Below are positions 1 through 59,266 of a stretch of 59,266 bases of DNA, piece by piece; position 1 is the stretch's first letter; each line of letters starts with the position of its first letter. Both the position numbers and the translations under genes were made by a program. Source of the DNA: Acidimicrobiia bacterium (GTDB lineage: Bacteria > Actinomycetota > Acidimicrobiia > Acidimicrobiales > Acidimicrobilacustridaceae); contig JAFIEP010000016.1 of the NCBI GenBank assembly GCA_020832495.1, positions 1 through 59,266 of the forward strand, in the 5' to 3' direction. Under the pieces are notes generated by a model that made no database searches, was not told the DNA's origin, and saw nothing but the letters and a program-made list of their open reading frames with translations.

Positions 1-636
1 GTGGTCGGCGTCGTAGCGACCGCCGAGGAGGCCTTGGGCGAGCGGGCTGTAGGCGATGACGATGCGGTCCCGGGCCTGCGCGTACCCGAGGATCTGCCGC
101 TCGGCACGACGGTCGACCAGGTTGTAGGCCACCTGGTTCGACACCACCGGCCGGCCGAGCCGGCGTTCCACTTCGTACCAGCGGTCAGCGGAGTGGTTCG
201 ACACCCCCACCTGCGCCACGGTGCCGTCGTCGAGCACGGTCCGCATCCCGGCGAGGGTGGTGCCGAGCGGCACCACGGGGTTTGGCCAGTGGAGCTGGTA
301 GAGGTCGATGGGGCGGTAGCCCAGCCGATCGGCTGAGGCCCGGGCCTGGCGGACCACGACCTTCTCGAGGGGCATCACCGGGAAGAGCTTGGTGGCCACG
401 AAGGCCTCGTCGTGGCGCCCGGCCACCGCCGCGCCGACGATGCGCTCGGAGTTGCCGAAGCCGTAGACCTCGGCGGTGTCGATCAGATTGACCCCGGCGT
501 CGAGGGCGTGCTGCACCAGGTCGGCGGCCGTGCGGGTGGCGTAGTCGCTGCCGTAGCCCCAGTCCCGGGAGCCGAACTGCCACGTGCCCAAGCCGATGGC
601 CGAGACACGTTCTCCCCCTGCTGCTACGTACCGCAT
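1..636 (-). CDS. Aldo/keto reductase, 3' end cut by window edge
   Basis: 212 codons are visible and the frame runs off the window start, so the C-terminus is missing. The classical NAD(P)H-dependent aldo/keto reductase tetrad can be read: Asp53 and Tyr58 in LIDTAEVYG, Lys83 in VATK and His116 in LYQLHWP. The N-terminal strand GLGTWQFG is also typical. It should reduce a sugar or small carbonyl compound in the cytoplasm; the substrate cannot be inferred. The ATG at 636 is preceded by TAGGCT (648-643) with a 6-nt gap, which fits a leaderless transcript. The next gene upstream on this strand, the ABC permease, ends 91 nt away, so this is probably a separate unit. Confidence 0.9.
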   Translation of the reverse strand, partial: MRYVAAGGERVSAIGLGTWQFGSRDWGYGSDYATRTAADLVQHALDAGVNLIDTAEVYGFGNSERIVGAAVAGRHDEAFVATKLFPVMPLEKVVVRQARASADRLGYRPIDLYQLHWPNPVVPLGTTLAGMRTVLDDGTVAQVGVSNHSADRWYEVERRLGRPVVSNQVAYNLVDRRAERQILGYAQARDRIVIAYSPLAQGLLGGRYDADH

Positions 637-727
637 GGTCCGAGCCTACGTCGGCTGCCCGGGGCCTGCCCCGGGGTCCTGCTCGGCGCGGCCGACACCG
701 CGCGGGCGCCGCAGCGCGCGACGCTCG

Positions 728-3676
728 TCAGTCGGCCACGCGCAGGGCGGCGGCGGGAGCCACCCGGGCGGCGGCCCTGGCCGGGGCCAGGGTGGCCAAG
801 AGCGACGCCCCGATGGGTACCACCAGGATCAGCCCCAGCACGGCGTAGGGCACGGCGAAGGGGTTGTCCGTGCCGAACTGTTCGGTGCTGGTGATGAACT
901 GCCAGGCCACCAACGTGCCGAGGCCCACGCCGAGCAGGCTGCCTTGTAACGACACGAAGGCCGCCTCGAACAGGAAGGCGCGACGCACCGTGCGACTGCT
1001 GACCCCCATGGCCCGCAGCATGCCGATCTCCCGACGTCGTTCGCGCACGGCGCGCACCATGACCACGCCCAGTCCGGCGATGCCGATGAGCAACCCGAGG
1101 CCGAGGTAGGCGCGCAGGAGCGTGAAGAAGCCGAGGTTGGTGGCCAGGGCGCGGTCGACGGCGGCGGCGAAGGTGGTGGCGTCGGCGCCGGAGGCCAACA
1201 GGGTGCCGTTGATCCGCCCGGCCACCGCCTCGGGATCGATGCCGGGCGCGACGGCCACGTAGTGGCGGTTCGGCGACGAGGTCGCACCCATCAACTCCTC
1301 GACCAGGGCGTCGCCGGCGAGCACTCCGCTGCCCACCCAGTCGTTGGCCACCAGCCCGGCGACCACCACCCGGCGCTCCTCGCCGGTGGCGGTGTTGCGC
1401 ACCACCATGGTGTCGCCCAGTTCCACCACCCGGGTGGGTGGGCCGGCGTTGCGCTGGAGGAAGAAGTCCGGCACCAGCACCAGGGTGGGGTCGTCGAGCA
1501 CGGCCCGGTAGGCGTCCTGGCGGCTGCCCAGTTCGGGTAGCCAGCGAGTGACTGCCTCGGGTCCGCGGGCCACGAAGGCGTCGTCGATGCCGCTCATCGG
1601 CCACGGTTGTGCCTCCAACCCGCCCGCCTCCCAGAAGGGCAGGGCCCGGCGCAGCGTGGCCACCGCCTCCACGCCGTCGATGGCGACCAGTTCCTCGGTC
1701 GCCACGGGGTTGGCGGCGGAGGAGTCGACGTAGAGGTCGTAGCCGGCGCTCACCTCTCGGGTGAACGTGGGCGCCTGCCCGGCGAACAGTTCGGCGAAGA
1801 GGCTGAGGAGGGTCATGGTGAAGATGACCAGCGAGTACATGGCGAGCAGCAGGGCGCTGCGCAGTCGACGGGCCAGGGGGTAGGCCAAGCCGAGCCGCAG
1901 GGGGAGACTCACGCCGGTGCCCGACCCGGCGCGTGCCAGCCGGGCCCAGACCCGGTCGGCCACGGAGGCCACGGCCACGCCGGCGGCCACCAGGATGACG
2001 CCTTGGAGGACGAACGTGTCGAAGTCGAGGTCGCCCATGATGCCGGGGAGGAGGGCGAAGACGCTGGCGCCCCAGGCCAGCGCCACTGCAGCCGGCACCC
2101 CGATGGCCACCCGGGTGGGAAGGCGGCGACCGAGCAGCGGGATGGCGCTCAGCGCCGCCACCGGGACGCCCACCAATGTGGGGATCTGCGCCTCTGCGGC
2201 CAGCCCGACGGCCAGCAGCACCAGGCCGACGCCCACGCCCACCAGTGCGGCGGCTGTGCCACGCCAGGTCGGGCGACGGGGTGGCTCCGGCAGATCACGG
2301 ATGGCTCGGATGACGTTCAGGCGGGCGATCCGACCGCTGGTGGCCAGGACCGTGACGAGCGAGATGGTGAGGCCGATGGCCGCGCCGGTGGCCAACGTGG
2401 ACGGGTGCACTGCCAGCTCGAACCGCCCGGCGGCCCCCTCGGCGGCCACCAGGCGGGCAGCCACGCCGGTGATGGCCGCACCAACCGCGATGCCCACCAC
2501 GGCGCCCAACACCGCAGCGGCCAACGAGTAGATGGCCCCCTCGAGCCCGAAGACCCGCAGCAGTTGGTTGCGCTTCACCCCGACGGCCCGCAGCATGCCG
2601 AGCTCGGTCTTGCGCTCCTCGGAGAGCATGACGAACAGGTTGACGAGCAGCAGGATGCCGGCCAGCACGCTGAAACCGCCGATGCTGGCGTACAACTCGG
2701 TGAGGGCGGCACCGTTGCGAGCGGCGGCTTCCAGCACGTTGGCCTTGAGGGGTCGGACCACCAGGTCGGGGTCGTCGACCACGGCGGCGTCGACGGCGTC
2801 GCCCGCTGCGGTGAGCTGGTCGGGGTCGACGAACACCCCCGCGCCGGTGCTCAGCCACACCTCGTGGAGGACCTGCGCCGGCGGGGTGGCACCGGCGTCG
2901 TCGGGTTCACCGGCGTCGTCGCCCACGAGCGCATCGATCGTGCCGGGGGCCACGAAGATCGGCGCAGGACTGCGCAGTGCGAAGCCCACTGCGGCGGTCG
3001 GTCCGTGGCCGGCCACCCCCAGGCGGTTCACCACCTCGTCGACCGTGACCTCGATCGACGTGCCGACAGCGTGCAGCGTCAGGGTGTCCCCACTGCGGAG
3101 CCCGAGATCGTCGGCCAGGGTTTCGTTCACCAGCACCGATCCCGGAGCCACCGGCTGGTTGTGGTCAGCGAACCCGGTGATCGACCGGTCGCCGCCGAAG
3201 TCGGCCAGGACGTCGAGATCGGCTTCCACGAGCACCGCGGCCGGTTCGCCGCGTACTTCGGAGCCCTCCCCGACGGTGACCACCACCGGCAGCGACCGCA
3301 CCAGGGTGACATCGGTGATCCCCGTCGGTGCGCTGGTGGCCCAGGCGGCAGCCAGGTCGGCGGCTCGTCCCTCGTCGACGCTGCGGACGGCAACATCGAG
3401 CGGGCCGAGGTCGGTGCGAGCGTCGTCGGCGATGGATCGCTCGACGGTGTCGCCCATGATGAGCGACGCAGTGATGATGGCCGTGCCCAGCATGGCGCCC
3501 GCCACCACGAGCGCCGCCTCGCCGGGTCGTCGCACGATGTTGCGCACGGCCAACCGACGAAAGCTGGGTCGCCGCACGGTGTCGCTCACGAGGGTGAGCA
3601 CGAAGCCGCCGAGCACCGCCACAACCGCGCCGGCGGCGAGGAGCAGGATCGCGGTCACCGGATCCACCAGGTCCAC
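728..3676 (-). CDS. ABC transporter permease, FtsX/MacB-type, two FtsX domains
   Basis: 982 aa with about a dozen hydrophobic segments. Two copies of the FtsX-domain hallmark are visible: ERKTELGMLRAVGV before the first TM bundle and ERRREIGMLRAMGV before the last, each followed by FxxExxF/Y. Large extracytoplasmic domains sit after TM1-2 and in the middle, as in actinobacterial predicted permeases of the LolE/MacB superfamily. It starts with GTG 12 nt after the stop of the upstream ATPase gene, so the two form an exporter operon. Members of this family act as mechanotransmitters or lipoprotein/lipid/antibiotic exporters rather than importers. The substrate is unknown; no periplasmic adaptor gene is adjacent. 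Confidence 0.9.
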   Translation of the reverse strand: MDLVDPVTAILLLAAGAVVAVLGGFVLTLVSDTVRRPSFRRLAVRNIVRRPGEAALVVAGAMLGTAIITASLIMGDTVERSIADDARTDLGPLDVAVRSVDEGRAADLAAAWATSAPTGITDVTLVRSLPVVVTVGEGSEVRGEPAAVLVEADLDVLADFGGDRSITGFADHNQPVAPGSVLVNETLADDLGLRSGDTLTLHAVGTSIEVTVDEVVNRLGVAGHGPTAAVGFALRSPAPIFVAPGTIDALVGDDAGEPDDAGATPPAQVLHEVWLSTGAGVFVDPDQLTAAGDAVDAAVVDDPDLVVRPLKANVLEAAARNGAALTELYASIGGFSVLAGILLLVNLFVMLSEERKTELGMLRAVGVKRNQLLRVFGLEGAIYSLAAAVLGAVVGIAVGAAITGVAARLVAAEGAAGRFELAVHPSTLATGAAIGLTISLVTVLATSGRIARLNVIRAIRDLPEPPRRPTWRGTAAALVGVGVGLVLLAVGLAAEAQIPTLVGVPVAALSAIPLLGRRLPTRVAIGVPAAVALAWGASVFALLPGIMGDLDFDTFVLQGVILVAAGVAVASVADRVWARLARAGSGTGVSLPLRLGLAYPLARRLRSALLLAMYSLVIFTMTLLSLFAELFAGQAPTFTREVSAGYDLYVDSSAANPVATEELVAIDGVEAVATLRRALPFWEAGGLEAQPWPMSGIDDAFVARGPEAVTRWLPELGSRQDAYRAVLDDPTLVLVPDFFLQRNAGPPTRVVELGDTMVVRNTATGEERRVVVAGLVANDWVGSGVLAGDALVEELMGATSSPNRHYVAVAPGIDPEAVAGRINGTLLASGADATTFAAAVDRALATNLGFFTLLRAYLGLGLLIGIAGLGVVMVRAVRERRREIGMLRAMGVSSRTVRRAFLFEAAFVSLQGSLLGVGLGTLVAWQFITSTEQFGTDNPFAVPYAVLGLILVVPIGASLLATLAPARAAARVAPAAALRVAD

Positions 3677-3688
3677 CAGGGCCTCGGG

Positions 3689-4447
3689 TCAGCCCGGCAC
3701 GGTCGACACGGCACGGTCGACGGCGTCCTCGGAGGGAGGGCCGTCGTACACGACGGTGCCGTCACGCACCTGTACCAGTCGCTGGCCCGACAGGCCGATC
3801 CCGCGGTCGTGGGTGACCACCACCAGGGTCTGGCCAGAGTCGTGCACCTCATGGAGCAACTCGAGCACGGACCCGGCGGTGTGGCTGTCGAGGTTGCCGG
3901 TCGGTTCGTCGGCCCAGACGATGGCTGGCTCACTCACCAACGCTCGGGCCACGGCCACCCGCTGTTGTTCGCCGCCGGACAACTCGGTGGGGCGGTGGTC
4001 CAGTCGATCGCCGAGACCGACGCGCTCGAGCATCTCGACGGCGCGGCGGCGGGCCTCTGCCGGGCGACGGTCGCCTACCAGCAACGGCAGTTCCACGTTC
4101 TCCACGGCGGAGAACACCGGGATGAGGTTGAAGGCCTGGAAGATGAAGCCCATGCGCTGTGCCCGGTGTTCGGTGCGGGCGCCGTCGGACATCCGGTGGA
4201 TGTCGTCCCCGTCGACGAGGACCACCCCGTCGTCGATGTCGTCGAGACCCGCGAGGCAGTTCAACAACGTGGTCTTGCCGTTGCCCGACGGGCCCATGAC
4301 CATGACCATGTCGCCGGTGGCCACGTCGAGCGACACGTCCCGCAGGGCCTCGACCTCCTGAGAGCCGGTCCGGTACACCTTGCGGACGTCACGCGCCGAC
4401 AAGATGGTGTCCGCCGCCGGTGGCGGCGCTGGCGCTGTCCCGGGCAC
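3689..4447 (-). CDS. ABC transporter ATP-binding protein, MacB/LolD type
   Basis: 252 aa from GTG 4447. Walker A GPSGNGKTT (about 52-60), signature LSGGEQQRV, Walker B PAIVWADEPTG and the H-loop VVVTHD are all present, in the arrangement of the LolD/MacB/FtsE family. The frame stays open upstream to 4669, but that extension lies inside glnE and reads as low-complexity Pro/Arg, so I place the start at the GTG about 17 residues before the first conserved strand (ILSARDVRKVYRTG). It lies between glnE and the FtsX permease on the same strand, 110 nt after glnE, and is followed 12 nt later by the permease. It should power that permease at the cytoplasmic face. Confidence 0.9.
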   Translation of the reverse strand: MPGTAPAPPPAADTILSARDVRKVYRTGSQEVEALRDVSLDVATGDMVMVMGPSGNGKTTLLNCLAGLDDIDDGVVLVDGDDIHRMSDGARTEHRAQRMGFIFQAFNLIPVFSAVENVELPLLVGDRRPAEARRRAVEMLERVGLGDRLDHRPTELSGGEQQRVAVARALVSEPAIVWADEPTGNLDSHTAGSVLELLHEVHDSGQTLVVVTHDRGIGLSGQRLVQVRDGTVVYDGPPSEDAVDRAVSTVPG

Positions 4448-4557
4448 CGGGCCATGGTTGCAGCGCGGTGGCGGTGGGTCCAGCTCACTGCAGTGTGGTG
4501 GAGCCGGCCCTACCGGCTCGAACGGTGGCGGCTGGCGCGCCCGTGCGGCAGCGGGCC

Positions 4558-7263
4558 CTACTCCTGGCCGAAGAACAACCGCTCGGTGACCCACCGCGCC
4601 CGGCGGGTCACCCGCCGGTAGTGCTCGCGCAGTTCCCCGGCGCTGGTGTCGAGTGACCGGGCCAACCATCGGGCCTGTTCGGCGTTGGTGGGCAGGCTGT
4701 TGGCCGGCCCACTGCGCACCAGGAACAGTCGGTTGCGCACCTTCTCACAGAAGGCGTACGACTCGGCGAGCACGTCGGCGTCGTCGGTGTCGATCACGCC
4801 GTGCTGGCGCAGCAGCCCGAGGGCCTCCCAGGTGCTGGTGGCGGCCACGCCGTGGCGGAGCTGCAGCAGCTGCACCGTCCACTCCACGTCGGACAGCGAG
4901 CCCTTCCCCAGCTTCAGGTGGAACGCCGCGTCCTCCCCGGGCGGGATGCGCTCGCGTTCCATGCGTGCCTTCAGGCGACGGATCTCGCGTTCCTCCTCAG
5001 CGGTGAGCCCGTCGCCGAGGATCTTCGGGCCGATGGTGTCGAGCAGCCGCTCCCCGAGCGCCCGGTCACCGGCCGCCGGCCGGGCCCGCAGCATGGCCTG
5101 GCGTTCCCAGGTGGCGGCGTGACGATCCCAGTACTGCACGAAGCCGTCGAAGCTGCGGGCCAGCGGACCCCCGCGTCCTTCCGGGCGGAGGTCGGCGTCG
5201 ATCTCGTAGAGGCGGACCGACGGGGTGGCGCCGTGCAGCACCTTGCGCAGGCGGGTGGCCACCCGGTCCGCTTCGGTGACCGTTTCGGTCCCCGACGGCT
5301 CGTAGACGAACATGACGTCGAGGTCGCTGCCGTAGGCCAGCTCACGCCCACCGAAGCGCCCGACGGCGAGGACGCAGAAGGGCACCTGAGGCTCGAGCCC
5401 GGCGAGCGCCACCTCGAGCGCCGCCTCGGCCACCGCCGTCAGGTCCGCGCCCAGGCTGTCGATCTCGTCGGTGTAACCGAGCACGTCGCGCGCCGCGATT
5501 CCCAGCAGGTGCCGGTCCTTCCAGCGGCGAAGCGCCAGCTGGCGATCGTCGGCGTCGCCTCGCCACGACACGGCCCGGTCGGCGCTGGCGATGAGATCTT
5601 GGCGGGAGCGGGTGCGGAGTCGGTCCGGATCGCCCAGGCGTTCGACCAGATCGGGGTTGTGCTGCACGATGTCGCCGAGCAGCCGGCTGGTGCCCACCAG
5701 TAGGCACAGCTGACGGGCTGCCTCGGGGGACTCGCGGAAGGCTTCCACCAACACCGGCGTGCGGGAGCGGCCCGACAGGAGATTGCGCAACACGACCAGG
5801 CCGAGTTCGGGGTCGGGGGCACTCGACAGCCAGTCCAACAGCAACGGCAGCATCTGCTGCATCAGGCGACTGCTGCGGTTGAGCCCCCGAGTGAGTTCCG
5901 CCACCGCAGCCTGGGTGCGTTTGGCATCGGTGAACCCGAACGCCTCCAGTCGGGCCACGGCTGCGTCGGGGCTGAGCGATCCCTCCACCTCGGCGAACGC
6001 CTCGAGCAGCGGTCGGAAGTAGACCCGTTCGTGGATGCTGCGCACGGCCAGACGTTGGCTCCGGACGTGGCGCTCGAGGAGCGCAGCGGCCGAGCCGTCG
6101 GGGGTGTCGGTGAAGCCCATCACCCGGCCCAGGCGGTCGAGGGCCGCCGGATCGTCGGGCAGGGTGTGGGTCTGGTGGCCGTCCACCAACTGCAGACGGT
6201 GTTCCACGGTGCGGAGCACCCGGTAGGCCTCGGCCAAGCGGGAGGCGTCCTGTGCGTCGATGTAGCCGGCTGATCCCATCTCGGTCAGCAGGGCGAGCGT
6301 GGTCGGCGAGCGCAGCAGCGGATCCAGCGGTCCGTGGACGAGTTGGAGGAGTTGGATGGAGAACTCGATGTCACGGATGCCGCCGGGGGCCCGTTTCAGC
6401 TCGCGTTCGGAGAGACCTTGGCGGGCCACCTCCTGTTCGGTACGGGCCTTCATGGCGCGGATCTGTCGGAGGTCGTCGACTCCGAGGGGGTGTGCCCACA
6501 GGCGTTCCTGGCTGCTGGTCCCGAACGCATCCCCCAGCTCGGTGGCCCCCGCCACCGGGCGGGCCTTCAGCAGTGCCTGGAACTCCCACGGTTCGGCCCA
6601 GCGTTCCCAGTAGGCCTCGTAGGAGGAGAGCGTCCGCACCAGCGGCCCGTTGCGACCTTCGGGCCGCAGGTTGGCATCCACCCGGAAGCAGCCACCGGCG
6701 ACGCGCATGATCTCCGCCGCGGGGCGGGCCAAGCGGTTGACGTCGCCGTCGCCGACGAACATGACGTCGATGTCGCTCGAGTAGTTGAGTTCGTCGCCGC
6801 CCAGCTTGCCCATGCCGATCACGGCGAGCGGTGGCTCGCCGGACACCACCCACGCGCCGTGGAGCACCCCGCGGGCGAGCGCTGCCAGAGCGGCGCCCGT
6901 GGCCTCGAGGTCGTCGACCCCGGTGAGGTCCCGCGCTGCGATGCGGAGCAACTCTCGTTCCTTGGTGGCGGCGAGTGTGGTGGCGTCGGTGTGGTCGAGC
7001 TCTACCTGGCCATCGAGGTCGTCGAGCACCGCCAGCGCCCCGGCGTCGTTCTCGAGCAGTCGGGTGAGGGCGTGGCTGGTGGCCAGGACCGCCACCACCG
7101 TTCCGCAGGAGCTGGCGTCCTCGAGTCGACCGGGCAGGTCCGGGTGGGTCCCGGCGAGACGATCCAGGGCATGCCGGACGGCGGCGGGCGAGGCGCTGCG
7201 GTTGACGGCGGTGACCACCGACGGCGGCCAGGTGATCGACGTCGGTCCGGTGTCATCCCCCAC
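4558..7263 (-). CDS. glnE: Glutamine synthetase adenylyltransferase / adenylyl-removing enzyme
   Basis: 901 aa. Two nucleotidyltransferase domains are visible: AVGRFGGRELAYGSDLDVMF and GMGKLGGDELNYSSDIDVMF, the G-x-G-K/R-x-G-G-x-E-L-x-Y-x-SD-x-D signature. Each is followed by a helical domain containing the GxxR(D/S)VEFxxQLLQL-type motif. The enzyme attaches and removes AMP on glutamine synthetase and so controls ammonium assimilation in response to PII/glutamine. Its length is close to the family norm (about 950). No glnA or glnB lies in the window. The start is GTG 7263; the box TACCCT (7277-7272) lies 8 nt upstream, fitting a leaderless transcript. Confidence 0.93.
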   Translation of the reverse strand: MGDDTGPTSITWPPSVVTAVNRSASPAAVRHALDRLAGTHPDLPGRLEDASSCGTVVAVLATSHALTRLLENDAGALAVLDDLDGQVELDHTDATTLAATKERELLRIAARDLTGVDDLEATGAALAALARGVLHGAWVVSGEPPLAVIGMGKLGGDELNYSSDIDVMFVGDGDVNRLARPAAEIMRVAGGCFRVDANLRPEGRNGPLVRTLSSYEAYWERWAEPWEFQALLKARPVAGATELGDAFGTSSQERLWAHPLGVDDLRQIRAMKARTEQEVARQGLSERELKRAPGGIRDIEFSIQLLQLVHGPLDPLLRSPTTLALLTEMGSAGYIDAQDASRLAEAYRVLRTVEHRLQLVDGHQTHTLPDDPAALDRLGRVMGFTDTPDGSAAALLERHVRSQRLAVRSIHERVYFRPLLEAFAEVEGSLSPDAAVARLEAFGFTDAKRTQAAVAELTRGLNRSSRLMQQMLPLLLDWLSSAPDPELGLVVLRNLLSGRSRTPVLVEAFRESPEAARQLCLLVGTSRLLGDIVQHNPDLVERLGDPDRLRTRSRQDLIASADRAVSWRGDADDRQLALRRWKDRHLLGIAARDVLGYTDEIDSLGADLTAVAEAALEVALAGLEPQVPFCVLAVGRFGGRELAYGSDLDVMFVYEPSGTETVTEADRVATRLRKVLHGATPSVRLYEIDADLRPEGRGGPLARSFDGFVQYWDRHAATWERQAMLRARPAAGDRALGERLLDTIGPKILGDGLTAEEEREIRRLKARMERERIPPGEDAAFHLKLGKGSLSDVEWTVQLLQLRHGVAATSTWEALGLLRQHGVIDTDDADVLAESYAFCEKVRNRLFLVRSGPANSLPTNAEQARWLARSLDTSAGELREHYRRVTRRARWVTERLFFGQE

Positions 7264-7364
7264 GGCACGCCAGGGTACGCACCGCAGCGCCGGCGGGCTC
7301 GCAACAGTGCCTGATGCGGTGCGACCGGGGCATGTCGTACGGCCGCCTGGGTAGGACGCTCTAC

Positions 7365-8369
7365 ATGGATGCCATCACGCTGCTCAAGGACGACCACCGC
7401 GATCTCGAGAAGCTGTTCAAGCGCTTCGAACGGGCGGGCGACCGGGCGTTCGTGACCAAGCGCCAGATCGTCGACAAGATCATCGAAGACCTCTCGGTGC
7501 ACGCCGCCGTGGAGGAGCAGGTCTTCTACCCGGTGGCTCGTGCCGCCGTGCCCGACACCGAAGCGCTTGCACTCGAGAGTCTCGAGGAGCACCACGTCGT
7601 CAAGGTGCTGCTCCACGAACTCGAGGACATGTCCCCCGAGGACGAGCGTTTCGACGCCAAGGTGGCGGTGCTCATCGAGAACGTCCGCCACCACGTGGAC
7701 GAGGAGGAGAGCGAGTTCTTCCCGATGGTCCGCGAGGAGGTCGGTCGCAACGCCCTGCAGGACGTGGCAGAGGCCATGCTCACGGCCCGCAAGGTCGCCC
7801 CCACCCGGCCACACCCCGATGCGCCCGACACGCCGCCGGCCAACTACGCAGTCGGTGTCGGCGCAGGTGTGGTCGACCGGATGCGCGACACGGTCAGTGG
7901 CGTCGCTCAGGGGTCCGTGACTGCGGTGAACGACGTCATCGCCACCGTTCTGCGTCGGGAACGTCGCCAGCCGGCACCGACGGGTTCGAGCCTCTCTCGC
8001 TCCGCGGCGGCCAAGGTGCGGGCCGAGGTGGCCGATGCCACCCAGTCGGTGATCGACACGATCGAACAGGCACTCGACGTGGCCGAGTCGGCCGGGTCGG
8101 CGGCCAAGGATGGGGCGCAGCGCACCGCCAGTGCGGCGAAGCGATCGGCCACCACCACCGCGCGGCGTGCTCGCTCGGGTGCCAAAGCCACCGTCACGTC
8201 GTCGACGTCGTCGACGTCGTCGGCCAAGGAGGTGAAGCGCACCGCCAAGGCGGCCGCGACCTCCACCGGACGCGCTGCCCGCCGGACGGGTAAGGAGACT
8301 CTCACCACCGCGGAGAACGCTGCCGAGGACGTGGCCGACGCCGTGGAGGACGCTCGCGCCGCGGGCTGA
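7365..8369 (+). CDS. Hemerythrin-domain protein with Ala/Lys-rich C-terminal tail
   Basis: 334 aa from ATG 7365. Residues 1-145 form a hemerythrin/HHE cation-binding domain: LLKDDHRDLEKLF, HAAVEEQVFYPV, LEEHHVVKVLLHELE and HHVDEEESEFFPMV supply the His/Glu di-iron ligands. The second half is quite different: a helical region and then a tail of about 100 residues rich in Ala, Lys, Arg, Ser and Thr (AAKRSATTTARRARSG, SSTSSTSS), like the basic tails of histone-like actinobacterial proteins. The head may sense or bind O2, NO or iron; the tail suggests contact with nucleic acid or envelope polymer. That link is inference. It diverges from glnE across about 100 bp. A perfect hairpin follows the stop codon. 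Confidence 0.85.
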   Translation: MDAITLLKDDHRDLEKLFKRFERAGDRAFVTKRQIVDKIIEDLSVHAAVEEQVFYPVARAAVPDTEALALESLEEHHVVKVLLHELEDMSPEDERFDAKVAVLIENVRHHVDEEESEFFPMVREEVGRNALQDVAEAMLTARKVAPTRPHPDAPDTPPANYAVGVGAGVVDRMRDTVSGVAQGSVTAVNDVIATVLRRERRQPAPTGSSLSRSAAAKVRAEVADATQSVIDTIEQALDVAESAGSAAKDGAQRTASAAKRSATTTARRARSGAKATVTSSTSSTSSAKEVKRTAKAAATSTGRAARRTGKETLTTAENAAEDVADAVEDARAAG

Positions 8370-8371
8370 TC

Positions 8372-8388
8372 GCCCACCGGCGGTGGGC
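8372..8388 (+). terminator. GC-rich hairpin after hemerythrin gene
   Basis: Perfect 7-bp stem (GCCCACC / GGTGGGC) with loop GGC, starting 3 nt after the hemerythrin stop. There is no T-run, so it may be a factor-assisted terminator or a 3'-end stabiliser rather than a classical intrinsic terminator. Confidence 0.5.
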
Positions 8389-8457
8389 TGCTCACACGGC
8401 GGCAAGCGACTCGCCCGGTGACCGTGCGAGTGTCGGCGGCCGGTACGCTCAGCCGCC

Positions 8458-10206
8458 ATGGCGAGGCTGCGGGTCGCGATGGCCCAGCTCAACCTGACCG
8501 TCGGCGCACTCGACGACAACGTCGCTGCGCTGCGTGAGGCCATCGGCTCGGCCGCTGGTTCGTCGTGCGACGTGGTGGTCTTCCCCGAGTTGGCAGTGAC
8601 GGGGTACCCGCCCGAGGACCTGTTGCTGCGACCGACGTTCGTGGCGGACGGGTTGGCCGCTCTCGACGAGGTCGCCTCGGCGACCGCCGGGGGAGGCCCG
8701 GCAGCAGTGGTGGGTTTCGTCGACCGCCGAGGTGATGCCCTCTTCAACGCCGCCGCCGTCTGTGCGAACGGGGCAGTGGTCGGGGTCCAGCACAAACGAC
8801 TGTTGCCCAACTACGCAGTGTTCGACGAGATGAGGTATTTCCAGCGCGGTGCCGAGCCGCTGCGGCTCCACACCGTGGCAGGGGTGCCCGTGGGGGTCAC
8901 GGTCTGCGAGGACCTCTGGTCGTCCGAGGGTCCGGCGGCGGCGCTCGGGGCGGCCGGTGCCGAGGTGATCGTGAACCTGAACGGCTCGCCGTACGAAACC
9001 GACAAGGTCGCTCGACGGGAGGCCACCCTGGCGGCGCGCACGGCAGAAGCCGGCTGTCCGATCGTCTATGTCAATCTCGTCGGGGGCCAGGACGAGTTGG
9101 TCTTCGACGGCGGTTCGATGGTGGTCGACGTCGACGGCTCGGTGCTTGTGCGCGCCCGGTCGTTCGTCGAGGACCTGGTGGTGGTCGACCTGGAAGTCGA
9201 CGGCCGTTCGGTGGCACCACCGGTCACCGAACGTGCGGGCGGATCAATGGACCTCGAGCGGGTGGTCGGGCCGCCGATCGTGGTGAGCGATACGAGCGCC
9301 GCTGCCGGGATGACACCGCTTCCCCCGCCACTGGTCCCTTTGGCCGATCGCACGTCGCAGGTCTGGCAGGCGCTGGTGGTGGCCACCCGCGACTACGTCC
9401 GCAAGAACGGATTCTCCGAGGTTGTCCTGGGTCTCTCCGGAGGGATCGACTCCTCGCTGGTGGCGGCCGTGGCCGCTGACGCGCTCGGGCCGACCGTCGT
9501 GCACGGGGTACTCATGCCGTCGCGCTACTCGAGCGACCACTCCGTCGACGACGCCGTCACCCTGTCCGACCGTCTGGGGATCGACCGCCGCACCATCGCC
9601 ATTGAACCCGCCCATCGTGTGCTGTGTGAGCTGTTGGCGCCCTCCTTCGACGGCCTCGACGAGGACCTCACCGAGGAGAACCTCCAGTCCCGCATCCGGG
9701 GTGTGCTGCTGATGGCGCTGTCGAACAAGTTCGGGTGGTTGGTGCTCACCACCTCCAACAAGAGCGAGTCCGCCGTCGGCTACTCGACCTTGTACGGCGA
9801 CTCGGCCGGCGGGTTCGCCGTGATCAAGGACGTGCCCAAGCTCGAGGTGTACGAGTTGTGCCGGCATCGCAACGCCCTCGCTGTCGACCGAGGTGAGCCG
9901 CCACCCATCCCCGACCATGTGCTCACCAAGCCGCCGTCGGCTGAGCTGCGCCCCGACCAACGGGACGACCAGAGCTTGCCCCCCTACGAGGAGCTCGACG
10001 AGATCTTGGCGGCGTACGTCGAGGGGGATCGCACCTTGGCCGACTTGGTGGCAGCCGGGTACGACCCCGACGTGGTGTCCCGGATTGCTCGCTTGGTGGA
10101 CACCGCCGAGTACAAGCGACGCCAGTTCCCGATCGGTCCGCGCGTGACCTCGAAGGCCTTCGGGAGAGACCGACGGCTACCCATCACCAACGGGTATCGG
10201 CGCTGA
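8458..10206 (+). CDS. nadE: Glutamine-dependent NAD+ synthetase
   Basis: 582 aa, a fusion of two domains. Residues 1 to about 270 form a carbon-nitrogen hydrolase (glutaminase) with the Glu-Lys-Cys triad in FPELAVTGYPPEDLL, VGVQHKRLLPNY and GVTVCEDLW. From about 300 on is the NAD synthase ATP-pyrophosphatase domain, with P-loop LSGGIDSS and the later TSNKSE and GDSAGG motifs. It makes NAD+ from deamido-NAD+, ATP and glutamine-derived ammonia in the cytoplasm. TACGCT at 8444-8449 lies 8 nt before the ATG, which fits a leaderless transcript. It is convergent with the LuxR-type regulator, only 7 nt apart at the stop codons. Confidence 0.96.
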   Translation: MARLRVAMAQLNLTVGALDDNVAALREAIGSAAGSSCDVVVFPELAVTGYPPEDLLLRPTFVADGLAALDEVASATAGGGPAAVVGFVDRRGDALFNAAAVCANGAVVGVQHKRLLPNYAVFDEMRYFQRGAEPLRLHTVAGVPVGVTVCEDLWSSEGPAAALGAAGAEVIVNLNGSPYETDKVARREATLAARTAEAGCPIVYVNLVGGQDELVFDGGSMVVDVDGSVLVRARSFVEDLVVVDLEVDGRSVAPPVTERAGGSMDLERVVGPPIVVSDTSAAAGMTPLPPPLVPLADRTSQVWQALVVATRDYVRKNGFSEVVLGLSGGIDSSLVAAVAADALGPTVVHGVLMPSRYSSDHSVDDAVTLSDRLGIDRRTIAIEPAHRVLCELLAPSFDGLDEDLTEENLQSRIRGVLLMALSNKFGWLVLTTSNKSESAVGYSTLYGDSAGGFAVIKDVPKLEVYELCRHRNALAVDRGEPPPIPDHVLTKPPSAELRPDQRDDQSLPPYEELDEILAAYVEGDRTLADLVAAGYDPDVVSRIARLVDTAEYKRRQFPIGPRVTSKAFGRDRRLPITNGYRR

Positions 10207-10213
10207 CGGTCGG

Positions 10214-12871
10214 TCAACGCCCGAGGGCTTCGGGAAGCTCTCGGCGGCCGCTGATGCCCAGCTTCTGGTAGACACGGCTCAGTTGGTTGTCGACCGTGCG
10301 GGTCGACACGGCGAGTTGCTCCGCGATCTGACGGCTGGATCGCCCGTCGGCGGCCAACACGGCGATCTGCTGTTCTCGGCGCGACAGCGTGGGCAGATCC
10401 GGCGGGAGGTCGAGTTGGTGTGCGCCGAGCGCATCAATGGCGTCGCGCAGTGCGGTCGCCCGGGTCCCGGCCCGTCGGGCCCCGGCGGCCACGCCGCCAC
10501 GATGGTGGCTGCGCGAGGCAAGGGTGAAGGCCTCGGCGGCCACCATGAGGAACCCGAGCGCGGCGAAGTGCTCGCCGGCGTGTTCGAGCTCGGATGGGTC
10601 ATCGTCGAGCACGCCGGTCGTGTAGCGGACCCAGCCTTCGGCCAGGGGACCCTGGATGGTCCCGGCCAGCTCGATCAGCCGGCGCTGGGTGGTCTGGGAG
10701 GCGCCCACACGGACAGCATCGAACAGTGCCCCGGCTTCGATGGTGCGATGTCCGGCAGCCTGTGCGACGTCGGCGGCGCAGCAGAGTGCTGCTTCGGCAC
10801 TGATCACGTCGCCGTCGGCCACCGGGGCCCAGGCGATGGCGCGGGCCACTTCGGCAGCGAACGGCCGGGACGGCTGGTCGTCGAGCAGCGCGCCAGCTTC
10901 GGCTGCGGCTGCGGTGGCGGCGGTGGTGTCGCCGAGAATGGCAGACGCTTCCGCCACGGTGCCGAGCACGAGCGGACCCAGACCCAGCTCGTCGATGCCT
11001 CCGAGCAGGGTGGCGCTCTCCGAGGCTGCTCGGCGGGCGAGGCCGGCCTGGCCTCGGTGCAGCGCGATCTTGGCCTGCAGGAGTAGCTGGAAACCGAGAG
11101 ATCCGTCGTTGGTGGCGGTGACGTCGGCGGCGGCCACCTCCAGCACCCGATCCAGTGCATCGAGGTCACCTGCCGCCAGCAGGTCGAGGACCATGGCGGA
11201 GAAGGCCCAGATGACACCCCTTGGGATCTCGTTGCGTCGGGCGAAGGCGTCCCGGATGGCAGCCTCGGCGGTGGCGCGGGCGTCGAGGATCCGTCCATCG
11301 GCCAGCAGAACCAGGTTGGTGGCGGACAGCACCCTGAGGCGCACCCGTGGGTCCGGGTGGTCGGCCAACGTGTCGATCAGCGGTCGTGCCTCGTCCATGT
11401 GGCCCTCGAGGACCAGCGATGTGGCCCACTGCGCTTCCACGAAGCCTCGCCAGGTGGCGTCGCCGATGTCGCCGGCTCGGCTGGCCAGCGCCCGTGCCTC
11501 GTCCAGCCTGCCCATGGCCTGCAGCCGAATGCCGCATGCCAGGGCCCGGGCGCGGATGCCCTCGTCGCTCATTGCGTCGAGGGCCTGGTCAAGCGCAACG
11601 ATGGCCGCGTCGGTGGCGCCGAGCCACTCGAGTGCTTCGGCGAGTTCCACGGCCGCGTCCGGTCCGCCACCGCGCTCCAGCGCGGCCCGGGCCAGGTCTG
11701 CGCACCGGTGCAGATCCGACAGGTCACGTGCAGCGCGGGCGGCGTCGAGGAGCTGCACGGGATCGAGTGGTTGGCCGGCGTCGAGACTCCAGCTGGCCAC
11801 ACGCAGCAGGTCGGTCCGGTCGAGGTCGGTGGCCGAGCTGAACAGTGTCAGCAGCCGGCGCTGCAGCACTCGGCGTCGTCCCTCCCCGATCGACGCTCGA
11901 CGAACCTCGCCGAACAACGGGTGCGCCAGCCGCACGAGCTGACGACCGGCTGTACCCCTCGATCGTGCTCCCGGAGGCATCGTCGGTCGGTCGTCGCTGC
12001 TGATGGTGAAGATGCCGTCGGCCTCCAGTGTGTCGACCAGATCGACGCCGGCGTGGTGCGCCAATGCTTCGAGTGGCAACGGCTCTCCCATGGCGACCAG
12101 GTCGACCAGGTCGGCGGTTGACTCCCCGAGGCGACCGAGGTGACTCTCGACCACCTCGGTGAGGCGCAGGCCACCGGCGACGCCGCGCCAGTGCCAGAGA
12201 TTCCGCTCCATGCGCAGGGTTCCCGCTGCGGTGGCGTCGAGCAGCAGTTCCCGGACGAAGAGCGGGTTGCCGCCGCTCACCTCGTGGAGTCGCTCGATGC
12301 TGCCTCGGGCGAGCGGCCCACCGAGAGCGGTCGCCGCCAGCCGTCCCACCTCGTCGGCGTCGAGCGGTCCGAGCTCGATGCGGGTGCAGCGCTCGTTCTT
12401 CCACAGCGCCGTGATGGCGTCGGGGCAGGCGGCTCCGGCGCGGACGTTCACCAGCAGCCGGGCATCGCCGACCGTTGCCAACTGGCCGAACAGGGCGGCG
12501 CTGGCCTCGTCGAGGAGATGGGCGTCGTCGACGGCCACCACCAGCTCGCCGCTCGCACCGGCCAAGAGCTGTTGGCGGACCGCACGGAACGTGTCGAGCA
12601 GGGCCGGAGCGTCGAGTCGACGGAGCGGTGGATCTCCCAGCAGGTGGGCCAGGCAGCCGAAGGGGATGGTGGCGGCCCCAGGGGTGGCCACGACCAGACG
12701 GTGGTCGATGTCGTCACCGAGGAGGTCGAGGACCTCGGTGGTCAAGCGGCTCTTGCCCACACCGGCGGGCCCGACGAGCACGACGCCGTCCGTCGAGCCG
12801 TTCGTCAGGAGATCGAGCACCCGATGGAGTTCGTCGCTGCGACCGGTGAGGGTCCAGCTCACTGCATCCAC
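10214..12871 (-). CDS. LuxR-family regulator with N-terminal AAA ATPase (LAL-type)
   Basis: 885 aa from GTG 12871. Near the N-terminus is a STAND/AAA ATPase with Walker A GPAGVGKSR (about residues 34-42) and Walker B LVVAVDDAHLLDE; the long middle is alpha-helical and TPR-like (many A-x-A-L-x-x-L repeats). The C-terminus carries a LuxR helix-turn-helix: LSRREQQIAVLAADGRSSRQIAEQLAVSTRTVDNQLSRVYQKLG. Such LAL regulators activate transcription when an inducer is bound. The GTG start has TACCGT 6 nt upstream (12883-12878), the box seen at other leaderless starts here; an in-frame ATG at 12916 with AAGG upstream is the alternative (900 aa). It is divergent from 13041-13664 across a 169-bp gap holding a perfect dyad, which may be its operator. 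Confidence 0.9.
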   Translation of the reverse strand: MDAVSWTLTGRSDELHRVLDLLTNGSTDGVVLVGPAGVGKSRLTTEVLDLLGDDIDHRLVVATPGAATIPFGCLAHLLGDPPLRRLDAPALLDTFRAVRQQLLAGASGELVVAVDDAHLLDEASAALFGQLATVGDARLLVNVRAGAACPDAITALWKNERCTRIELGPLDADEVGRLAATALGGPLARGSIERLHEVSGGNPLFVRELLLDATAAGTLRMERNLWHWRGVAGGLRLTEVVESHLGRLGESTADLVDLVAMGEPLPLEALAHHAGVDLVDTLEADGIFTISSDDRPTMPPGARSRGTAGRQLVRLAHPLFGEVRRASIGEGRRRVLQRRLLTLFSSATDLDRTDLLRVASWSLDAGQPLDPVQLLDAARAARDLSDLHRCADLARAALERGGGPDAAVELAEALEWLGATDAAIVALDQALDAMSDEGIRARALACGIRLQAMGRLDEARALASRAGDIGDATWRGFVEAQWATSLVLEGHMDEARPLIDTLADHPDPRVRLRVLSATNLVLLADGRILDARATAEAAIRDAFARRNEIPRGVIWAFSAMVLDLLAAGDLDALDRVLEVAAADVTATNDGSLGFQLLLQAKIALHRGQAGLARRAASESATLLGGIDELGLGPLVLGTVAEASAILGDTTAATAAAAEAGALLDDQPSRPFAAEVARAIAWAPVADGDVISAEAALCCAADVAQAAGHRTIEAGALFDAVRVGASQTTQRRLIELAGTIQGPLAEGWVRYTTGVLDDDPSELEHAGEHFAALGFLMVAAEAFTLASRSHHRGGVAAGARRAGTRATALRDAIDALGAHQLDLPPDLPTLSRREQQIAVLAADGRSSRQIAEQLAVSTRTVDNQLSRVYQKLGISGRRELPEALGR

Positions 12872-13001
12872 GCTCGAACGGTAGCAGCGGGCGCCGTTTG
12901 TGCTGTGTCGGCTCATCAGACCTTGCGTCGACTCAGCAGTAACGCCGTTCGCTGCCTGGCGCGAACGAGGTGGGGCCTTCGTCGGCGTTGGGACGGCAGG
13001 G

Positions 13002-13026
13002 GGTGCTCCGTTAGCGTCGGAGCACC
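13002..13026. promoter_or_regulatory. 25-bp perfect dyad over a -10-like box, candidate operator
   Basis: GGTGCTCCG (13002-13010), a 7-nt centre TTAGCGT, and CGGAGCACC (13018-13026) form a perfect inverted repeat. The centre contains TAGCGT, the TAnnnT -10 form common in this window, about 25 nt before the ATG at 13041. A protein bound to the arms would cover the promoter. It lies between the LAL regulator and the gene at 13041. Confidence 0.6.
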
Positions 13027-13040
13027 GACCCTGGAGGACG

Positions 13041-13664
13041 ATGACGGACAACGTGGGAAGCGATCACGACGACCGCCCCTGGCCGGGCGGGGGCGCACCG
13101 TTGTTGGTGTGGGCACGTCAACTTGGGTGGCTCTGCTGGGCCGAACGCCGGCTGTTCAGCTTGGTGGGAGCTTGGGTGTGCACCGTCGAGCAGCCGTCGG
13201 TGACGACGCTGCTCGCCGTGTCGTCGCGTCATCACGGTGAGCGCAGTGAGTGGTGGTTCGCCCGGCTCCCGGAACTGCGAGAGTTGCCGGCGGAGTCGCT
13301 CGTGTTGCCGCCCGAAGGACCGTTCGCTGCGGTGTGCGATGACCTCGAGGGGGCCGAGGCGCTCGGTGATGCCGAGCGGTTGGCGGTGCTGTGCGAGGTC
13401 CTCCAGCCTCGACTCCTCGCCACCTACGAGGCCCTCTTGGCGCAGTGCGACGGTGTGGCCGACGCCCCCGTCCGCCGGACGCTGCGCCAGGCCAGTGCTG
13501 ATCTCGAGCAGGACGTCGCCGATGCGACGACGTTGCTCGGGTGCATCGGGACGCGAGGGACCGACGATTCGGCCGTCGTCGCCGCGGTGGAGGCGCTGCA
13601 ACGTCGCTTCGGGGCCCTCGGAGGGTTGCTGCCGCTCGGGACCGACTCGGCGGCAGCCGAGTGA
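13041..13664 (+). CDS. Uncharacterised protein, possibly ferritin-like
   Basis: 207 aa from ATG 13041, with a good ribosome binding site (GGAGG, 5 nt spacing). The predicted fold is all-helical. The first helix WARQLGWLCWAERRLFSLVG has a Glu in its middle, the next ends SSRHHGERSEWW, and C-terminal helices carry LEQDVADATTLLG. A helix-Glu followed by ExxH-like groups recalls ferritin-like di-iron proteins, but I cannot place the second Glu/His pair with confidence, so the family is a guess. It is divergent from the LAL regulator, and its promoter lies in a perfect dyad, so it may be that regulator's target. Confidence 0.6.
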   Translation: MTDNVGSDHDDRPWPGGGAPLLVWARQLGWLCWAERRLFSLVGAWVCTVEQPSVTTLLAVSSRHHGERSEWWFARLPELRELPAESLVLPPEGPFAAVCDDLEGAEALGDAERLAVLCEVLQPRLLATYEALLAQCDGVADAPVRRTLRQASADLEQDVADATTLLGCIGTRGTDDSAVVAAVEALQRRFGALGGLLPLGTDSAAAE

Positions 13665-13900
13665 AAGAACAGAGAACATATTGAGAAAAACTGTCGGGGG
13701 CTGGAAGTGGGTGAACGTTGCCGGCCTCGGGGCAGCGAAACCGGGCCGATTTCCACAGGTGGGTGGCGCCACTTGACCGCCCCGGTATGGTGCTGAATGG
13801 ACCTCCCGAACGTGGGTCACCTCGGTGGCAGACACGCGAGGTCCGGCAACGTCGACCGGCGACGCCACCCCCACGACGTACGTAGAGACAGAGGAGCACC

Positions 13901-14836
13901 GTGCCCAAGGAGCGCGTCGAGCGCGACGAGGAAGACCTCGTTCGGCTCTACCTCACCGACATCGGCCAGTACCCCCTCCTCACCAAAGAGGACGAGGTAC
14001 GGCTCGCACAACAGATCGAGGCTGGCGTCGAGGCGCGCACCGAGCTGGAGTCGTCCGCTGATCTGACGCCGTCGCGCAAGCGCGAGCTGCGCCGCGCCGT
14101 TCGACTCGGCGAGAAGGCCGAGCGGACGTTCGTGCAATCGAACCTGCGTCTGGTGGTCTCCATCGCCAAGAAGTACCAGGCATCGGGACTGCCCTTGCTC
14201 GACCTGATCCAGGAAGGCAACCTCGGCCTCATGCACGCCGTCGAGAAATTCGACTGGCGCAAGGGCTTCAAGTTCTCGACCTATGCCACCTGGTGGATCC
14301 GCCAGGCCATCACCCGCGGCATCGCCAACACCGGCCGGACCATCCGCCTCCCGGTCCACGCCGGTGACACCCTGGCTCGGTTGCAGAAGGCTCGGAGCCG
14401 CCTGGAGCTCAAGCTCGGGCGACCCGCCACCCTCGCCGAGCTGTCCACCGAGGTGGAGATGCCCGAGGACAAGGTCACCGAGGCGCTCCGCTTCGCCGCC
14501 GAACCGCTCTCGCTCTCCGAGCCGCTGCGCGAGGACGGCGATGCCGAACTGGGCGACGTCGTGGAGGACCGCTCTGCCGAGTCGCCCTTCGAGACCGCGG
14601 CGACGGCCCTCCTTCCCGAGGAGATCAACCGGTTGCTCGGTCCGCTCGACGAGCGCGAGCGAGAGATCCTGAAGCTGCGTTTCGGTCTCGATCGGGGTGA
14701 GCCCCGCACGCTCGAGGAGGTGGGGGAGCACTTCAACCTCACCCGTGAGCGCATCCGCCAGATCGAGGCGCGAGCCATGTCGAAGCTGCGCCATCCTTCG
14801 AGCGACACCGGCGCTCGCGACCTGCTGGCTGTCTGA
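13901..14836 (+). CDS. RNA polymerase sigma factor, SigA/RpoD family (group 2-like)
   Basis: 311 aa from GTG 13901 (GAGGAG 5 nt upstream). Region 1.2 is DLVRLYLTDIGQYPLLT, region 2 includes NLRLVVSIAKKY, DLIQEGNLGLMHAVEKFD and FKFSTYATWWIRQAITR, region 3 follows, and region 4 ends with TLEEVGEHFNLTRERIRQIE. Region 1.1 is absent and the protein is short, so it resembles group 2 (HrdB/SigB-like) sigma factors more than the long primary SigA; it could still be the housekeeping factor of a small-sigma lineage. It should recognise TTGnnn/TAnnnT promoters of the kind seen across this window. Two hairpins follow the gene. The 236 bp upstream hold a TTGACC at about 13774 but no -10 I trust. Confidence 0.93.
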   Translation: MPKERVERDEEDLVRLYLTDIGQYPLLTKEDEVRLAQQIEAGVEARTELESSADLTPSRKRELRRAVRLGEKAERTFVQSNLRLVVSIAKKYQASGLPLLDLIQEGNLGLMHAVEKFDWRKGFKFSTYATWWIRQAITRGIANTGRTIRLPVHAGDTLARLQKARSRLELKLGRPATLAELSTEVEMPEDKVTEALRFAAEPLSLSEPLREDGDAELGDVVEDRSAESPFETAATALLPEEINRLLGPLDEREREILKLRFGLDRGEPRTLEEVGEHFNLTRERIRQIEARAMSKLRHPSSDTGARDLLAV

Positions 14837-14868
14837 GCCACCTCTGGCCGCCCCTCCACGCCCGAGTC

Positions 14869-14926
14869 GGCACCGCCGGCGGGCGCTCGTCGGCGGTGCC
14901 TGACGCCGACGCGTGGCGCCGGCGTC
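14869..14926 (+). terminator. Tandem GC-rich hairpins after sigma factor gene
   Basis: Two stem-loops in series: a perfect 10-bp stem (14869-14878 with 14891-14900, 12-nt loop) and a perfect 7-bp stem (14902-14908 with 14920-14926). They lie 33 nt after the sigma factor stop and before the next gene's start region. There is no U-tract, so these are terminators only by position and shape. Confidence 0.55.
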
Positions 14927-15008
14927 GCCGTGCGTCCCGCACCGGTACAGTAGCCTGCCCGTGTGGCGGCTGCGGAGCAGGACGAGCAGCAACAACGGAG
15001 GTGGCGTC

Positions 15009-15881
15009 GTGAGCGACGCAGCACAAGGTCCCGACTGGTGGCAGGCGTCAGATGGGAAGTGGTATCCGCCCGAGCAGCACCCCGATGCTGCGGCGGCGAC
15101 CCCTGACCCACCCCCCGCCGCGCCCGCCGCTCCTGACGCTGACTCACCGCCGCAGGGCGCGCCACCGCAGGGAGCGCCGCCACCACAGGGCCCACCACCC
15201 CCGCAGGGTCCGCCCCCCGGTCCCGGGTACGGCGCGGCACCGGCCTACGGCGGTGCACCCACCATGGCGCCTGCTGCGCCGCCGCCGGCGCAGAGCAGCA
15301 GTTCGAGTGGCTGCATCAAGGCGATCATCATCGTCGTCATCATCCTCGGGATTCTGGGGCTGCTGACCGTGGTGGCCTTCGTGTTCATCGTCGATCGCAC
15401 GGTCACCTCCATCGAGGGAGCCGTCGAGGACTTCGAGCGCGACAGCGAGGCCATGCAGGAGATCATCGAGGACACCGGCATCGAGACCTCCAGCACCAAC
15501 GTCGAGTTCCCGCCACAGGACGACGTCACCCTCACCGGCTGTCAGGTGAGCTCGTCGGCCAGCCCCGGCATGGTCGACGTCGTCGTCACCGGCGAGGTGG
15601 TCAACAACAGCGCCGCCGCCAGCAACTACTTCATCTTCGTGAGTTGGGACGTCGGGAGTGCCACCGACGCCACCGTCGGCATTTCCGACGTCAGCTCCGG
15701 CGACGACCGCACGTGGAGCACGTCGTTCTCGGGCGTAGCGGACTTCGACGACGGCGACGAGTGCCCAGCTCGTGTGTCGCGCATCGAGCGGTGGGCGATC
15801 ACCGGGGCGATGCCCCTCATCGTGCCCGACAGCGAATTCAACGCCGGCGGCAGCGGGACCGGGACGGGTCTCGGCAACTGA
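15009..15881 (+). CDS. DUF2510-like single-pass membrane protein with Pro-rich linker
   Basis: 290 aa. The N-terminus contains the short motif PDWWQASDGKWYPPE (DUF2510-like, typical of actinobacterial membrane proteins), then about 80 residues of Pro/Gln/Gly repeats (PPQGAPPQ and similar), then a Ser run, one strong TM helix (IKAIIIVVIILGILGLLTVVAFVFIV) and an extracellular C-terminal domain. That domain contains a beta-rich segment, VTLTGCQV ... VVVTGEVVNNSA, resembling the FxLxE-type domain of secreted proteins. I chose GTG 15009 because GGAGG sits 6 nt upstream; GTG 14961 is an alternative that follows TACAGT/TAGCCT boxes. The function is unknown. Confidence 0.75.
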   Translation: MSDAAQGPDWWQASDGKWYPPEQHPDAAAATPDPPPAAPAAPDADSPPQGAPPQGAPPPQGPPPPQGPPPGPGYGAAPAYGGAPTMAPAAPPPAQSSSSSGCIKAIIIVVIILGILGLLTVVAFVFIVDRTVTSIEGAVEDFERDSEAMQEIIEDTGIETSSTNVEFPPQDDVTLTGCQVSSSASPGMVDVVVTGEVVNNSAAASNYFIFVSWDVGSATDATVGISDVSSGDDRTWSTSFSGVADFDDGDECPARVSRIERWAITGAMPLIVPDSEFNAGGSGTGTGLGN

Positions 15882-15951
15882 GACCGCTGTCGGTCAGCCA
15901 TCGCGTGCTCGTGGTCACGCGCCCGTGCTGGTGCCCCTAGACTGCGCCGCC

Positions 15952-16026
15952 ATGAAGAAGCTCATCATCCTCGCCATCGTTGCCGCCCTCGCCGTCGTCG
16001 CCGTGAAGAAGCTCCAGGAGTCCTGA
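15952..16026 (+). CDS. 24-aa membrane peptide
   Basis: The peptide is MKK followed by about 15 hydrophobic residues and then KKLQES. It resembles the N-terminal half of the small DLW-39-type actinobacterial proteins but lacks the DLW segment. TAGACT (15938-15943) lies 8 nt before the ATG, exactly the leaderless pattern of larger genes in this window. Its 3' part overlaps, on the opposite strand, the last codons of the HAD phosphatase gene (stop at 15965). Short length is the main doubt. Confidence 0.55.
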   Translation: MKKLIILAIVAALAVVAVKKLQES

Positions 16027-16846
16027 CCAGCGACAGGCCGCGGCGACGCCGGCTGGCTCGCGCTCGCCGATCCAGCCACCACCAGAGCCCGCCCGCCCCG
16101 AGCGCGGCGCCGATCACCACGCCGACGGCCACCGCCGCGGTGCGAGGTCGCGGGAGCGCACGGCGGTCGCGGAGCGCAACCGGGCGGGCGAAGCGCCGGA
16201 TCTCCCATCCGTGTTCCTCGGCGATGCGAGTGAGTTCGCGGTCGGGATTGACCGCTGTCGGGTGACCGACCGCCTCGAGCATGGGAAGATCGGTCACCGA
16301 GTCGGAGTAGGCGTAACTGACCGAGAGGTCGATCCCGTCGCGCTGGGCGATCTCCCGCATTGCCTCGGCCTTGTAGGGGCCGTAGGAATAGAAGTCCACC
16401 TCGCCCGTGTAGCGACCATCCCCGTCGAGCCGAGCACGCGAGGCGATGGCCTCGTCCACCCCGAGGTACTCGGCGAGTGGTGCCACGATCTCCTCGGGTG
16501 ACGCCGAGACGATGAACACCCGGCGCCCCTGGTGTTGGTGGTCCCGAATGAGTTCCAACGCCTCTTCGAACACGATGGGCTCGATGACCTCGATGAGCGC
16601 CTCTCGGACGATGGCGTTGATGCGCGCCTGTTCCCAGCCGCGGGTGATGCGCAGCGCCTGCTCTCGGACCTTGTGCATCTTCGCCTCGTCGGCACCGAAT
16701 CGCTGGAACAGCAGGTGGCTCCACAAGCCTCGTAGGAGCAGTCGCCGTGAGATCATCCCCTCGCGCAGGAGGGGACGGCCGAAGGCCACCATCGACGCCT
16801 GGGCGATGACGGTCTTGTCGAGATCGAAGAACGCTGCGGCGGTCAC
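15965..16846 (-). CDS. HAD-superfamily phosphatase (SerB-like, subclass IB) with C-terminal membrane anchor
   Basis: 293 aa from GTG 16846, which has CAGGAG 6 nt upstream; in-frame starts further out (16885, 16999) have no such site. Motif I FFDLDKT is at residues 6-12, motif II region IVSASPEEIV, and motif IV SDSVTDLPMLEAVG. The helical cap and length match HAD-IB hydrolases annotated as phosphoserine phosphatase or CicA-like. After the catalytic domain comes a hydrophobic segment (AAVAVGVVIGAALGAGGLWWWL) and an Arg-rich tail, so it is probably tethered to the membrane. Its last 62 nt overlap the 24-aa peptide gene on the other strand, so one of the two 3' ends may be wrong. Confidence 0.85.
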   Translation of the reverse strand: MTAAAFFDLDKTVIAQASMVAFGRPLLREGMISRRLLLRGLWSHLLFQRFGADEAKMHKVREQALRITRGWEQARINAIVREALIEVIEPIVFEEALELIRDHQHQGRRVFIVSASPEEIVAPLAEYLGVDEAIASRARLDGDGRYTGEVDFYSYGPYKAEAMREIAQRDGIDLSVSYAYSDSVTDLPMLEAVGHPTAVNPDRELTRIAEEHGWEIRRFARPVALRDRRALPRPRTAAVAVGVVIGAALGAGGLWWWLDRRARASRRRRGLSLVRTPGASSRRRRRGRQRWRG

Positions 16847-16928
16847 GGGAGCTCCTGAGTTCGGTGGGTGGGTGACGTCGCTCACCGGCGGTTCGTCGCT
16901 CGACCTGGGCGCGAGTGTAGGTGCGAGC

Positions 16929-16958
16929 ACGCTCGGTGGCTGCCGGTGCACCGAGCGT
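16929..16958. promoter_or_regulatory. Inverted repeat upstream of tad promoter
   Basis: ACGCTCGGTG (16929-16938) and its exact complement CACCGAGCGT (16949-16958) are separated by 10 nt. The dyad ends 9 nt before the -35 box of the tad promoter, a position suited to an activator or repressor site. No T-run follows on either strand, so a terminator is less likely. Confidence 0.5.
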
Positions 16959-16967
16959 TGATATCTG

Positions 16968-16996
16968 TTGTGGACGGCTGTGGGACCCTCTACGGT
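16968..16996 (+). promoter_or_regulatory. Candidate tad operon promoter
   Basis: TTGTGG (16968-16973) and TACGGT (16991-16996) are separated by exactly 17 nt. It would give a leader of about 175 nt before tadZ. Confidence 0.5.
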
Positions 16997-17177
16997 CATC
17001 GACGACGGACGTCGACTCGCCCCGCCGGCCTACCGCCGGTGAGCGCTCGTCGGCTCGCCACCCTCGGGGGCCGGCGTCCGTTCTTCCCCCTCTTCGCGGT
17101 GTGACCGCCACCTCATCGAGGCGCGCCGGGACTGATCGTCGACCGATCGCCGACGCCGGACACAGAGGGGAGCGACC

Positions 17178-17870
17178 GTGCTCGTGTGTTGCTGGTCGGT
17201 CAAGGGCGGAAGCGGTACCAGTGTGGTGGCTGCCGGGGCCGCGGTGGCCACCTCGCGGCGGCAGGCGTTCGATGTGCTCCTCGTGGACCTCGCCGGTGAC
17301 CAACCAGCGGTCCTGGGAGTGGCCGAGCCCGACGGACCCGGTGTGGCCGACTGGTTGGCCACGGCCGGGCCGTTGGCGCCCGATGCGCTGCGTCGGCTCG
17401 AGGTGCCACTCACCGAGCGGCTCAGCCTCTTGCCACGCGGTGCAGGTCCGCTCGACGGCCACCGAGCGGACCTGCTGACGTCGCTGCTGCTCGACGACCG
17501 GCGCACCGTGGTCGTCGATGCCGGTGTGCTCCCCTCACCTGCATGGCCACAGCAGTCGACCGGTGGCGCCGAAGGACGGGTGGCGGTGGCGGAGGGGATG
17601 GCCACCAGCGCGGCGATGTCGCTCCTCGTCACGCGCGCCTGCTACCTGAGCCTTCGGCGCGCCACCTCCTGCGCGGTGCGGCCCTCCGGTGTGGTGGTGC
17701 TCAGCGAGGGGTGGCGGGCGCTCGGACCCGATGACGTGACCGACGTGCTCGGCGTGCCGGTCGTGGGTGAGCTTCCCGTCGTGGGAGAGGTGGCGCGGTG
17801 CGTGGATGCCGGTCTCATGCTCAGCCGGCTGCCGCGGATCCTCGAGCGGGCGGTGTGCGGTGTCGGTTGA
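17178..17870 (+). CDS. TadZ/CpaE-like ParA-family pilus localisation protein
   Basis: 230 aa from GTG 17178 with GAGGGGAG upstream. The N-terminal loop CWSVKGGSGTSVVAAGAA matches the deviant Walker A of ParA/MinD proteins and keeps the signature Lys, but the usual GKT is GTS, so the second Lys is missing; this is common in TadZ and actinobacterial septum-site-like proteins. LLVDLAGDQ is the Walker A' strand and VVVDAG the Walker B. TadZ marks the cell site where the Tad pilus machine assembles. Its last 11 nt overlap the start of tadA, so the two are translationally coupled. Confidence 0.8.
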   Translation: MLVCCWSVKGGSGTSVVAAGAAVATSRRQAFDVLLVDLAGDQPAVLGVAEPDGPGVADWLATAGPLAPDALRRLEVPLTERLSLLPRGAGPLDGHRADLLTSLLLDDRRTVVVDAGVLPSPAWPQQSTGGAEGRVAVAEGMATSAAMSLLVTRACYLSLRRATSCAVRPSGVVVLSEGWRALGPDDVTDVLGVPVVGELPVVGEVARCVDAGLMLSRLPRILERAVCGVG

Positions 17871-19062
17871 CCGTGTGACGACAGCGGAGACCCACGCCAT
17901 CCGATCCACCGGCGGAGCAGATCGGGTGGCGCAGGTGGCGGCCGTGGTGCACCGCCGCGTGGTCGAAACCGCGGCTGGCGTCGGCGACGACCCACTGCCG
18001 GCCCCCTCCCGAGCAGCCGTGGTCGAGTTGGCCCGCCAGGTCGACCCGCTGCTGGCTCCGAGTGCGGTCACCGCGGTGGCCGACACGGTGCTGGCTCGTA
18101 CGACCGGCGTCGGACCGCTCCAGCCCTTCCTGGCTGACGAGGAGGTGGCCGAGGTGATGGTGAACGGGGACGGATCGGTGTGGCTGGAGCGCGGCGGTCG
18201 TCTCGAGCGCACGCCGTTGCGCCTCGAGACCGACGAGGTGATGGGCATCATCGAACGCGTCACGGCACCGCTGGGACGACGCGTCGATCGGCACCGCCCG
18301 ACAGTCGACGCTCGACTGCCGGACGGGTCTCGCGTCCACGCAGTGGTGCCGCCGGTAGCCGTCGACGGCCCGTCCCTCACCATTCGACGATTCCGGGTCC
18401 GGCGGGTCCGGCTCCGGTCGTTCTGCGACACGGAAGTGGCGACGCTGCTCGAACGCTTCGTGCGGCGACGGGCGAACATGGTGGTCAGCGGCGGTACCGG
18501 CGCGGGCAAGACCACGCTGCTCAACGCCCTGGCCGCCGTCATCGGGGAGGACGAGCGTGTGGTCACGGTGGAGGACACGGCTGAGCTACGTCTGCCCGGC
18601 GCCCACGTGGTGCGTCTCGAGGCCCGACCCGCCGGACCCGAAGGAGAGGACGGGATCCCACTCGGCGAGCTCGTTCGCACAGCACTGCGCATGCGGCCGG
18701 ACCGGATCGTGGTCGGTGAGACACGTGGGCCCGAGGCGCTCGCCGTACTGGCCGCCATGAACACGGGTCACGAGGGTTCGCTGTCCACCCTGCACGCCAA
18801 CAGCGCCCCCGACGCGCTCCGTCGCTTGGAGACGATGGTGTTGTCGGCCAGCTCCGGTTTGCCCCTCCCCGCCGTGCGGGAACACATCGCTGCGGCGGTG
18901 GACGTGATCGTGCAGGTGTCGCGTTCTGCCGGTCGACGCACCATCACCTCGGTGGAAGAAGTGGAGGATGTCGGCGAGGGCCGAGTGTCCACCCGGCCGC
19001 TGGTCCGTGGCGGCGAGGTGGTGGCCGACCCGATCCGGCCACGGTTGAGGAGGCCGTCGTGA
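17860..19062 (+). CDS. tadA: TadA/CpaF-type pilus assembly ATPase
   Basis: 400 aa from GTG 17860. This is a type II/IV secretion ATPase: an N-terminal domain with VMVNGDGSVWLERGGRL, Walker A SGGTGAGKTTLLNAL, the Asp box VTVEDTAELRLP, Walker B MRPDRIVVGETRG and His box MNTGHEGSLSTLHANS. As in CpaF it should hexamerise at the membrane and drive Flp pilus assembly, possibly also retraction, since no separate retraction ATPase is present. It overlaps tadZ by 11 nt and tadB by the GTGA overlap (19059-19062), so it is the second gene of a tightly coupled operon. Confidence 0.93.
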   Translation: MSVDRVTTAETHAIRSTGGADRVAQVAAVVHRRVVETAAGVGDDPLPAPSRAAVVELARQVDPLLAPSAVTAVADTVLARTTGVGPLQPFLADEEVAEVMVNGDGSVWLERGGRLERTPLRLETDEVMGIIERVTAPLGRRVDRHRPTVDARLPDGSRVHAVVPPVAVDGPSLTIRRFRVRRVRLRSFCDTEVATLLERFVRRRANMVVSGGTGAGKTTLLNALAAVIGEDERVVTVEDTAELRLPGAHVVRLEARPAGPEGEDGIPLGELVRTALRMRPDRIVVGETRGPEALAVLAAMNTGHEGSLSTLHANSAPDALRRLETMVLSASSGLPLPAVREHIAAAVDVIVQVSRSAGRRTITSVEEVEDVGEGRVSTRPLVRGGEVVADPIRPRLRRPS

Positions 19063-19865
19063 CGGTGGGCCACGTCGTGACCGTGGTCGTCGCGGTGAGT
19101 GTCCCCATGGCAGCGGTGACCGCATGCCGAGGCTGGGCTGTCGCACTGCGGGCTCGTCGTCGTGGGCGGGCACTCCCGTCTCCCGGCGGGCGCGTCGGCC
19201 CGGCGCCTCTCCCTCTGGTAGCTGTCGTGATCCGGGCGCGGTCCCGGATGCCGAGCGCCATCGGGCGATGCCGACTCCGGTCGAGGCAGAGCGAACGGCG
19301 GTCCTGGCTGCCGCCGAGCGTGGCCACCCGGCGACGTGAGCAGCAGGCCTTCGTGGCCGTGCTCGATGGCCTCGGTAGTGCGCTGCGCAGCGGCGCCGGG
19401 CCACAACAGGCAGTGCGTGAGGTCGCTCGCCGACCCGGGGTCGAACCGGCTGGTCTGGGGTCGGTGGTTGGGGCACTCGACCGTGGCGTACCGCTCGCCG
19501 AGGCGCTGGCACAGTGGAGCAGCGAGCGCCGCGCTGCTGAGCGGACCCTGGTGGCAGCAGCTCTCGGGACGGGCCTCAGTACCGGCGGGGCACTCGCTCG
19601 GGCTGCGGACCGCGCTGCGGCCACCGTCCGGGAGCGGATGGCGGTCGAACGCGAGGCTCGGGCCATGGCAGCACAGGCCACCACGAGTGCCATGGTGGTG
19701 GCCTGCGCACCCTTGGCCTTCGGTGTCCTGGTCGTCGTCGCCGACCCGTCGATGGCAGCCTTCCTGCTCGGGACGCCGGTGGGGTGGCTCTGTCTCACCG
19801 TTGGACTGGGGTTGGATGTGCTCGGGGCGCTGTGGATGACGGTGCTCGTCCGGAGGGTCTCGTGA
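19059..19865 (+). CDS. TadB-like inner membrane platform protein (T2SSF domain)
   Basis: 268 aa. It has an N-terminal TM (VTVVVAVSVPMAAVTACRG), a cytoplasmic T2SSF/GspF domain with the LGSALRSGAGPQQAVREVA and LDRGVPLAEALAQW motifs, and two C-terminal TM segments (MVVACAPLAFGVLVVVA and WLCLTVGLGLDVLGALWM). In the Tad system TadB and TadC form the membrane platform that couples TadA to pilin assembly. Its GTG start overlaps the tadA stop (GTGA), and its own stop overlaps the tadC GTG in the same way. Confidence 0.85.
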   Translation: MTVGHVVTVVVAVSVPMAAVTACRGWAVALRARRRGRALPSPGGRVGPAPLPLVAVVIRARSRMPSAIGRCRLRSRQSERRSWLPPSVATRRREQQAFVAVLDGLGSALRSGAGPQQAVREVARRPGVEPAGLGSVVGALDRGVPLAEALAQWSSERRAAERTLVAAALGTGLSTGGALARAADRAAATVRERMAVEREARAMAAQATTSAMVVACAPLAFGVLVVVADPSMAAFLLGTPVGWLCLTVGLGLDVLGALWMTVLVRRVS

Positions 19866-20755
19866 GCGCGGCCACTCGTAGCGAGCGGCCACCGGCCACC
19901 GTGGTCGCACCAGGGGCCGGCGGTGCCGCCTGGCGACGAGGAGGGCGCGCGATGGCGCGCCATCGGATCCGGGAGCTCACCGGTCGCCCGGACGTACCCG
20001 ATGGCCTGCCATGTCACGCTCGTCGAAGGAGCCGGCGACCCCTGCACGGGCGAGCCACCGGTCCGGTGCTGGCCAGACTCGGTCGCTGGTTGCGTCGAAG
20101 GGCGATTGCCTGGTTCCCCTCGCTCACGTCGCCGACGGTCGAGCACCCCGCAACGGGCGTGGAGGTCGATCGAGCCGACCGGCGCCTCGGCGCGATGGTG
20201 GTGGTGGTGCTCGTGGCCACCGTCGTCCAGCCCGTGGCGGGCGTGGGCCTGGGAACGGCGCTCGTCATCAGCGGCCGGTGGCGGCTGGCACGACGCCGAG
20301 CAGCGGTCGAACAGCAGGTGGTGGCCTGTGTGCCGGACACCATCGATCTCCTCCGCCTGGCGGCAGAAGTCGGGTCGACCGTGCGCATGGCTACCGAGGT
20401 GGTGGCGCTCCACGGCGACGGTCGGCTGGCCGAGGCCCTCGGCCACGCCGCCGCTCGTGCCGCACGCGGGGCACGCCTGGCCGACGAGCTCGAACGGGTG
20501 CGGGACCTCGGCCCAGCCGTCGGCCCCTTGGTCGACGCGCTCATCGCCGCCGAACGTCACGGGGCACCGCTGGTCGCCACCCTCGAGAACTTGGCCACCG
20601 ATGCCCGCCACGAACGCCGTCGACGGGCGGAGGAAGCAGCTCGGCGACTGCCCGTCGCCCTCATCTTCCCGCTGGTGCTGTGCATCCTGCCGGCGCTGGG
20701 GGTGCTCACCGTCGTGCCCCTGGCTGCAGCTGCACTCGACGGTCTCTCGTTCTGA
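19862..20755 (+). CDS. TadC-like inner membrane platform protein (T2SSF domain)
   Basis: 297 aa from GTG 19862, overlapping the tadB stop by 4 nt. The first 95 residues are basic and low in hydrophobicity. Then come a TM pair (MVVVVLVATVVQPVAGVGLGTALVI), a GspF-like domain (VPDTIDLLRLAAEVGSTVRMATEVVALHGDG, ALIAAERHGAPLVATLENLA) and C-terminal TMs (ALIFPLVLCILPALGVLTVVPL). It is the partner of TadB. The gene is followed by 93 nt carrying a hairpin before the pilin gene. Confidence 0.85.
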   Translation: MSAATRSERPPATVVAPGAGGAAWRRGGRAMARHRIRELTGRPDVPDGLPCHARRRSRRPLHGRATGPVLARLGRWLRRRAIAWFPSLTSPTVEHPATGVEVDRADRRLGAMVVVVLVATVVQPVAGVGLGTALVISGRWRLARRRAAVEQQVVACVPDTIDLLRLAAEVGSTVRMATEVVALHGDGRLAEALGHAAARAARGARLADELERVRDLGPAVGPLVDALIAAERHGAPLVATLENLATDARHERRRRAEEAARRLPVALIFPLVLCILPALGVLTVVPLAAAALDGLSF

Positions 20756-20818
20756 GCCGCCCTCCGGGCCGGTGCGGAACCAACCATCCCCGGGGGCGCC
20801 GTCGGCGACCACCACGCC

Positions 20819-20835
20819 GTGCGGGTGTCCCGCAC
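20819..20835 (+). terminator. Hairpin between tad machinery and pilin gene
   Basis: Perfect 7-bp stem GTGCGGG / CCCGCAC with a 3-nt loop, ending a few nt before the pilin ribosome binding site (GAGGAG). There is no T-run. It may be a processing or stability element that lets the pilin message accumulate above the machinery message. Confidence 0.45.
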
Positions 20836-20848
20836 ACGAGGAGGCAAC

Positions 20849-21103
20849 GTGCCATCGATCATCGTCATGCTCACCTACCGGACCCTCGCAGCGGCGACGT
20901 CGCTCGCCGGTCAGGCCCGTGCCCGGGCAGCCCGACGGGTGCCTGACCGGGCCGACCGCGGTCAGACCACCGCCGAGTACGCCCTCGTGCTCCTGGGGGC
21001 GGCCGCCGTGGCGCTGCTCCTGTTGGCCTGGGCGACCAGCACCAACCGGGTCAACGCGCTGTTCAACTTCGTGCTCGATCAGATTGCCGGTCGGGTCACC
21101 TGA
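20849..21103 (+). CDS. Flp pilin-like / DUF4244-type small membrane protein
   Basis: 84 aa from GTG 20849, chosen for GAGGAG 5 nt upstream. After a basic leader (RARAARRVPDRADRGQ) comes TTAEYALVLLGAAAVALLLLAWA: a class III-type prepilin site, with Gly before the hydrophobic helix and Glu at mature position about 5, as in Flp/TadE-type pilins. The mature part is only about 45 residues, like actinobacterial DUF4244 pilins that sit between tadC and tadE. A prepilin peptidase is required but none is visible here. The stop TGA shares its A with the ATG of tadE. Confidence 0.8.
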   Translation: MPSIIVMLTYRTLAAATSLAGQARARAARRVPDRADRGQTTAEYALVLLGAAAVALLLLAWATSTNRVNALFNFVLDQIAGRVT

Positions 21104-21552
21104 TGACCCACGGCGACGTCCTCCCGTCGGTCGGCAGCGGTGCCCGAGTGCGCCGCCGCCGGCCGACGTCCGGTCGGGTGGCTGCCACGACGGGCGACGG
21201 CGGGCAGTCCACGGTCGAGGTGGCCTTGCTGCTGCCGGTGGTGGTGCTGTTGGCATTGGCCATCGTGCAAGTCTCCGTCATCGCCCACCAACGCCTGGTG
21301 GTCACCCACGCCACACGCGAAGCAGCAAGGGTCGCTGCAGTGACGCCGGGTGGTCACGTGGACGCGACGTCGGTCGGCGAACGGCACCGCCTCGACCCTG
21401 CTCGCTTGTCCGTCGACACTTCGGGCCCCGACGGCGCAGGATTCGTGCTGGTCGACGTTCGCTATGTCATCGCCACGGACGTGCCGATGATCGGTGCCAT
21501 GTTGCCCGACGTGACCGTTCGGTCGACCTCGTCGATGATGGTCGAGTGGTGA
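21103..21552 (+). CDS. TadE-family pseudopilin
   Basis: 149 aa. An Arg-rich N-terminus is followed by GDGGQSTVEVALLLPVVVLLALAIVQVSVI, the TadE pattern of Gly, then a helix with Glu near position 5 and Pro in the middle. The rest is a beta-rich extracytoplasmic domain with THATREAARVAAV. Pseudopilins initiate or tune Flp pilus assembly. Its ATG overlaps the pilin stop (TGATG), so it is coupled to it. It is the last gene of the operon; a TadF-like second pseudopilin is not present. Confidence 0.85.
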   Translation: MTHGDVLPSVGSGARVRRRRPTSGRVAATTGDGGQSTVEVALLLPVVVLLALAIVQVSVIAHQRLVVTHATREAARVAAVTPGGHVDATSVGERHRLDPARLSVDTSGPDGAGFVLVDVRYVIATDVPMIGAMLPDVTVRSTSSMMVEW

Positions 21553-21582
21553 CCCACTGACCCACTGACCCACTGACCCACT
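21551..21582. repeat. Four tandem copies of an 8-bp unit
   Basis: GACCCACT is repeated four times without change, beginning within the tadE stop codon. It is the only perfect short tandem repeat array of this size that I noticed in the window. It lies between the convergent tadE and acetyltransferase genes. Confidence 0.9.
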
Positions 21583-21628
21583 GAGTCGGCGAATCGGCGT
21601 ACGTCGAGCACCGTGGCCCGAGGTCGCG

Positions 21629-22723
21629 TCAGCCAACAATGTCGAGAGGTCGACCGAGCACGATCACCCGATCGCGCCGAGCGGGGTCGTATCCCTCCCA
21701 TTTGGCCGCTGGTACGCGGTCGGCGTCGGCGGGGACGAATCCGCTTCGCTCGAACAACTCACGCGCTGCAGCCGACGTGGTGCAGGTGAACAGCCAGCGC
21801 ACACCGCGGTCGGTGGCTTCGGCCACCACGCGGTCGATGAGGGCGCTGGCCACACCCTGGCGGCTGAAACGGCTGATCGTCACCAGCGACACCAGTTCAC
21901 CCACCGGCTCGGGCGCGTAGCGTTCCGTCTCGAGGGCGACGATGCCGGCGAGGTGGCCGCTGCCGGTGATGGTGGCGCCGAAGCCGTCGAAGAGCACGGC
22001 GGCGAGCTCTTCGGGTCGGCGAGCACGGAGGTAGCCCTCGTGGACGCCGTCGTCGAGCAGGGCTTCCACCTCGGCCCACTGGTCGACGGCCAGCGGGGCC
22101 ACGTCGAGGTAGCGGTGACGAGACAGCAGCGTGCCGGCTCCCTCGTAGGTGAACAGCTCGTCGGCCACGCGGTCGATGTCGCAGAGGTTCACCGTGAGTG
22201 CGGCCTGCTCGACGATGTCGAGTGCCTGCTGCACGCGCCGCCGCACCGGCGGGGACAGGTCTGCTGGGAGGGTGCCGCTCGGGTGGAGGAAGGAGCCCAG
22301 CCCCGCGGTGGTCAGCCCGTCGTAGGCCAGCACCACCTTCGACGGTCGCAGTGCGGTGGCCAGATGGTCGGCCACGGCACACACCGCATCGGCACCGGTG
22401 GTCACCACCACGGCGTGGGCTGTGCGCAGCTGGGTCCACAGGTCGGTGAGCTGTTCCCGACGGAGCGGGCCGGCGCCGTCGAGGGGAAGGCGGGGCAGGC
22501 CGGGGAGCACGGCACGATCGTCGCTCGGAGGGGTGACCACGATGAGACGAACCTGGTCGATCAACAGTTCGGTGAGCACCGGCCGAGCTGGGCGGGGATC
22601 GCCGTCGAGGGCGATGAGGACGGTCCGACCCCGCAGCTCGCGCAGGTAGAACTGCTTCTCGGCCGCGCTCGCGCTCGCCGTTGCGGCATCGGGTGCACCG
22701 TCGGATGACGGCAGGGCGGTCAC
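21629..22723 (-). CDS. GNAT acetyltransferase with N-terminal amino-acid-kinase-like domain, possible N-acetylglutamate synthase
   Basis: 364 aa from GTG 22723. The first 200 residues contain RELRGRTVLIALDGDPRP, long hydrophobic strands and GLGSFLHPSGTLPADLSPP, resembling a degenerate amino-acid-kinase fold as in ArgA/ArgB-like proteins. The C-terminal 150 residues form a GNAT domain: LAGIVALETERYAPEPVGELVSLVTISRFSRQGVASALIDRVV with the acetyl-CoA loop R-x-x-G-x-A, then FERSGFVPAD. A bifunctional ArgA-type enzyme would make N-acetylglutamate, the first step to arginine. No other arg gene is near, so the assignment rests on architecture. It begins 10 nt after the helicase stop on the same strand and is probably co-transcribed. 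Confidence 0.65.
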   Translation of the reverse strand: MTALPSSDGAPDAATASASAAEKQFYLRELRGRTVLIALDGDPRPARPVLTELLIDQVRLIVVTPPSDDRAVLPGLPRLPLDGAGPLRREQLTDLWTQLRTAHAVVVTTGADAVCAVADHLATALRPSKVVLAYDGLTTAGLGSFLHPSGTLPADLSPPVRRRVQQALDIVEQAALTVNLCDIDRVADELFTYEGAGTLLSRHRYLDVAPLAVDQWAEVEALLDDGVHEGYLRARRPEELAAVLFDGFGATITGSGHLAGIVALETERYAPEPVGELVSLVTISRFSRQGVASALIDRVVAEATDRGVRWLFTCTTSAAARELFERSGFVPADADRVPAAKWEGYDPARRDRVIVLGRPLDIVG

Positions 22724-22733
22724 CGCGCTGCCC

Positions 22734-25088
22734 TCACGTGACCGTCCGCCCGGTCACCATGCGGAGCATGGCCAGCGCACCATCCTTGTCGAGGGGTTCG
22801 TTGTTGTTGCCGCACTTGGGGGACTGTACGCACGACGGACATCCTTCGGTGCAGCCACATGCCGCCACGAGATCGACGGTGGCGGCGAGCAGCGACCCGA
22901 GGCGGGCGTAGCCCAGCTCGGCGAGGCCGGCTCCTCCCGCGTAGGCGTCGTGGACCAGCACGGTCGCCCGACCTGTGTCCGGATGGAAGGCGGTGGAGAA
23001 GCCCCCGACGTCCCAGCGGTCGCAGATGGCGACCAGCGGCAGCATGCCGATGAGCGCGTGCTCGGCGGCGTGGAGCGCGCCGGGGAGCTGGGCGGCATCG
23101 ACACCGACAGCGTCGAGCAGGTCGTCGTCGACGGTCCACCAGAAGGCCCGGGTGCACAGCACCGACGGCGGCAGGTCGAGGGTGTGGTGGCCCAGGACCT
23201 CGCCGGTTCGGGTGGCGTGGCGTCGGTAGCCCACGACCTGGCTGCGCACCCGTACCGCGCCGAGTTGTCGGGTCACGCCGTGTCCGACCGCCTCGTCGTC
23301 GATGGCGGTGATGGTCACCTGTGTGTCGACGTCGGGGCGGGTGTACTCCCCGTCGTCGCATGGCTCGACGAGGGCCACCAGGTCATCGAGGTCGAGGTCC
23401 GCGACCCGCCAGGTGACCCCTTGGTGGAGGTAGACCGCACCGGGGTGCACCTGGCGCGGCGCCCGGTCGGCGTCGACGGTCCCGATGAGCTCGCCGCCCT
23501 CGGAAGTGATGCGCACCTCGTCGGAGGTGGCGGAACGGAGACTCACACCGTGTGAGGGGCGACCTCGGCCGGCCCACACCGCCGCCGGGCCGCTGTTGGG
23601 ACATCGACGGTGGGTGGGCACGACCCGGAGCTGGTCGTCGAGCACCAGCCGGCGGACGGTCTCGTCGAGCAGGCCGGGCCACCAACGCTCGTCGTCGGCG
23701 GTGAGCGGCAGCTCGTAGGCGGCGCAGGCCAGGTGGGTATCGGCCACCGCCGGGTTGCTGACGTTCACCACCGCCGGTTCGGGCGGACGTGTGAAGAGCT
23801 CGGTGGGGTGGGCCACCATCCACTGGTCGAGCTGATCCTCGCCCGCCACCAACACGGTCACCGACGGCGCCTCACCGCGACCGGCTCGTCCCGCCTGCTG
23901 CCACATGGAGGCCACGGTGCCCGGGAACCCGATCAGGACGGCGGCGTCGAGTCCTCCCACGTCGATGCCCAACTCGAGTGCCGACGTGGCCACCACCGCC
24001 CGCAGCTCGCCGCTGAAGAGCCGTTCCTCGATGGTGCGTCGTTCCTGGCGGAGATAGCCGGCTCGGTAGGCGGCCACATGGCGGGCGTGTCGTTCGGGCA
24101 GTCGGCGACGTAGGTCGGCGGCCACCACCTCGGTCAGTTTGCGACTGGGGCAGAACACGATGGTGCGGAATCCCGATGACACCAGCCGGGCGGCCATGGC
24201 CGCACCGTCGCTCGCCGGGCTGGCCGGAGGACCCTCGTCGAGCGCTGCTGCGGGGTTCCACACCACGAAGTGTCGTTCGGCTCGCGGCGACCCGTCGTCG
24301 GTCACCGGGTGGACGTCGAGACCACTCAGGTCCGACGCCAACCGAGCGGGTTCACCGAGCGTGCCCGACGTGAACACGAAGGTGGGATCGGCGCCGTAGT
24401 GGTGGCAGAGGCGCCGGAGCCGGCGGAGCACGTGGGCGGTGTGGCTGCCGAAGACGCCCCTCAGCACGTGCAGCTCGTCGACAACCACATGGCGGAGGCG
24501 GCGGAAGAACGTCGCCCAGCGTTCGTGTCCGGCCAAGAGCCCGTGGTGCAGCATCTCGGGGTTGGTGGCGAGCACCGTGGCGTTGGTGCGCGCCCAACTG
24601 CGCTGGGTGGCCTCGGTGTCGCCGTCGTAAGTGACGACGGTCAGTCCCGGCACGGCCCGCCCGGCCAGCGACCGTACCTGGTCCTGGGCCAGCGCCTTGG
24701 TGGGGAACACCAGCAGTGCCGTGGCCGGATCGGGCCCCGTGGCTGCCTCGAGCAGCGGCACCTGGTAGCACAGCGACTTGCCCGAACCGGTCGCCGTGGC
24801 GATGGCCACGGAGCGGCCCCGGCGTATGAGGTCGATGGCCTCGACCTGATGGCTCCACAGCGTCGGTGCGGGCAGGACGCTCGACACCGCAGCGGGGAGC
24901 GGTCGGTGGAGCTCGGCAGGCCGAGCCTCCGCCGAGGGGATCGTCGTGGTGTGGACACACCGGGGGTCGTCGACGATCGACGCCAGGAACGCTTCGTGCG
25001 GCTCCAGGAGGTTGTGGTGCGGTTCGGCCAGGGCCATGGGGTCGCTCTCGGACGGGCTCGTCGGCGCCGGCTCGGCCGACGAGGCCAT
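22734..25088 (-). CDS. DEAD/DEAH-box helicase with DUF1998-type C-terminus (MrfA-like)
   Basis: 784 aa from ATG 25088. Motifs in order: Q-like LWSHQVEAIDLI, Walker A ATATGSGKSL, FPTKALAQDQ, VVVDELHVLRGVFGSH (DE-x-H), FTSGTL, then the second RecA domain with TIVFCPSRK, VATSALELGIDVGG and QQAGRAGRG. The C-terminus has four Cys in CGCTEGCPSCVQSPKCG, the DUF1998 metal site. Family members (MrfA/YprA, Hrq1) act in repair of DNA damaged by mitomycin-type agents. The start is supported by TACACT 6 nt upstream (25100-25095), a leaderless arrangement; further upstream in-frame starts would run into the divergent STAS gene. Confidence 0.92.
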   Translation of the reverse strand: MASSAEPAPTSPSESDPMALAEPHHNLLEPHEAFLASIVDDPRCVHTTTIPSAEARPAELHRPLPAAVSSVLPAPTLWSHQVEAIDLIRRGRSVAIATATGSGKSLCYQVPLLEAATGPDPATALLVFPTKALAQDQVRSLAGRAVPGLTVVTYDGDTEATQRSWARTNATVLATNPEMLHHGLLAGHERWATFFRRLRHVVVDELHVLRGVFGSHTAHVLRRLRRLCHHYGADPTFVFTSGTLGEPARLASDLSGLDVHPVTDDGSPRAERHFVVWNPAAALDEGPPASPASDGAAMAARLVSSGFRTIVFCPSRKLTEVVAADLRRRLPERHARHVAAYRAGYLRQERRTIEERLFSGELRAVVATSALELGIDVGGLDAAVLIGFPGTVASMWQQAGRAGRGEAPSVTVLVAGEDQLDQWMVAHPTELFTRPPEPAVVNVSNPAVADTHLACAAYELPLTADDERWWPGLLDETVRRLVLDDQLRVVPTHRRCPNSGPAAVWAGRGRPSHGVSLRSATSDEVRITSEGGELIGTVDADRAPRQVHPGAVYLHQGVTWRVADLDLDDLVALVEPCDDGEYTRPDVDTQVTITAIDDEAVGHGVTRQLGAVRVRSQVVGYRRHATRTGEVLGHHTLDLPPSVLCTRAFWWTVDDDLLDAVGVDAAQLPGALHAAEHALIGMLPLVAICDRWDVGGFSTAFHPDTGRATVLVHDAYAGGAGLAELGYARLGSLLAATVDLVAACGCTEGCPSCVQSPKCGNNNEPLDKDGALAMLRMVTGRTVT

Positions 25089-25249
25089 CGAACCAGTGTA
25101 CGGCGCGGCTGGGGTCCCTCGGGCGCGTCGAGGGGTGGCGTCCCCGACGGTGTCAGGTGCGGTAGCCTCCGGCGCCGAAGGTGGACGCTCAGCAGCCACC
25201 ATGGAGTCCGGCGCGGCAACGCCGCATCGGGAACGCAGGGGCCGCCATC

Positions 25250-25630
25250 GTGCTCTTCGACCTGCAGGTGTTCGACAGCGACGAGTGGGTCGTGGTCGCG
25301 CCCGTCGGGGAGTTGGACCTGTCGAGCATCCCCCAGGTGCGCCAGCGCATCGTCCAGCTGGTGGCCGACGGCGAGCAGCGGGTGGTGTTGGATCTTGCCG
25401 GGGTCGACTTCGTCGACTCGGCTGGGATCGGCCTCGTGGTCATGGTGGCCAAGCGACTGGCGGCCCACGGAGGTGAGCTGCGCATTGCCGGGCCCACCCA
25501 GGGGGTGTGGTCGGTGTTCGAGCTGGTGGGGCTCGACCGGCTCTGGCCGGCCCACGAGTCGGTGGCCGATGCCATCGCCGGCCGTACGGCGACCACCATG
25601 GTGCCGGACGCGGAGCGGGCACCGCAGTGA
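25250..25630 (+). CDS. STAS-domain anti-sigma factor antagonist
   Basis: 126 aa from GTG 25250. It is a single STAS domain: VVAPVGELDLSSIPQVRQRI, then VVLDLAGVDFVDSAGIGLVVMVAKRL, where the first Ser of VDSAG is the usual phosphorylation site. In partner-switching systems the unphosphorylated form binds the anti-sigma kinase and frees the sigma factor. The kinase gene follows 36 nt downstream. GTG 25181 is an alternative start (149 aa), 12 nt after TAGCCT; I prefer 25250 because STAS proteins usually begin 10-15 residues before the GELDL strand. Confidence 0.85.
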   Translation: MLFDLQVFDSDEWVVVAPVGELDLSSIPQVRQRIVQLVADGEQRVVLDLAGVDFVDSAGIGLVVMVAKRLAAHGGELRIAGPTQGVWSVFELVGLDRLWPAHESVADAIAGRTATTMVPDAERAPQ

Positions 25631-25666
25631 TCGAAGTGGCGGGGTGGCGCAGCCGGGGTGGGCTCC

Positions 25667-26116
25667 ATGAGTGAGGTGGTGCTCGAGATCCCTGCTCGTC
25701 CCGAGTACCTGGCCCTGGTCCGTCAGGTGGTGGCGGCCGCCGCCGCGGTGGAGCCCACGTTCCGGGACGAGCGCATCGAGGACCTGCGCATTGCGGTGTC
25801 CGAAGCGGCCACCAACGCCATCGAGGCGCACGCCGACCTCGAGAGCGAGGAACGCATCGTGCTGCGCTGCAACCTCGGTGACGACCGCATCGAGGTCGAG
25901 GTGACCGACAGGGGCGGTGGTTTCGAGCGGGCGTCAGCTGACAGCGAGGACGGTGCCATGCCGGATCCCGATGCACCGGGGCGGCTCGAGCGGGAGCGAG
26001 GCCTCGGACTGCCGTTGATGCGCCACCTGGCCGACGAGCACGACATCACCTCGCTGGACGGGGGCACCGCCGTCCGGCTGGTCGTCTACACGCCGTGGCA
26101 CGGTCGCTACGGCTGA
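25667..26116 (+). CDS. RsbW-like anti-sigma factor / serine kinase (HATPase_c)
   Basis: 149 aa from ATG 25667. The Bergerat ATP-binding fold is clear: N box ISEAATNAIEAH-like segment (VSEAATNAIEAHAD), G1 DRGGGFE and G2 RGLGLPLMRHLAD. Such kinases hold a sigma factor inactive and phosphorylate the STAS antagonist. The STAS gene is 36 nt upstream. No sigma factor of the matching SigB/SigF type is next to the pair, so the target may be elsewhere. Confidence 0.88.
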   Translation: MSEVVLEIPARPEYLALVRQVVAAAAAVEPTFRDERIEDLRIAVSEAATNAIEAHADLESEERIVLRCNLGDDRIEVEVTDRGGGFERASADSEDGAMPDPDAPGRLERERGLGLPLMRHLADEHDITSLDGGTAVRLVVYTPWHGRYG

Positions 26117-26167
26117 GGAACGCTGCCGCCCACTGCCCCGCCAGGTGGGGTGCGCCGTGGATCCGGG

Positions 26168-26638
26168 TCAGCTGTGGATCTGGGTGGTCAGGTAGTTCTC
26201 GAGCCCGACCTGCTCGATGAGCGTGAGCTGCGCTTCGAGCCAGTCGGCGTGCCCCTCCTCGCCGGTGAGCTTGCGCTCGAGGAGTTCGCGAGTGCCGTTG
26301 TCGTCCTTGGCCACGGCGAGGGCGATGCCTCGGTTGTAGCGCTCGATGGCGGCCCGCTCGAGGGCCAGGTCCAACGTGAACTGCTCGGCGACGGTCTCGC
26401 CCACCTGCACACTGTTGAGTCGCTGCAGGTTGGGCACGCCGTCGAGGAACAGGATGCGCTCGATGATGTGCTCGGCGTCGTGCATCTCGTCGATCGACTC
26501 GTGGCGGACCTTGTCGGCGAGGCGGTCGTAGCCCCAGTTGGCACACATCTTGGCGTGTATGAAGTACTGGTTGATCGCCGTCAACTCGGCGGTGAGCACC
26601 TCGTTGAGCATCTCGATGATCTCGGGATCTCCCTGCAC
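26168..26638 (-). CDS. bfr: Bacterioferritin with an altered ferroxidase ligand
   Basis: 156 aa from GTG 26638 (AGGAGG upstream). It aligns along its length with Bfr: [54 protein letters not shown]. Ferroxidase ligands Glu18, Glu51, Glu94, Glu127 and His130 and haem Met52 are present, but position 54, normally His (E-M-x-H), reads Asp because the segment is E51-M52-H53-D54. It stores iron as a 24-mer cage. TAGACT on this strand (26683-26678) could give it its own promoter; it is also 109 nt downstream of bfd on the same strand. Confidence 0.92.
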
Positions 26639-26747
26639 ACTGCCTCCTGCTCGATCGGGCTGAACGCCAGCGGCCTCAGTCTAGGGGCATGACGGTGGCA
26701 CCGGTGCGGTCAGCACCGCTTGGGCCACCACTCGGGCTCGGGCTGTG

Positions 26748-26957
26748 TCAGGCAGCGAACGTCGTGGTGGTGACGGAGCCGGACGTCCCGCCGACGCCCA
26801 TCTGTTCGAGCAGCGCCTCGAGGGCGGGCATGCAACCACCACAGCGGGAGCCGGCGCCACAGCGCTGGGCCAGCGTGTCGGCATCGACCACGTCCCCGCT
26901 GGCCACCTCGGCGGCGATGCGGGCATCGTTCACGGCTTGGCAGTGGCAGACGACCAT
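26748..26957 (-). CDS. bfd: Bacterioferritin-associated ferredoxin-like [2Fe-2S] protein
   Basis: 69 aa. MVVCHCQAVNDARI at the N-terminus and GAGSRCGGCMPALEALL later give the Bfd cluster spacing C4-x-C6-x32-C39-x2-C42. Bfd donates electrons to bacterioferritin to release stored iron. The ATG has AAGGAG 8 nt upstream, and its first bases overlap the stop codon of the upstream gene (TGATG). bfr follows 109 nt downstream. The last 15 residues are a Thr/Ser/Gly tail. Confidence 0.9.
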   Translation of the reverse strand: MVVCHCQAVNDARIAAEVASGDVVDADTLAQRCGAGSRCGGCMPALEALLEQMGVGGTSGSVTTTTFAA

Positions 26958-27385
26958 CAGAGGTACTCCTTGGTTGTCGTGGCGAGGGAAGGCGTCAGGG
27001 GTATCGCCTCGGCTGCTCCCGGGCGGCGTAGCAGGGTCGGGACACCTGCCTGGGCGAGGGCCAGCACGGCGCCGGGCCCGACGCACAGGGTGGTGAGGAC
27101 ACGATGGCCGGTCCCGGTGACCGTCCCGCGGTGGGTGCCGTCGGGACCAACGTCGATGGTGGCGCCCGTGATGTGGTTGAGGCAGCGTGCGATGTGCCGG
27201 GCTGCCCGGGTGTCGGGGCAGGCGGGGATCGGCAGGACCCCGTCGCTCGTCACGACCAGCGAGGCCGATGGGCCGTCGTCGAGCACCCGCAGCACACGCC
27301 TGGTGGATGTCTGCCCTGGCAGTGACGCACGCCGGCCATCGGACCGGGCGTGGGTCGGGCTGCGGAGTGTGGACAGGGCGGTCAC
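26957..27385 (-). CDS. Uncharacterised protein coupled to bfd
   Basis: 142 aa from GTG 27385, chosen because GGAGA lies 5 nt upstream; a TTG at 27409 would add 8 residues. I do not recognise the family. It is mixed alpha/beta, with VLDDGPSASLVVTSDGVLPIPACPD, ARHIARCLNHITGATIDVGPDG and VLTTLCVGPGAVLALAQAGVPTLL; three Cys are present and no TM. Its stop overlaps the bfd ATG, so it is translated with bfd and should act in the same iron-release or storage pathway. Confidence 0.7.
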   Translation of the reverse strand: MTALSTLRSPTHARSDGRRASLPGQTSTRRVLRVLDDGPSASLVVTSDGVLPIPACPDTRAARHIARCLNHITGATIDVGPDGTHRGTVTGTGHRVLTTLCVGPGAVLALAQAGVPTLLRRPGAAEAIPLTPSLATTTKEYL

Positions 27386-27512
27386 AGGGTCTCCAGGGGC
27401 GTGTACCAACTGTGTAAAGCATGCCGAATAGAATGGGTCGTGTCAACCGGGAGCCGAGATTCAGCACTGCTGAAGGCAGCCTGGCGGGTCGGTGAACGCC
27501 CCGGCAGGGAGG

Positions 27513-27541
27513 AAAAATCTCCCCCACCTCTGGTGGGGGAG
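27513..27541 (-). terminator. Intrinsic terminator on the minus strand, upstream of topA
   Basis: A perfect 10-bp stem (27519-27528 with 27532-27541, 3-nt loop) followed, on the minus strand, by five T. This is a good intrinsic terminator for leftward transcription. It lies in the divergent gap between topA (right) and the bfd operon (left), where no leftward gene ends. Confidence 0.7.
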
Positions 27542-27566
27542 GAGCGGCGGAGGTGTGGGGTACGTA

Positions 27567-27596
27567 TTGACAGGCGGGGTTGTCTGCTCCAAACCT
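27567..27596 (+). promoter_or_regulatory. Candidate topA promoter
   Basis: A perfect TTGACA -35 (27567-27572), an 18-nt spacer and AAACCT (27591-27596), which ends 7 nt before the topA ATG. The position fits a leaderless transcript. Confidence 0.5.
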
Positions 27597-27603
27597 TGCG
27601 TCG

Positions 27604-30393
27604 ATGCCCAAACCTCTCGTCATCGTCGAGTCGCCAGCCAAGGCCAAGACCATCGCCGGCTACCTGGGCGACGAGTACAACGTCGACTCCTCGGTCGGCC
27701 ACATCCGCGATCTCGCCGTGAAGTCCGAGCTGTCCGACGAGGTCAAGGCCGAACCCTGGGCGGAGTTCGGCGTCAACATCTACGACGGCTTCAAGGCCGT
27801 CTATCTGTTGAACCCCGACAAGAAGTCGAAGGTGCGCGAGCTTCGGGCCAAGCTGAAGGAGGCCGACGAGCTCTATCTGGCCACCGATGAGGATCGCGAA
27901 GGAGAGGCCATCGCCTGGCACCTGCTCGAGGAACTGCGCCCGCCTCGTGACATGCCGGTGAAGCGCATGGTGTTCCACGAGATCACCCCGCAAGCCATCG
28001 CGGCGGCGCTCGAATCGCCCCGGGAGATCAACACCGCCCTCGTCGATGCGCAGGAGACCCGTCGCATCCTCGACCGGCTCTTCGGTTGGGACGTGACCAA
28101 GGTCGTGCGACGCGTCACCGGTGGCGCCTCGGCCGGTCGAGTGCAGAGCGTGGCGGTGCGCATCGTGGTCGAGCGAGAGCGCGAGCGGATGGCCTTCGTG
28201 GCCGCCGACTACTGGAGCGTCGCTGCCGAGCTGGCGCGGGTCGATGGTGACACCCGGGCGTTCCGGGCCAACGTGGTGTCGCTCGACGGCCGCAAGCTGG
28301 CCGTCGGGGGCGACTTCGCCCAGGACGCCACCGTGCGCGACGGCGTCGAGGTGCTCGACGAACCCACGGCGGCGCGCCTGGCTGACGAGCTGCGTACGGC
28401 CACCGTCACCGTCAGTTCGGTGGAGCGACGCCCCCACCGGCAGCGTCCGTCGGCGCCGTTCACCACCTCGACCTTGCAGCAGGAGGCGGGGCGCAAGCTG
28501 CGGTTCTCGGCGCAGCGCACCATGCGAGCGGCGCAGGGGCTGTACGAGCGGGGCTTCATCACCTACATGCGCACCGACTCCACCACCCTGTCGGAGGTGG
28601 CCATCGGCGCCGCCCGTCGGGAGATCAGCGAACGGTACGGGGCGGCCAACCTGCCCGATGCGCCCCGCACCTACAAGGGCAAGGCCAAGAACGCTCAAGA
28701 GGCGCACGAGGCCATCCGCCCCGCCGGGGACCGGTTCACCCACCCCGACCAGGTGGCGGCCAGCGCCGAGGTCAACCGCGACATGGCCGCCGTGTACCGG
28801 CTGATCTGGCAGCGCACGGTTGCCTCGCAGATGACCGACGCCACTGGCGAGACGGTCACCGTGCGCATGGCCGCTCCGTTGCAGAGCTGGCCCACCGCCG
28901 AGCTGCGTACCTCGGGCACGGTCATCACCCACCAGGGCTTTCGCCTGGTCTACGTGGAGGACACCGACGACGAGGAGAACGACGACGACGAGCGTCAACT
29001 CCCGCAGCTCACCGAAGGCGACGGGCTCGACGTTCGGGAGGTGATGCCGGACGGGCACACCACCAAGCCGCCGGCCCGCTACACCGAGGCATCGCTCGTG
29101 AAGCGCCTCGAGGAGTTGGGGGTGGGTCGCCCCTCCACCTATGCCTCCACCATCGGCACGATCCTCGACCGTGGGTACGTGTGGAAGAAGGGCACGGCGC
29201 TGGTGCCGTCGTGGCGGGCGTTCGCCGTGACCACCTTCATGGAGGAGCACTTCGCCGAGCTGGTCGACTACCAGTTCACCGCCCGGCTGGAGGACCGCCT
29301 CGACGAGATCACCACCGGTGAGCGTGACATGCTCACCGAACTCACCGGCTTCTACTGGGGTGAAGGGGGTCCGGTGCCGCCGGGGATCCGGGCCACCGGT
29401 GGTCTGCGTGGCCTGGTCGACGAATTCGACGAGACGGACATCCGACCGGTGATCCAGACGGTCAACCCGGTGTACATCGGTGACGACCCGAAAGGTGTGC
29501 CCATCAACGTGTGGCCGGGCAAGAAGGGCGGCCCGTACCTCAAGCGAGGTGACGACACGGCGAGCGTGCCCGAGGACCTTCCCCCCGACGAGCTGACCGT
29601 CGAGCGTGCCCTCGAGCTTTTGTCCATGCCACGAGAAGGACGCCTGCTGGGCACCCATCCCGACACCGGTCTGCCGATCTACGCCAAGGCCGGCCGGTTC
29701 GGTCCGTACGTGCAACACGGCGACTTCCCCGAAGACCCGAAGAAGGGACCCAAGCCGCAGACGGCCTCGCTGTTCTCGACCATGACCGTGGAGCGGGTGA
29801 CGCTCGAGGACGCACTCGAACTGTTGACCTTGCCACGAGTCGTGGGCGTCGACCCCGACGATGGGGGCGAGGTCACTGCCGCCAACGGACGGTTCGGTCC
29901 GTACGTGCAGAAGGTCCTGCCCGACGAGAGCAAGGACTCGCGATCGCTCGAGAACGAAGAGCAGTTGCTCACCGTCACGCTCGATCAGGCCAAGGCGCTC
30001 TTCGCTCAGCCCAAGCGCCGGCGGGGGCAGGCCGCCCCGAAACCGCCACTGGCAACGTTCGGTGACGACCCGGAGTCGGGAAAGCCCATCGTGCTGAAGG
30101 AAGGGCGGTTCGGGCCCTACGTCACCGACGGCGACACCAACGCGTCGCTCCGCACCGGCGACGATCCCGAGACCATCGGGCGCGAGCGTGCCCTCGAGCT
30201 GCTGGCCGAGCGTCGGGCCAAGGTGGCCTCCGGTGAGGTCGGCGGTCGCAAGAAGGCGACCAAGAAGAAGGCGACCAAGAAGTCGCCCGCCAAGAAGGCC
30301 ACGAAGAAGGCAGCCAAGAAGTCGCCCGCCAAGAAGGCCACGAAGAAGGCGGCCAAGAAGGCCCCGCCGAGCAGCGACGACGCCGCCAGCTGA
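27604..30393 (+). CDS. topA: DNA topoisomerase I, type IA
   Basis: 929 aa from ATG 27604 (MPKPLVIVESPAKAKTI). It has a TOPRIM domain with TDEDREGEAIAWHL and the catalytic Tyr in GFITYMRTDSTTLS. Three C-terminal Topo_C repeats end in GRFGPYVQHGD, GRFGPYVQKV and GRFGPYVTDGD. The last 50 residues are a Lys/Ala tail (KKATKK, KSPAKKATKK) with an internal duplication; such tails are characteristic of actinobacterial TopA and raise processivity. There are no zinc fingers, as expected for this phylum. It relaxes negative supercoils behind polymerases. Confidence 0.97.
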   Translation: MPKPLVIVESPAKAKTIAGYLGDEYNVDSSVGHIRDLAVKSELSDEVKAEPWAEFGVNIYDGFKAVYLLNPDKKSKVRELRAKLKEADELYLATDEDREGEAIAWHLLEELRPPRDMPVKRMVFHEITPQAIAAALESPREINTALVDAQETRRILDRLFGWDVTKVVRRVTGGASAGRVQSVAVRIVVERERERMAFVAADYWSVAAELARVDGDTRAFRANVVSLDGRKLAVGGDFAQDATVRDGVEVLDEPTAARLADELRTATVTVSSVERRPHRQRPSAPFTTSTLQQEAGRKLRFSAQRTMRAAQGLYERGFITYMRTDSTTLSEVAIGAARREISERYGAANLPDAPRTYKGKAKNAQEAHEAIRPAGDRFTHPDQVAASAEVNRDMAAVYRLIWQRTVASQMTDATGETVTVRMAAPLQSWPTAELRTSGTVITHQGFRLVYVEDTDDEENDDDERQLPQLTEGDGLDVREVMPDGHTTKPPARYTEASLVKRLEELGVGRPSTYASTIGTILDRGYVWKKGTALVPSWRAFAVTTFMEEHFAELVDYQFTARLEDRLDEITTGERDMLTELTGFYWGEGGPVPPGIRATGGLRGLVDEFDETDIRPVIQTVNPVYIGDDPKGVPINVWPGKKGGPYLKRGDDTASVPEDLPPDELTVERALELLSMPREGRLLGTHPDTGLPIYAKAGRFGPYVQHGDFPEDPKKGPKPQTASLFSTMTVERVTLEDALELLTLPRVVGVDPDDGGEVTAANGRFGPYVQKVLPDESKDSRSLENEEQLLTVTLDQAKALFAQPKRRRGQAAPKPPLATFGDDPESGKPIVLKEGRFGPYVTDGDTNASLRTGDDPETIGRERALELLAERRAKVASGEVGGRKKATKKKATKKSPAKKATKKAAKKSPAKKATKKAAKKAPPSSDDAAS

Positions 30394-30401
30394 GGGGCCT
30401 G

Positions 30402-30436
30402 GCCGGGTGTGTGCGGGGCGCCGGCCCCGACCCGGC
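30402..30436. terminator. Nested hairpin between convergent topA and carboxypeptidase genes
   Basis: An outer 7-bp stem GCCGGGT / ACCCGGC encloses a 6-bp stem CGGGGC / GCCCCG with a 4-nt loop and a 5-nt bulge. It lies 9 nt after the topA stop and 14 nt before the carboxypeptidase stop, so it can serve both. It has no T-run. Confidence 0.55.
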
Positions 30437-30449
30437 GGCAGTATCCGTC

Positions 30450-31970
30450 TCAGACGCTGAGGTCGTAGGCGGCGGCCAGGTTGCGTCGGAGGTGGTCGAC
30501 GAGCGGCCGAGCCGACAACGGCGTGCCGGTGGCCTCCTCGATGAGGTCGTCGGCGCCGAGCACCGAGGCGCGGCGATGGATGCGGTCGCGGAGCCACCCG
30601 AGGATCGGAGCCAGGTCGCCCGACGCCAGCACGCCGTCGACACTGCCGACATCGGCGTCGAGGCGCTCGAACAGTTGCGCGGCCATGAGGTTGCCGATGG
30701 TGTAGGTGGGGAAGTAGCCGAAGGCGCCCATCGACCAGTGGATGTCCTGCAGGACGCCGTCGGCCACGTTGGCCGGGCGGACGCCGACCAACTGCTCGTA
30801 CGACTCGTCCCAGGCGTCTCGCAGATCGGCCACGGCCACGTCCCCGTCGAACAGTGCCAACTCGAGTCGGAAGCGAACGGCGATGTGCAGGTTGTAGGTG
30901 GTCTCGTCCGCTTCGACCCGCACCAGTGACGGGCGCACCGGGTGCAGACCAGCCCACAGCTGCTCGGGGCTCACCCCAGCGGTGTCGGGGACGTGGTGGG
31001 CCAAGCGAGAGGCGGCCCACGACCAGAACGGGAGCGAGCGGCCGACGTGGTTCTCCCACAGCCGGCTCTGCGACTCGTGAACTCCGAGCGACGCGGCCCC
31101 ACCGGCTGGGGTGCCCGTCAACTCTGGGGGGAGACCCTGCTCGTAGAGGGCATGGCCGACCTCGTGGAGGGTGCCGAGGAGGCCGGGTCGGAGGTCATCA
31201 GGCTCGAAACGTCGGGTGATGCGAACATCACCGGGGCCGAACCCGCAGGTGAACGGGTGCGCGGCGGGGTCCATGCGCCCTGCCTCCCAGTCGTAGCCGG
31301 CCAGTGTGGCCATTTCGCGCGCCAACGCTTCCTGCCGCCGTTCGTCGGCGGCCACCAGCCAGGGCGACTCGTCGACGGTGCGACCGCTGTCGGCCACGGC
31401 CTGCACCAGCGGTACCAACTGCTCCACGAGGTCGTCGAGCACGTCGGTCAATGATCCTGCCCGGGCACCTGGTTCGTACTCGTCGAGCAGTGCGTCGTAG
31501 CGACTGGTGGCGATGCCGGCGTCGACGAGGGCGTCCGCCATCTCAATGGTGGCGTGCACCAGCTCAGTGAGGTCGGGTTGGAAGACCGTCAGGTCGTTCG
31601 CTGCCCGGGCCTCCTGCCAGGAACTGAGCGACCGGCTGCGCAGTTCGGCCAGGTGGCGCGTCAACCCCGCGGGGACGGCGTCAGCGCGGGTGATGGCGCG
31701 CAGGGCATGGTGGGCGTGCGCCGCCTCGATGCTGGCGGGCTCGGCCTCCTCGGCCACGGCCTCGGCGCTCTCTCGTAGCGAGGGGTCGGTGAGCAGGCCG
31801 TGGGTGAGCCCCGCCAGACCGGCGAGCATGGCTCCGCGTCCGGGCTGGCCCTTCGCCGGCATCATGGTCTCCTGATCCCACGACGCCAGGCCGGCGGCGG
31901 TTTCGAGCGCAGTGATGTCGACCCACCGTTGGAGGAGTTGCTCCAGGGAACGATCGGGCACCGACGTCAT
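30450..31970 (-). CDS. Carboxypeptidase Taq-type metallopeptidase (M32)
   Basis: 506 aa. It is an M32 metallocarboxypeptidase: SWDQETMMP near the N-terminus, zinc motif LHEVGHALYEQ (HExxH), GVHESQSRLWEN with the third ligand, and WAGLHPVRPSLVRVEADE and YNLHIAVRFRLE further on. It trims C-terminal residues from peptides in the cytoplasm. Its ATG overlaps the stop of the upstream GGDEF gene by the ATGA overlap (31967-31970), so it is translationally coupled to a cyclic-di-GMP protein, an unusual partner. Confidence 0.93.
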   Translation of the reverse strand: MTSVPDRSLEQLLQRWVDITALETAAGLASWDQETMMPAKGQPGRGAMLAGLAGLTHGLLTDPSLRESAEAVAEEAEPASIEAAHAHHALRAITRADAVPAGLTRHLAELRSRSLSSWQEARAANDLTVFQPDLTELVHATIEMADALVDAGIATSRYDALLDEYEPGARAGSLTDVLDDLVEQLVPLVQAVADSGRTVDESPWLVAADERRQEALAREMATLAGYDWEAGRMDPAAHPFTCGFGPGDVRITRRFEPDDLRPGLLGTLHEVGHALYEQGLPPELTGTPAGGAASLGVHESQSRLWENHVGRSLPFWSWAASRLAHHVPDTAGVSPEQLWAGLHPVRPSLVRVEADETTYNLHIAVRFRLELALFDGDVAVADLRDAWDESYEQLVGVRPANVADGVLQDIHWSMGAFGYFPTYTIGNLMAAQLFERLDADVGSVDGVLASGDLAPILGWLRDRIHRRASVLGADDLIEEATGTPLSARPLVDHLRRNLAAAYDLSV

Positions 31971-33346
31971 GCCTCGTGGCGGGCCCAGCGACCTCGCCCC
32001 TCGCGCTTGGCCACGTACAGCGCCCGATCGGCGGCGTCGACCAGACCGTCGGGGTCCAGCCCGGCGGTGGCACTGGTGGCCGACCCGATCGACGCTGCCG
32101 GCTGAATGGATCGGGCTCCGACCGTCACCGGGTCGGTCAGAGCGTGCAGTACTCGCTCGGCCATGTCGTCGAGCAGGGTTGGGTCGGGAGCCTCGGGCAC
32201 GAGCACCCCGAACTCGTCGCCGCCGAGCCGTCCGACGGTTGCGCCACCCCGAACCGCACCAGCGATGCGTCCCGCCACGGCGGCGAGGAGGTGGTCACCG
32301 CGCATGTGGCCGTGTTGGTCGTTGACGGACTTGAAGCCGTCGAGGTCGATGTAGAGCACACCGACGGCGTGGCCGCTGCGGGTGGCGGCATCGCATGCCG
32401 CCCCGAGAGCTTCGAAGAACGCGGCCCGGTTGGCCAGGCCGGTGAGCGAGTCCTCGCTGGCAGCGCGCCGCAGGCCGACGAGCTTGTGACGCCACAGCAG
32501 CACCAGGGCCAGCGCCTTCTCCATGCGGCCCAGCGCGTAGCGGTGAAAGGCGTTGTTCGGGCGGGACGACCCGCACCAGGCCACCACGGCTGCTCGCTCA
32601 CCGCCGTGGGGATCCTCGACCGGCCGTACCCACAGCGGGCCCAGTCCGAGCGCCATCGCCTCGCTGCGTATCGGCTCGTCGAGCGTGGCGGCGTCCTCTA
32701 CGAGGACGTCCTCGCCGGTGGTCATGGCAGCGTTCCACGGTCCGCTCTCGAGGTGGCGACCGACCAAGTCGAGTAGCGGCGACCCGCTGCGCCAGCAGCG
32801 CTCGCCGCGATCGTCGGTGAAGATGACCCCGTAGTGCTCCTCGGGATGACGCCACAGCCCGATGGCGGGTATGAGGTCGATGGCTTCCTCGACCGGCGCA
32901 CCGGAGATCAGGTGTTCCACGATCTGGTCCTGCAAGTCGTGGTCGCCCGAGTAGCGCCCGACGATGAGGATGCGTTCCCCGTCCGGATGGGGCACCGGCG
33001 CCGACGCATTGATCTCGAGCGGCCGCCACACGCCCTTGGCGTCGCGGATGCGGTAGGTGGCCGGCGTGACCGACACGCCGAGTTCGTCCCGCATGATCTC
33101 CTCCACCACCTCGGCGGCGCGTCCGAGGTCGTCGGGATGGACGAAGTCCGCAATGGATCGCCCGAGGAGATCACCGTCGGCTGCACCGACGAGCTCGTGG
33201 GCGTGAACGTTGGCGTAGACGATGCAGAAGGCGGGATCGATGGCCACCACGAGGTCGTGGTGGCGGTCGACGGCCGCCACCAGCCAGTCCTCGGTGGGCA
33301 CGGCGGCCACGGTGGGTCCGGACGCACCCCCAGTGTTGTCCCTCAC
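31967..33346 (-). CDS. PAS-GAF-like diguanylate cyclase (GGDEF)
   Basis: 459 aa from GTG 33346 (GGAGG 4 nt upstream). A PAS domain occupies about 20-130 (DPAFCIVYANVHAHELVG, then a PAC-like TYRIRDAKGVWRPLEINAS). A GAF-like region follows to about 290 (IGLWRHPEEHYGVIFTDDRG, WCGSSRPNN). The GGDEF domain has SLTGLANRAAFFEAL, YIDLDGFKSVNDQHGHMRGDHLL and the intact catalytic RLGGDEFGVL. The inhibitory I-site position reads RGGA instead of RxxD, so product inhibition is probably lost. There are no TM helices, so it is a cytoplasmic sensor making cyclic di-GMP. It is coupled to the M32 gene downstream. Confidence 0.92.
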   Translation of the reverse strand: MRDNTGGASGPTVAAVPTEDWLVAAVDRHHDLVVAIDPAFCIVYANVHAHELVGAADGDLLGRSIADFVHPDDLGRAAEVVEEIMRDELGVSVTPATYRIRDAKGVWRPLEINASAPVPHPDGERILIVGRYSGDHDLQDQIVEHLISGAPVEEAIDLIPAIGLWRHPEEHYGVIFTDDRGERCWRSGSPLLDLVGRHLESGPWNAAMTTGEDVLVEDAATLDEPIRSEAMALGLGPLWVRPVEDPHGGERAAVVAWCGSSRPNNAFHRYALGRMEKALALVLLWRHKLVGLRRAASEDSLTGLANRAAFFEALGAACDAATRSGHAVGVLYIDLDGFKSVNDQHGHMRGDHLLAAVAGRIAGAVRGGATVGRLGGDEFGVLVPEAPDPTLLDDMAERVLHALTDPVTVGARSIQPAASIGSATSATAGLDPDGLVDAADRALYVAKREGRGRWARHEA

Positions 33347-33494
33347 GCTGCCTCCACGTCCCGCTCGGCCGTGTCCTGCCACACCCCGGGTGCGCAGGCA
33401 CACGATGTCGATCGTACTTCGCCTGCTGTCGTGGTGCCGCTCACGACACGGACATGGCCGTTTCGCGTCGTCGACCCGCCTAGTTTTGTTCCCC

Positions 33495-35141
33495 ATGGCG
33501 GCGTCGAGCCGACCCTCCGGTGGTCCACACGGCAACGAGCGCGCCCACCAGTCGGCCGACCAGCAGGCGACCGGTGGCGGCGTCGACCCGACCGACGACG
33601 ACCTGATCGACTCACTCCTCGTCTCGTCGGTCGACCCCGGGCTGATGCCGGCTGGCGCCGATGCGCACCACGAGACGTCGGTCGACCCCGACGCCACCGA
33701 GACCCTGCGACCACCTGATCCGACCGATCGGCCCGGCTGGCACGTCCGGCTGTTCGGCTCACAGGCGTTCTTCCGTCTGTGGCTGGCCCAGGTGGTGGCG
33801 TCGCTGGGCGACTGGTGCGGCTTCTTGGCCATCGCCTTCTTGGCCGCGGAGCTGTCGGAGGCCAGCCCGGCGGGTGCGATCGGGTTGGTCATGACCGCCC
33901 GCATCCTGCCGGGCTTCTTCCTGGCCCCGCTGGCCGGGGTGCTGGTCGACCGCCTCGACCGACGGCAGGTCATGATCGCCTGCAACCTGGGGCGCGCCGC
34001 CATCGTCGTGCTGCTGCCCTTCGTCCCGAACCTGGCATGGTTGGTGCTGGCGTCGTTCGCCTTGGAGGCGTTCGCCCTCATGTGGTCCCCGGCGAAGGAG
34101 GCCACCGTCCCGAACCTGGTGCCGCACGACCACCTGACCACTGCCAACTCGTTGGGCATGGCCGCCGCCTACGGCACGTTCCCCCTCGCCTCGGCGGTGT
34201 TCGCCCTGCTCACCACGGTGTCGGTATGGGTGTCGAACATCGGCGTGTTCGACATGGTGCGCACCGACCATGTGGCCGTGGCCTTCTACTTCCAGGCGGT
34301 GGCCTTCTGCGTCTCGGCGTTGTTGATCCGCTCGATCCCCATCGGCGGTGGGCGCCGCCGCCCGCCGCAGGGCCAGGCCGGCGCCAAGCGTCGCCGTGTA
34401 GATCTCGCCGACGGGTGGGCACAGTTCCGTGAAGGCCTCCACTACATCGCGCTGAACCACACGGTGCGGGCGGTGAACCTGGGCCTGGCCACCGGACTGA
34501 TCGGTGGTGGCATGCTCATCCCGCTGGGGGTGGTGTTCGCCGCCGACGTGCTCGACGCCGGCGCGGCGGGGTACAGCTACTTCGTGACCGCCCTCGGGTT
34601 CGGCGTGGCCGGCGGCATCGTGGCCATCTCGGTGTTGCAGAAGCACCTCGACCGAACCAAGGCCTTCACCCGGGCACTGGCCCTGGCCGGTGTCACACTC
34701 TTTGCCGCCGCGTCGTCGCCGACGATCGGTCTCGCCGTGGTGTTCGTGGCCGCCATGGGTGCGGCGGCCGGGCCGATCTACGTGCTGGGCTTTGCCCTGT
34801 TGCAGTCGGAAGTGAGCGATGAGGTGCGAGGCCGGGTCATCGCCTCGCTCAACACGTTGGTCCGGCTCTGTGTCCTGCTCTCGATGGTGGTGGGTCCCTA
34901 TCTCTCCGACGTGCTGGACCGGGTGTCGATGCGGCTGGTGGGAGGCAGCATCGAGATTGCGGGATTCACGCTCGACCTCCCGGGCGTCCGCCTGACCCTG
35001 TGGTTGGCAGCGGTCATCATCATGGTGGCCGGCGTCGTGGCCAGGCGCACCCTGCGGCGGGGAGCGGACGCTGCTGCGAGTTCGGCCGCTGCCCATCCTG
35101 CCGGGGGTTCTCGGTCGGGCACCGATGGCAAGCCAGGGTGA
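33495..35141 (+). CDS. MFS transporter at the usual place of the MFS-thymidylate kinase fusion
   Basis: 548 aa from ATG 33495; TAGTTT (33481-33486) lies 8 nt upstream, a leaderless layout. About 80 acidic, hydrophilic residues come first, then 12 predicted TM segments of an MFS_3-like carrier: FFRLWLAQVVASLGDWCGFLAIAFLA, ILPGFFLAPLAGVLVDRLDRRQVM (the GxLxDRxxRR loop), and a second half after a cytoplasmic loop rich in Arg. In Streptomyces and related genomes the gene between topA and holB encodes an MFS domain fused to thymidylate kinase. Here the frame stops right after the last TM and a short tail and no kinase domain follows. The substrate is unknown. Confidence 0.85.
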   Translation: MAASSRPSGGPHGNERAHQSADQQATGGGVDPTDDDLIDSLLVSSVDPGLMPAGADAHHETSVDPDATETLRPPDPTDRPGWHVRLFGSQAFFRLWLAQVVASLGDWCGFLAIAFLAAELSEASPAGAIGLVMTARILPGFFLAPLAGVLVDRLDRRQVMIACNLGRAAIVVLLPFVPNLAWLVLASFALEAFALMWSPAKEATVPNLVPHDHLTTANSLGMAAAYGTFPLASAVFALLTTVSVWVSNIGVFDMVRTDHVAVAFYFQAVAFCVSALLIRSIPIGGGRRRPPQGQAGAKRRRVDLADGWAQFREGLHYIALNHTVRAVNLGLATGLIGGGMLIPLGVVFAADVLDAGAAGYSYFVTALGFGVAGGIVAISVLQKHLDRTKAFTRALALAGVTLFAAASSPTIGLAVVFVAAMGAAAGPIYVLGFALLQSEVSDEVRGRVIASLNTLVRLCVLLSMVVGPYLSDVLDRVSMRLVGGSIEIAGFTLDLPGVRLTLWLAAVIIMVAGVVARRTLRRGADAAASSAAAHPAGGSRSGTDGKPG

Positions 35142-35184
35142 TGGGCGTCCTCGCCCTGCACCGGTCCGCCCTAACCTACGAGCC

Positions 35185-36291
35185 GTGAACACCAGACTGG
35201 CGGTCGATCCCTACGCGAAGGTGGTCGGACAGCCGACGGTGGTCGAGCACCTGCGAGCATGTGCCAACGCGCCGGTGCACGCCTACCTCCTCGTCGGCCC
35301 GCCCGGCCGCGGTGCCGCCGCGGTGGCCGTGGCGTTCGCCGCCGACCTGCTCTGCCGGGTCGGTGCCGACGAGGCGGCAGAGCGGACGTGCACCTTGGCG
35401 CTCGAGGGCAAGCACCCTGATGTGGTCGTGGTGGGTGCCGAAGGCACCGCCGTGCGGAGGGTGGAGGCAGAGCGACTGCGCGACGCAGCGGTGCGCAGCC
35501 CCATGGAGGGCGACCGCAAGGTGCTCGTCGGCCTCGGGTTCGACGTGATCGGTCCCGAAGCCGCCGCCTTGTTGCTCAAGACGGTGGAGGAACCGGTGCC
35601 GTCCACCGTGTTGGTGCTCGTCGCCGAGGACCTCCCTCCCGAACTCGTGACGTTGGCCTCGCGATGCGTGCGCATCGACGTGGGACCCCGCGACGCACAG
35701 GCGGTGCGGGCCGCCCTCGAAGCGGAGGCCGCGGCGGAGGGCTGGGATGTCGCCAAGGTGGCCGAGGTGGTGTCGCTCACCGAAGGTGACTTGCAGCGGG
35801 CCCGCGTGCTGCTGGGCGACGAACGGTTCGCGCTCCGTCGTGATGCCTGGTTGGCGGTTCCCGACCAACTCGACGGCACAGGCGCCACGGCCTACCGCCT
35901 GGTGGAAGAACTCCTGGCCATGGTGGACGACGTCGTGGCCCCGCTCGGCGAACAGCAGGCGAAGGAGCGGGCGGCGTTGGAAGAGGACATCGAGGCCTAC
36001 GGCCTTCGCCGCAGCGTGGTGAAGGATCTCGAGGCCCACCACAAGCGTCAGACCCGCCGTGTACACCGTGACGAGTTGGTCGGTGGGCTCCGGTTGCTCG
36101 CTCGGCGCTACCGGGACGAGGCGGTGGCGGCCGCGGCGCACGGCGACGGCGACCGACTCGACGTGCTCCTCGAGGCCCAAGAAGCCCTGGGCCGCACGGC
36201 AGCGTCGTTCGTCCGCAACCCCAACGAGCGCCTGCAGCTCCAGGCGCTCCTGCTGCGCTTGCCTGGTAGCGTCGTCTCGTCGTCGACGTGA
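35185..36291 (+). CDS. holB: DNA polymerase III subunit delta'
   Basis: 368 aa from GTG 35185; TAACCT (35172-35177) ends 7 nt upstream, a leaderless layout. The clamp-loader fold is clear: VVGQPTVVEHLRACANAPVHAYLLVGPPGRGAAAVA, then HPDVVVV, VEAERLRDAAVRSPMEGDRKVLV and ALLLKTVEEPVPSTVLVLVAE. The Walker A Lys is replaced (GPPGRGA), as expected for delta', which does not hydrolyse ATP. It helps load the sliding clamp during replication. It follows the MFS gene by 43 nt, the usual order after topA. Confidence 0.9.
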   Translation: MNTRLAVDPYAKVVGQPTVVEHLRACANAPVHAYLLVGPPGRGAAAVAVAFAADLLCRVGADEAAERTCTLALEGKHPDVVVVGAEGTAVRRVEAERLRDAAVRSPMEGDRKVLVGLGFDVIGPEAAALLLKTVEEPVPSTVLVLVAEDLPPELVTLASRCVRIDVGPRDAQAVRAALEAEAAAEGWDVAKVAEVVSLTEGDLQRARVLLGDERFALRRDAWLAVPDQLDGTGATAYRLVEELLAMVDDVVAPLGEQQAKERAALEEDIEAYGLRRSVVKDLEAHHKRQTRRVHRDELVGGLRLLARRYRDEAVAAAAHGDGDRLDVLLEAQEALGRTAASFVRNPNERLQLQALLLRLPGSVVSSST

Positions 36292-36304
36292 CCAGGGGGA
36301 GTTC

Positions 36305-36844
36305 GTGGAACCGATTCGACGGGTGGTGACCGGCCACGACGAGGGTGGACGGGCCGTGGTGGTGGACGACGGGCCGGTGGAACCGATCACCCTGTCGTTG
36401 TTGCCGGGGTTCGAGACCACCGAGTTGTGGCACACCAACGAGACACCGGCCATGCGGGACGATCTCGGCTCACCGGGGGCGCCAACCTACTTTCCGCCGC
36501 CGGGTGGCACGGTGTTGCGTGTTGTGACGTTCCCACCGGACAGTTCGGGCATGTTGGCACCGGATTTCGACTTCGCCGCCGCGCTCGACGAGGCGAACGA
36601 GAAGGTGCCCGACCTGGTGGCCAAGCTGGAACCGGACAACCCGGGGATGCACACCACTGATTCGGTGGACTACGGCATCGTGCTGGAGGGCGAGCTCGAC
36701 CTCGAGCTCGACGACGGCGTCACCACCACGGTGCGGCCGGGCACGATCGTGGTGCAGCGAGGCACTCGCCACGCCTGGCGGAACCGTTCCGATCGCCCGG
36801 CGCGGATGGCCTTCGTGCTGGTGGGGGCGACACCAGCGGGCTGA
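36305..36844 (+). CDS. Cupin-domain protein
   Basis: 179 aa from GTG 36305 (GGGGGAG 4 nt upstream), 13 nt after holB. The C-terminal 60 residues form a cupin barrel: HTTDSVDYGIVLEGELDLELDDG and VRPGTIVVQRGTRHAWRNRSDRPARMAFVLVGA. Metal ligand positions His/Glu/His are recognisable. The N-terminal half contains ELWHTNETPAM, which is also cupin-like (bicupin relic). It could be a dioxygenase-like or sugar-binding protein; the substrate is unknown. Confidence 0.8.
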   Translation: MEPIRRVVTGHDEGGRAVVVDDGPVEPITLSLLPGFETTELWHTNETPAMRDDLGSPGAPTYFPPPGGTVLRVVTFPPDSSGMLAPDFDFAAALDEANEKVPDLVAKLEPDNPGMHTTDSVDYGIVLEGELDLELDDGVTTTVRPGTIVVQRGTRHAWRNRSDRPARMAFVLVGATPAG

Positions 36845-36913
36845 GGTGTGCTGCCGCCGAGCGACCTGCCGACGCCGGGCGAACGCGTGATGTGTGGCGG
36901 TGGCGTGCTGCGG

Positions 36914-36919
36914 TAGTGT
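36914..36919 (+). promoter_or_regulatory. Candidate -10 box of tRNA-Thr
   Basis: TAGTGT, 24 nt before the mature tRNA end. No clear -35 box; position only. Confidence 0.35.
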
Positions 36920-36943
36920 CGCCGGGTCGTCCTCGGACGTCAC

Positions 36944-37016
36944 GCCCGGGTAGCTCAGTCGGCAGAGCGGCTCACTCGTAATGAGCAGGTCAGGAGTTCG
37001 ATTCTCCTCCCGGGCT
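36944..37016 (+). tRNA. tRNA-Thr (anticodon CGT)
   Basis: A complete cloverleaf can be drawn. The acceptor stem is GCCCGGG / CCCGGGC, the D arm is GCTC-AGTCGGCA-GAGC, the anticodon arm is GCTCA-CTCGTAA-TGAGC with anticodon CGT reading ACG, and the T arm is AGGAG-TTCGATT-CTCCT. The discriminator base is T and CCA is not encoded. It is the only full copy; three shortened copies lie downstream at the ends of small gene cassettes. Confidence 0.97.
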
Positions 37017-37144
37017 CTCAAGCCTGTGACCAGGGGCTTTGCGCCCTCGGCACCAGGAAGCCTCTGAGCACAGCGCTCATCGGCCTGGACAGTGGCTAAC
37101 CGCTGGACGGCCGTTCGGTTGCCCGGTCACGTAGCATCGGCACC

Positions 37145-37444
37145 GTGGTGAACCTGCCGCGAGACGAGGTGGAACGGCTCTGTCGTCACTTCGGTGTGTC
37201 GCGCTTGGCGCTGTTCGGGTCGGCGGTGTCGGAGGCGGCATTCGACCCTGACCGAAGTGACCTCGATGTGGTGGTCGAATTCGGCGCTGACGTACCCGAC
37301 CTGTTCGACGCGTACTTCGGACTCCGCGAGGGCCTCGAAGCCCTCGTTGATCGACGCGTCGACCTGGTCATGGCCTCGGCTGTTCGAAACCCGTACGTGG
37401 CGCAGAGCATCGCCGACACCCAACGGGACCTGTATGCAGCGTGA
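37145..37444 (+). CDS. mntA: MntA-type nucleotidyltransferase antitoxin
   Basis: 99 aa from GTG 37145. Minimal nucleotidyltransferase: FGVSRLALFGSAVSE, with GS and DxD in RSDLDVVVEF; the spacing between GS and DxD is 12 residues against 10 in the common form. In MntA/HepT systems the antitoxin adds AMP to a Tyr of the HEPN toxin and silences it. TAGCAT (37132-37137) lies 7 nt before the start codon, so the pair carries its own leaderless promoter. The last 11 nt overlap the HepT gene. This is cargo of cassette 1. Confidence 0.88.
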   Translation: MVNLPRDEVERLCRHFGVSRLALFGSAVSEAAFDPDRSDLDVVVEFGADVPDLFDAYFGLREGLEALVDRRVDLVMASAVRNPYVAQSIADTQRDLYAA

Positions 37445-37781
37445 CCCACGCTCGTTCGTGTGGGATGCCCGACGAGCGATAGCGCACCTACGTTCGTTCG
37501 TGGCTGGCAAGACCTGGGCGGACTACGAGGCCGATGTCTTGCTGCGTTCTGGCGTGGAGCGGCAGTTCGAGATCATCGGGGAGGCGTTGAACCGCTTGTC
37601 CAAGGCGGATCCTGAGGCGGCTGCCCGTGTGGATGACCTTGCGCGGATCGTCGCGTTTCGCAACATCCTGATCCATGGCTACGCGGTGGTTGACGATCGG
37701 CTCGTGTGGGATGCCGTGTCGAGCCGACTCGATCGTCTCGACGCGGATCTCGCCGAGATCGAAGCCGGGTTCGACGGGTAG
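37434..37781 (+). CDS. hepT: HepT-type HEPN ribonuclease toxin
   Basis: 115 aa from ATG 37434, overlapping mntA by 11 nt. The HEPN motif R-x4-H-x-Y is intact in FRNILIHGYAVVDD; the R and H form the RNase site and the Tyr is the residue modified by MntA in characterised systems. The N-terminal helix SFVWDARRAIAHLRSFV and SGVERQFEIIGEALNRL are typical. HepT proteins cleave tRNA or mRNA. It appears complete and functional. The array's first 125-bp block starts 36 nt after its stop, with a small GCCCG/CGGGC hairpin in between. Confidence 0.9.
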   Translation: MQRDPRSFVWDARRAIAHLRSFVAGKTWADYEADVLLRSGVERQFEIIGEALNRLSKADPEAAARVDDLARIVAFRNILIHGYAVVDDRLVWDAVSSRLDRLDADLAEIEAGFDG

Positions 37782-37817
37782 TTGCCCGCTACATCGGGCG
37801 GGCTGAGGACTGCACCG

Positions 37818-37942
37818 ACGACAGTGGATAACACCCCAGCACAGCGCTCAGCGCTGACCTGCGCTTTCGCGGGTGAGCACAGCGCTCAGCCCGGGATCAC
37901 TCGTAATGAGCAGGTCAGGAGTTCGATTCTCCTCCCGGGCTC
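37818..37942 (+). repeat. Array block B: 125-bp hairpin chain ending in a D-armless tRNA-Thr copy
   Basis: The block begins ACGACAGTGGATAACAC. Three perfect hairpins follow almost without gaps: 37842-37856 (6 bp, loop TCA), 37858-37873 (6 bp with one G-T, loop CTTT) and 37874-37888 (5 bp, loop ACAGC). Then comes GCCCGGG (37889-37895), one A, and 45 nt identical to tRNA-Thr from the anticodon stem to the discriminator (37897-37941). The two 7-nt acceptor strands are complementary, so the copy can fold as a tRNA without D arm (53 nt against 73). Hairpin 3 and the 5' part each contain the direct repeat GCACAGCGCTCAG. Confidence 0.95.
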
Positions 37943-38054
37943 TCCAACGCTGTCGGGCTACTGCGCCGACCTCGGGATGGCAGCAGTGGTGAGCAACGGC
38001 TCGTCCCGAATGGTTGTGCGGCGACACCAGCCGCCGTAGGCTCCTATTCAATCT

Positions 38055-38096
38055 TCCCCACCTTTCGGGCCCTGCGCCTGGAATGGTGGGGATTTT
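38055..38096 (+). terminator. Terminator-like hairpin before the NYN gene
   Basis: TCCCCACC (38055-38062) pairs perfectly with GGTGGGGA (38085-38092), loop 22 nt, followed by TTTT in the plus direction. It could stop read-through from upstream cassettes or act as a leader structure for the gene at 38116. Confidence 0.5.
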
Positions 38097-38115
38097 CACT
38101 TCTGGGGGTCCACGG

Positions 38116-38769
38116 GTGCCGCAGCGTCTCAAGGTCTTCATCGACTACCAGAACGCCTACATGCGCGCACGCGACGCGTTCGGCGACGAGACCACCAGGC
38201 GGAACTTCACGTTCGGCCAGTTCAACCCGCAGCGCCTCGGCATCCGCCTGCGCCAGATGGCAGCGGACGCAGGCAAGGACCGCACGCTCGACGAGGTCCG
38301 GGTCTACCGCGGAGAGCCGGACGCCAAGCACAACCCGACCGGACAGGCCGCCTGCCAGCGCCAAGTCCGCTACTGGTCGGCTCAGCCCGCAGTGCAGGTC
38401 TTCACTCGCCCGCTGGACTACCGGCCCACTCGCTGGGAGAACAACGCTCCGGCGGAGTGGGATGTACGCGAGAAGGGCATCGACGTGATGCTTGCGGTGG
38501 ACCTCGTAGTGGGCGCGATCCGCAACGAGTACGACGTGGCCATCCTGATGTCGGCGGACACCGACCTGCTGCCCGCAGCAGAAGCCGTGATCGGCGCGGG
38601 CAAGTGGATCGAGTTCGCAGCCTGGCGACCCGACGTGGGCTACGCCTCCCACCTCCGCGTCCAAGGCCGACGCACCTGGTGTCACCACTTGCGGCGACGG
38701 GACTTCGAGATAATCGCTGACCCCACCGACTACACCAAGCCGCTCCCCAGAGCGTCGCCAACCACCTGA
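38116..38769 (+). CDS. NYN-domain (PIN-like) nuclease, lone cassette gene
   Basis: 217 aa from GTG 38116; GGGGG lies about 8 nt upstream. It has a NYN/LabA-type fold: RLKVFIDYQNAYMRAR with the first Asp, DVMLAVDLVVGAI with the second, and VAILMSADTDLLPAAEAVI with the SADTD acidic pair. A C-terminal part includes ASHLRVQGRRTWCHHL. NYN proteins are metal-dependent RNases. No antitoxin-like partner is present, so it may be a defence effector or depend on the structured block that follows 2 nt after its stop. It is cargo of cassette 2 and appears intact. Confidence 0.85.
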   Translation: MPQRLKVFIDYQNAYMRARDAFGDETTRRNFTFGQFNPQRLGIRLRQMAADAGKDRTLDEVRVYRGEPDAKHNPTGQAACQRQVRYWSAQPAVQVFTRPLDYRPTRWENNAPAEWDVREKGIDVMLAVDLVVGAIRNEYDVAILMSADTDLLPAAEAVIGAGKWIEFAAWRPDVGYASHLRVQGRRTWCHHLRRRDFEIIADPTDYTKPLPRASPTT

Positions 38770-38771
38770 GA

Positions 38772-38896
38772 ACGACAGTGGATAACACCCCCGCACAGCG
38801 CTCAGCGCTGACCTGCGCTTTCGCGGGTGAGCACAGCGCTCAGCCCGGGATCACTCGTAATGAGCAGGTCAGGAGTTCGATTCTCCTCCCGGGCTC
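38772..38896 (+). repeat. Array block C: second 125-bp block
   Basis: Same length as block B and different from it at only one position (C for A about 20 nt from the start). All three hairpins and the D-armless tRNA-Thr copy are intact. It begins 2 nt after the NYN stop codon and ends 28 nt before the next start codon. Confidence 0.95.
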
Positions 38897-38924
38897 CAAG
38901 CCGTTGGGCTGATAGCATGATGGC

Positions 38925-39137
38925 ATGACGCGCAAAGTGACCACCGTGCGGATGCCTGATGAGCTGGCGGAGACCGCCGAGGTGATCGCCAGGGGGCGTG
39001 GGATCAGCCTGAACGCGCTGGTGGTCGAGGCGCTGGAGGCTGAGGTGGACCGGGTGCGGGCCGACGACGAGTTCATGTCGACGCTGCGGTCCTTGGCCGA
39101 GCGAGACCGGGAGATCCTCGACCGACTCGCTCAGTGA
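38925..39137 (+). CDS. Ribbon-helix-helix (CopG-like) antitoxin
   Basis: 70 aa. The N-terminus KVTTVRMPDELAETAEVIARGRGISLNALVVEALEAEVDRV is a ribbon-helix-helix DNA-binding fold (strand then two helices); the C-terminus is a charged helix that should bind the toxin. TAGCAT (38913-38918) lies 6 nt before the ATG, the same box as in cassette 1, so it is a leaderless, self-contained promoter. It overlaps the toxin frame by GTGA (39134-39137). Confidence 0.85.
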   Translation: MTRKVTTVRMPDELAETAEVIARGRGISLNALVVEALEAEVDRVRADDEFMSTLRSLAERDREILDRLAQ

Positions 39138-39537
39138 GGTATCTCTCGCTGGCTGAGGCGCTGGTCATCGCCGAGGTCGTAACCGGGATCGACGCCCATA
39201 CCCTGGCCCGAGCCTCCCGTCTGGAGCTTCTCGACTCGGCGCTGTATGCACCCAGGCGGGTTTCGGTGACACCGAGTTCTATCCGGAGTTCGTCGACAAG
39301 GCAGCGGTGCTGGTCGTTCGCATCGCCCGCAACCATCCGCTGCCCGGCGGCAACAAGCGGTTGGCGTGGCAGTCGCTCACGCTGTTCTGTGCGCTGAACG
39401 GCCAGCGTCTGGAGGTCGGAACGGACGAGGCGGTCGAAGTGGTGGTCGCCATCGCAGCGGGTGAGTGGGACGAGGAGCGCACCGCTGCGTGGCAACGTCC
39501 GAAGCTCGCCCCGGACGCTGCGGACGACAGTGGATAA
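39134..39537 (+). pseudogene. Doc/Fic-type toxin, frameshifted
   Basis: The first frame gives MRYLSLAEALVIAEVVTG ... LLDSALYAP, the N-terminal half of a death-on-curing protein. At about 39251-39254 the homology moves to the -1 frame (QAGFGDTEFYPEFVDKAAVLVVRIARNHPLPGGNKRLAW) and runs to a stop at 39535-39537. One C missing from a C-run explains it. The Fic/Doc motif is also divergent: HPLPGGNKR where HPFxDGNKR is expected. The toxin is therefore probably dead, unless the shift is a sequencing error or programmed. Its final codons lie inside array block D (stop TAA in GTGGATAAC). Confidence 0.85.
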
Positions 39538-39648
39538 CACCTCCGCACAGCGCTCACGCCCGACCTGCGTTGTCGCGGGTTGGCACAGCGCTCAGCCCGA
39601 GATTCCTCGTAATGAGCAGGTCAGGAGTTCGATTCTCCTCCCGGGCTC
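39524..39648 (+). repeat. Array block D: third, diverged 125-bp block
   Basis: It is again exactly 125 bp but differs from block C at about 12 positions, all upstream of CTCGTAATG; the last 43 nt, the tRNA 3' half, are unchanged. Hairpin 1 is destroyed, hairpin 2 keeps its stem but has a new loop (TTGT), hairpin 3 is weakened and the acceptor-like stem has one mismatch. Confidence 0.93.
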
Positions 39649-39879
39649 TCTTCTGTACCCCCAAGCCCGTTTGGAGCACCGAGTGGTTCTGGTGCGGCTC
39701 AGGCCCCAGTCAACACTTCGGCGCTCCTCCCGGGCTCCCAGCGCGCTGGGCTGGGATGGTGTGCGCGCCTCGGAGCGACCGTTGGTGCGAGGACCTCGGT
39801 GGCGAGGAAGGGGCGGCCCTCCTGGGATCCGCCGACGCCACGCGGCATCATGTCCCCCCCCGGGGCACTCGTCAGCGCA
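39538..39879. other. 342-bp gap with the end of block D and a tRNA remnant
   Basis: No gene. Apart from block D it contains, at 39724-39737, a 14-nt exact copy of the tRNA-Thr 3' end (CTCCTCCCGGGCTC), possibly what is left of a fourth copy. The remainder up to the SbtB-like stop shows no signal I recognise. Confidence 0.75.
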
Positions 39880-40170
39880 TTAGCGCAGCACCCACTTCGC
39901 GTCCGACACCAGGCACATCCCGCCGAAGGTGTGCAGCAGCGGTCGTAACGCCTCGACCACCTCTTCGGACCGTTCGGGTGGCACCGCCACCAGGACGTAG
40001 GTGTTGTCGAACGTCGAGAAGGGGTCGCCGCCTCGAGCCCCTTGTTGGCCCTGACCGTAGATTCCGGGGATCACCGTGCGATGGGGGAGACCCATGGTGT
40101 CGAGTGCGTCGAGGAACCGGCCCGCGTTGGCGGACCCGATGACGAGTTCGAATCGTTTCACGTCCTGCAT
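39880..40170 (-). CDS. PII-like regulator of the bicarbonate transporter (SbtB-like)
   Basis: 96 aa from ATG 40170 (GAGGAG upstream). A PII-type ferredoxin fold: KRFELVIGSANAGRFLDALD, a disordered loop rich in Gly/Gln (YGQGQQGARGGDPFSTFDNT, at the T-loop position) and YVLVAVPPERSEEVVEALRPLL. It lies 14 nt after the SbtA-like gene, as in cyanobacteria, where SbtB binds adenyl nucleotides and blocks SbtA. The C-terminal redox pair seen in some SbtB proteins is not complete (one Cys). Confidence 0.8.
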   Translation of the reverse strand: MQDVKRFELVIGSANAGRFLDALDTMGLPHRTVIPGIYGQGQQGARGGDPFSTFDNTYVLVAVPPERSEEVVEALRPLLHTFGGMCLVSDAKWVLR

Positions 40171-40184
40171 GAGCGCTCCTCAGC

Positions 40185-41234
40185 TCAGGTGGTCAGCCAG
40201 CCGGCGACCGCGTAGTACAAGGGAATGCCCACCACGATGTTGAACGGGAAGGTCACCGCGAGCGACATCGTGAAGTATCGCGATGGTCGGGCTTCGGGGA
40301 TGGCATAGCGCACCACTGCTGGCACCACGATGTAGGACGCGCTCGCCGCCAGTACGGCCAGCACCGTCTTGTCGCCCACCGACAGCCCTGCCAGGGTGCC
40401 GAGGGTCATTGCCAACGTAGCCCCGACGAGGGGCATGACGATCCCGAATCCCACCAGGAACGGGCCGACGTCACGCACCTCGCGTAGCTGGCGGGCGACG
40501 AGTAGTCCCATCTCGAGCAAGAAGAACGCCAGCAACCCCTTGAAGATGCCATCAACGAACGGTGCCATGGTCTCCCCGCCAGTGGGTCCGGACACCGCCC
40601 CGATCACCAGCGAACCGATCAGCAACAAGTGTGCGCCGTCGGTGAACGCCTCGTGCAGGATCGCCTTCATGGGCATGGATGTCGGCTCGACTGGCGCCGC
40701 CGGCCCCACCGCCTGCACGCCGCCGACCGCAGCGGTCACCGCGCCAGTCGGGCTCGGTGCGTCGGCTTGGACGCGTGCACGGGTCCAAGTGGCGAGCAGC
40801 ACAGCCATGATGATCGCCGGTGACTCCATCAGCACCAACGCCACCGTGAGGTATCCACCGGCGGCGTCACCTCGATCGGCCACGAACTGTGTGGCAGCGA
40901 TGAAGGTGACCGCGCTCACCGATCCGTAGGTTGCCGAGATCGCAGCTGCGTCGAACGGGTTGATGCGTGACCGCAGGACGGCGAACCCGAGCGCCGGAAT
41001 CACAAGGGCCAACAACAGCCCGATCAGGATCACCTTGACGGCGTCATCGGTGATCCCGGCGCTGCTGAGCGCCTGACCGCCCTTGAAGCCCAGCGCCATG
41101 AGGAGGTAGAGCGACAAGAACTTCGCCACAGGCGCGGGGATCTCCAGGTTCGACCGCACCGCGCCGACGAACAGACCCAGGAAGAAGAAGAGGATGGCGG
41201 CGTCGGTGAGGTTGGCGAGGATGCTCGAGTCCAT
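40185..41234 (-). CDS. SbtA-like sodium-dependent bicarbonate transporter
   Basis: 349 aa from ATG 41234 (AGGGGG upstream). About 10 TM segments in two halves, each beginning with a similar pattern: LTDAAILFFFLGLFVGAVRSNLEIP and HEAFTDGAHLLLIGSLVIGAVSG; conserved SATYGSVSAVTF and SASYIVVPAVVRYAIPEARPS, characteristic of the SbtA (DUF897) family. It should import bicarbonate with sodium. The cytoplasmic linker (about 170-200) is the expected SbtB contact region. No carboxysome or RuBisCO gene is in the window, so bicarbonate may feed anaplerotic carboxylases. Confidence 0.85.
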   Translation of the reverse strand: MDSSILANLTDAAILFFFLGLFVGAVRSNLEIPAPVAKFLSLYLLMALGFKGGQALSSAGITDDAVKVILIGLLLALVIPALGFAVLRSRINPFDAAAISATYGSVSAVTFIAATQFVADRGDAAGGYLTVALVLMESPAIIMAVLLATWTRARVQADAPSPTGAVTAAVGGVQAVGPAAPVEPTSMPMKAILHEAFTDGAHLLLIGSLVIGAVSGPTGGETMAPFVDGIFKGLLAFFLLEMGLLVARQLREVRDVGPFLVGFGIVMPLVGATLAMTLGTLAGLSVGDKTVLAVLAASASYIVVPAVVRYAIPEARPSRYFTMSLAVTFPFNIVVGIPLYYAVAGWLTT

Positions 41235-41532
41235 GAGGCCCCCTGGGGTCGTCGGTCCGGCGCACACTCTAGCTACGCTTTATGAATCACGAACAACTTT
41301 TCACGAGTTGAGCAGAGTGTCTCGCTGGGTCGCCTGGGTCGTGGACTCCATGTGCCGACAACCGGTGGTCTGGCGTTGCTGGGCGGAGGGCGCAGCGATG
41401 TGATGCGGCAGAACACGGCTCTGGAGAGTCCTGGTGGCAGCCTGATGACGCGCTACCTTCGGGAGCGGAGGGGTGAGCACGCCACGGCATCCGCGTCGGC
41501 TGTCCACAGGCGGCTGCCTCCGAGGAGGGGAC

Positions 41533-41718
41533 ATGGAGTACCTCGGTGTCATCCTGGTGGTGATCCTGTTCTTCCTGTGGACCTTCGGCGGCTCACTGTC
41601 GGGCTACATCTGGCCTCCGGACGAACCCGAGCAGCGGAGGTCGCCCCCACCAGGACCTCCTGACCCACCAGCGCAGCCACAACCGCCGGCCTCTCCTGAC
41701 GAGCGTCAGTCGGAGTGA
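41533..41718 (+). CDS. Small membrane protein, 61 aa
   Basis: ATG 41533 with GGAGGGG 3-4 nt upstream. One TM helix at the N-terminus (YLGVILVVILFFLWTFGGSL) and a Pro-rich hydrophilic tail (PPPGPPDPPAQPQPP). No known family. The roughly 300 bp upstream hold the SbtA-like gene's promoter region, AT-rich around 41270-41310, where AACT and AGTT flank a 7-nt centre on the SbtA strand (a weak dyad). Confidence 0.6.
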   Translation: MEYLGVILVVILFFLWTFGGSLSGYIWPPDEPEQRRSPPPGPPDPPAQPQPPASPDERQSE

Positions 41719-41770
41719 CCGACGTGCCAGCCGCCGGTTTCGTGGTGGTGGTGTGGGATACGGTTGGCTG

Positions 41771-42289
41771 ATGAATGGACAAGGGGCAGGATCGGGGGCG
41801 GCGTCGCTGTCGGCTGCCGCCTCACCGCCCCTGGCCCGAGCGCGAACGCTCACTTCCGGCGATGTCCGCTCGGCGCGGTTGGCCGGCGCCCTGGCCCTGG
41901 TGGCTGCGCTTGGTGGGCTCCTCCCTTGGCACCGCAGCGGTTCGGTGGACCGCAGCGGCTACGAGGTGGTGGCGTCGGCCGGACGGCTGGGACTCACCTC
42001 CGAAGGATTTGCCGCCGTCGGGGTCGCCCTGTGGTTCTTGGTGCCGGCCATCGCCGTCGCCGGTGTCACCCTCGCGGTGCTCGGCGCCGTCCGCTCCGCC
42101 GCGTCGGCTTCGGCCGTGGCGGGAGCGGTGAGCGTCGGCGTCAGCGCTGTGGTGCTCGTCGCCCCTGGCAGCCTCGCGCTCGGACCGCTCGTCACCGTTG
42201 TTGCGGGGGCGGCGGCAGCGACGCTGGCGATTCGTGCCCTTCTGCCATCGCGCTCGGGAGCCACCCGCGTCGAAGGAGTCGACCGATGA
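41771..42289 (+). CDS. Four-TM membrane protein of unknown function
   Basis: 172 aa from ATG 41771; TACGGT (41759-41764) lies 6 nt upstream, a leaderless layout. After a 30-residue hydrophilic start come four TM segments (RLAGALALVAALGGLLPW, AVGVALWFLVPAIAVAGVTLAVLG, SAVAGAVSVGVSAVVLVAP, LVTVVAGAAAATLAI). Its stop overlaps the ATG of the next gene (ATGA), so it is coupled to the 662-aa anchored protein. Confidence 0.75.
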   Translation: MNGQGAGSGAASLSAAASPPLARARTLTSGDVRSARLAGALALVAALGGLLPWHRSGSVDRSGYEVVASAGRLGLTSEGFAAVGVALWFLVPAIAVAGVTLAVLGAVRSAASASAVAGAVSVGVSAVVLVAPGSLALGPLVTVVAGAAAATLAIRALLPSRSGATRVEGVDR

Positions 42290-44274
42290 CCGATCAGCCA
42301 CCTCCGGGCGCATATCCGCCACCGGGGTACGAACCGCTGGGAGGGCCGCCCTCGCCGCCGGGCGAGCCGCCCGCGGCTCTGCACGGTTACGCCGACGCCA
42401 ACTCGCCGGAGCAGTCGAAGGGAGGTCGCGTCATCGTGGCCGCCGTCGGCGGCGTGCTGGCGCTCGCTCTCGGCATGGTCGGCGTGACTGCACTGTTCGG
42501 GAGTGGCGGGTCAGCCACCCCGGAGGAGGCGGTGGAACGTCTCTTCGAGTCGATCGAGCGCCAGGACGCCATCGGAGTCATGGAATCGCTCACTCCCGGT
42601 GAGCGGGAGGTGCTCCTCGATCCGATGGTCGAGATGACCGGACACCTGCAGCGGCTGGGGGTGCTCAGCGAGTTCGGACTCGACGACGTTCCGGGTGCCG
42701 AGATCGAGTTCGAGGGACTGGAACTCCGGAGTGCGCAGGTCACCGACGACATCGTCTGGGTGGAGGTGGTGTCGGGCACGGTCACTGCAACGGTCCAGGC
42801 CGACGCCGTACCGCTCGGCCCGGTGTGGGATCGGTTCGATCCCGAGGTGGAATCGTCGACCGACCCGACTGATCTGGCGGACGACGACTTGGCGCTGGCG
42901 GCGATCCGCCGAGACGGTGGCTGGCATGTGAGCATCGGCTACAGCGTTGCCGAGTCGGCGCGCCGCGAGGCCGGCGAGGGGTTCCCGTCGGGCGACCGCT
43001 TGACCCCGGCCGGTGCAGACTCGCCCGACGCGGTCATCACCGAGCTGGTGCGAGCAGCGAACGAGCTCGACGGTGAGCTGGCGCTCGGCATGCTCGACCC
43101 GGTCGAGTTCGAAGCCATGTACGACTATTCACCGATGTTCCTTCCCTTCACCGAGGAGGACAGCTCGAGTGAGATGACGATGGAACTCACCGACCTGGTC
43201 ACCCGGGAGGAGGGGAACGGGAACCGTCGCCGGGTGTACGTGGAAGCCTTCAGTTTCGAAGTGGAGACCTACTATCCCCGTTGGGGTGAGCGTGAGTACA
43301 CCTCGATCACCTTCGCCGACGGCTGCATGGCCATCGAGGAGGTGCGGGAGTACGAGGTCGGCCCCACGAGGGTGGGAACGTGGGAGGACGACGACGGCCA
43401 CCACCACGAGGGTGGATGGTCCGACTCGTACGACAGTTGTGACGCCGACGGGACGGACGACTACTTCGGTGCGGGCTTCGGCTGGTGGATGGGTGACGAC
43501 GCCGGGCTCGCCGACATGTTGGGTCTCAGCGTGGTCGAGCGGGACGGTCGCTGGTACCTGAGCCCCACGCGCACCGTGCTCGACACCATGAACGAAGCAA
43601 TGGCGCAGTTCGATCGGGAGGACATCGAAGGGTGGCTCGACTGGTTCGAGGACTGGGAGGACAACTTCTACGGAACCTCCGAGATGTTCACCGAGGTCGG
43701 ACCGGTCACCGATGACGACTGGGGCACGCCACTGCCCGGCGATCCGGCATGGGAACTGTGGTGGGACGGGATGGAGGCTGCGTGTGGGGCGCTCAGGGAG
43801 CGGGCGTGGGAGACCGAGGACTCCGGCATCACTCGTGTCGATCCCGAGCAGGCCGTCGATCCGTGGCAGGAACTCATGGCCTGCGAGGAGGCCTACGAAC
43901 GAGCCAACCCGATGCCCGGCCCGAACGACACTTCGGCCATCGGCGGCCGCGAACCCCACCGGCAGACCGAGCCCGGGAGCGGCGGCGGGGTGGCCGACTG
44001 CGTCGGCCTGCTCGATGACGTGGACTGGATTCTCGAGTACGACCCCTACGACATCGTCAGCGCCGAAGAGTGGAAGCGGTTCGTCTCGGCACTCGAGGCG
44101 TATGTGGCCTGCGGCTTCGAGGAGGTCGGGGTCCAGCCCGAACCAGCGTGCACCGAGATGTTCGCCTGGATGCGCGAGCAGGGCCCCGAGGTGATGGACA
44201 CGAATGATCCGCCGCCGGAGGTCGCCCCGGCGGTCGACGCCTGCGAGGCGGCCATGGTGAGCGCAGGCCTCTGA
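42286..44274 (+). CDS. Large anchored extracytoplasmic protein, 662 aa, unknown function
   Basis: Start ATG 42286 with AAGGAG upstream. The N-terminus is Pro/Gly-rich (PPPGAYPPPGYEPLGG); one TM helix follows at about 47-70 (VIVAAVGGVLALALGMVGVTALFG), then a very acidic extracellular part. Two or three segments of the type ATPEEAVERLFESIERQDAIGVMESLTPGE resemble NTF2-like or DUF4878 modules; another begins DSPDAVITELVRAANELDGELALGMLDP. Cys residues in the last 120 residues (CVGLLDD, CGFEE, CTEMF, CEAAM) probably form disulfides. The family is not recognised. Confidence 0.75.
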   Translation: MTDQPPPGAYPPPGYEPLGGPPSPPGEPPAALHGYADANSPEQSKGGRVIVAAVGGVLALALGMVGVTALFGSGGSATPEEAVERLFESIERQDAIGVMESLTPGEREVLLDPMVEMTGHLQRLGVLSEFGLDDVPGAEIEFEGLELRSAQVTDDIVWVEVVSGTVTATVQADAVPLGPVWDRFDPEVESSTDPTDLADDDLALAAIRRDGGWHVSIGYSVAESARREAGEGFPSGDRLTPAGADSPDAVITELVRAANELDGELALGMLDPVEFEAMYDYSPMFLPFTEEDSSSEMTMELTDLVTREEGNGNRRRVYVEAFSFEVETYYPRWGEREYTSITFADGCMAIEEVREYEVGPTRVGTWEDDDGHHHEGGWSDSYDSCDADGTDDYFGAGFGWWMGDDAGLADMLGLSVVERDGRWYLSPTRTVLDTMNEAMAQFDREDIEGWLDWFEDWEDNFYGTSEMFTEVGPVTDDDWGTPLPGDPAWELWWDGMEAACGALRERAWETEDSGITRVDPEQAVDPWQELMACEEAYERANPMPGPNDTSAIGGREPHRQTEPGSGGGVADCVGLLDDVDWILEYDPYDIVSAEEWKRFVSALEAYVACGFEEVGVQPEPACTEMFAWMREQGPEVMDTNDPPPEVAPAVDACEAAMVSAGL

Positions 44275-44340
44275 TCAACGGCGTGTCGGGTCGCCGGCGG
44301 CACGTCAGGTGGCGGGGTGACCGCACCCGGTCGCCGTGGC

Positions 44341-44369
44341 TTGACCTCGAGCCGCTGCAGCCGCATGCT
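44341..44369 (+). promoter_or_regulatory. Candidate promoter of the sulfotransferase gene
   Basis: TTGACC (44341-44346), a 17-nt spacer and CATGCT (44364-44369), about 46 nt before the ATG at 44416. Confidence 0.4.
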
Positions 44370-44415
44370 TGGCGGGGCCGAGCACCGGTTCGGCTCGGGG
44401 AGGTGCACCGCTCAC

Positions 44416-45576
44416 ATGGGCAAGATCGTGATTCATGCTGGTCGGCCGAAGGCCGGCTCGAGCAGCGTGCAGACCTGGCTGGCTGATCACGTCGACGACC
44501 TGCGAGCCTCCGACGTCCTCGTGGCGCAGGCAGTGATGTCGAAGGTGCGCGACGTCGTACACGTCAGGGAATATCGGGCTGACCGGCGCGTGAACTCCGG
44601 CGACTTCATCGCTGCCTACATGCGACTCGACGACCGACCAGCCCACCTCGACCGGTTCCTCAGTGACATGGCGTCGCTGGCGGATTCGGCGCCGACGGTC
44701 GTGATCACGTCGGAGAGCTTCGCCAACCTGCTCGAGCCCGCCGACGAACAGTTCCTGCAGGGGTTGTCGGAACTCAACCGCAGCCACCCCGTACAGATCG
44801 CCTACTACGTGCGTCCACAACACGCGGCACTCGTCTCGGCGTGGGCACAGTGGGGCTACCGCGGGTATCGGAAGCCTGCGGCCTACATCGAGAGCCGAGC
44901 CACCACGCACCGCTACCTGACGACACTCGAAACCGTCGAGCGTCTCGCTCCCGAAGTCGAGATGACGGTTCGACCGTTTCGGCGTGACCTCTTCGTCGGT
45001 GGCGGCCTGGTGTCGGATTTCGTCTCGACCTTCCTCGGCCTCGATGACTCGATCGTGGAGGAGGCGTGGGCCAACACGAGCATGCCGGTCGACCTTGCCA
45101 ATGTGCTCCGAGCGGCTCCCGAGGGGACGTTCTGGACCTCCGACGTCAAGCCGAGGGCGGCCGCGAGGAAGTCGGGCCGCCCGACGAACAGCTATCGAGC
45201 CGCGGTGCCGTTGCTCGAGGCGTGGAAGGTCGACGAGTCCGCCGCGGCCATCAGCGGTCGGCACCTTGTGCATCGGTGGGCGCACGAACAGTTCGAGGCG
45301 GAGAATCGAGAACTGATCGAACGGCTCGGATGGCCGGCGGACGAGTTCATCCCTCCCCCTCCGGAGGGTTCCGGGAGCGACCTCGAACAACTCAACGAGT
45401 TGTGGACGGTGGACACCCTGACGCCCGAACAACAGATGCTGATCTGCGCCGTGCAGGACCTCGGGGACGCAGCCCTCGAACTGAAGAGGGCGCACTCGTC
45501 GAAAGGGGTTGCCGGTCGGACGCTGGGTCCGGAATCCCGAGGGCGGGACTTCCTGCGTCGAGTGCTCCGACGCTGA
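44416..45576 (+). CDS. Sulfotransferase-like protein
   Basis: 386 aa from ATG 44416 (GGGGAGG about 10 nt upstream). The N-terminus KIVIHAGRPKAGSSSVQTWL is a PAPS-binding loop of the kind HxGxxKTGSSS; VVITSESFANLLEP and IAYYVRPQHAALVSAWAQW follow, and the latter matches the 3'-phosphate-binding R-x7-S region. Members sulfate polysaccharides or lipids at the envelope. It is next to two hexapeptide acyltransferases on the other strand, which suggests glycan decoration. Confidence 0.75.
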   Translation: MGKIVIHAGRPKAGSSSVQTWLADHVDDLRASDVLVAQAVMSKVRDVVHVREYRADRRVNSGDFIAAYMRLDDRPAHLDRFLSDMASLADSAPTVVITSESFANLLEPADEQFLQGLSELNRSHPVQIAYYVRPQHAALVSAWAQWGYRGYRKPAAYIESRATTHRYLTTLETVERLAPEVEMTVRPFRRDLFVGGGLVSDFVSTFLGLDDSIVEEAWANTSMPVDLANVLRAAPEGTFWTSDVKPRAAARKSGRPTNSYRAAVPLLEAWKVDESAAAISGRHLVHRWAHEQFEAENRELIERLGWPADEFIPPPPEGSGSDLEQLNELWTVDTLTPEQQMLICAVQDLGDAALELKRAHSSKGVAGRTLGPESRGRDFLRRVLRR

Positions 45577-45622
45577 GGTCGGTGGCGGGTCGGCGTGGGC
45601 CCTCGCTCGAGATGTGCCGGCG

Positions 45623-46261
45623 TCAGGTCTGCCGGTGCGGCGCCTCGTCGAACTCCACCGGTCTGGCCGGGACTCCTGCCACGGTGGTTCCCGCGGGCAC
45701 GTCGTCGAGGACACAACTGCCGTCAGCGATTGTGGCTCCGGTCCCGACCCGCACCGGTCCGAGGATGCTCACCCTCGCTCCGACGATGACATCGGGTTCC
45801 AGCGTCGGTCCTCCGTAGCTGCCTTCGCGTAGGCCGATGCTCGCCCCGGGTCCGATGACAGCACCGGACATGATGTGGGTTCGTCCGCCGAGCACGACAC
45901 GGCCAGCGGGGATCCGTACCCCGGCATCGAGCACGATCGGACCGATGCACGTGCCGGCGAGGGCCACCGCCAGCCAGTGGCAGGCCAGTGACGACCGTCG
46001 GTGACCACGCTCGGCGAGGTGCACCTTGCACCGGTACGCCGCCAGCGCCTGTGTCGGGCGGTCCGTGAACAGCAGGCGGAGCGCGACGACCCGGCGGGTG
46101 AGGTGGCCGGCATCGGGCCGGATGGCTTCGACCGACAACGCGAGGTCGGCCCGGATGGCCGCCCTCGCTGGCGGGTGGGGGGCCTGCTTGGGGGGATGCT
46201 TCTGCAGGTCGATGGACAGCTTGTGGCGCGGGATGCTGCCCGCGGGGGTGTCGTTGCTCAC
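45623..46261 (-). CDS. Hexapeptide-repeat acyltransferase (CysE-like), downstream copy
   Basis: 212 aa from GTG 46261. The N-terminal half is helical (RAAIRADLALSVEAIRP), as in serine acetyltransferase-type proteins, and the C-terminal half is a left-handed beta helix: GVRIPAGRVVLGGRTHIMSGAVIGPGASIG, PDVIVGARVSILGPVRVGTGATIADGS, ending GTTVAGVPARPV. It acetylates a small molecule or sugar. Its GTG overlaps the stop of the upstream copy by 4 nt (46258-46261). Confidence 0.85.
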   Translation of the reverse strand: MSNDTPAGSIPRHKLSIDLQKHPPKQAPHPPARAAIRADLALSVEAIRPDAGHLTRRVVALRLLFTDRPTQALAAYRCKVHLAERGHRRSSLACHWLAVALAGTCIGPIVLDAGVRIPAGRVVLGGRTHIMSGAVIGPGASIGLREGSYGGPTLEPDVIVGARVSILGPVRVGTGATIADGSCVLDDVPAGTTVAGVPARPVEFDEAPHRQT

Positions 46262-46920
46262 CGTGACGCACCCGCCTGGGGTCCTCGGCGACCCTTCGGT
46301 GGCGCGATGGCGACCACGCGGGCTGGGTTGCCCACCACCGTGGCGCGTGGTGGGACGTCCTCGGTGACCACGGCATGTGCACCGATCACCGCCCACGTGC
46401 CCACCTTCACCGGGCCGATCACGTGCGCGCCGGTGCCCACCATCACCCGGCCACCGAGGGTGGGACCGTCGTCGGTACCCGGCAGCGGACTCAAGCGGCA
46501 CCACGGTCGGATCGATGAGCCGGCGCCGACGGTGGTGCGTCCGTCGATCACCACCTGTCCGTGTGGGACGAGCACGCCCGGGGAGAGCAGTACTTCGTCC
46601 CCGATCGAGAAGCCGCCGGCGAGCCGGCACACCTGCCGGGCCAGTGCAGCGGGCAGACGCAGTCGCAGGTCGGCCAGGGTCGACTGTGCCCGGAAGGCCA
46701 CCAAGCCGAGCTGTCCGTCCGTCGTGGCCATCAGCCGTGGGGTCATCCTGAGGAGTTCGTTGCGCGTGAGGGATTTGTCGTGCTTGAGCTGGGCCTCGAG
46801 GGCGCGTCGACTGTCCTCTGCCACGGCATCGAGGAACGGCGGAGGACGTCGGCTCGGGTCGGGGTCCGAGCGTCGGGGCCAGCGGGCTGCGATGTGGTGG
46901 AGGCGTGTGCGGATGGTCAT
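46258..46920 (-). CDS. Hexapeptide-repeat acyltransferase (CysE-like), upstream copy
   Basis: 220 aa from ATG 46920. Helical N-terminal half (FLDAVAEDSRRALEAQLKHDKSLTRNELLRMT) and a beta-helix C-terminal half: GDEVLLSPGVLVPHGQVVIDGRTTVGAGSSIRP, GGRVMVGTGAHVIGPVKVGTWAVIGAHAVV, ending ATVVGNPARVVA. Its architecture matches the downstream copy, so the pair probably arose by duplication and works on the same glycan or precursor. It is divergent from the GH43 gene across 172 bp that contain a dyad at 46994-47012. Confidence 0.85.
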   Translation of the reverse strand: MTIRTRLHHIAARWPRRSDPDPSRRPPPFLDAVAEDSRRALEAQLKHDKSLTRNELLRMTPRLMATTDGQLGLVAFRAQSTLADLRLRLPAALARQVCRLAGGFSIGDEVLLSPGVLVPHGQVVIDGRTTVGAGSSIRPWCRLSPLPGTDDGPTLGGRVMVGTGAHVIGPVKVGTWAVIGAHAVVTEDVPPRATVVGNPARVVAIAPPKGRRGPQAGASR

Positions 46921-46993
46921 GGAGTGGTGTGCGTGTTGGCGCCGCGCTCAGCACTGGCGCGTCCGACGTTACCGCCGTCGCCACTGCTCCGGC

Positions 46994-47012
46994 GGGCGTG
47001 GGCGGCACGCCC
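46994..47012. promoter_or_regulatory. Dyad upstream of the GH43 gene
   Basis: GGGCGTG / CACGCCC with a 5-nt centre, about 30 nt upstream of the GH43 -10 box. Candidate operator for either of the divergent genes. Confidence 0.4.
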
Positions 47013-47041
47013 GGACGCGAACAATGTTCCCGACCGGTCGC

Positions 47042-47047
47042 TATAGT
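47042..47047 (+). promoter_or_regulatory. -10 box of the GH43 gene
   Basis: TATAGT, close to the consensus, about 45 nt before the GTG start. No good -35 box is seen at 16-18 nt. Confidence 0.5.
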
Positions 47048-47092
47048 TTCGTCGGCCAAGAGGTCGGTGGAGCGAGGCGCGGAGGTCGCAAC

Positions 47093-49369
47093 GTGGTGGG
47101 AACGACGATCGGTGGGGGACTCGCCGATGACGGCGACGGCAACGTAGTGCTGCCCGAGGCGTCCGGTCCGTCGGGTGTCGCAGGTGGCGGCGCTCGTCGT
47201 GCGGTGAGGACTGGACGGCGACGCCGGCCGGTCGCGGTGGTCGTGGTGACCGCCGCAGCGCTGCTGGCACTGTTGCTCGCCGCCGAGGAGGCAACCGCCT
47301 ATCCGGGCGCCCCCTGGTTCGAACCGAATGCCGTGTACACGGAGAACTTTCCCGATCCGCACATCGTGCGGGACGGCAACACCTGGTACGCCTACGGCAC
47401 GACAACCGGCGGGTCCTACCTCCCGGTGATGACGTCCACCGATGCAGAAACCTGGACGGCTCGTCCGGCCTACAACCCTGCGTCGCACGGCCTGGGCCAC
47501 TGCAACCCGGCGAATGACCCGTTCTTCAACGACGCGCTCCCCTGCCCGCCTTCGTGGGCGCTGATCGAGAACACCGGCCATCCCCGCCTGAGGGCAGAGA
47601 TCTGGGCACCGGGTGTCACGAAGATCGGCACCACCTGGGTGGCGTACTACATGGTGCTCGTCAGTCGGGGGAACCCTGACCGCTACTGCCTCTCGGTGGC
47701 CACGGCCACGAGCCCGCTGGGACCGTTCCGCGACACCACCTCTGCTCCGCTGCACTGCGACCCCGATCCGGGTGGGTCGGTGGATCCTTACCCCTATATC
47801 GACGAGCAGGGCAGCCCATGGCTGATCTGGCGCTCCTACGGGGTGCCGGGTTCCACGCCGGCCCGCCTCTGGTCACGCCGTCTGAACGCTACGGGCACGA
47901 ACTTCCAACCGGGCACCAGCGCGAACCTGCTGTTGCAGACGGCGCTGCCGTGGGAGGGGAACCTCATCGAGAACCCGGCGATGGTTCGTTACCAGGGAAC
48001 CACCTGGCTCCTGTACTCGGCCAACGAATGGCGATCGGCGGACTACCGGACCGGTCATGCGGCCTGCCAAGGGCCAGCTGGCCCCTGCACGCGTGCCTCG
48101 AACCAACCGTTGCTGGCCAACGTCGGTGATCGAACGGCGCAGGGTGGCGCCTCGTTGGCCACGGCTGCCGACGGCCGCCTCCTGGTGGCCTACCACTGGT
48201 GGAACAAGCCGTATGCCGACTACCCCGCGTTTCCTGCCTGCCAGTCCTTCGGCACGTGCACCACCCGCGGTCAGCGGCGGATGTCCGTCGGTGGGCTCCT
48301 GCCGAGTGGCGGTCGACTCACCTCAAACCCGGTCGGGAGCTTCGACAGTCTCGTCACGGGCGCCGGCCCGGTGACCGTGAGCGGATGGGCGATCGACCCC
48401 GACCGGCTGGGACCCGCCGAGCTCCACGTCTACGTGAACGGTTCGGGCAGTGTTCATGCTGCGGACAAGCCGCGTCCTGACCTCACCAACGTGCCTGCGT
48501 ACGCTCCCTATGGGCCGAACCACGGGTTCACGGTGACCGTCGACGCCCCGGCGGGCCCGGTGCAGGTCTGCGTCTTTGCGATCAACCGCGGAGCGGGCAC
48601 CGGCAACACCGCTCTCGGTTGCAAGCAGGGCACCGTGCAGCCCTACCAACCGTTCGGGTCGCTCGACATCGTCGAGGGCGGACCCCGCGAGCTGCGAGTT
48701 CGCGGCTGGGCGATCGATCCCGACAGCTCGACGCCGGTGGCCCTGTCGGTCACCGCTGGTGGCACAGAGGTGACGACCCTCACGGCAGACCTGCATCGTC
48801 CCGACGTTGGCAGCCTCTACCCTCAGCACGGGGCCAACCGCGGGTTCGACACCACCTTCGAGATGCCACCGGGGAGTCATCACGTGTGTGTGATCGCACG
48901 CAACACCCCCGGCACCAACGGATCCGACACCTCGCTGGGGTGTCGGACGGTATGGGTGCAGGATCCCGATGCCGTCTTCATCGACCTGCTGTCCACCGAC
49001 CCGTTCCACCCGGCGATCGCTCGTCTGGCGGACCTCGGGGTGATCGGGGGCTATGCCGACGGAACGTTCCGTCCGACGGCGTCGGTGACCCGACAAGCCG
49101 CAGTGGCGTTCCTGTGGCGGATGGCGGGGGAGCCTGCCGCCGGGGGGTCCACGGGCTTCCCCGATGTGGGTGCGGGCCATCCGTTCGCCGAGGCGGTGTC
49201 ATGGGCAGTGCAGGAGGGCATCACCTCCGGCTACAACGACGGCAATTTCCGTCCGACGATCGCCGTGAGTCGGCAGGCGGCGGCGGTGTTCATCCACCGC
49301 GCCAATCCTGAGCCGGAACCCGATCCCGAGCCGGAACCCGAGCCTGAACCCGAGCCTGAACCCGAGTAG
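47093..49369 (+). CDS. Secreted GH43-family glycosidase with GWAIDPD repeats and SLH domains
   Basis: 758 aa from GTG 47093 (GGAGG 7 nt upstream). An Arg-rich n-region and TM/signal (RPVAVVVVTAAALLALLLAAEEATA) precede a five-bladed propeller of the GH43 type: NFPDPHIVRDGNTWYAYGT (catalytic Asp), RAEIWAPGVTKIG (catalytic Glu). Then two about 95-residue repeats each carrying GWAIDPD and paired Cys, two S-layer-homology domains (FIDL...GVIGGYADGTFRPTASVTRQAAVAFLWRM and FPDV...GITSGYNDGNFRPTIAVSRQAAAVFIHRA) and a Pro-Glu tail. It should act on arabinan or xylan-type side chains at the cell surface. Confidence 0.88.
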   Translation: MVGTTIGGGLADDGDGNVVLPEASGPSGVAGGGARRAVRTGRRRRPVAVVVVTAAALLALLLAAEEATAYPGAPWFEPNAVYTENFPDPHIVRDGNTWYAYGTTTGGSYLPVMTSTDAETWTARPAYNPASHGLGHCNPANDPFFNDALPCPPSWALIENTGHPRLRAEIWAPGVTKIGTTWVAYYMVLVSRGNPDRYCLSVATATSPLGPFRDTTSAPLHCDPDPGGSVDPYPYIDEQGSPWLIWRSYGVPGSTPARLWSRRLNATGTNFQPGTSANLLLQTALPWEGNLIENPAMVRYQGTTWLLYSANEWRSADYRTGHAACQGPAGPCTRASNQPLLANVGDRTAQGGASLATAADGRLLVAYHWWNKPYADYPAFPACQSFGTCTTRGQRRMSVGGLLPSGGRLTSNPVGSFDSLVTGAGPVTVSGWAIDPDRLGPAELHVYVNGSGSVHAADKPRPDLTNVPAYAPYGPNHGFTVTVDAPAGPVQVCVFAINRGAGTGNTALGCKQGTVQPYQPFGSLDIVEGGPRELRVRGWAIDPDSSTPVALSVTAGGTEVTTLTADLHRPDVGSLYPQHGANRGFDTTFEMPPGSHHVCVIARNTPGTNGSDTSLGCRTVWVQDPDAVFIDLLSTDPFHPAIARLADLGVIGGYADGTFRPTASVTRQAAVAFLWRMAGEPAAGGSTGFPDVGAGHPFAEAVSWAVQEGITSGYNDGNFRPTIAVSRQAAAVFIHRANPEPEPDPEPEPEPEPEPEPE

Positions 49370-49414
49370 GTGGTGTCCGAGGCTCGACGTCAGTCGGCGG
49401 GCGACCCGGCTTGG

Positions 49415-50035
49415 TCATTCGGGGAGTGGTGTGGCCACCCCCTGATACATGGACGTGAGCACTGAGGGTCCGGCGACCTCGAAACGGGCCAGGTGGGTCA
49501 GTTCGAACCCGGCGTCGGCGACCAGTTGGTCGATCGAACGGTTCAGGTGGCAGCCACCAGCCACCTTGCGCTGGATGGGGGTGAGTCGGTCCTGCCAGCG
49601 CGCCACGCGCTCGTCATCGGAGCGACCGTGCTCGAGGAAGTGCAGTGACCCGCCGGGTCGGAGCACTCGTCGGATCTCGGTCAGCGCTCGGGGCGCATCG
49701 GGAATCGTGCACAGCGTCCACGTCGACAGGGCGTGGTCGACGCTGGCGTCGGGCAGCGGGAGGTCCTGTCCGTCGAGACCGACGTAAGTGACCTCGACCG
49801 GGCTCTCGGCGATGCGCGGGGCAGCAAGGCGCCGGGCGGAGGCCGCGGGATCGACCGCCGCCACCGTGGTGACCTCTGGCGGGTAGTGCGGGACGTTGAG
49901 CCCCGATCCGAAGCCGACTTCGATGATGTCGCCCTCGAGTCCAGCCGCTGCGCGGCGACGGAGCTTCCCGTAGCCCTTCGTGCCGAGGACCACGTCGATC
50001 AGTCGCGGCAGGATCCGGTCTTCGTAGACGCCCAT
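49415..50035 (-). CDS. SAM-dependent methyltransferase, class I
   Basis: 206 aa from ATG 50035. SAM-binding motif IIEVGFGSGLNVPHYP (ExGxGxG), acidic loop AAVDPAA, then GLDGQDLPLPDASVDHALSTWTLCTIPD and LRPGGSLHFLEHG: the Methyltransf_11 fold of the UbiE/phospholipid-methyltransferase type. A QDRLTPIQRKVAGGCHLNRSI segment fits the small-lipid methyltransferase group. The substrate is unknown. Confidence 0.88.
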   Translation of the reverse strand: MGVYEDRILPRLIDVVLGTKGYGKLRRRAAAGLEGDIIEVGFGSGLNVPHYPPEVTTVAAVDPAASARRLAAPRIAESPVEVTYVGLDGQDLPLPDASVDHALSTWTLCTIPDAPRALTEIRRVLRPGGSLHFLEHGRSDDERVARWQDRLTPIQRKVAGGCHLNRSIDQLVADAGFELTHLARFEVAGPSVLTSMYQGVATPLPE

Positions 50036-50078
50036 CGGTCAAGTGTGGCCATGACCGACGCCCGGCGCCATCCGGGGC

Positions 50079-50125
50079 GACTGCGCGCAGAGCACCACCG
50101 GATCGGTGGTTGGGTGCGCGCAGTC
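50079..50125. promoter_or_regulatory. Nested inverted repeat between divergent genes
   Basis: An outer perfect 11-bp stem GACTGCGCGCA / TGCGCGCAGTC encloses a symmetric 4x4 internal loop and an inner perfect 7-bp stem ACCACCG / CGGTGGT with a 3-nt loop. It lies in the 194-bp gap between the methyltransferase and GH5 starts. It could be an operator, a cruciform or a small structured RNA. Confidence 0.6.
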
Positions 50126-50196
50126 GGATCGAGTCGGGTGGAACCGGGTCGGCTGGTGGCGAGGGGCGCGTCACATTTGTCGTGTTGGCTCACTAC

Positions 50197-50202
50197 GGTC
50201 GG
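50197..50202 (+). promoter_or_regulatory. Candidate -10 box of the GH5 gene
   Basis: TACGGT, 27 nt before the GH5 ATG, with no clear -35 box. Confidence 0.35.
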
Positions 50203-50229
50203 CGGCGACGACGAGCCAGGGGGTCGGTC

Positions 50230-51834
50230 ATGGTTGGTGGACAGGGTCGAGTGAGGAACACCGGTGAGCTCGGAGCGGGCCGACGATGCCCACGCAGGGT
50301 GGTGATCACGCTGGTCGTCGCCGTCGTTGCACTCGTGGCGGCGGCGTGCGAGCCGGCACCACCTCAGCAGCAGACGATCGTGGCCCCACTGGCCACCGAT
50401 GGCGCCCGCATCGTCGACGCCAACGGCGACACCGTGGTGCTCCGAGGCGTCAACTGGTTCGGGTTCGAGACGGAGATCAACGTGGTGCACGGGCTGTGGG
50501 TCCGGGACTACCGCAGCATGCTCGAGCAGATTGCCGGCCTCGGCTACGACACGATCCGCCTGCCCTGGTCGGTGCAGTCGTTGCGGGACAACAGCATCAG
50601 CGGGGTGAACTTCGGTCTCGGGGCGAACGCCGAACTCCAGGGGTTGACTCCACTCGAGGCGATGGACCGGGTCATCGACGCCGCTGCGGAGAACGGGTTG
50701 ATGATCCTGCTCGACAGCCATCGGCTGAACAACCAGCGCATCCCCGAACTGTGGTACGGCGATGGGTACACCGAGGCGGACTGGATCGACACGTGGGTCC
50801 TGCTGGCCGAGCGGTACAAGGACCGGCCCAACGTCATCGGCGCCGACCTCAAGAACGAACCACACGGACCAGCGACCTGGGGCACCGGCGACCTGGCCAC
50901 CGACTGGCGCCTGGCGGCCGAGCGGGCAGGCAACGCCGTGTTGGCCGTGGCGCCGCACTGGCTCATCGTCGTGGAAGGCATCGGCGGCAACGTCGAAGGC
51001 CAGCAGCTGCCGTCGCACTGGTGGGGCGGGAACCTCGAAGCCGCCGGTGCCCACCCGGTGCGGCTCGACGTCCCGAACCGGCTCGTCTACTCGCCGCACG
51101 AGTACGGGCCCGGTGTGTTCAACCAGCCGTGGTTCTCCGAGCCCGATCTGCCCGATGTGCTTCGACACCGCTGGGACGTCGGGTTCGGCTACCTGGTGCA
51201 CGAGGACATCGCCCCTGTCCTCGTCGGCGAGTTCGGAGGTCGCCAGGTCGGGTTGGACACCGTCGAGGGTCTCTGGCAGCAGTTGTTCGTGAACTACCTG
51301 CGAGACCACCAGATGTCGTTCACCTACTGGTCATGGAACCCGAACAGTACCGACACGGGCGGCATCCTCACCGATGACTGGACCACCATCCACGAGGACA
51401 AGCAGCAGATGCTGAACCGGCTGCTGGTTCGCGGGAGTCCTACGCCGGAGAGCAGCACCACGACGGCCAGCACCACGACGACGAGCACCACGGTCGCCGC
51501 GCCGACGACGACCACGACGGCACCACCGGCGTCGGGGCTGACGTTCGCTGTGAACGTCACCGACGACTGGGGCTCTGGCTACTGCGCCGGGATATCGGTG
51601 ACCAACGGCGATCCGACCCCCGTCTCGGTGCCGTCACTGCAGTTCGAGCTCGTCGGGGCATCGGTCACCGACCATTGGAACGGAACACTCACCGTCAACG
51701 GCTCGACCCACCAGGTGGCCTTGCCGACGTGGGCCCACGTGGTCGCCGCCGGCTCCACCATGTCGGCCTTCGGATTCTGTGCTGCCCGGGCCGGGGGAAC
51801 CGCCGGCGCGTTTCCCACCGATATCGGTGGGTGA
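50230..51834 (+). CDS. GH5 endoglucanase-like lipoprotein with CBM2-like domain
   Basis: 534 aa from ATG 50230 (AGGGGG upstream). A signal peptide ends in VAAAC-EPAPP, so it is a probable lipoprotein. The GH5 barrel has VLRGVNWFGFE, IRLPWSVQ, acid/base Glu in LKNEPHGP, YSPHEYGP and nucleophile Glu in VLVGEFGG. A Thr/Ser linker (TTTASTTTTSTT) leads to an about 100-residue C-terminal CBM2-like domain (YCAGISVTNGDPTPV ... WNGTLTVNG). It should cut beta-1,4-glucan at the cell surface. Together with the GH43 protein it points to plant- or algal-polysaccharide use. Confidence 0.9.
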   Translation: MVGGQGRVRNTGELGAGRRCPRRVVITLVVAVVALVAAACEPAPPQQQTIVAPLATDGARIVDANGDTVVLRGVNWFGFETEINVVHGLWVRDYRSMLEQIAGLGYDTIRLPWSVQSLRDNSISGVNFGLGANAELQGLTPLEAMDRVIDAAAENGLMILLDSHRLNNQRIPELWYGDGYTEADWIDTWVLLAERYKDRPNVIGADLKNEPHGPATWGTGDLATDWRLAAERAGNAVLAVAPHWLIVVEGIGGNVEGQQLPSHWWGGNLEAAGAHPVRLDVPNRLVYSPHEYGPGVFNQPWFSEPDLPDVLRHRWDVGFGYLVHEDIAPVLVGEFGGRQVGLDTVEGLWQQLFVNYLRDHQMSFTYWSWNPNSTDTGGILTDDWTTIHEDKQQMLNRLLVRGSPTPESSTTTASTTTTSTTVAAPTTTTTAPPASGLTFAVNVTDDWGSGYCAGISVTNGDPTPVSVPSLQFELVGASVTDHWNGTLTVNGSTHQVALPTWAHVVAAGSTMSAFGFCAARAGGTAGAFPTDIGG

Positions 51835-52020
51835 GGCGCAGGTCCGGGTCCGGCGCAGGGTCGTTGGTGTGTCGTGAGCGACCGACGGCTGTCCTAGGCT
51901 GAGGGCAGTTCCCGGCCGGACTGGTCGGCCCGGGCCCAGGTAGCGATCGTCGTCGCGAATCCCGACCATGGGGCTCGCGTCGTCGTGCAGGCCTGGACGA
52001 GACGAGGACGGCGACCGAGC

Positions 52021-52569
52021 ATGGACACGAACCGAGCCGATGCGGGGGCGCTGGCCCACGAGGTCGGCACGCGGTGGTGGGTCTTGGTGGTGGCAGGGGC
52101 GCTGGTCGCCGCCGTCGGGATGCTCGTGATCATCCGACCGGTCGCCGGGGTGTTCGGCGTGGCCGTGTTCGTCGGGCTGGGTTTCGTCCTGGCCGGGCTC
52201 AACGACCTGGTCGCTGCTGCACAGCTCGGGCCGGCCCGCTGGGCAGCGCGGGTGTGGGGTGCCGTCTCGGTGGCTGTCGGCGTGGCTGTGCTGGTCTGGC
52301 CGGCCATCACCGTGGTTGCCGTGGCATGGCTGGTGGGGCTGGGACTGGTGGCCCGAGGGGCGATCCAAGTGGTGAGCGCCCTCGTGCTCCAACCGCCGCG
52401 ACGAGTGGCCTGGGTGGTGGCCGGGATCATCGAGGTGGCGGTCGGTGTGGCCGTCATGGCATGGCCCGAGGTCAGCCTGTCGATCGTGGCCGTGCTCCTC
52501 GGCATCTACCTTGTGTTCGCCGGTGTGGTGCAGATGGCCCTCGGAGCGGCGGCTCGGTCGTTGCGTTGA
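52021..52569 (+). CDS. HdeD/DUF308-family membrane protein
   Basis: 182 aa from ATG 52021. Six TM helices arranged as three hairpin repeats, each with a VLVWPAI / VMAWPEV / VIIRPVAG-type motif (W/R-P after the first helix), typical of HdeD. Such proteins are linked to acid or envelope stress. TAGGCT at about 51895 may start a leader of some 110 nt. The next gene is 76 nt downstream. Confidence 0.85.
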   Translation: MDTNRADAGALAHEVGTRWWVLVVAGALVAAVGMLVIIRPVAGVFGVAVFVGLGFVLAGLNDLVAAAQLGPARWAARVWGAVSVAVGVAVLVWPAITVVAVAWLVGLGLVARGAIQVVSALVLQPPRRVAWVVAGIIEVAVGVAVMAWPEVSLSIVAVLLGIYLVFAGVVQMALGAAARSLR

Positions 52570-52645
52570 CGGACCCCTCGAGGTAGCGACCCCCGGAAGC
52601 GGTCGGTTCTCATGGCGAAGGACGGAAGGTTGCGGAGCGAGCGGT

Positions 52646-54283
52646 ATGGATGAGTTCACGACACTGGCGGTGATCTTGGGCCTGGCCATCGTGGTCGGGT
52701 TCGTGGCCAACCGGCTCCGCCAGCCGCTCATCGTTGCGTTCATCGCCGTCGGCATCGTGGTCGGTCCGGTCGGCTTCGGCTGGGTGGAGGGCGGCGGCGA
52801 GATCGAGTTGCTCGCCGAGGTGGGCATCGCCGTCCTGCTCTTCCTGGTCGGCCTCAAGCTGGATCTCCACCTGGTGCGGAGCACCGGTCCGGTTGCGTTG
52901 GCCACCGGCTTGGGTCAGGTCACGTTCACCTCGGTGTTCGGCTTCCTGATATCGCTGGCTCTGGGCCTCGACACCACCACCGCCATCTACGTGGCCGTGG
53001 CCCTGACCTTCTCGTCGACGATCATCATCGTGAAGCTGCTCTCGGACAAACGCGAGATCGAGCAGCAACACGGCCGGATCGCCGTTGGCTTCCTGATCGT
53101 GCAGGACATCGTCGTGGTCATCGTGATGATCGTCCTCACCGCCATCGGTGGCGCCGGCGAGGACACCGTGCTGTCGGAGATCCTCGAGGTCTTGGCCAAG
53201 GGCTTCGGCTTCCTGTTGGCCATCGTGCTCGTCACGAAGCTCGTGCTCGGGCGGGTGCTGCACGTCATCGCCCGGTCGTCGGAACTGCTCGTGCTCTCCA
53301 GCGTTGCGTGGGCGGTGGTGTTGGCCGCCACCAGCGATCAACTCGGGTTCAGCTCCGAGGTGGGGGCATTCCTGGCCGGGATCTCCCTCGCGGCCACGCC
53401 CTACCGGGAAGCCATTGCCTCACGCCTCGTCAGCCTGCGGGACTTCCTGCTGCTGTTCTTCTTCATCGAACTCGGTGCCCGACTCGAGTTCACCGACGCC
53501 GCCAGCCAGATCAGCCAGGCGGTCGTCCTGTCGGCCTTCGTGCTCATCGGCAACCCGATCATCGTGCTCATCATCATGGGGGCGATGGGGTACCGGAAGC
53601 GGACCTCGTTCCTGGCCGGGCTGACGGTGGCGCAGATCAGCGAGTTCTCACTGATCCTCATCGCGCTCGGTTTCTCCCTCGGCCATGTCGACTCGTCGGC
53701 GGTGGGTCTCGTCACCGTGGTCGGCCTCATCACCATTGGCATGTCCACGTACATGATCCTCTACTCGCAACAGATCTTCGACAGGCTGTCGCCCTTGCTG
53801 TCGGTGTTCGAGCGGGAGGGGAAGGTTCGCGAACTCGAGGAACGCGAAGAGAAGCCCGTGGACGTCATCTTGTACGGCTACGGGCGCTACGGCAGCGCCA
53901 TCGCCACCGAACTGCTCGACACCGACGTCCGGTTGCTCGTGGTCGAGTCGGACCCGCAGATCGTCGCTGCCTTGGGTGAGGGTCCGCCCCGCATCATCTA
54001 CGGCGACGCCGAGGATCTCGAGTTCACCGAGACCTTGCCCGTCGACCATGCCCGGTGGGTGGTCTGCACCGTGCCGCTGCTCGACGCCAACCTGGCGCTG
54101 CTCCACTCGCTCCAAGCGCTCGGGTTCACTGGCAAGTTCGCCGCCGTCTCCCACTCCGAGCGTGAATCGGTTGTGCTCCGCGAGGCGGGCACCGATGTGG
54201 TGCTGCGGCCCTACCTCGACGCAGCCACACCGGTGCGCGACCTGCTCGTCGGTGACCCGACGCCGAGCCCTGACCACGGCTGA
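52646..54283 (+). CDS. CPA2-family cation/proton antiporter with RCK (TrkA-N) domain
   Basis: 545 aa from ATG 52646 (GGAG upstream). About 12 TM segments of the KefB/CPA2 type: RLRQPLIVAFIAVGIVVGPVGFGW, ELLAEVGIAVLLFLVGLKLDL, TFSSTIIIVKLLSDK, FFFIELGARLEF. After a charged linker (REGKVRELEEREEKPVD) comes a Rossmann RCK domain, VILYGYGRYGSAIATELL, with GDAEDLEF. It exports K+ or Na+ in exchange for protons under control of a nucleotide ligand. The RCK-C domain is absent. Confidence 0.92.
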   Translation: MDEFTTLAVILGLAIVVGFVANRLRQPLIVAFIAVGIVVGPVGFGWVEGGGEIELLAEVGIAVLLFLVGLKLDLHLVRSTGPVALATGLGQVTFTSVFGFLISLALGLDTTTAIYVAVALTFSSTIIIVKLLSDKREIEQQHGRIAVGFLIVQDIVVVIVMIVLTAIGGAGEDTVLSEILEVLAKGFGFLLAIVLVTKLVLGRVLHVIARSSELLVLSSVAWAVVLAATSDQLGFSSEVGAFLAGISLAATPYREAIASRLVSLRDFLLLFFFIELGARLEFTDAASQISQAVVLSAFVLIGNPIIVLIIMGAMGYRKRTSFLAGLTVAQISEFSLILIALGFSLGHVDSSAVGLVTVVGLITIGMSTYMILYSQQIFDRLSPLLSVFEREGKVRELEEREEKPVDVILYGYGRYGSAIATELLDTDVRLLVVESDPQIVAALGEGPPRIIYGDAEDLEFTETLPVDHARWVVCTVPLLDANLALLHSLQALGFTGKFAAVSHSERESVVLREAGTDVVLRPYLDAATPVRDLLVGDPTPSPDHG

Positions 54284-54395
54284 GGAGCCCTCTGCCCGGG
54301 GAGTTCGTCCTCCGGGAGGAGGTCGACACGACGGCGCCGACCCGTCGACTGTGGCACGGCACTGCGGGCCGAGTATCGGCGGGCGCTGCCGGCGG

Positions 54396-54401
54396 TAGAC
54401 T
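54396..54401 (+). promoter_or_regulatory. -10 box of guaB
   Basis: TAGACT, 77 nt before the guaB ATG. This -10 is also seen at 15938 and, on the minus strand, at 26683. Confidence 0.45.
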
Positions 54402-54433
54402 CACGCAACGGGGCATCGCTGCCGCTCCACTGA

Positions 54434-55978
<1,545 letters not shown>

Positions 55979-56050
55979 CGCTGTCGGGCACATCTGGTCG
56001 CACTGACCGGCGACGGTTGCTCCGGCCTCCCGGCGCGTTAGCCTCGCGCC

Positions 56051-56728
56051 ATGGCAGACCAGGCCGACTTCGCCGAACAGGCCATGCCGTTCATGGCGCC
56101 GCTGTACTCGGCTGCGCTGCGCATGACCCGCAACCCGGCCGATGCCGAGGACTTGGTGCAGGAGACGTACCTCAAGGCCTACCGCGGCTTCGCCGGATTC
56201 CGCGAGGGAACGAACCTGAAGGCCTGGCTGTACCGGATCCTGACCAACACCTACATCAACGCCTACCGGGCAAAGCAGCGTCGTCCCGACGAGACCGAGT
56301 TGGACGAGGGTGAGGACCTTTTCCTCTTCCGCCGGCTGGGTGGTCTCGAGGCAGCCATGGCCGGTCGCTCGGCCGAGGACGAGCTCATGGACTTCTTCAC
56401 CGACGCCGAGGTGAAGGCCGCTGTGGAAGCCCTCCCGGAGAGTTTCCGTCTGGCCGTGTTGCTCGCCGACGTCGAGGGCTTCGCCTACAAGGAGATCGCC
56501 GAGATGCTGGACATCCCCATCGGTACGGTGATGAGTCGCCTGCACCGGGGAAGAAAGGCGCTGCAAAAGCAGTTGTACGAGTACGCGAGCACACGTGGCC
56601 TCCTTCCCGACGAGACGTCAGACGGCGTCACCGACGGTCGGGTCGGCGCTGGTGCGCGAGCCGTGTCCACCCCGTCCGAACCCGAACCTGCCACTGCTGG
56701 TTCTCCCAAGCGAGCTGACGATGCTTGA
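56051..56728 (+). CDS. sigR: ECF sigma factor, SigR/SigH type
   Basis: 225 aa from ATG 56051; TAGCCT (56039-56044) lies 6 nt upstream, a leaderless layout. Region 2: [55 protein letters not shown]; region 4: [44 protein letters not shown]. That spacing matches SigR, SigH and SigE-type ECF factors of actinobacteria. It directs the thiol-oxidative-stress regulon. It overlaps the downstream anti-sigma gene by 8 nt. Confidence 0.9.
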
Positions 56729-57044
56729 ACACCCCGACGCAACCCGCCGCCCGGGCCACGACCACGGCCCCGACGGCCACACGCACAACAGCGTCGGGTG
56801 TCAGGACGCGCTCGCCGAGCTGTACCTCTACCTCGACGGGGAGCTCACGACCGACCGATTGTCCTCGCTCCGAGCACACCTCGAGGACTGTTCGCCGTGT
56901 TTCGAGGCGTTCGACTTCGAAGCGGAGCTGCGCATGGTGGTGGCGTCCCGATGTCGCGACACCGTGCCCGAGGAGTTGCGCCAGCGGATCCTGCAGTCGT
57001 TGCGCGACGGCGCCTGCGGCACCGCCGACACCGCTGACGCCTGA
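56721..57044 (+). CDS. rsrA: RsrA-like zinc anti-sigma factor
   Basis: 107 aa from ATG 56721. The ZAS motif is HLEDCSPC (H-x3-C-x2-C), with a further Cys in SVGCQDAL upstream, the four ligands of RsrA. Oxidation forms a disulfide, expels zinc and releases the sigma factor. An unusual His-rich stretch ([11 protein letters not shown]) precedes the domain and may bind metal. The start overlaps the sigR stop. Confidence 0.9.
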
Positions 57045-57219
57045 GTCCCGGCTGCGGCCGACGTCGCCCGCCGCACCGCCTGACCCGCAACGCGGTTTCG
57101 CCCCGCGCACCCCGCCGGGGATCCTGCGTGCGTGGTGCAGGCCAGGGCCCGGCGCACGGACGCCAGAATCTGTGGGGGCCCGAGTGGGAGTGACGGGCAG
57201 CAGCACCTAGGATCAGGGC

Positions 57220-57348
57220 ATGGCACTCGCGAACGTATGGCACTACTGGATCGCCGTGGCTTTGGTCGTGCCGGCCTTGTTGCTCGTCGTGGCCGTGGCC
57301 ATCGGGTACGTGGTGAAGGTCTCCAAGCCCCGGTACCCCAGGGTCTGA
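57220..57348 (+). CDS. 42-aa membrane peptide
   Basis: MALANVWHYW followed by a 25-residue hydrophobic helix and KVSKPRYPRV. TAGGAT (57208-57213) lies 6 nt before the ATG, so a leaderless promoter is likely. The next gene starts 1 nt after its stop, so they are probably co-translated. The family is not recognised. Confidence 0.65.
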   Translation: MALANVWHYWIAVALVVPALLLVVAVAIGYVVKVSKPRYPRV

Positions 57349-57349
57349 G

Positions 57350-58420
57350 GTGGCCGCCGCCGCCGTCGACTGGGGGTTGGCGGAACGGGTGGCGGTACGC
57401 GTCGCCGGACAGGAGCCCTTCGCGCGGTCGTATCACGCCGATTCGTTGGACGGGGACTTCGCCGAGTTCACCGCGCTGGCCGAGGGACTGGTGGCCGACG
57501 AGACCGGTCTGCGCTCGTTGGCCGGTCCGGCCCGGGCCCGGGTCACCGACCGGCCCGGGTGGATCAGGGCCAATATCAGCTCCTTCCAGCGCTTGTTGCG
57601 CCCGATCATCGACAAGTTCGGGGATCGCCTCGACACCAGCCCGCTGGCCCCGGTGGCCAAACGGGTGACGGCGGCGGAGGTGGGCGTGGTGCTCGGGTGG
57701 ATGAGCACTCGCGTGCTGGGTCAGTACGACCTGCTCATCATCGAGGACGAGGATCCCGACGACCAGGACATCGTCTACTACGTCGGTCCGAACGTGTTGG
57801 CCCTCGAGAAGCAGTTCGCTTTCCCCCCGCGCGAGTTCAGGCTGTGGCTGGCGCTGCACGAGGTGACCCACCGGGCACAGTTCACTGGTGTGCCCTGGAT
57901 GCGGCCCCACTTCCTGGCGCTCGTGGAGCGCACGCTGGGGGCGGTCGACCCCGACCCGGCGCGCCTGCTCGACGCCATGGGTCGTATGGCCGACGCCGTG
58001 CGGACGGGTCAGAACCCCTTGTCGGACGGCGGGATCATGACGTTGCTGGCCTCGCCCGAACAGCGGGCGGTGCTCGACGAGGTGTCAGGGCTGATGAGCC
58101 TGCTCGAAGGGCATGGTGACGTCACCATGGATCGGGCCGGGGTCGACCTCGTCCCGTCGGCCGAGCGTTTCTCGCGGGTGCTGCGCCAGCGCCGTCAGCA
58201 GGCCAGCGGGTTCAACAAGCTCCTCCAGCAACTCATCGGCCTCGAGGCCAAACTGGCCCAGTACGAGCAGGGCGAGAAGTTCATCCATGCTGTGGAAGCG
58301 GTGGATCCCGACCTGCTCGATCGGGTCTGGGAAGATCCGGCCAATCTGCCGTCGCTCGCCGAGATCCGTCACCCCGACACCTGGCTCGACCGGCTCCGCC
58401 CGGCGGCGATGGCGTCTTGA
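57350..58420 (+). CDS. HExxH protein of the DUF2342 (F420-biosynthesis-associated) family
   Basis: 356 aa from GTG 57350. Zinc motif LALHEVTHRAQF puts H170, E171 and H174 in place. The sequence before it (FQRLLRPIIDKFG, VLGWMSTRVLGQYDLLIIEDED) and the long helical C-terminus match the actinobacterial DUF2342 family, often annotated zinc-dependent metalloprotease. It sits just before tilS, its standard place in actinobacteria. Proteolytic activity is not proven for the family. Confidence 0.88.
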   Translation: MAAAAVDWGLAERVAVRVAGQEPFARSYHADSLDGDFAEFTALAEGLVADETGLRSLAGPARARVTDRPGWIRANISSFQRLLRPIIDKFGDRLDTSPLAPVAKRVTAAEVGVVLGWMSTRVLGQYDLLIIEDEDPDDQDIVYYVGPNVLALEKQFAFPPREFRLWLALHEVTHRAQFTGVPWMRPHFLALVERTLGAVDPDPARLLDAMGRMADAVRTGQNPLSDGGIMTLLASPEQRAVLDEVSGLMSLLEGHGDVTMDRAGVDLVPSAERFSRVLRQRRQQASGFNKLLQQLIGLEAKLAQYEQGEKFIHAVEAVDPDLLDRVWEDPANLPSLAEIRHPDTWLDRLRPAAMAS

Positions 58421-58432
58421 GCCCACCTGATC

Positions 58433-59266
58433 GTGGGCACCGGTCGTCGCGCACCTGAGACGGCGACGGCACCGACCGACCGCCACGCCCTGGCTGCGGC
58501 GCTGTCGGCTCGATGCACCTTCGCCACTGATCGCCGACCGCTGCGGTGCGCCGTGTCGGGCGGGGCCGACTCGCTGGCGTTGCTGGTGCTGGCCACTGCG
58601 GCCGCTGCCGAGGTGACGGCGGTCCACGTCGACCACGGGCTGCGACCCGATTCGGCCGGCGACGCCGCCGTGGTCCGAGCGGCCGCCGAACGTCTCGGGG
58701 CAGCGGTCGAGGTGGTGCGGGTGGCGGTGGCGGATGGTCCGAACCTCGAGGCACGGGCCCGCCAGGCCCGGCTGGCCGCCCTGGGTGCTGACATCGCCCT
58801 GGGCCACACGGCGGACGACCGGGCCGAGGGGGTCCTCTTGGCGCTCCTGCGCGGTGCCGGGCCCCACGGCGTGGGCGCGCTCCGTGCTGGTCCGCGCCAC
58901 CCGCTCCTGGCCCTCCGCCGAGTCGAGACCGAGGCGCTGTGCGCTGCTTGGGGACTGGACCCGGTGCAGGATCCCACGAACGCCGACCCGCGCTTCACCC
59001 GCAACCGGATCCGCCACGAGGTGCTGCCCCTCCTCGCGGAGGTGGCCGGACGTGACCCGGTGCCCCTGCTCGTTCGCCACGCCGAACTCAGCGCGGCGCT
59101 CGACGATCACGTCGAGGCCGCCGCAGCAGCGATGGTGCCCGACCCGACCGACGCTCGGGCGGTGGGCGCGGTGGGGGCCCGCGCCCAGGGGGTGGGGGGT
59201 GGTGCCCGCCGCCCCGGGCGGCGGCGGGGCTGTGGGCGCGCCTATACGCCCGCCCCGGCGCGGGGG
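58433..59266 (+). CDS. tilS: tRNA(Ile)-lysidine synthase, 3' end cut by window edge
   Basis: 278 codons from GTG 58433 to the window edge. P-loop CAVSGGADSLALLVLA (SGGxDS) and the PP-motif pattern VTAVHVDHGLRPDSAGDAAVV, LGHTADDRAEGVLLALLRGAG, DPTNADPRFTRNRIRHEVLPLL are all TilS hallmarks. It attaches lysine to C34 of tRNA-Ile(CAU). Beyond about 59155 the translation turns into Gly/Arg/Ala-rich sequence unlike TilS, so the last 110 nt may be unreliable. Confidence 0.9.
   Translation, partial: MGTGRRAPETATAPTDRHALAAALSARCTFATDRRPLRCAVSGGADSLALLVLATAAAAEVTAVHVDHGLRPDSAGDAAVVRAAAERLGAAVEVVRVAVADGPNLEARARQARLAALGADIALGHTADDRAEGVLLALLRGAGPHGVGALRAGPRHPLLALRRVETEALCAAWGLDPVQDPTNADPRFTRNRIRHEVLPLLAEVAGRDPVPLLVRHAELSAALDDHVEAAAAAMVPDPTDARAVGAVGARAQGVGGGARRPGRRRGCGRAYTPAPARG

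Follow-up and report, generated by a model that had tools for sequence, protein, structure and literature searches.

We asked what the three blocks of exactly 125 bp are that alternate with small genes in a 59,266-nt stretch of an Acidimicrobiia genome (the window, which is the whole stretch analysed and corresponds to contig C14 of the 4.46-Mb draft genome G000). The initial annotation located these blocks, B, C and D, at 37818-37942, 38772-38896 and 39524-39648 (positive strand), positions and lengths that we confirmed, and took them for chains of hairpins. Block C is 99% identical to block B, and D, the most diverged, is 90% identical to it; no further full copy of the 125-bp block was found in the G000 genome. 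Each block is composed of a conserved arm of ~76 nt upstream (the P arm, from 37818 to ~37893 in block B) and, downstream, of a displaced tRNA-Thr 3' half that extends from the anticodon loop to the gene end. The P arm contains the motifs GGATAAC, CGCTC, the inverted pair GACCWGC/GCWGGT and GCACAGCGCTCAG. The latter is the direct repeat already noticed twice in B and C, where the two copies are 38 nt apart; in block D the first copy is altered at its last base.

Ahead of the blocks lies an intact tRNA-Thr(CGT) gene (36944-37017, positive strand; ARAGORN and Rfam), the integration target. Crossover would occur within its anticodon loop, CTCGTAA, as suggested by the tRNA halves of homologous sites, which start at or near the anticodon (see below). 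Next to this tRNA, at 37018-37100 in the same strand, is the P' arm of the tRNA-adjacent cassette, with the motifs TGACCAGG, GAGCACAGCGCTCA (37066-37079) and GGCTAAC recognized by eye. Motifs of the P' type, also identified by eye with no model, are located between the tRNA and the integrase in L127 and L132 and ahead of int in phage SirDuracell, and the first two were seen behind the tRNA in L039, L041 and L188, all integrase-less (by eye). Past block D, a degenerate tRNA 3' end at 39709-39742 (positive strand; repeat family D4, 79%) is possibly the remnant of an older insertion.

The window presents three tandem cassettes with 0.6-0.8 kb between sites and all their genes in the positive strand. 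Cassette 1 encodes an MNT-type nucleotidyltransferase, a probable antitoxin (37145-37444; Pfam NTP_transf_2, E 1.6e-8), and a HepT-like (HEPN) toxin (37434-37781; Pfam HepT-like, E 1.9e-19); cassette 2 encodes an NYN-domain nuclease-like protein (38119-38769; Pfam NYN, E 3.3e-11); and cassette 3 a ribbon-helix-helix (RHH) antitoxin (38925-39137; Pfam RHH_1, E 1.8e-4) and a Doc/Fic-like toxin (39134-39537), assigned from its ORFs and a weak Fic match (E 0.0087, under Pfam's cutoff). The Doc-like ORFs 39134-39397 and 39307-39537 are in different frames; this gene has apparently been broken by a frameshift, and its RHH partner is intact. A P' arm is present in cassette 1, doubtful in cassette 2 and absent from cassette 3.

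The arm is not confined to this genome. A sequence-only arm model, built from eight sequences and containing no tRNA, detected it (cut-off E <= 0.001) in 28 of the 397 genomes sampled from the order and in 30 of the 396 sampled from the phylum; the contigs of these drafts often end at the repeats, and since the model derives from eight sequences, distant arms are under-counted. A pattern scan of named genomes gave additional arm records in Acidimicrobiales, Geodermatophilaceae and Propionibacteriales. A tRNA half followed 48 of 68 arms and preceded none of the 68; most halves started at or near the anticodon, and they corresponded either to a 3' half in forward orientation or to a reversed 5' half. 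The latter mirror arrangement was observed in L047, L084, L094, L095, L181, L184 and L193, and in that case the 5' (promoter) side of the tRNA would come from the element. The best-matching target genes were those of tRNA Thr, Arg, Val, Met, Glu, Ala and Pro, with Lys, Ile and Arg(CCG) as further targets recognized by eye. Ten of the 20 arms without a tRNA half run into two recurrent coding-gene ends (by eye), and about 10 of the 68 arms have neither a recognized tRNA half nor a recurrent coding end downstream. By eye, the target in G201, G145 and L114 is a coding-gene 3' end with a VDEAYRVVPG-like terminal peptide, and L103 and L106 have another coding-gene end in common. In L082, L083, L086, L113 and L114 the arm joins the 3' end of a protein-coding gene, with a peptide like VDEAYRVVPGQGG and no tRNA; two contigs of G201 bear three arms each, joined to the coding-gene end.

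The arms are associated with a family of tyrosine integrases. Its reference member, in L040, is a 317-aa Xer-like tyrosine recombinase adjoining tRNA-Thr, and the L040 element, of 7.7 kb, has arm repeats at both ends. This protein has a SAM-like domain (residues 29-107) and a catalytic domain (138-299 of 317 aa), leaving ~28 N-terminal residues, i.e., the core-binding and catalytic layout of simple tyrosine recombinases without an N-terminal arm-binding domain; its best solved relatives are Xer proteins. Family integrases, defined by homology to that of L040 at E <= 1e-40, were found in 24 of 397 genomes; at 21 of the 26 loci the flank included a tRNA gene, which usually adjoined the integrase. 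Arms and a family integrase occurred together in 11 genomes (Fisher p about 4e-8, with genomes treated as independent). Among the 17 genomes with the strongest arms, nine had a family integrase and eight had none at E <= 1e-40; the latter could have weaker members or missing contigs, or the partner may belong to another family. No family integrase was found in the window cassettes or, at E <= 1e-40, in G000 as a whole (best match 31% identity), and a plasmid search with the L040 integrase gave no matches at E <= 1e-20. A second, distant tyrosine recombinase lies inside the 7.7-kb element (L040:10182-11201), and distant recombinase-like matches (E about 1e-5) were noted beside arms with tRNA-Val or tRNA-Met halves in L110, L112 and L186.

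The recombination site suspected in the initial annotation is supported, since the arm precedes half a tRNA gene in many genomes and accompanies a tyrosine integrase; the chained fold that it compared with attC or a structured RNA is not. It described hairpins of 6, 6 and 5 bp separated by a single unpaired base. A chained fold is indeed predicted in block B, but its hairpins measure 6, 7 (with one G-T pair) and 4 bp and follow one another without an unpaired base; the first, CAGCGC-TCA-GCGCTG, is missing from block D and from the relatives, and its significance was not confirmed. The "tRNA-like fold" turned out to be the tRNA 3' half together with GCCCGGG at the 5' side of the block. The latter was rejected as a functional acceptor stem, as it complements the acceptor strand in B and C and generally not in homologues. 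The excess of folding energy over shuffled sequence was modest, with z values for the whole block of -2.9 (B) and -2.0 (D), and for the arm alone of -2.3 (B), -1.1 (D) and -1.4 to -2.6 (three relatives). The only conserved stem is GACCWGCG-4 nt-CGCWGGT. When one side of this stem was shuffled among the sequences of 68 distinct arms, gathered mostly with a base-pair-free model, no excess of pairing over column shuffling was found at any of the seven stem positions. The two most variable inner positions contained T-T (18), A-A (6), G-G (12) and C-C (7), the T-T in 18 and A-A in 6 being those of the central position. Because the stem pairs no better than shuffled columns, the hairpin reading fails: homologous arms keep the sequence and not the pairing, the very outcome by which the initial annotation proposed to discard its fold. 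An inverted repeat conserved as sequence, without its pairing, is what is expected of a protein-binding site in duplex DNA. The arm motifs are thus best taken as putative double-stranded protein-binding sites, and the block looks like a plain double-stranded att site whose repeat motifs are conserved.

These data bear on two other accounts of the block. It could be a folded single-stranded attC-type recombination site and the array an integron, as the (gene-site)n layout beside a fixed target, the toxin-antitoxin cargo and the hairpins predicted in block B would suggest; we regard this as very improbable in view of the 68 arms without pairing excess over shuffled columns, the tRNA halves within the sites and the integrase, as the IntI-type model TIGR02249 gave the L040 integrase 41.8 bits against a cutoff of 265, a score by which integron identity was rejected. 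We give even less credence to a structured non-coding RNA or tRNA-like transcript: the z of -2.9 for the whole block B and the tRNA half in the block agree with it, but tRNA was the sole match at Rfam gathering thresholds, homologues are devoid of hairpin 1 and of the acceptor pairing, and the conserved stem has no compensatory excess. The pair counts across the 68 arms together with Rfam led us to reject an attC-like or RNA fold.

Comparison of related loci revealed that cassettes vary at one and the same tRNA. A DNA polymerase III delta'-like gene precedes tRNA-Thr in G000 and in many relatives alike, and at this locus G005 has the NYN cassette alone, with a gene 78-79% identical to that of the window. 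P' and P arms both flank cassette 1, as they do the corresponding cassettes of G005 and G054. G499 and G703, of genus g282, share a flank ahead of tRNA-Glu that is 71-76% conserved, and downstream of the tRNA their cassettes differ, blocks excepted; G499 and G774 match at the end of their last cassette. Integrase-less intervals between sites, mostly of 1-4 kb and some longer, were found in G499, G676, G497, G201, G008 and others. These comparisons, made between different species, suggest cassette movement; excision circles, empty sites and differences between strains were not among the observations. The genes beside arms, called by a simple codon-composition script and no gene finder, belonged to the families PIN, DUF433, DUF5615, PemK/MazF-like, Fic/Doc, RHH, HepT and NYN; several families recurred beside arms in a tally of the 25 commonest, made for toxin-antitoxin content against control genes, for which we claim no enrichment statistic. 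Three members matched the PADLOC candidate HEC-09 and are presumably the NYN proteins. A homologue of the Doc-like gene of cassette 3 adjoins an arm in L190, and a distant NYN homologue lies beside an arm in G196. NYN homologues were rejected as a marker of cassettes, since few of the loci checked had an arm nearby (G000, G005 and G196, plus a partial case in G001).

Viral genomes presented parallels. The temperate-phage contig L115 contains, in this order, an arm, a tRNA-Val half, a second arm and an integrase 43% identical to that of L040; a viral-contig search with the integrase pair returned one close relative, again the L115 contig. The integrases of cluster E mycobacteriophages and of Streptomyces phage Kromp are 33-40% identical to the L040 integrase, and arm-like motifs were seen by eye directly upstream of int in SirDuracell (L215, cluster E) and Kromp (L214), where they may define attP. 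A search of phage DNA with the L115 attP yielded a short match in four Caulobacter phages only, with an annotated tRNA there in two of them.

We consider it highly probable that the block is a hybrid att site of a family of short Xer-like tyrosine integrases that recombine in tRNA anticodon loops, and that the window holds a stack of integrase-less cassettes. The block would be the scar and attachment site of a small mobile cassette inserted in the middle of a tRNA gene. According to this model, an integrase of the family would recombine within the anticodon loop, and the inserted element would contribute a new 3' tRNA half followed by the P' arm, so that the host tRNA stays intact. The order after integration would be host 5' half plus element 3' half, P' arm, cargo, P arm and old 3' half, the latter displaced to the far end of the element and abutting the P arm in the junction seen as the 125-bp block. 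Repeated insertion at one tRNA would have stacked the MNT-HepT, NYN and RHH-Doc cassettes, and arms and genes decay with distance from the tRNA, which suggests that the newest is tRNA-proximal. Having no integrase, the cassettes would depend for movement in trans on the integrases that visiting phages or islands with the same arms bring in, the simplest source of movement that the shared arms point to. The array is best read as integron-like yet not an integron. More tentatively, and at somewhat less than even confidence, we propose a phylum-wide, integron-like capture of minimal cassettes carrying P and P' arms and toxin-antitoxin or defence-like genes, collected at tRNA landing sites and set in motion by the integrases that temperate phages and islands carry.

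A serious rival to mobilization in trans is that the cassettes are fossils, i.e., that integrase-bearing elements were inserted serially and internal deletions then removed the integrase from each, which could leave integrase-less cassettes too, immobile today. This history agrees with the model above on the att site and departs from it on mobility, and we hold it to be a real, if not the expected, possibility. The Doc frameshift, cassette 3 without a P' arm, G000 without a detected family integrase and the possible tRNA remnant after block D agree with it; the 99% identity of blocks B and C, the P' and P arms on either side of cassette 1 and of the corresponding G005 and G054 cassettes, the short cassettes in several genera and the NYN and Doc-like genes recurrent beside arms do not, and independent deletions to one compact form, although possible, are less simple. 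Since the locus is orthologous, vertical inheritance of NYN in G000 and G005 is also possible. Such inheritance of the NYN cassette together with its block, the remaining pieces being ordinary separate islands, would fit the presence of the same gene upstream of tRNA-Thr in many relatives and the 78-79% identity in G005; we find it unlikely, as it explains neither why one arm recurs throughout the phylum at many different tRNAs nor why cassettes differ at one tRNA.

If trans-mobilized cassettes are the correct reading, an integron-like architecture is achieved via ordinary double-stranded sites. The shared arms are a ready search model and allow a direct test of whether phage integrases move host cassettes. 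Such arrays escape those island finders for which an integrase is obligatory, and one of the ways in which actinobacteria acquire toxin-antitoxin and defence-like genes may therefore be uncounted. We found no earlier description of such arrays in the open-licence literature, a weak negative given that scope.

The islands listed by Islander, under the subsites of Williams 2002, have a tyrosine integrase, the anticodon as a standard crossover subsite, a regenerated tRNA and a displaced fragment marking the far end (PMC4383910), all of which are shared here: a displaced tRNA fragment split at the standard subsite was found in the window blocks and, overall, in 48 of the 68 arms. Islander demands an integrase per island, and its tandems of three or more number only 4 (PMC4383910), whereas the window members are of ~1 kb each and have no integrase of their own, the family integrases being in other loci. 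Simple tyrosine recombinases such as IntBrujita, of about 310-340 aa with core-binding and catalytic domains, serve mobile elements (PMC8138268); the family resembles them, by published description, in size, domain make-up and mobile-element role; a difference is the strong conservation of its arm motifs from one target to the next. Actinophages with tRNA-dependent lysogeny also integrate at tRNA anticodon loops (PMC10865867), but their integrases have an arm-binding domain and the phage brings a whole tRNA (PMC10865867). Cluster E mycobacteriophages and Kromp share a related integrase and similar arm motifs upstream of int, and differ in being whole temperate phages, with cores that we did not match to a tRNA half. 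Integrons and CALINs are alike in the fixed target and the tandem small cassettes that include toxin-antitoxin genes, and CALINs also in the absence of an integrase nearby; here, in contrast, the site holds a tRNA half, the single-strand attC-type fold is unsupported and the integrase is of a different family, not of the IntI type. Chemistry and target choice, then, match tRNA-targeted integrative elements of the ordinary kind (PMC4383910) that use a simple tyrosine recombinase (PMC8138268); the features that seem new are one arm shared across the phylum at many different tRNAs and the tandem piles of minimal integrase-less cassettes.
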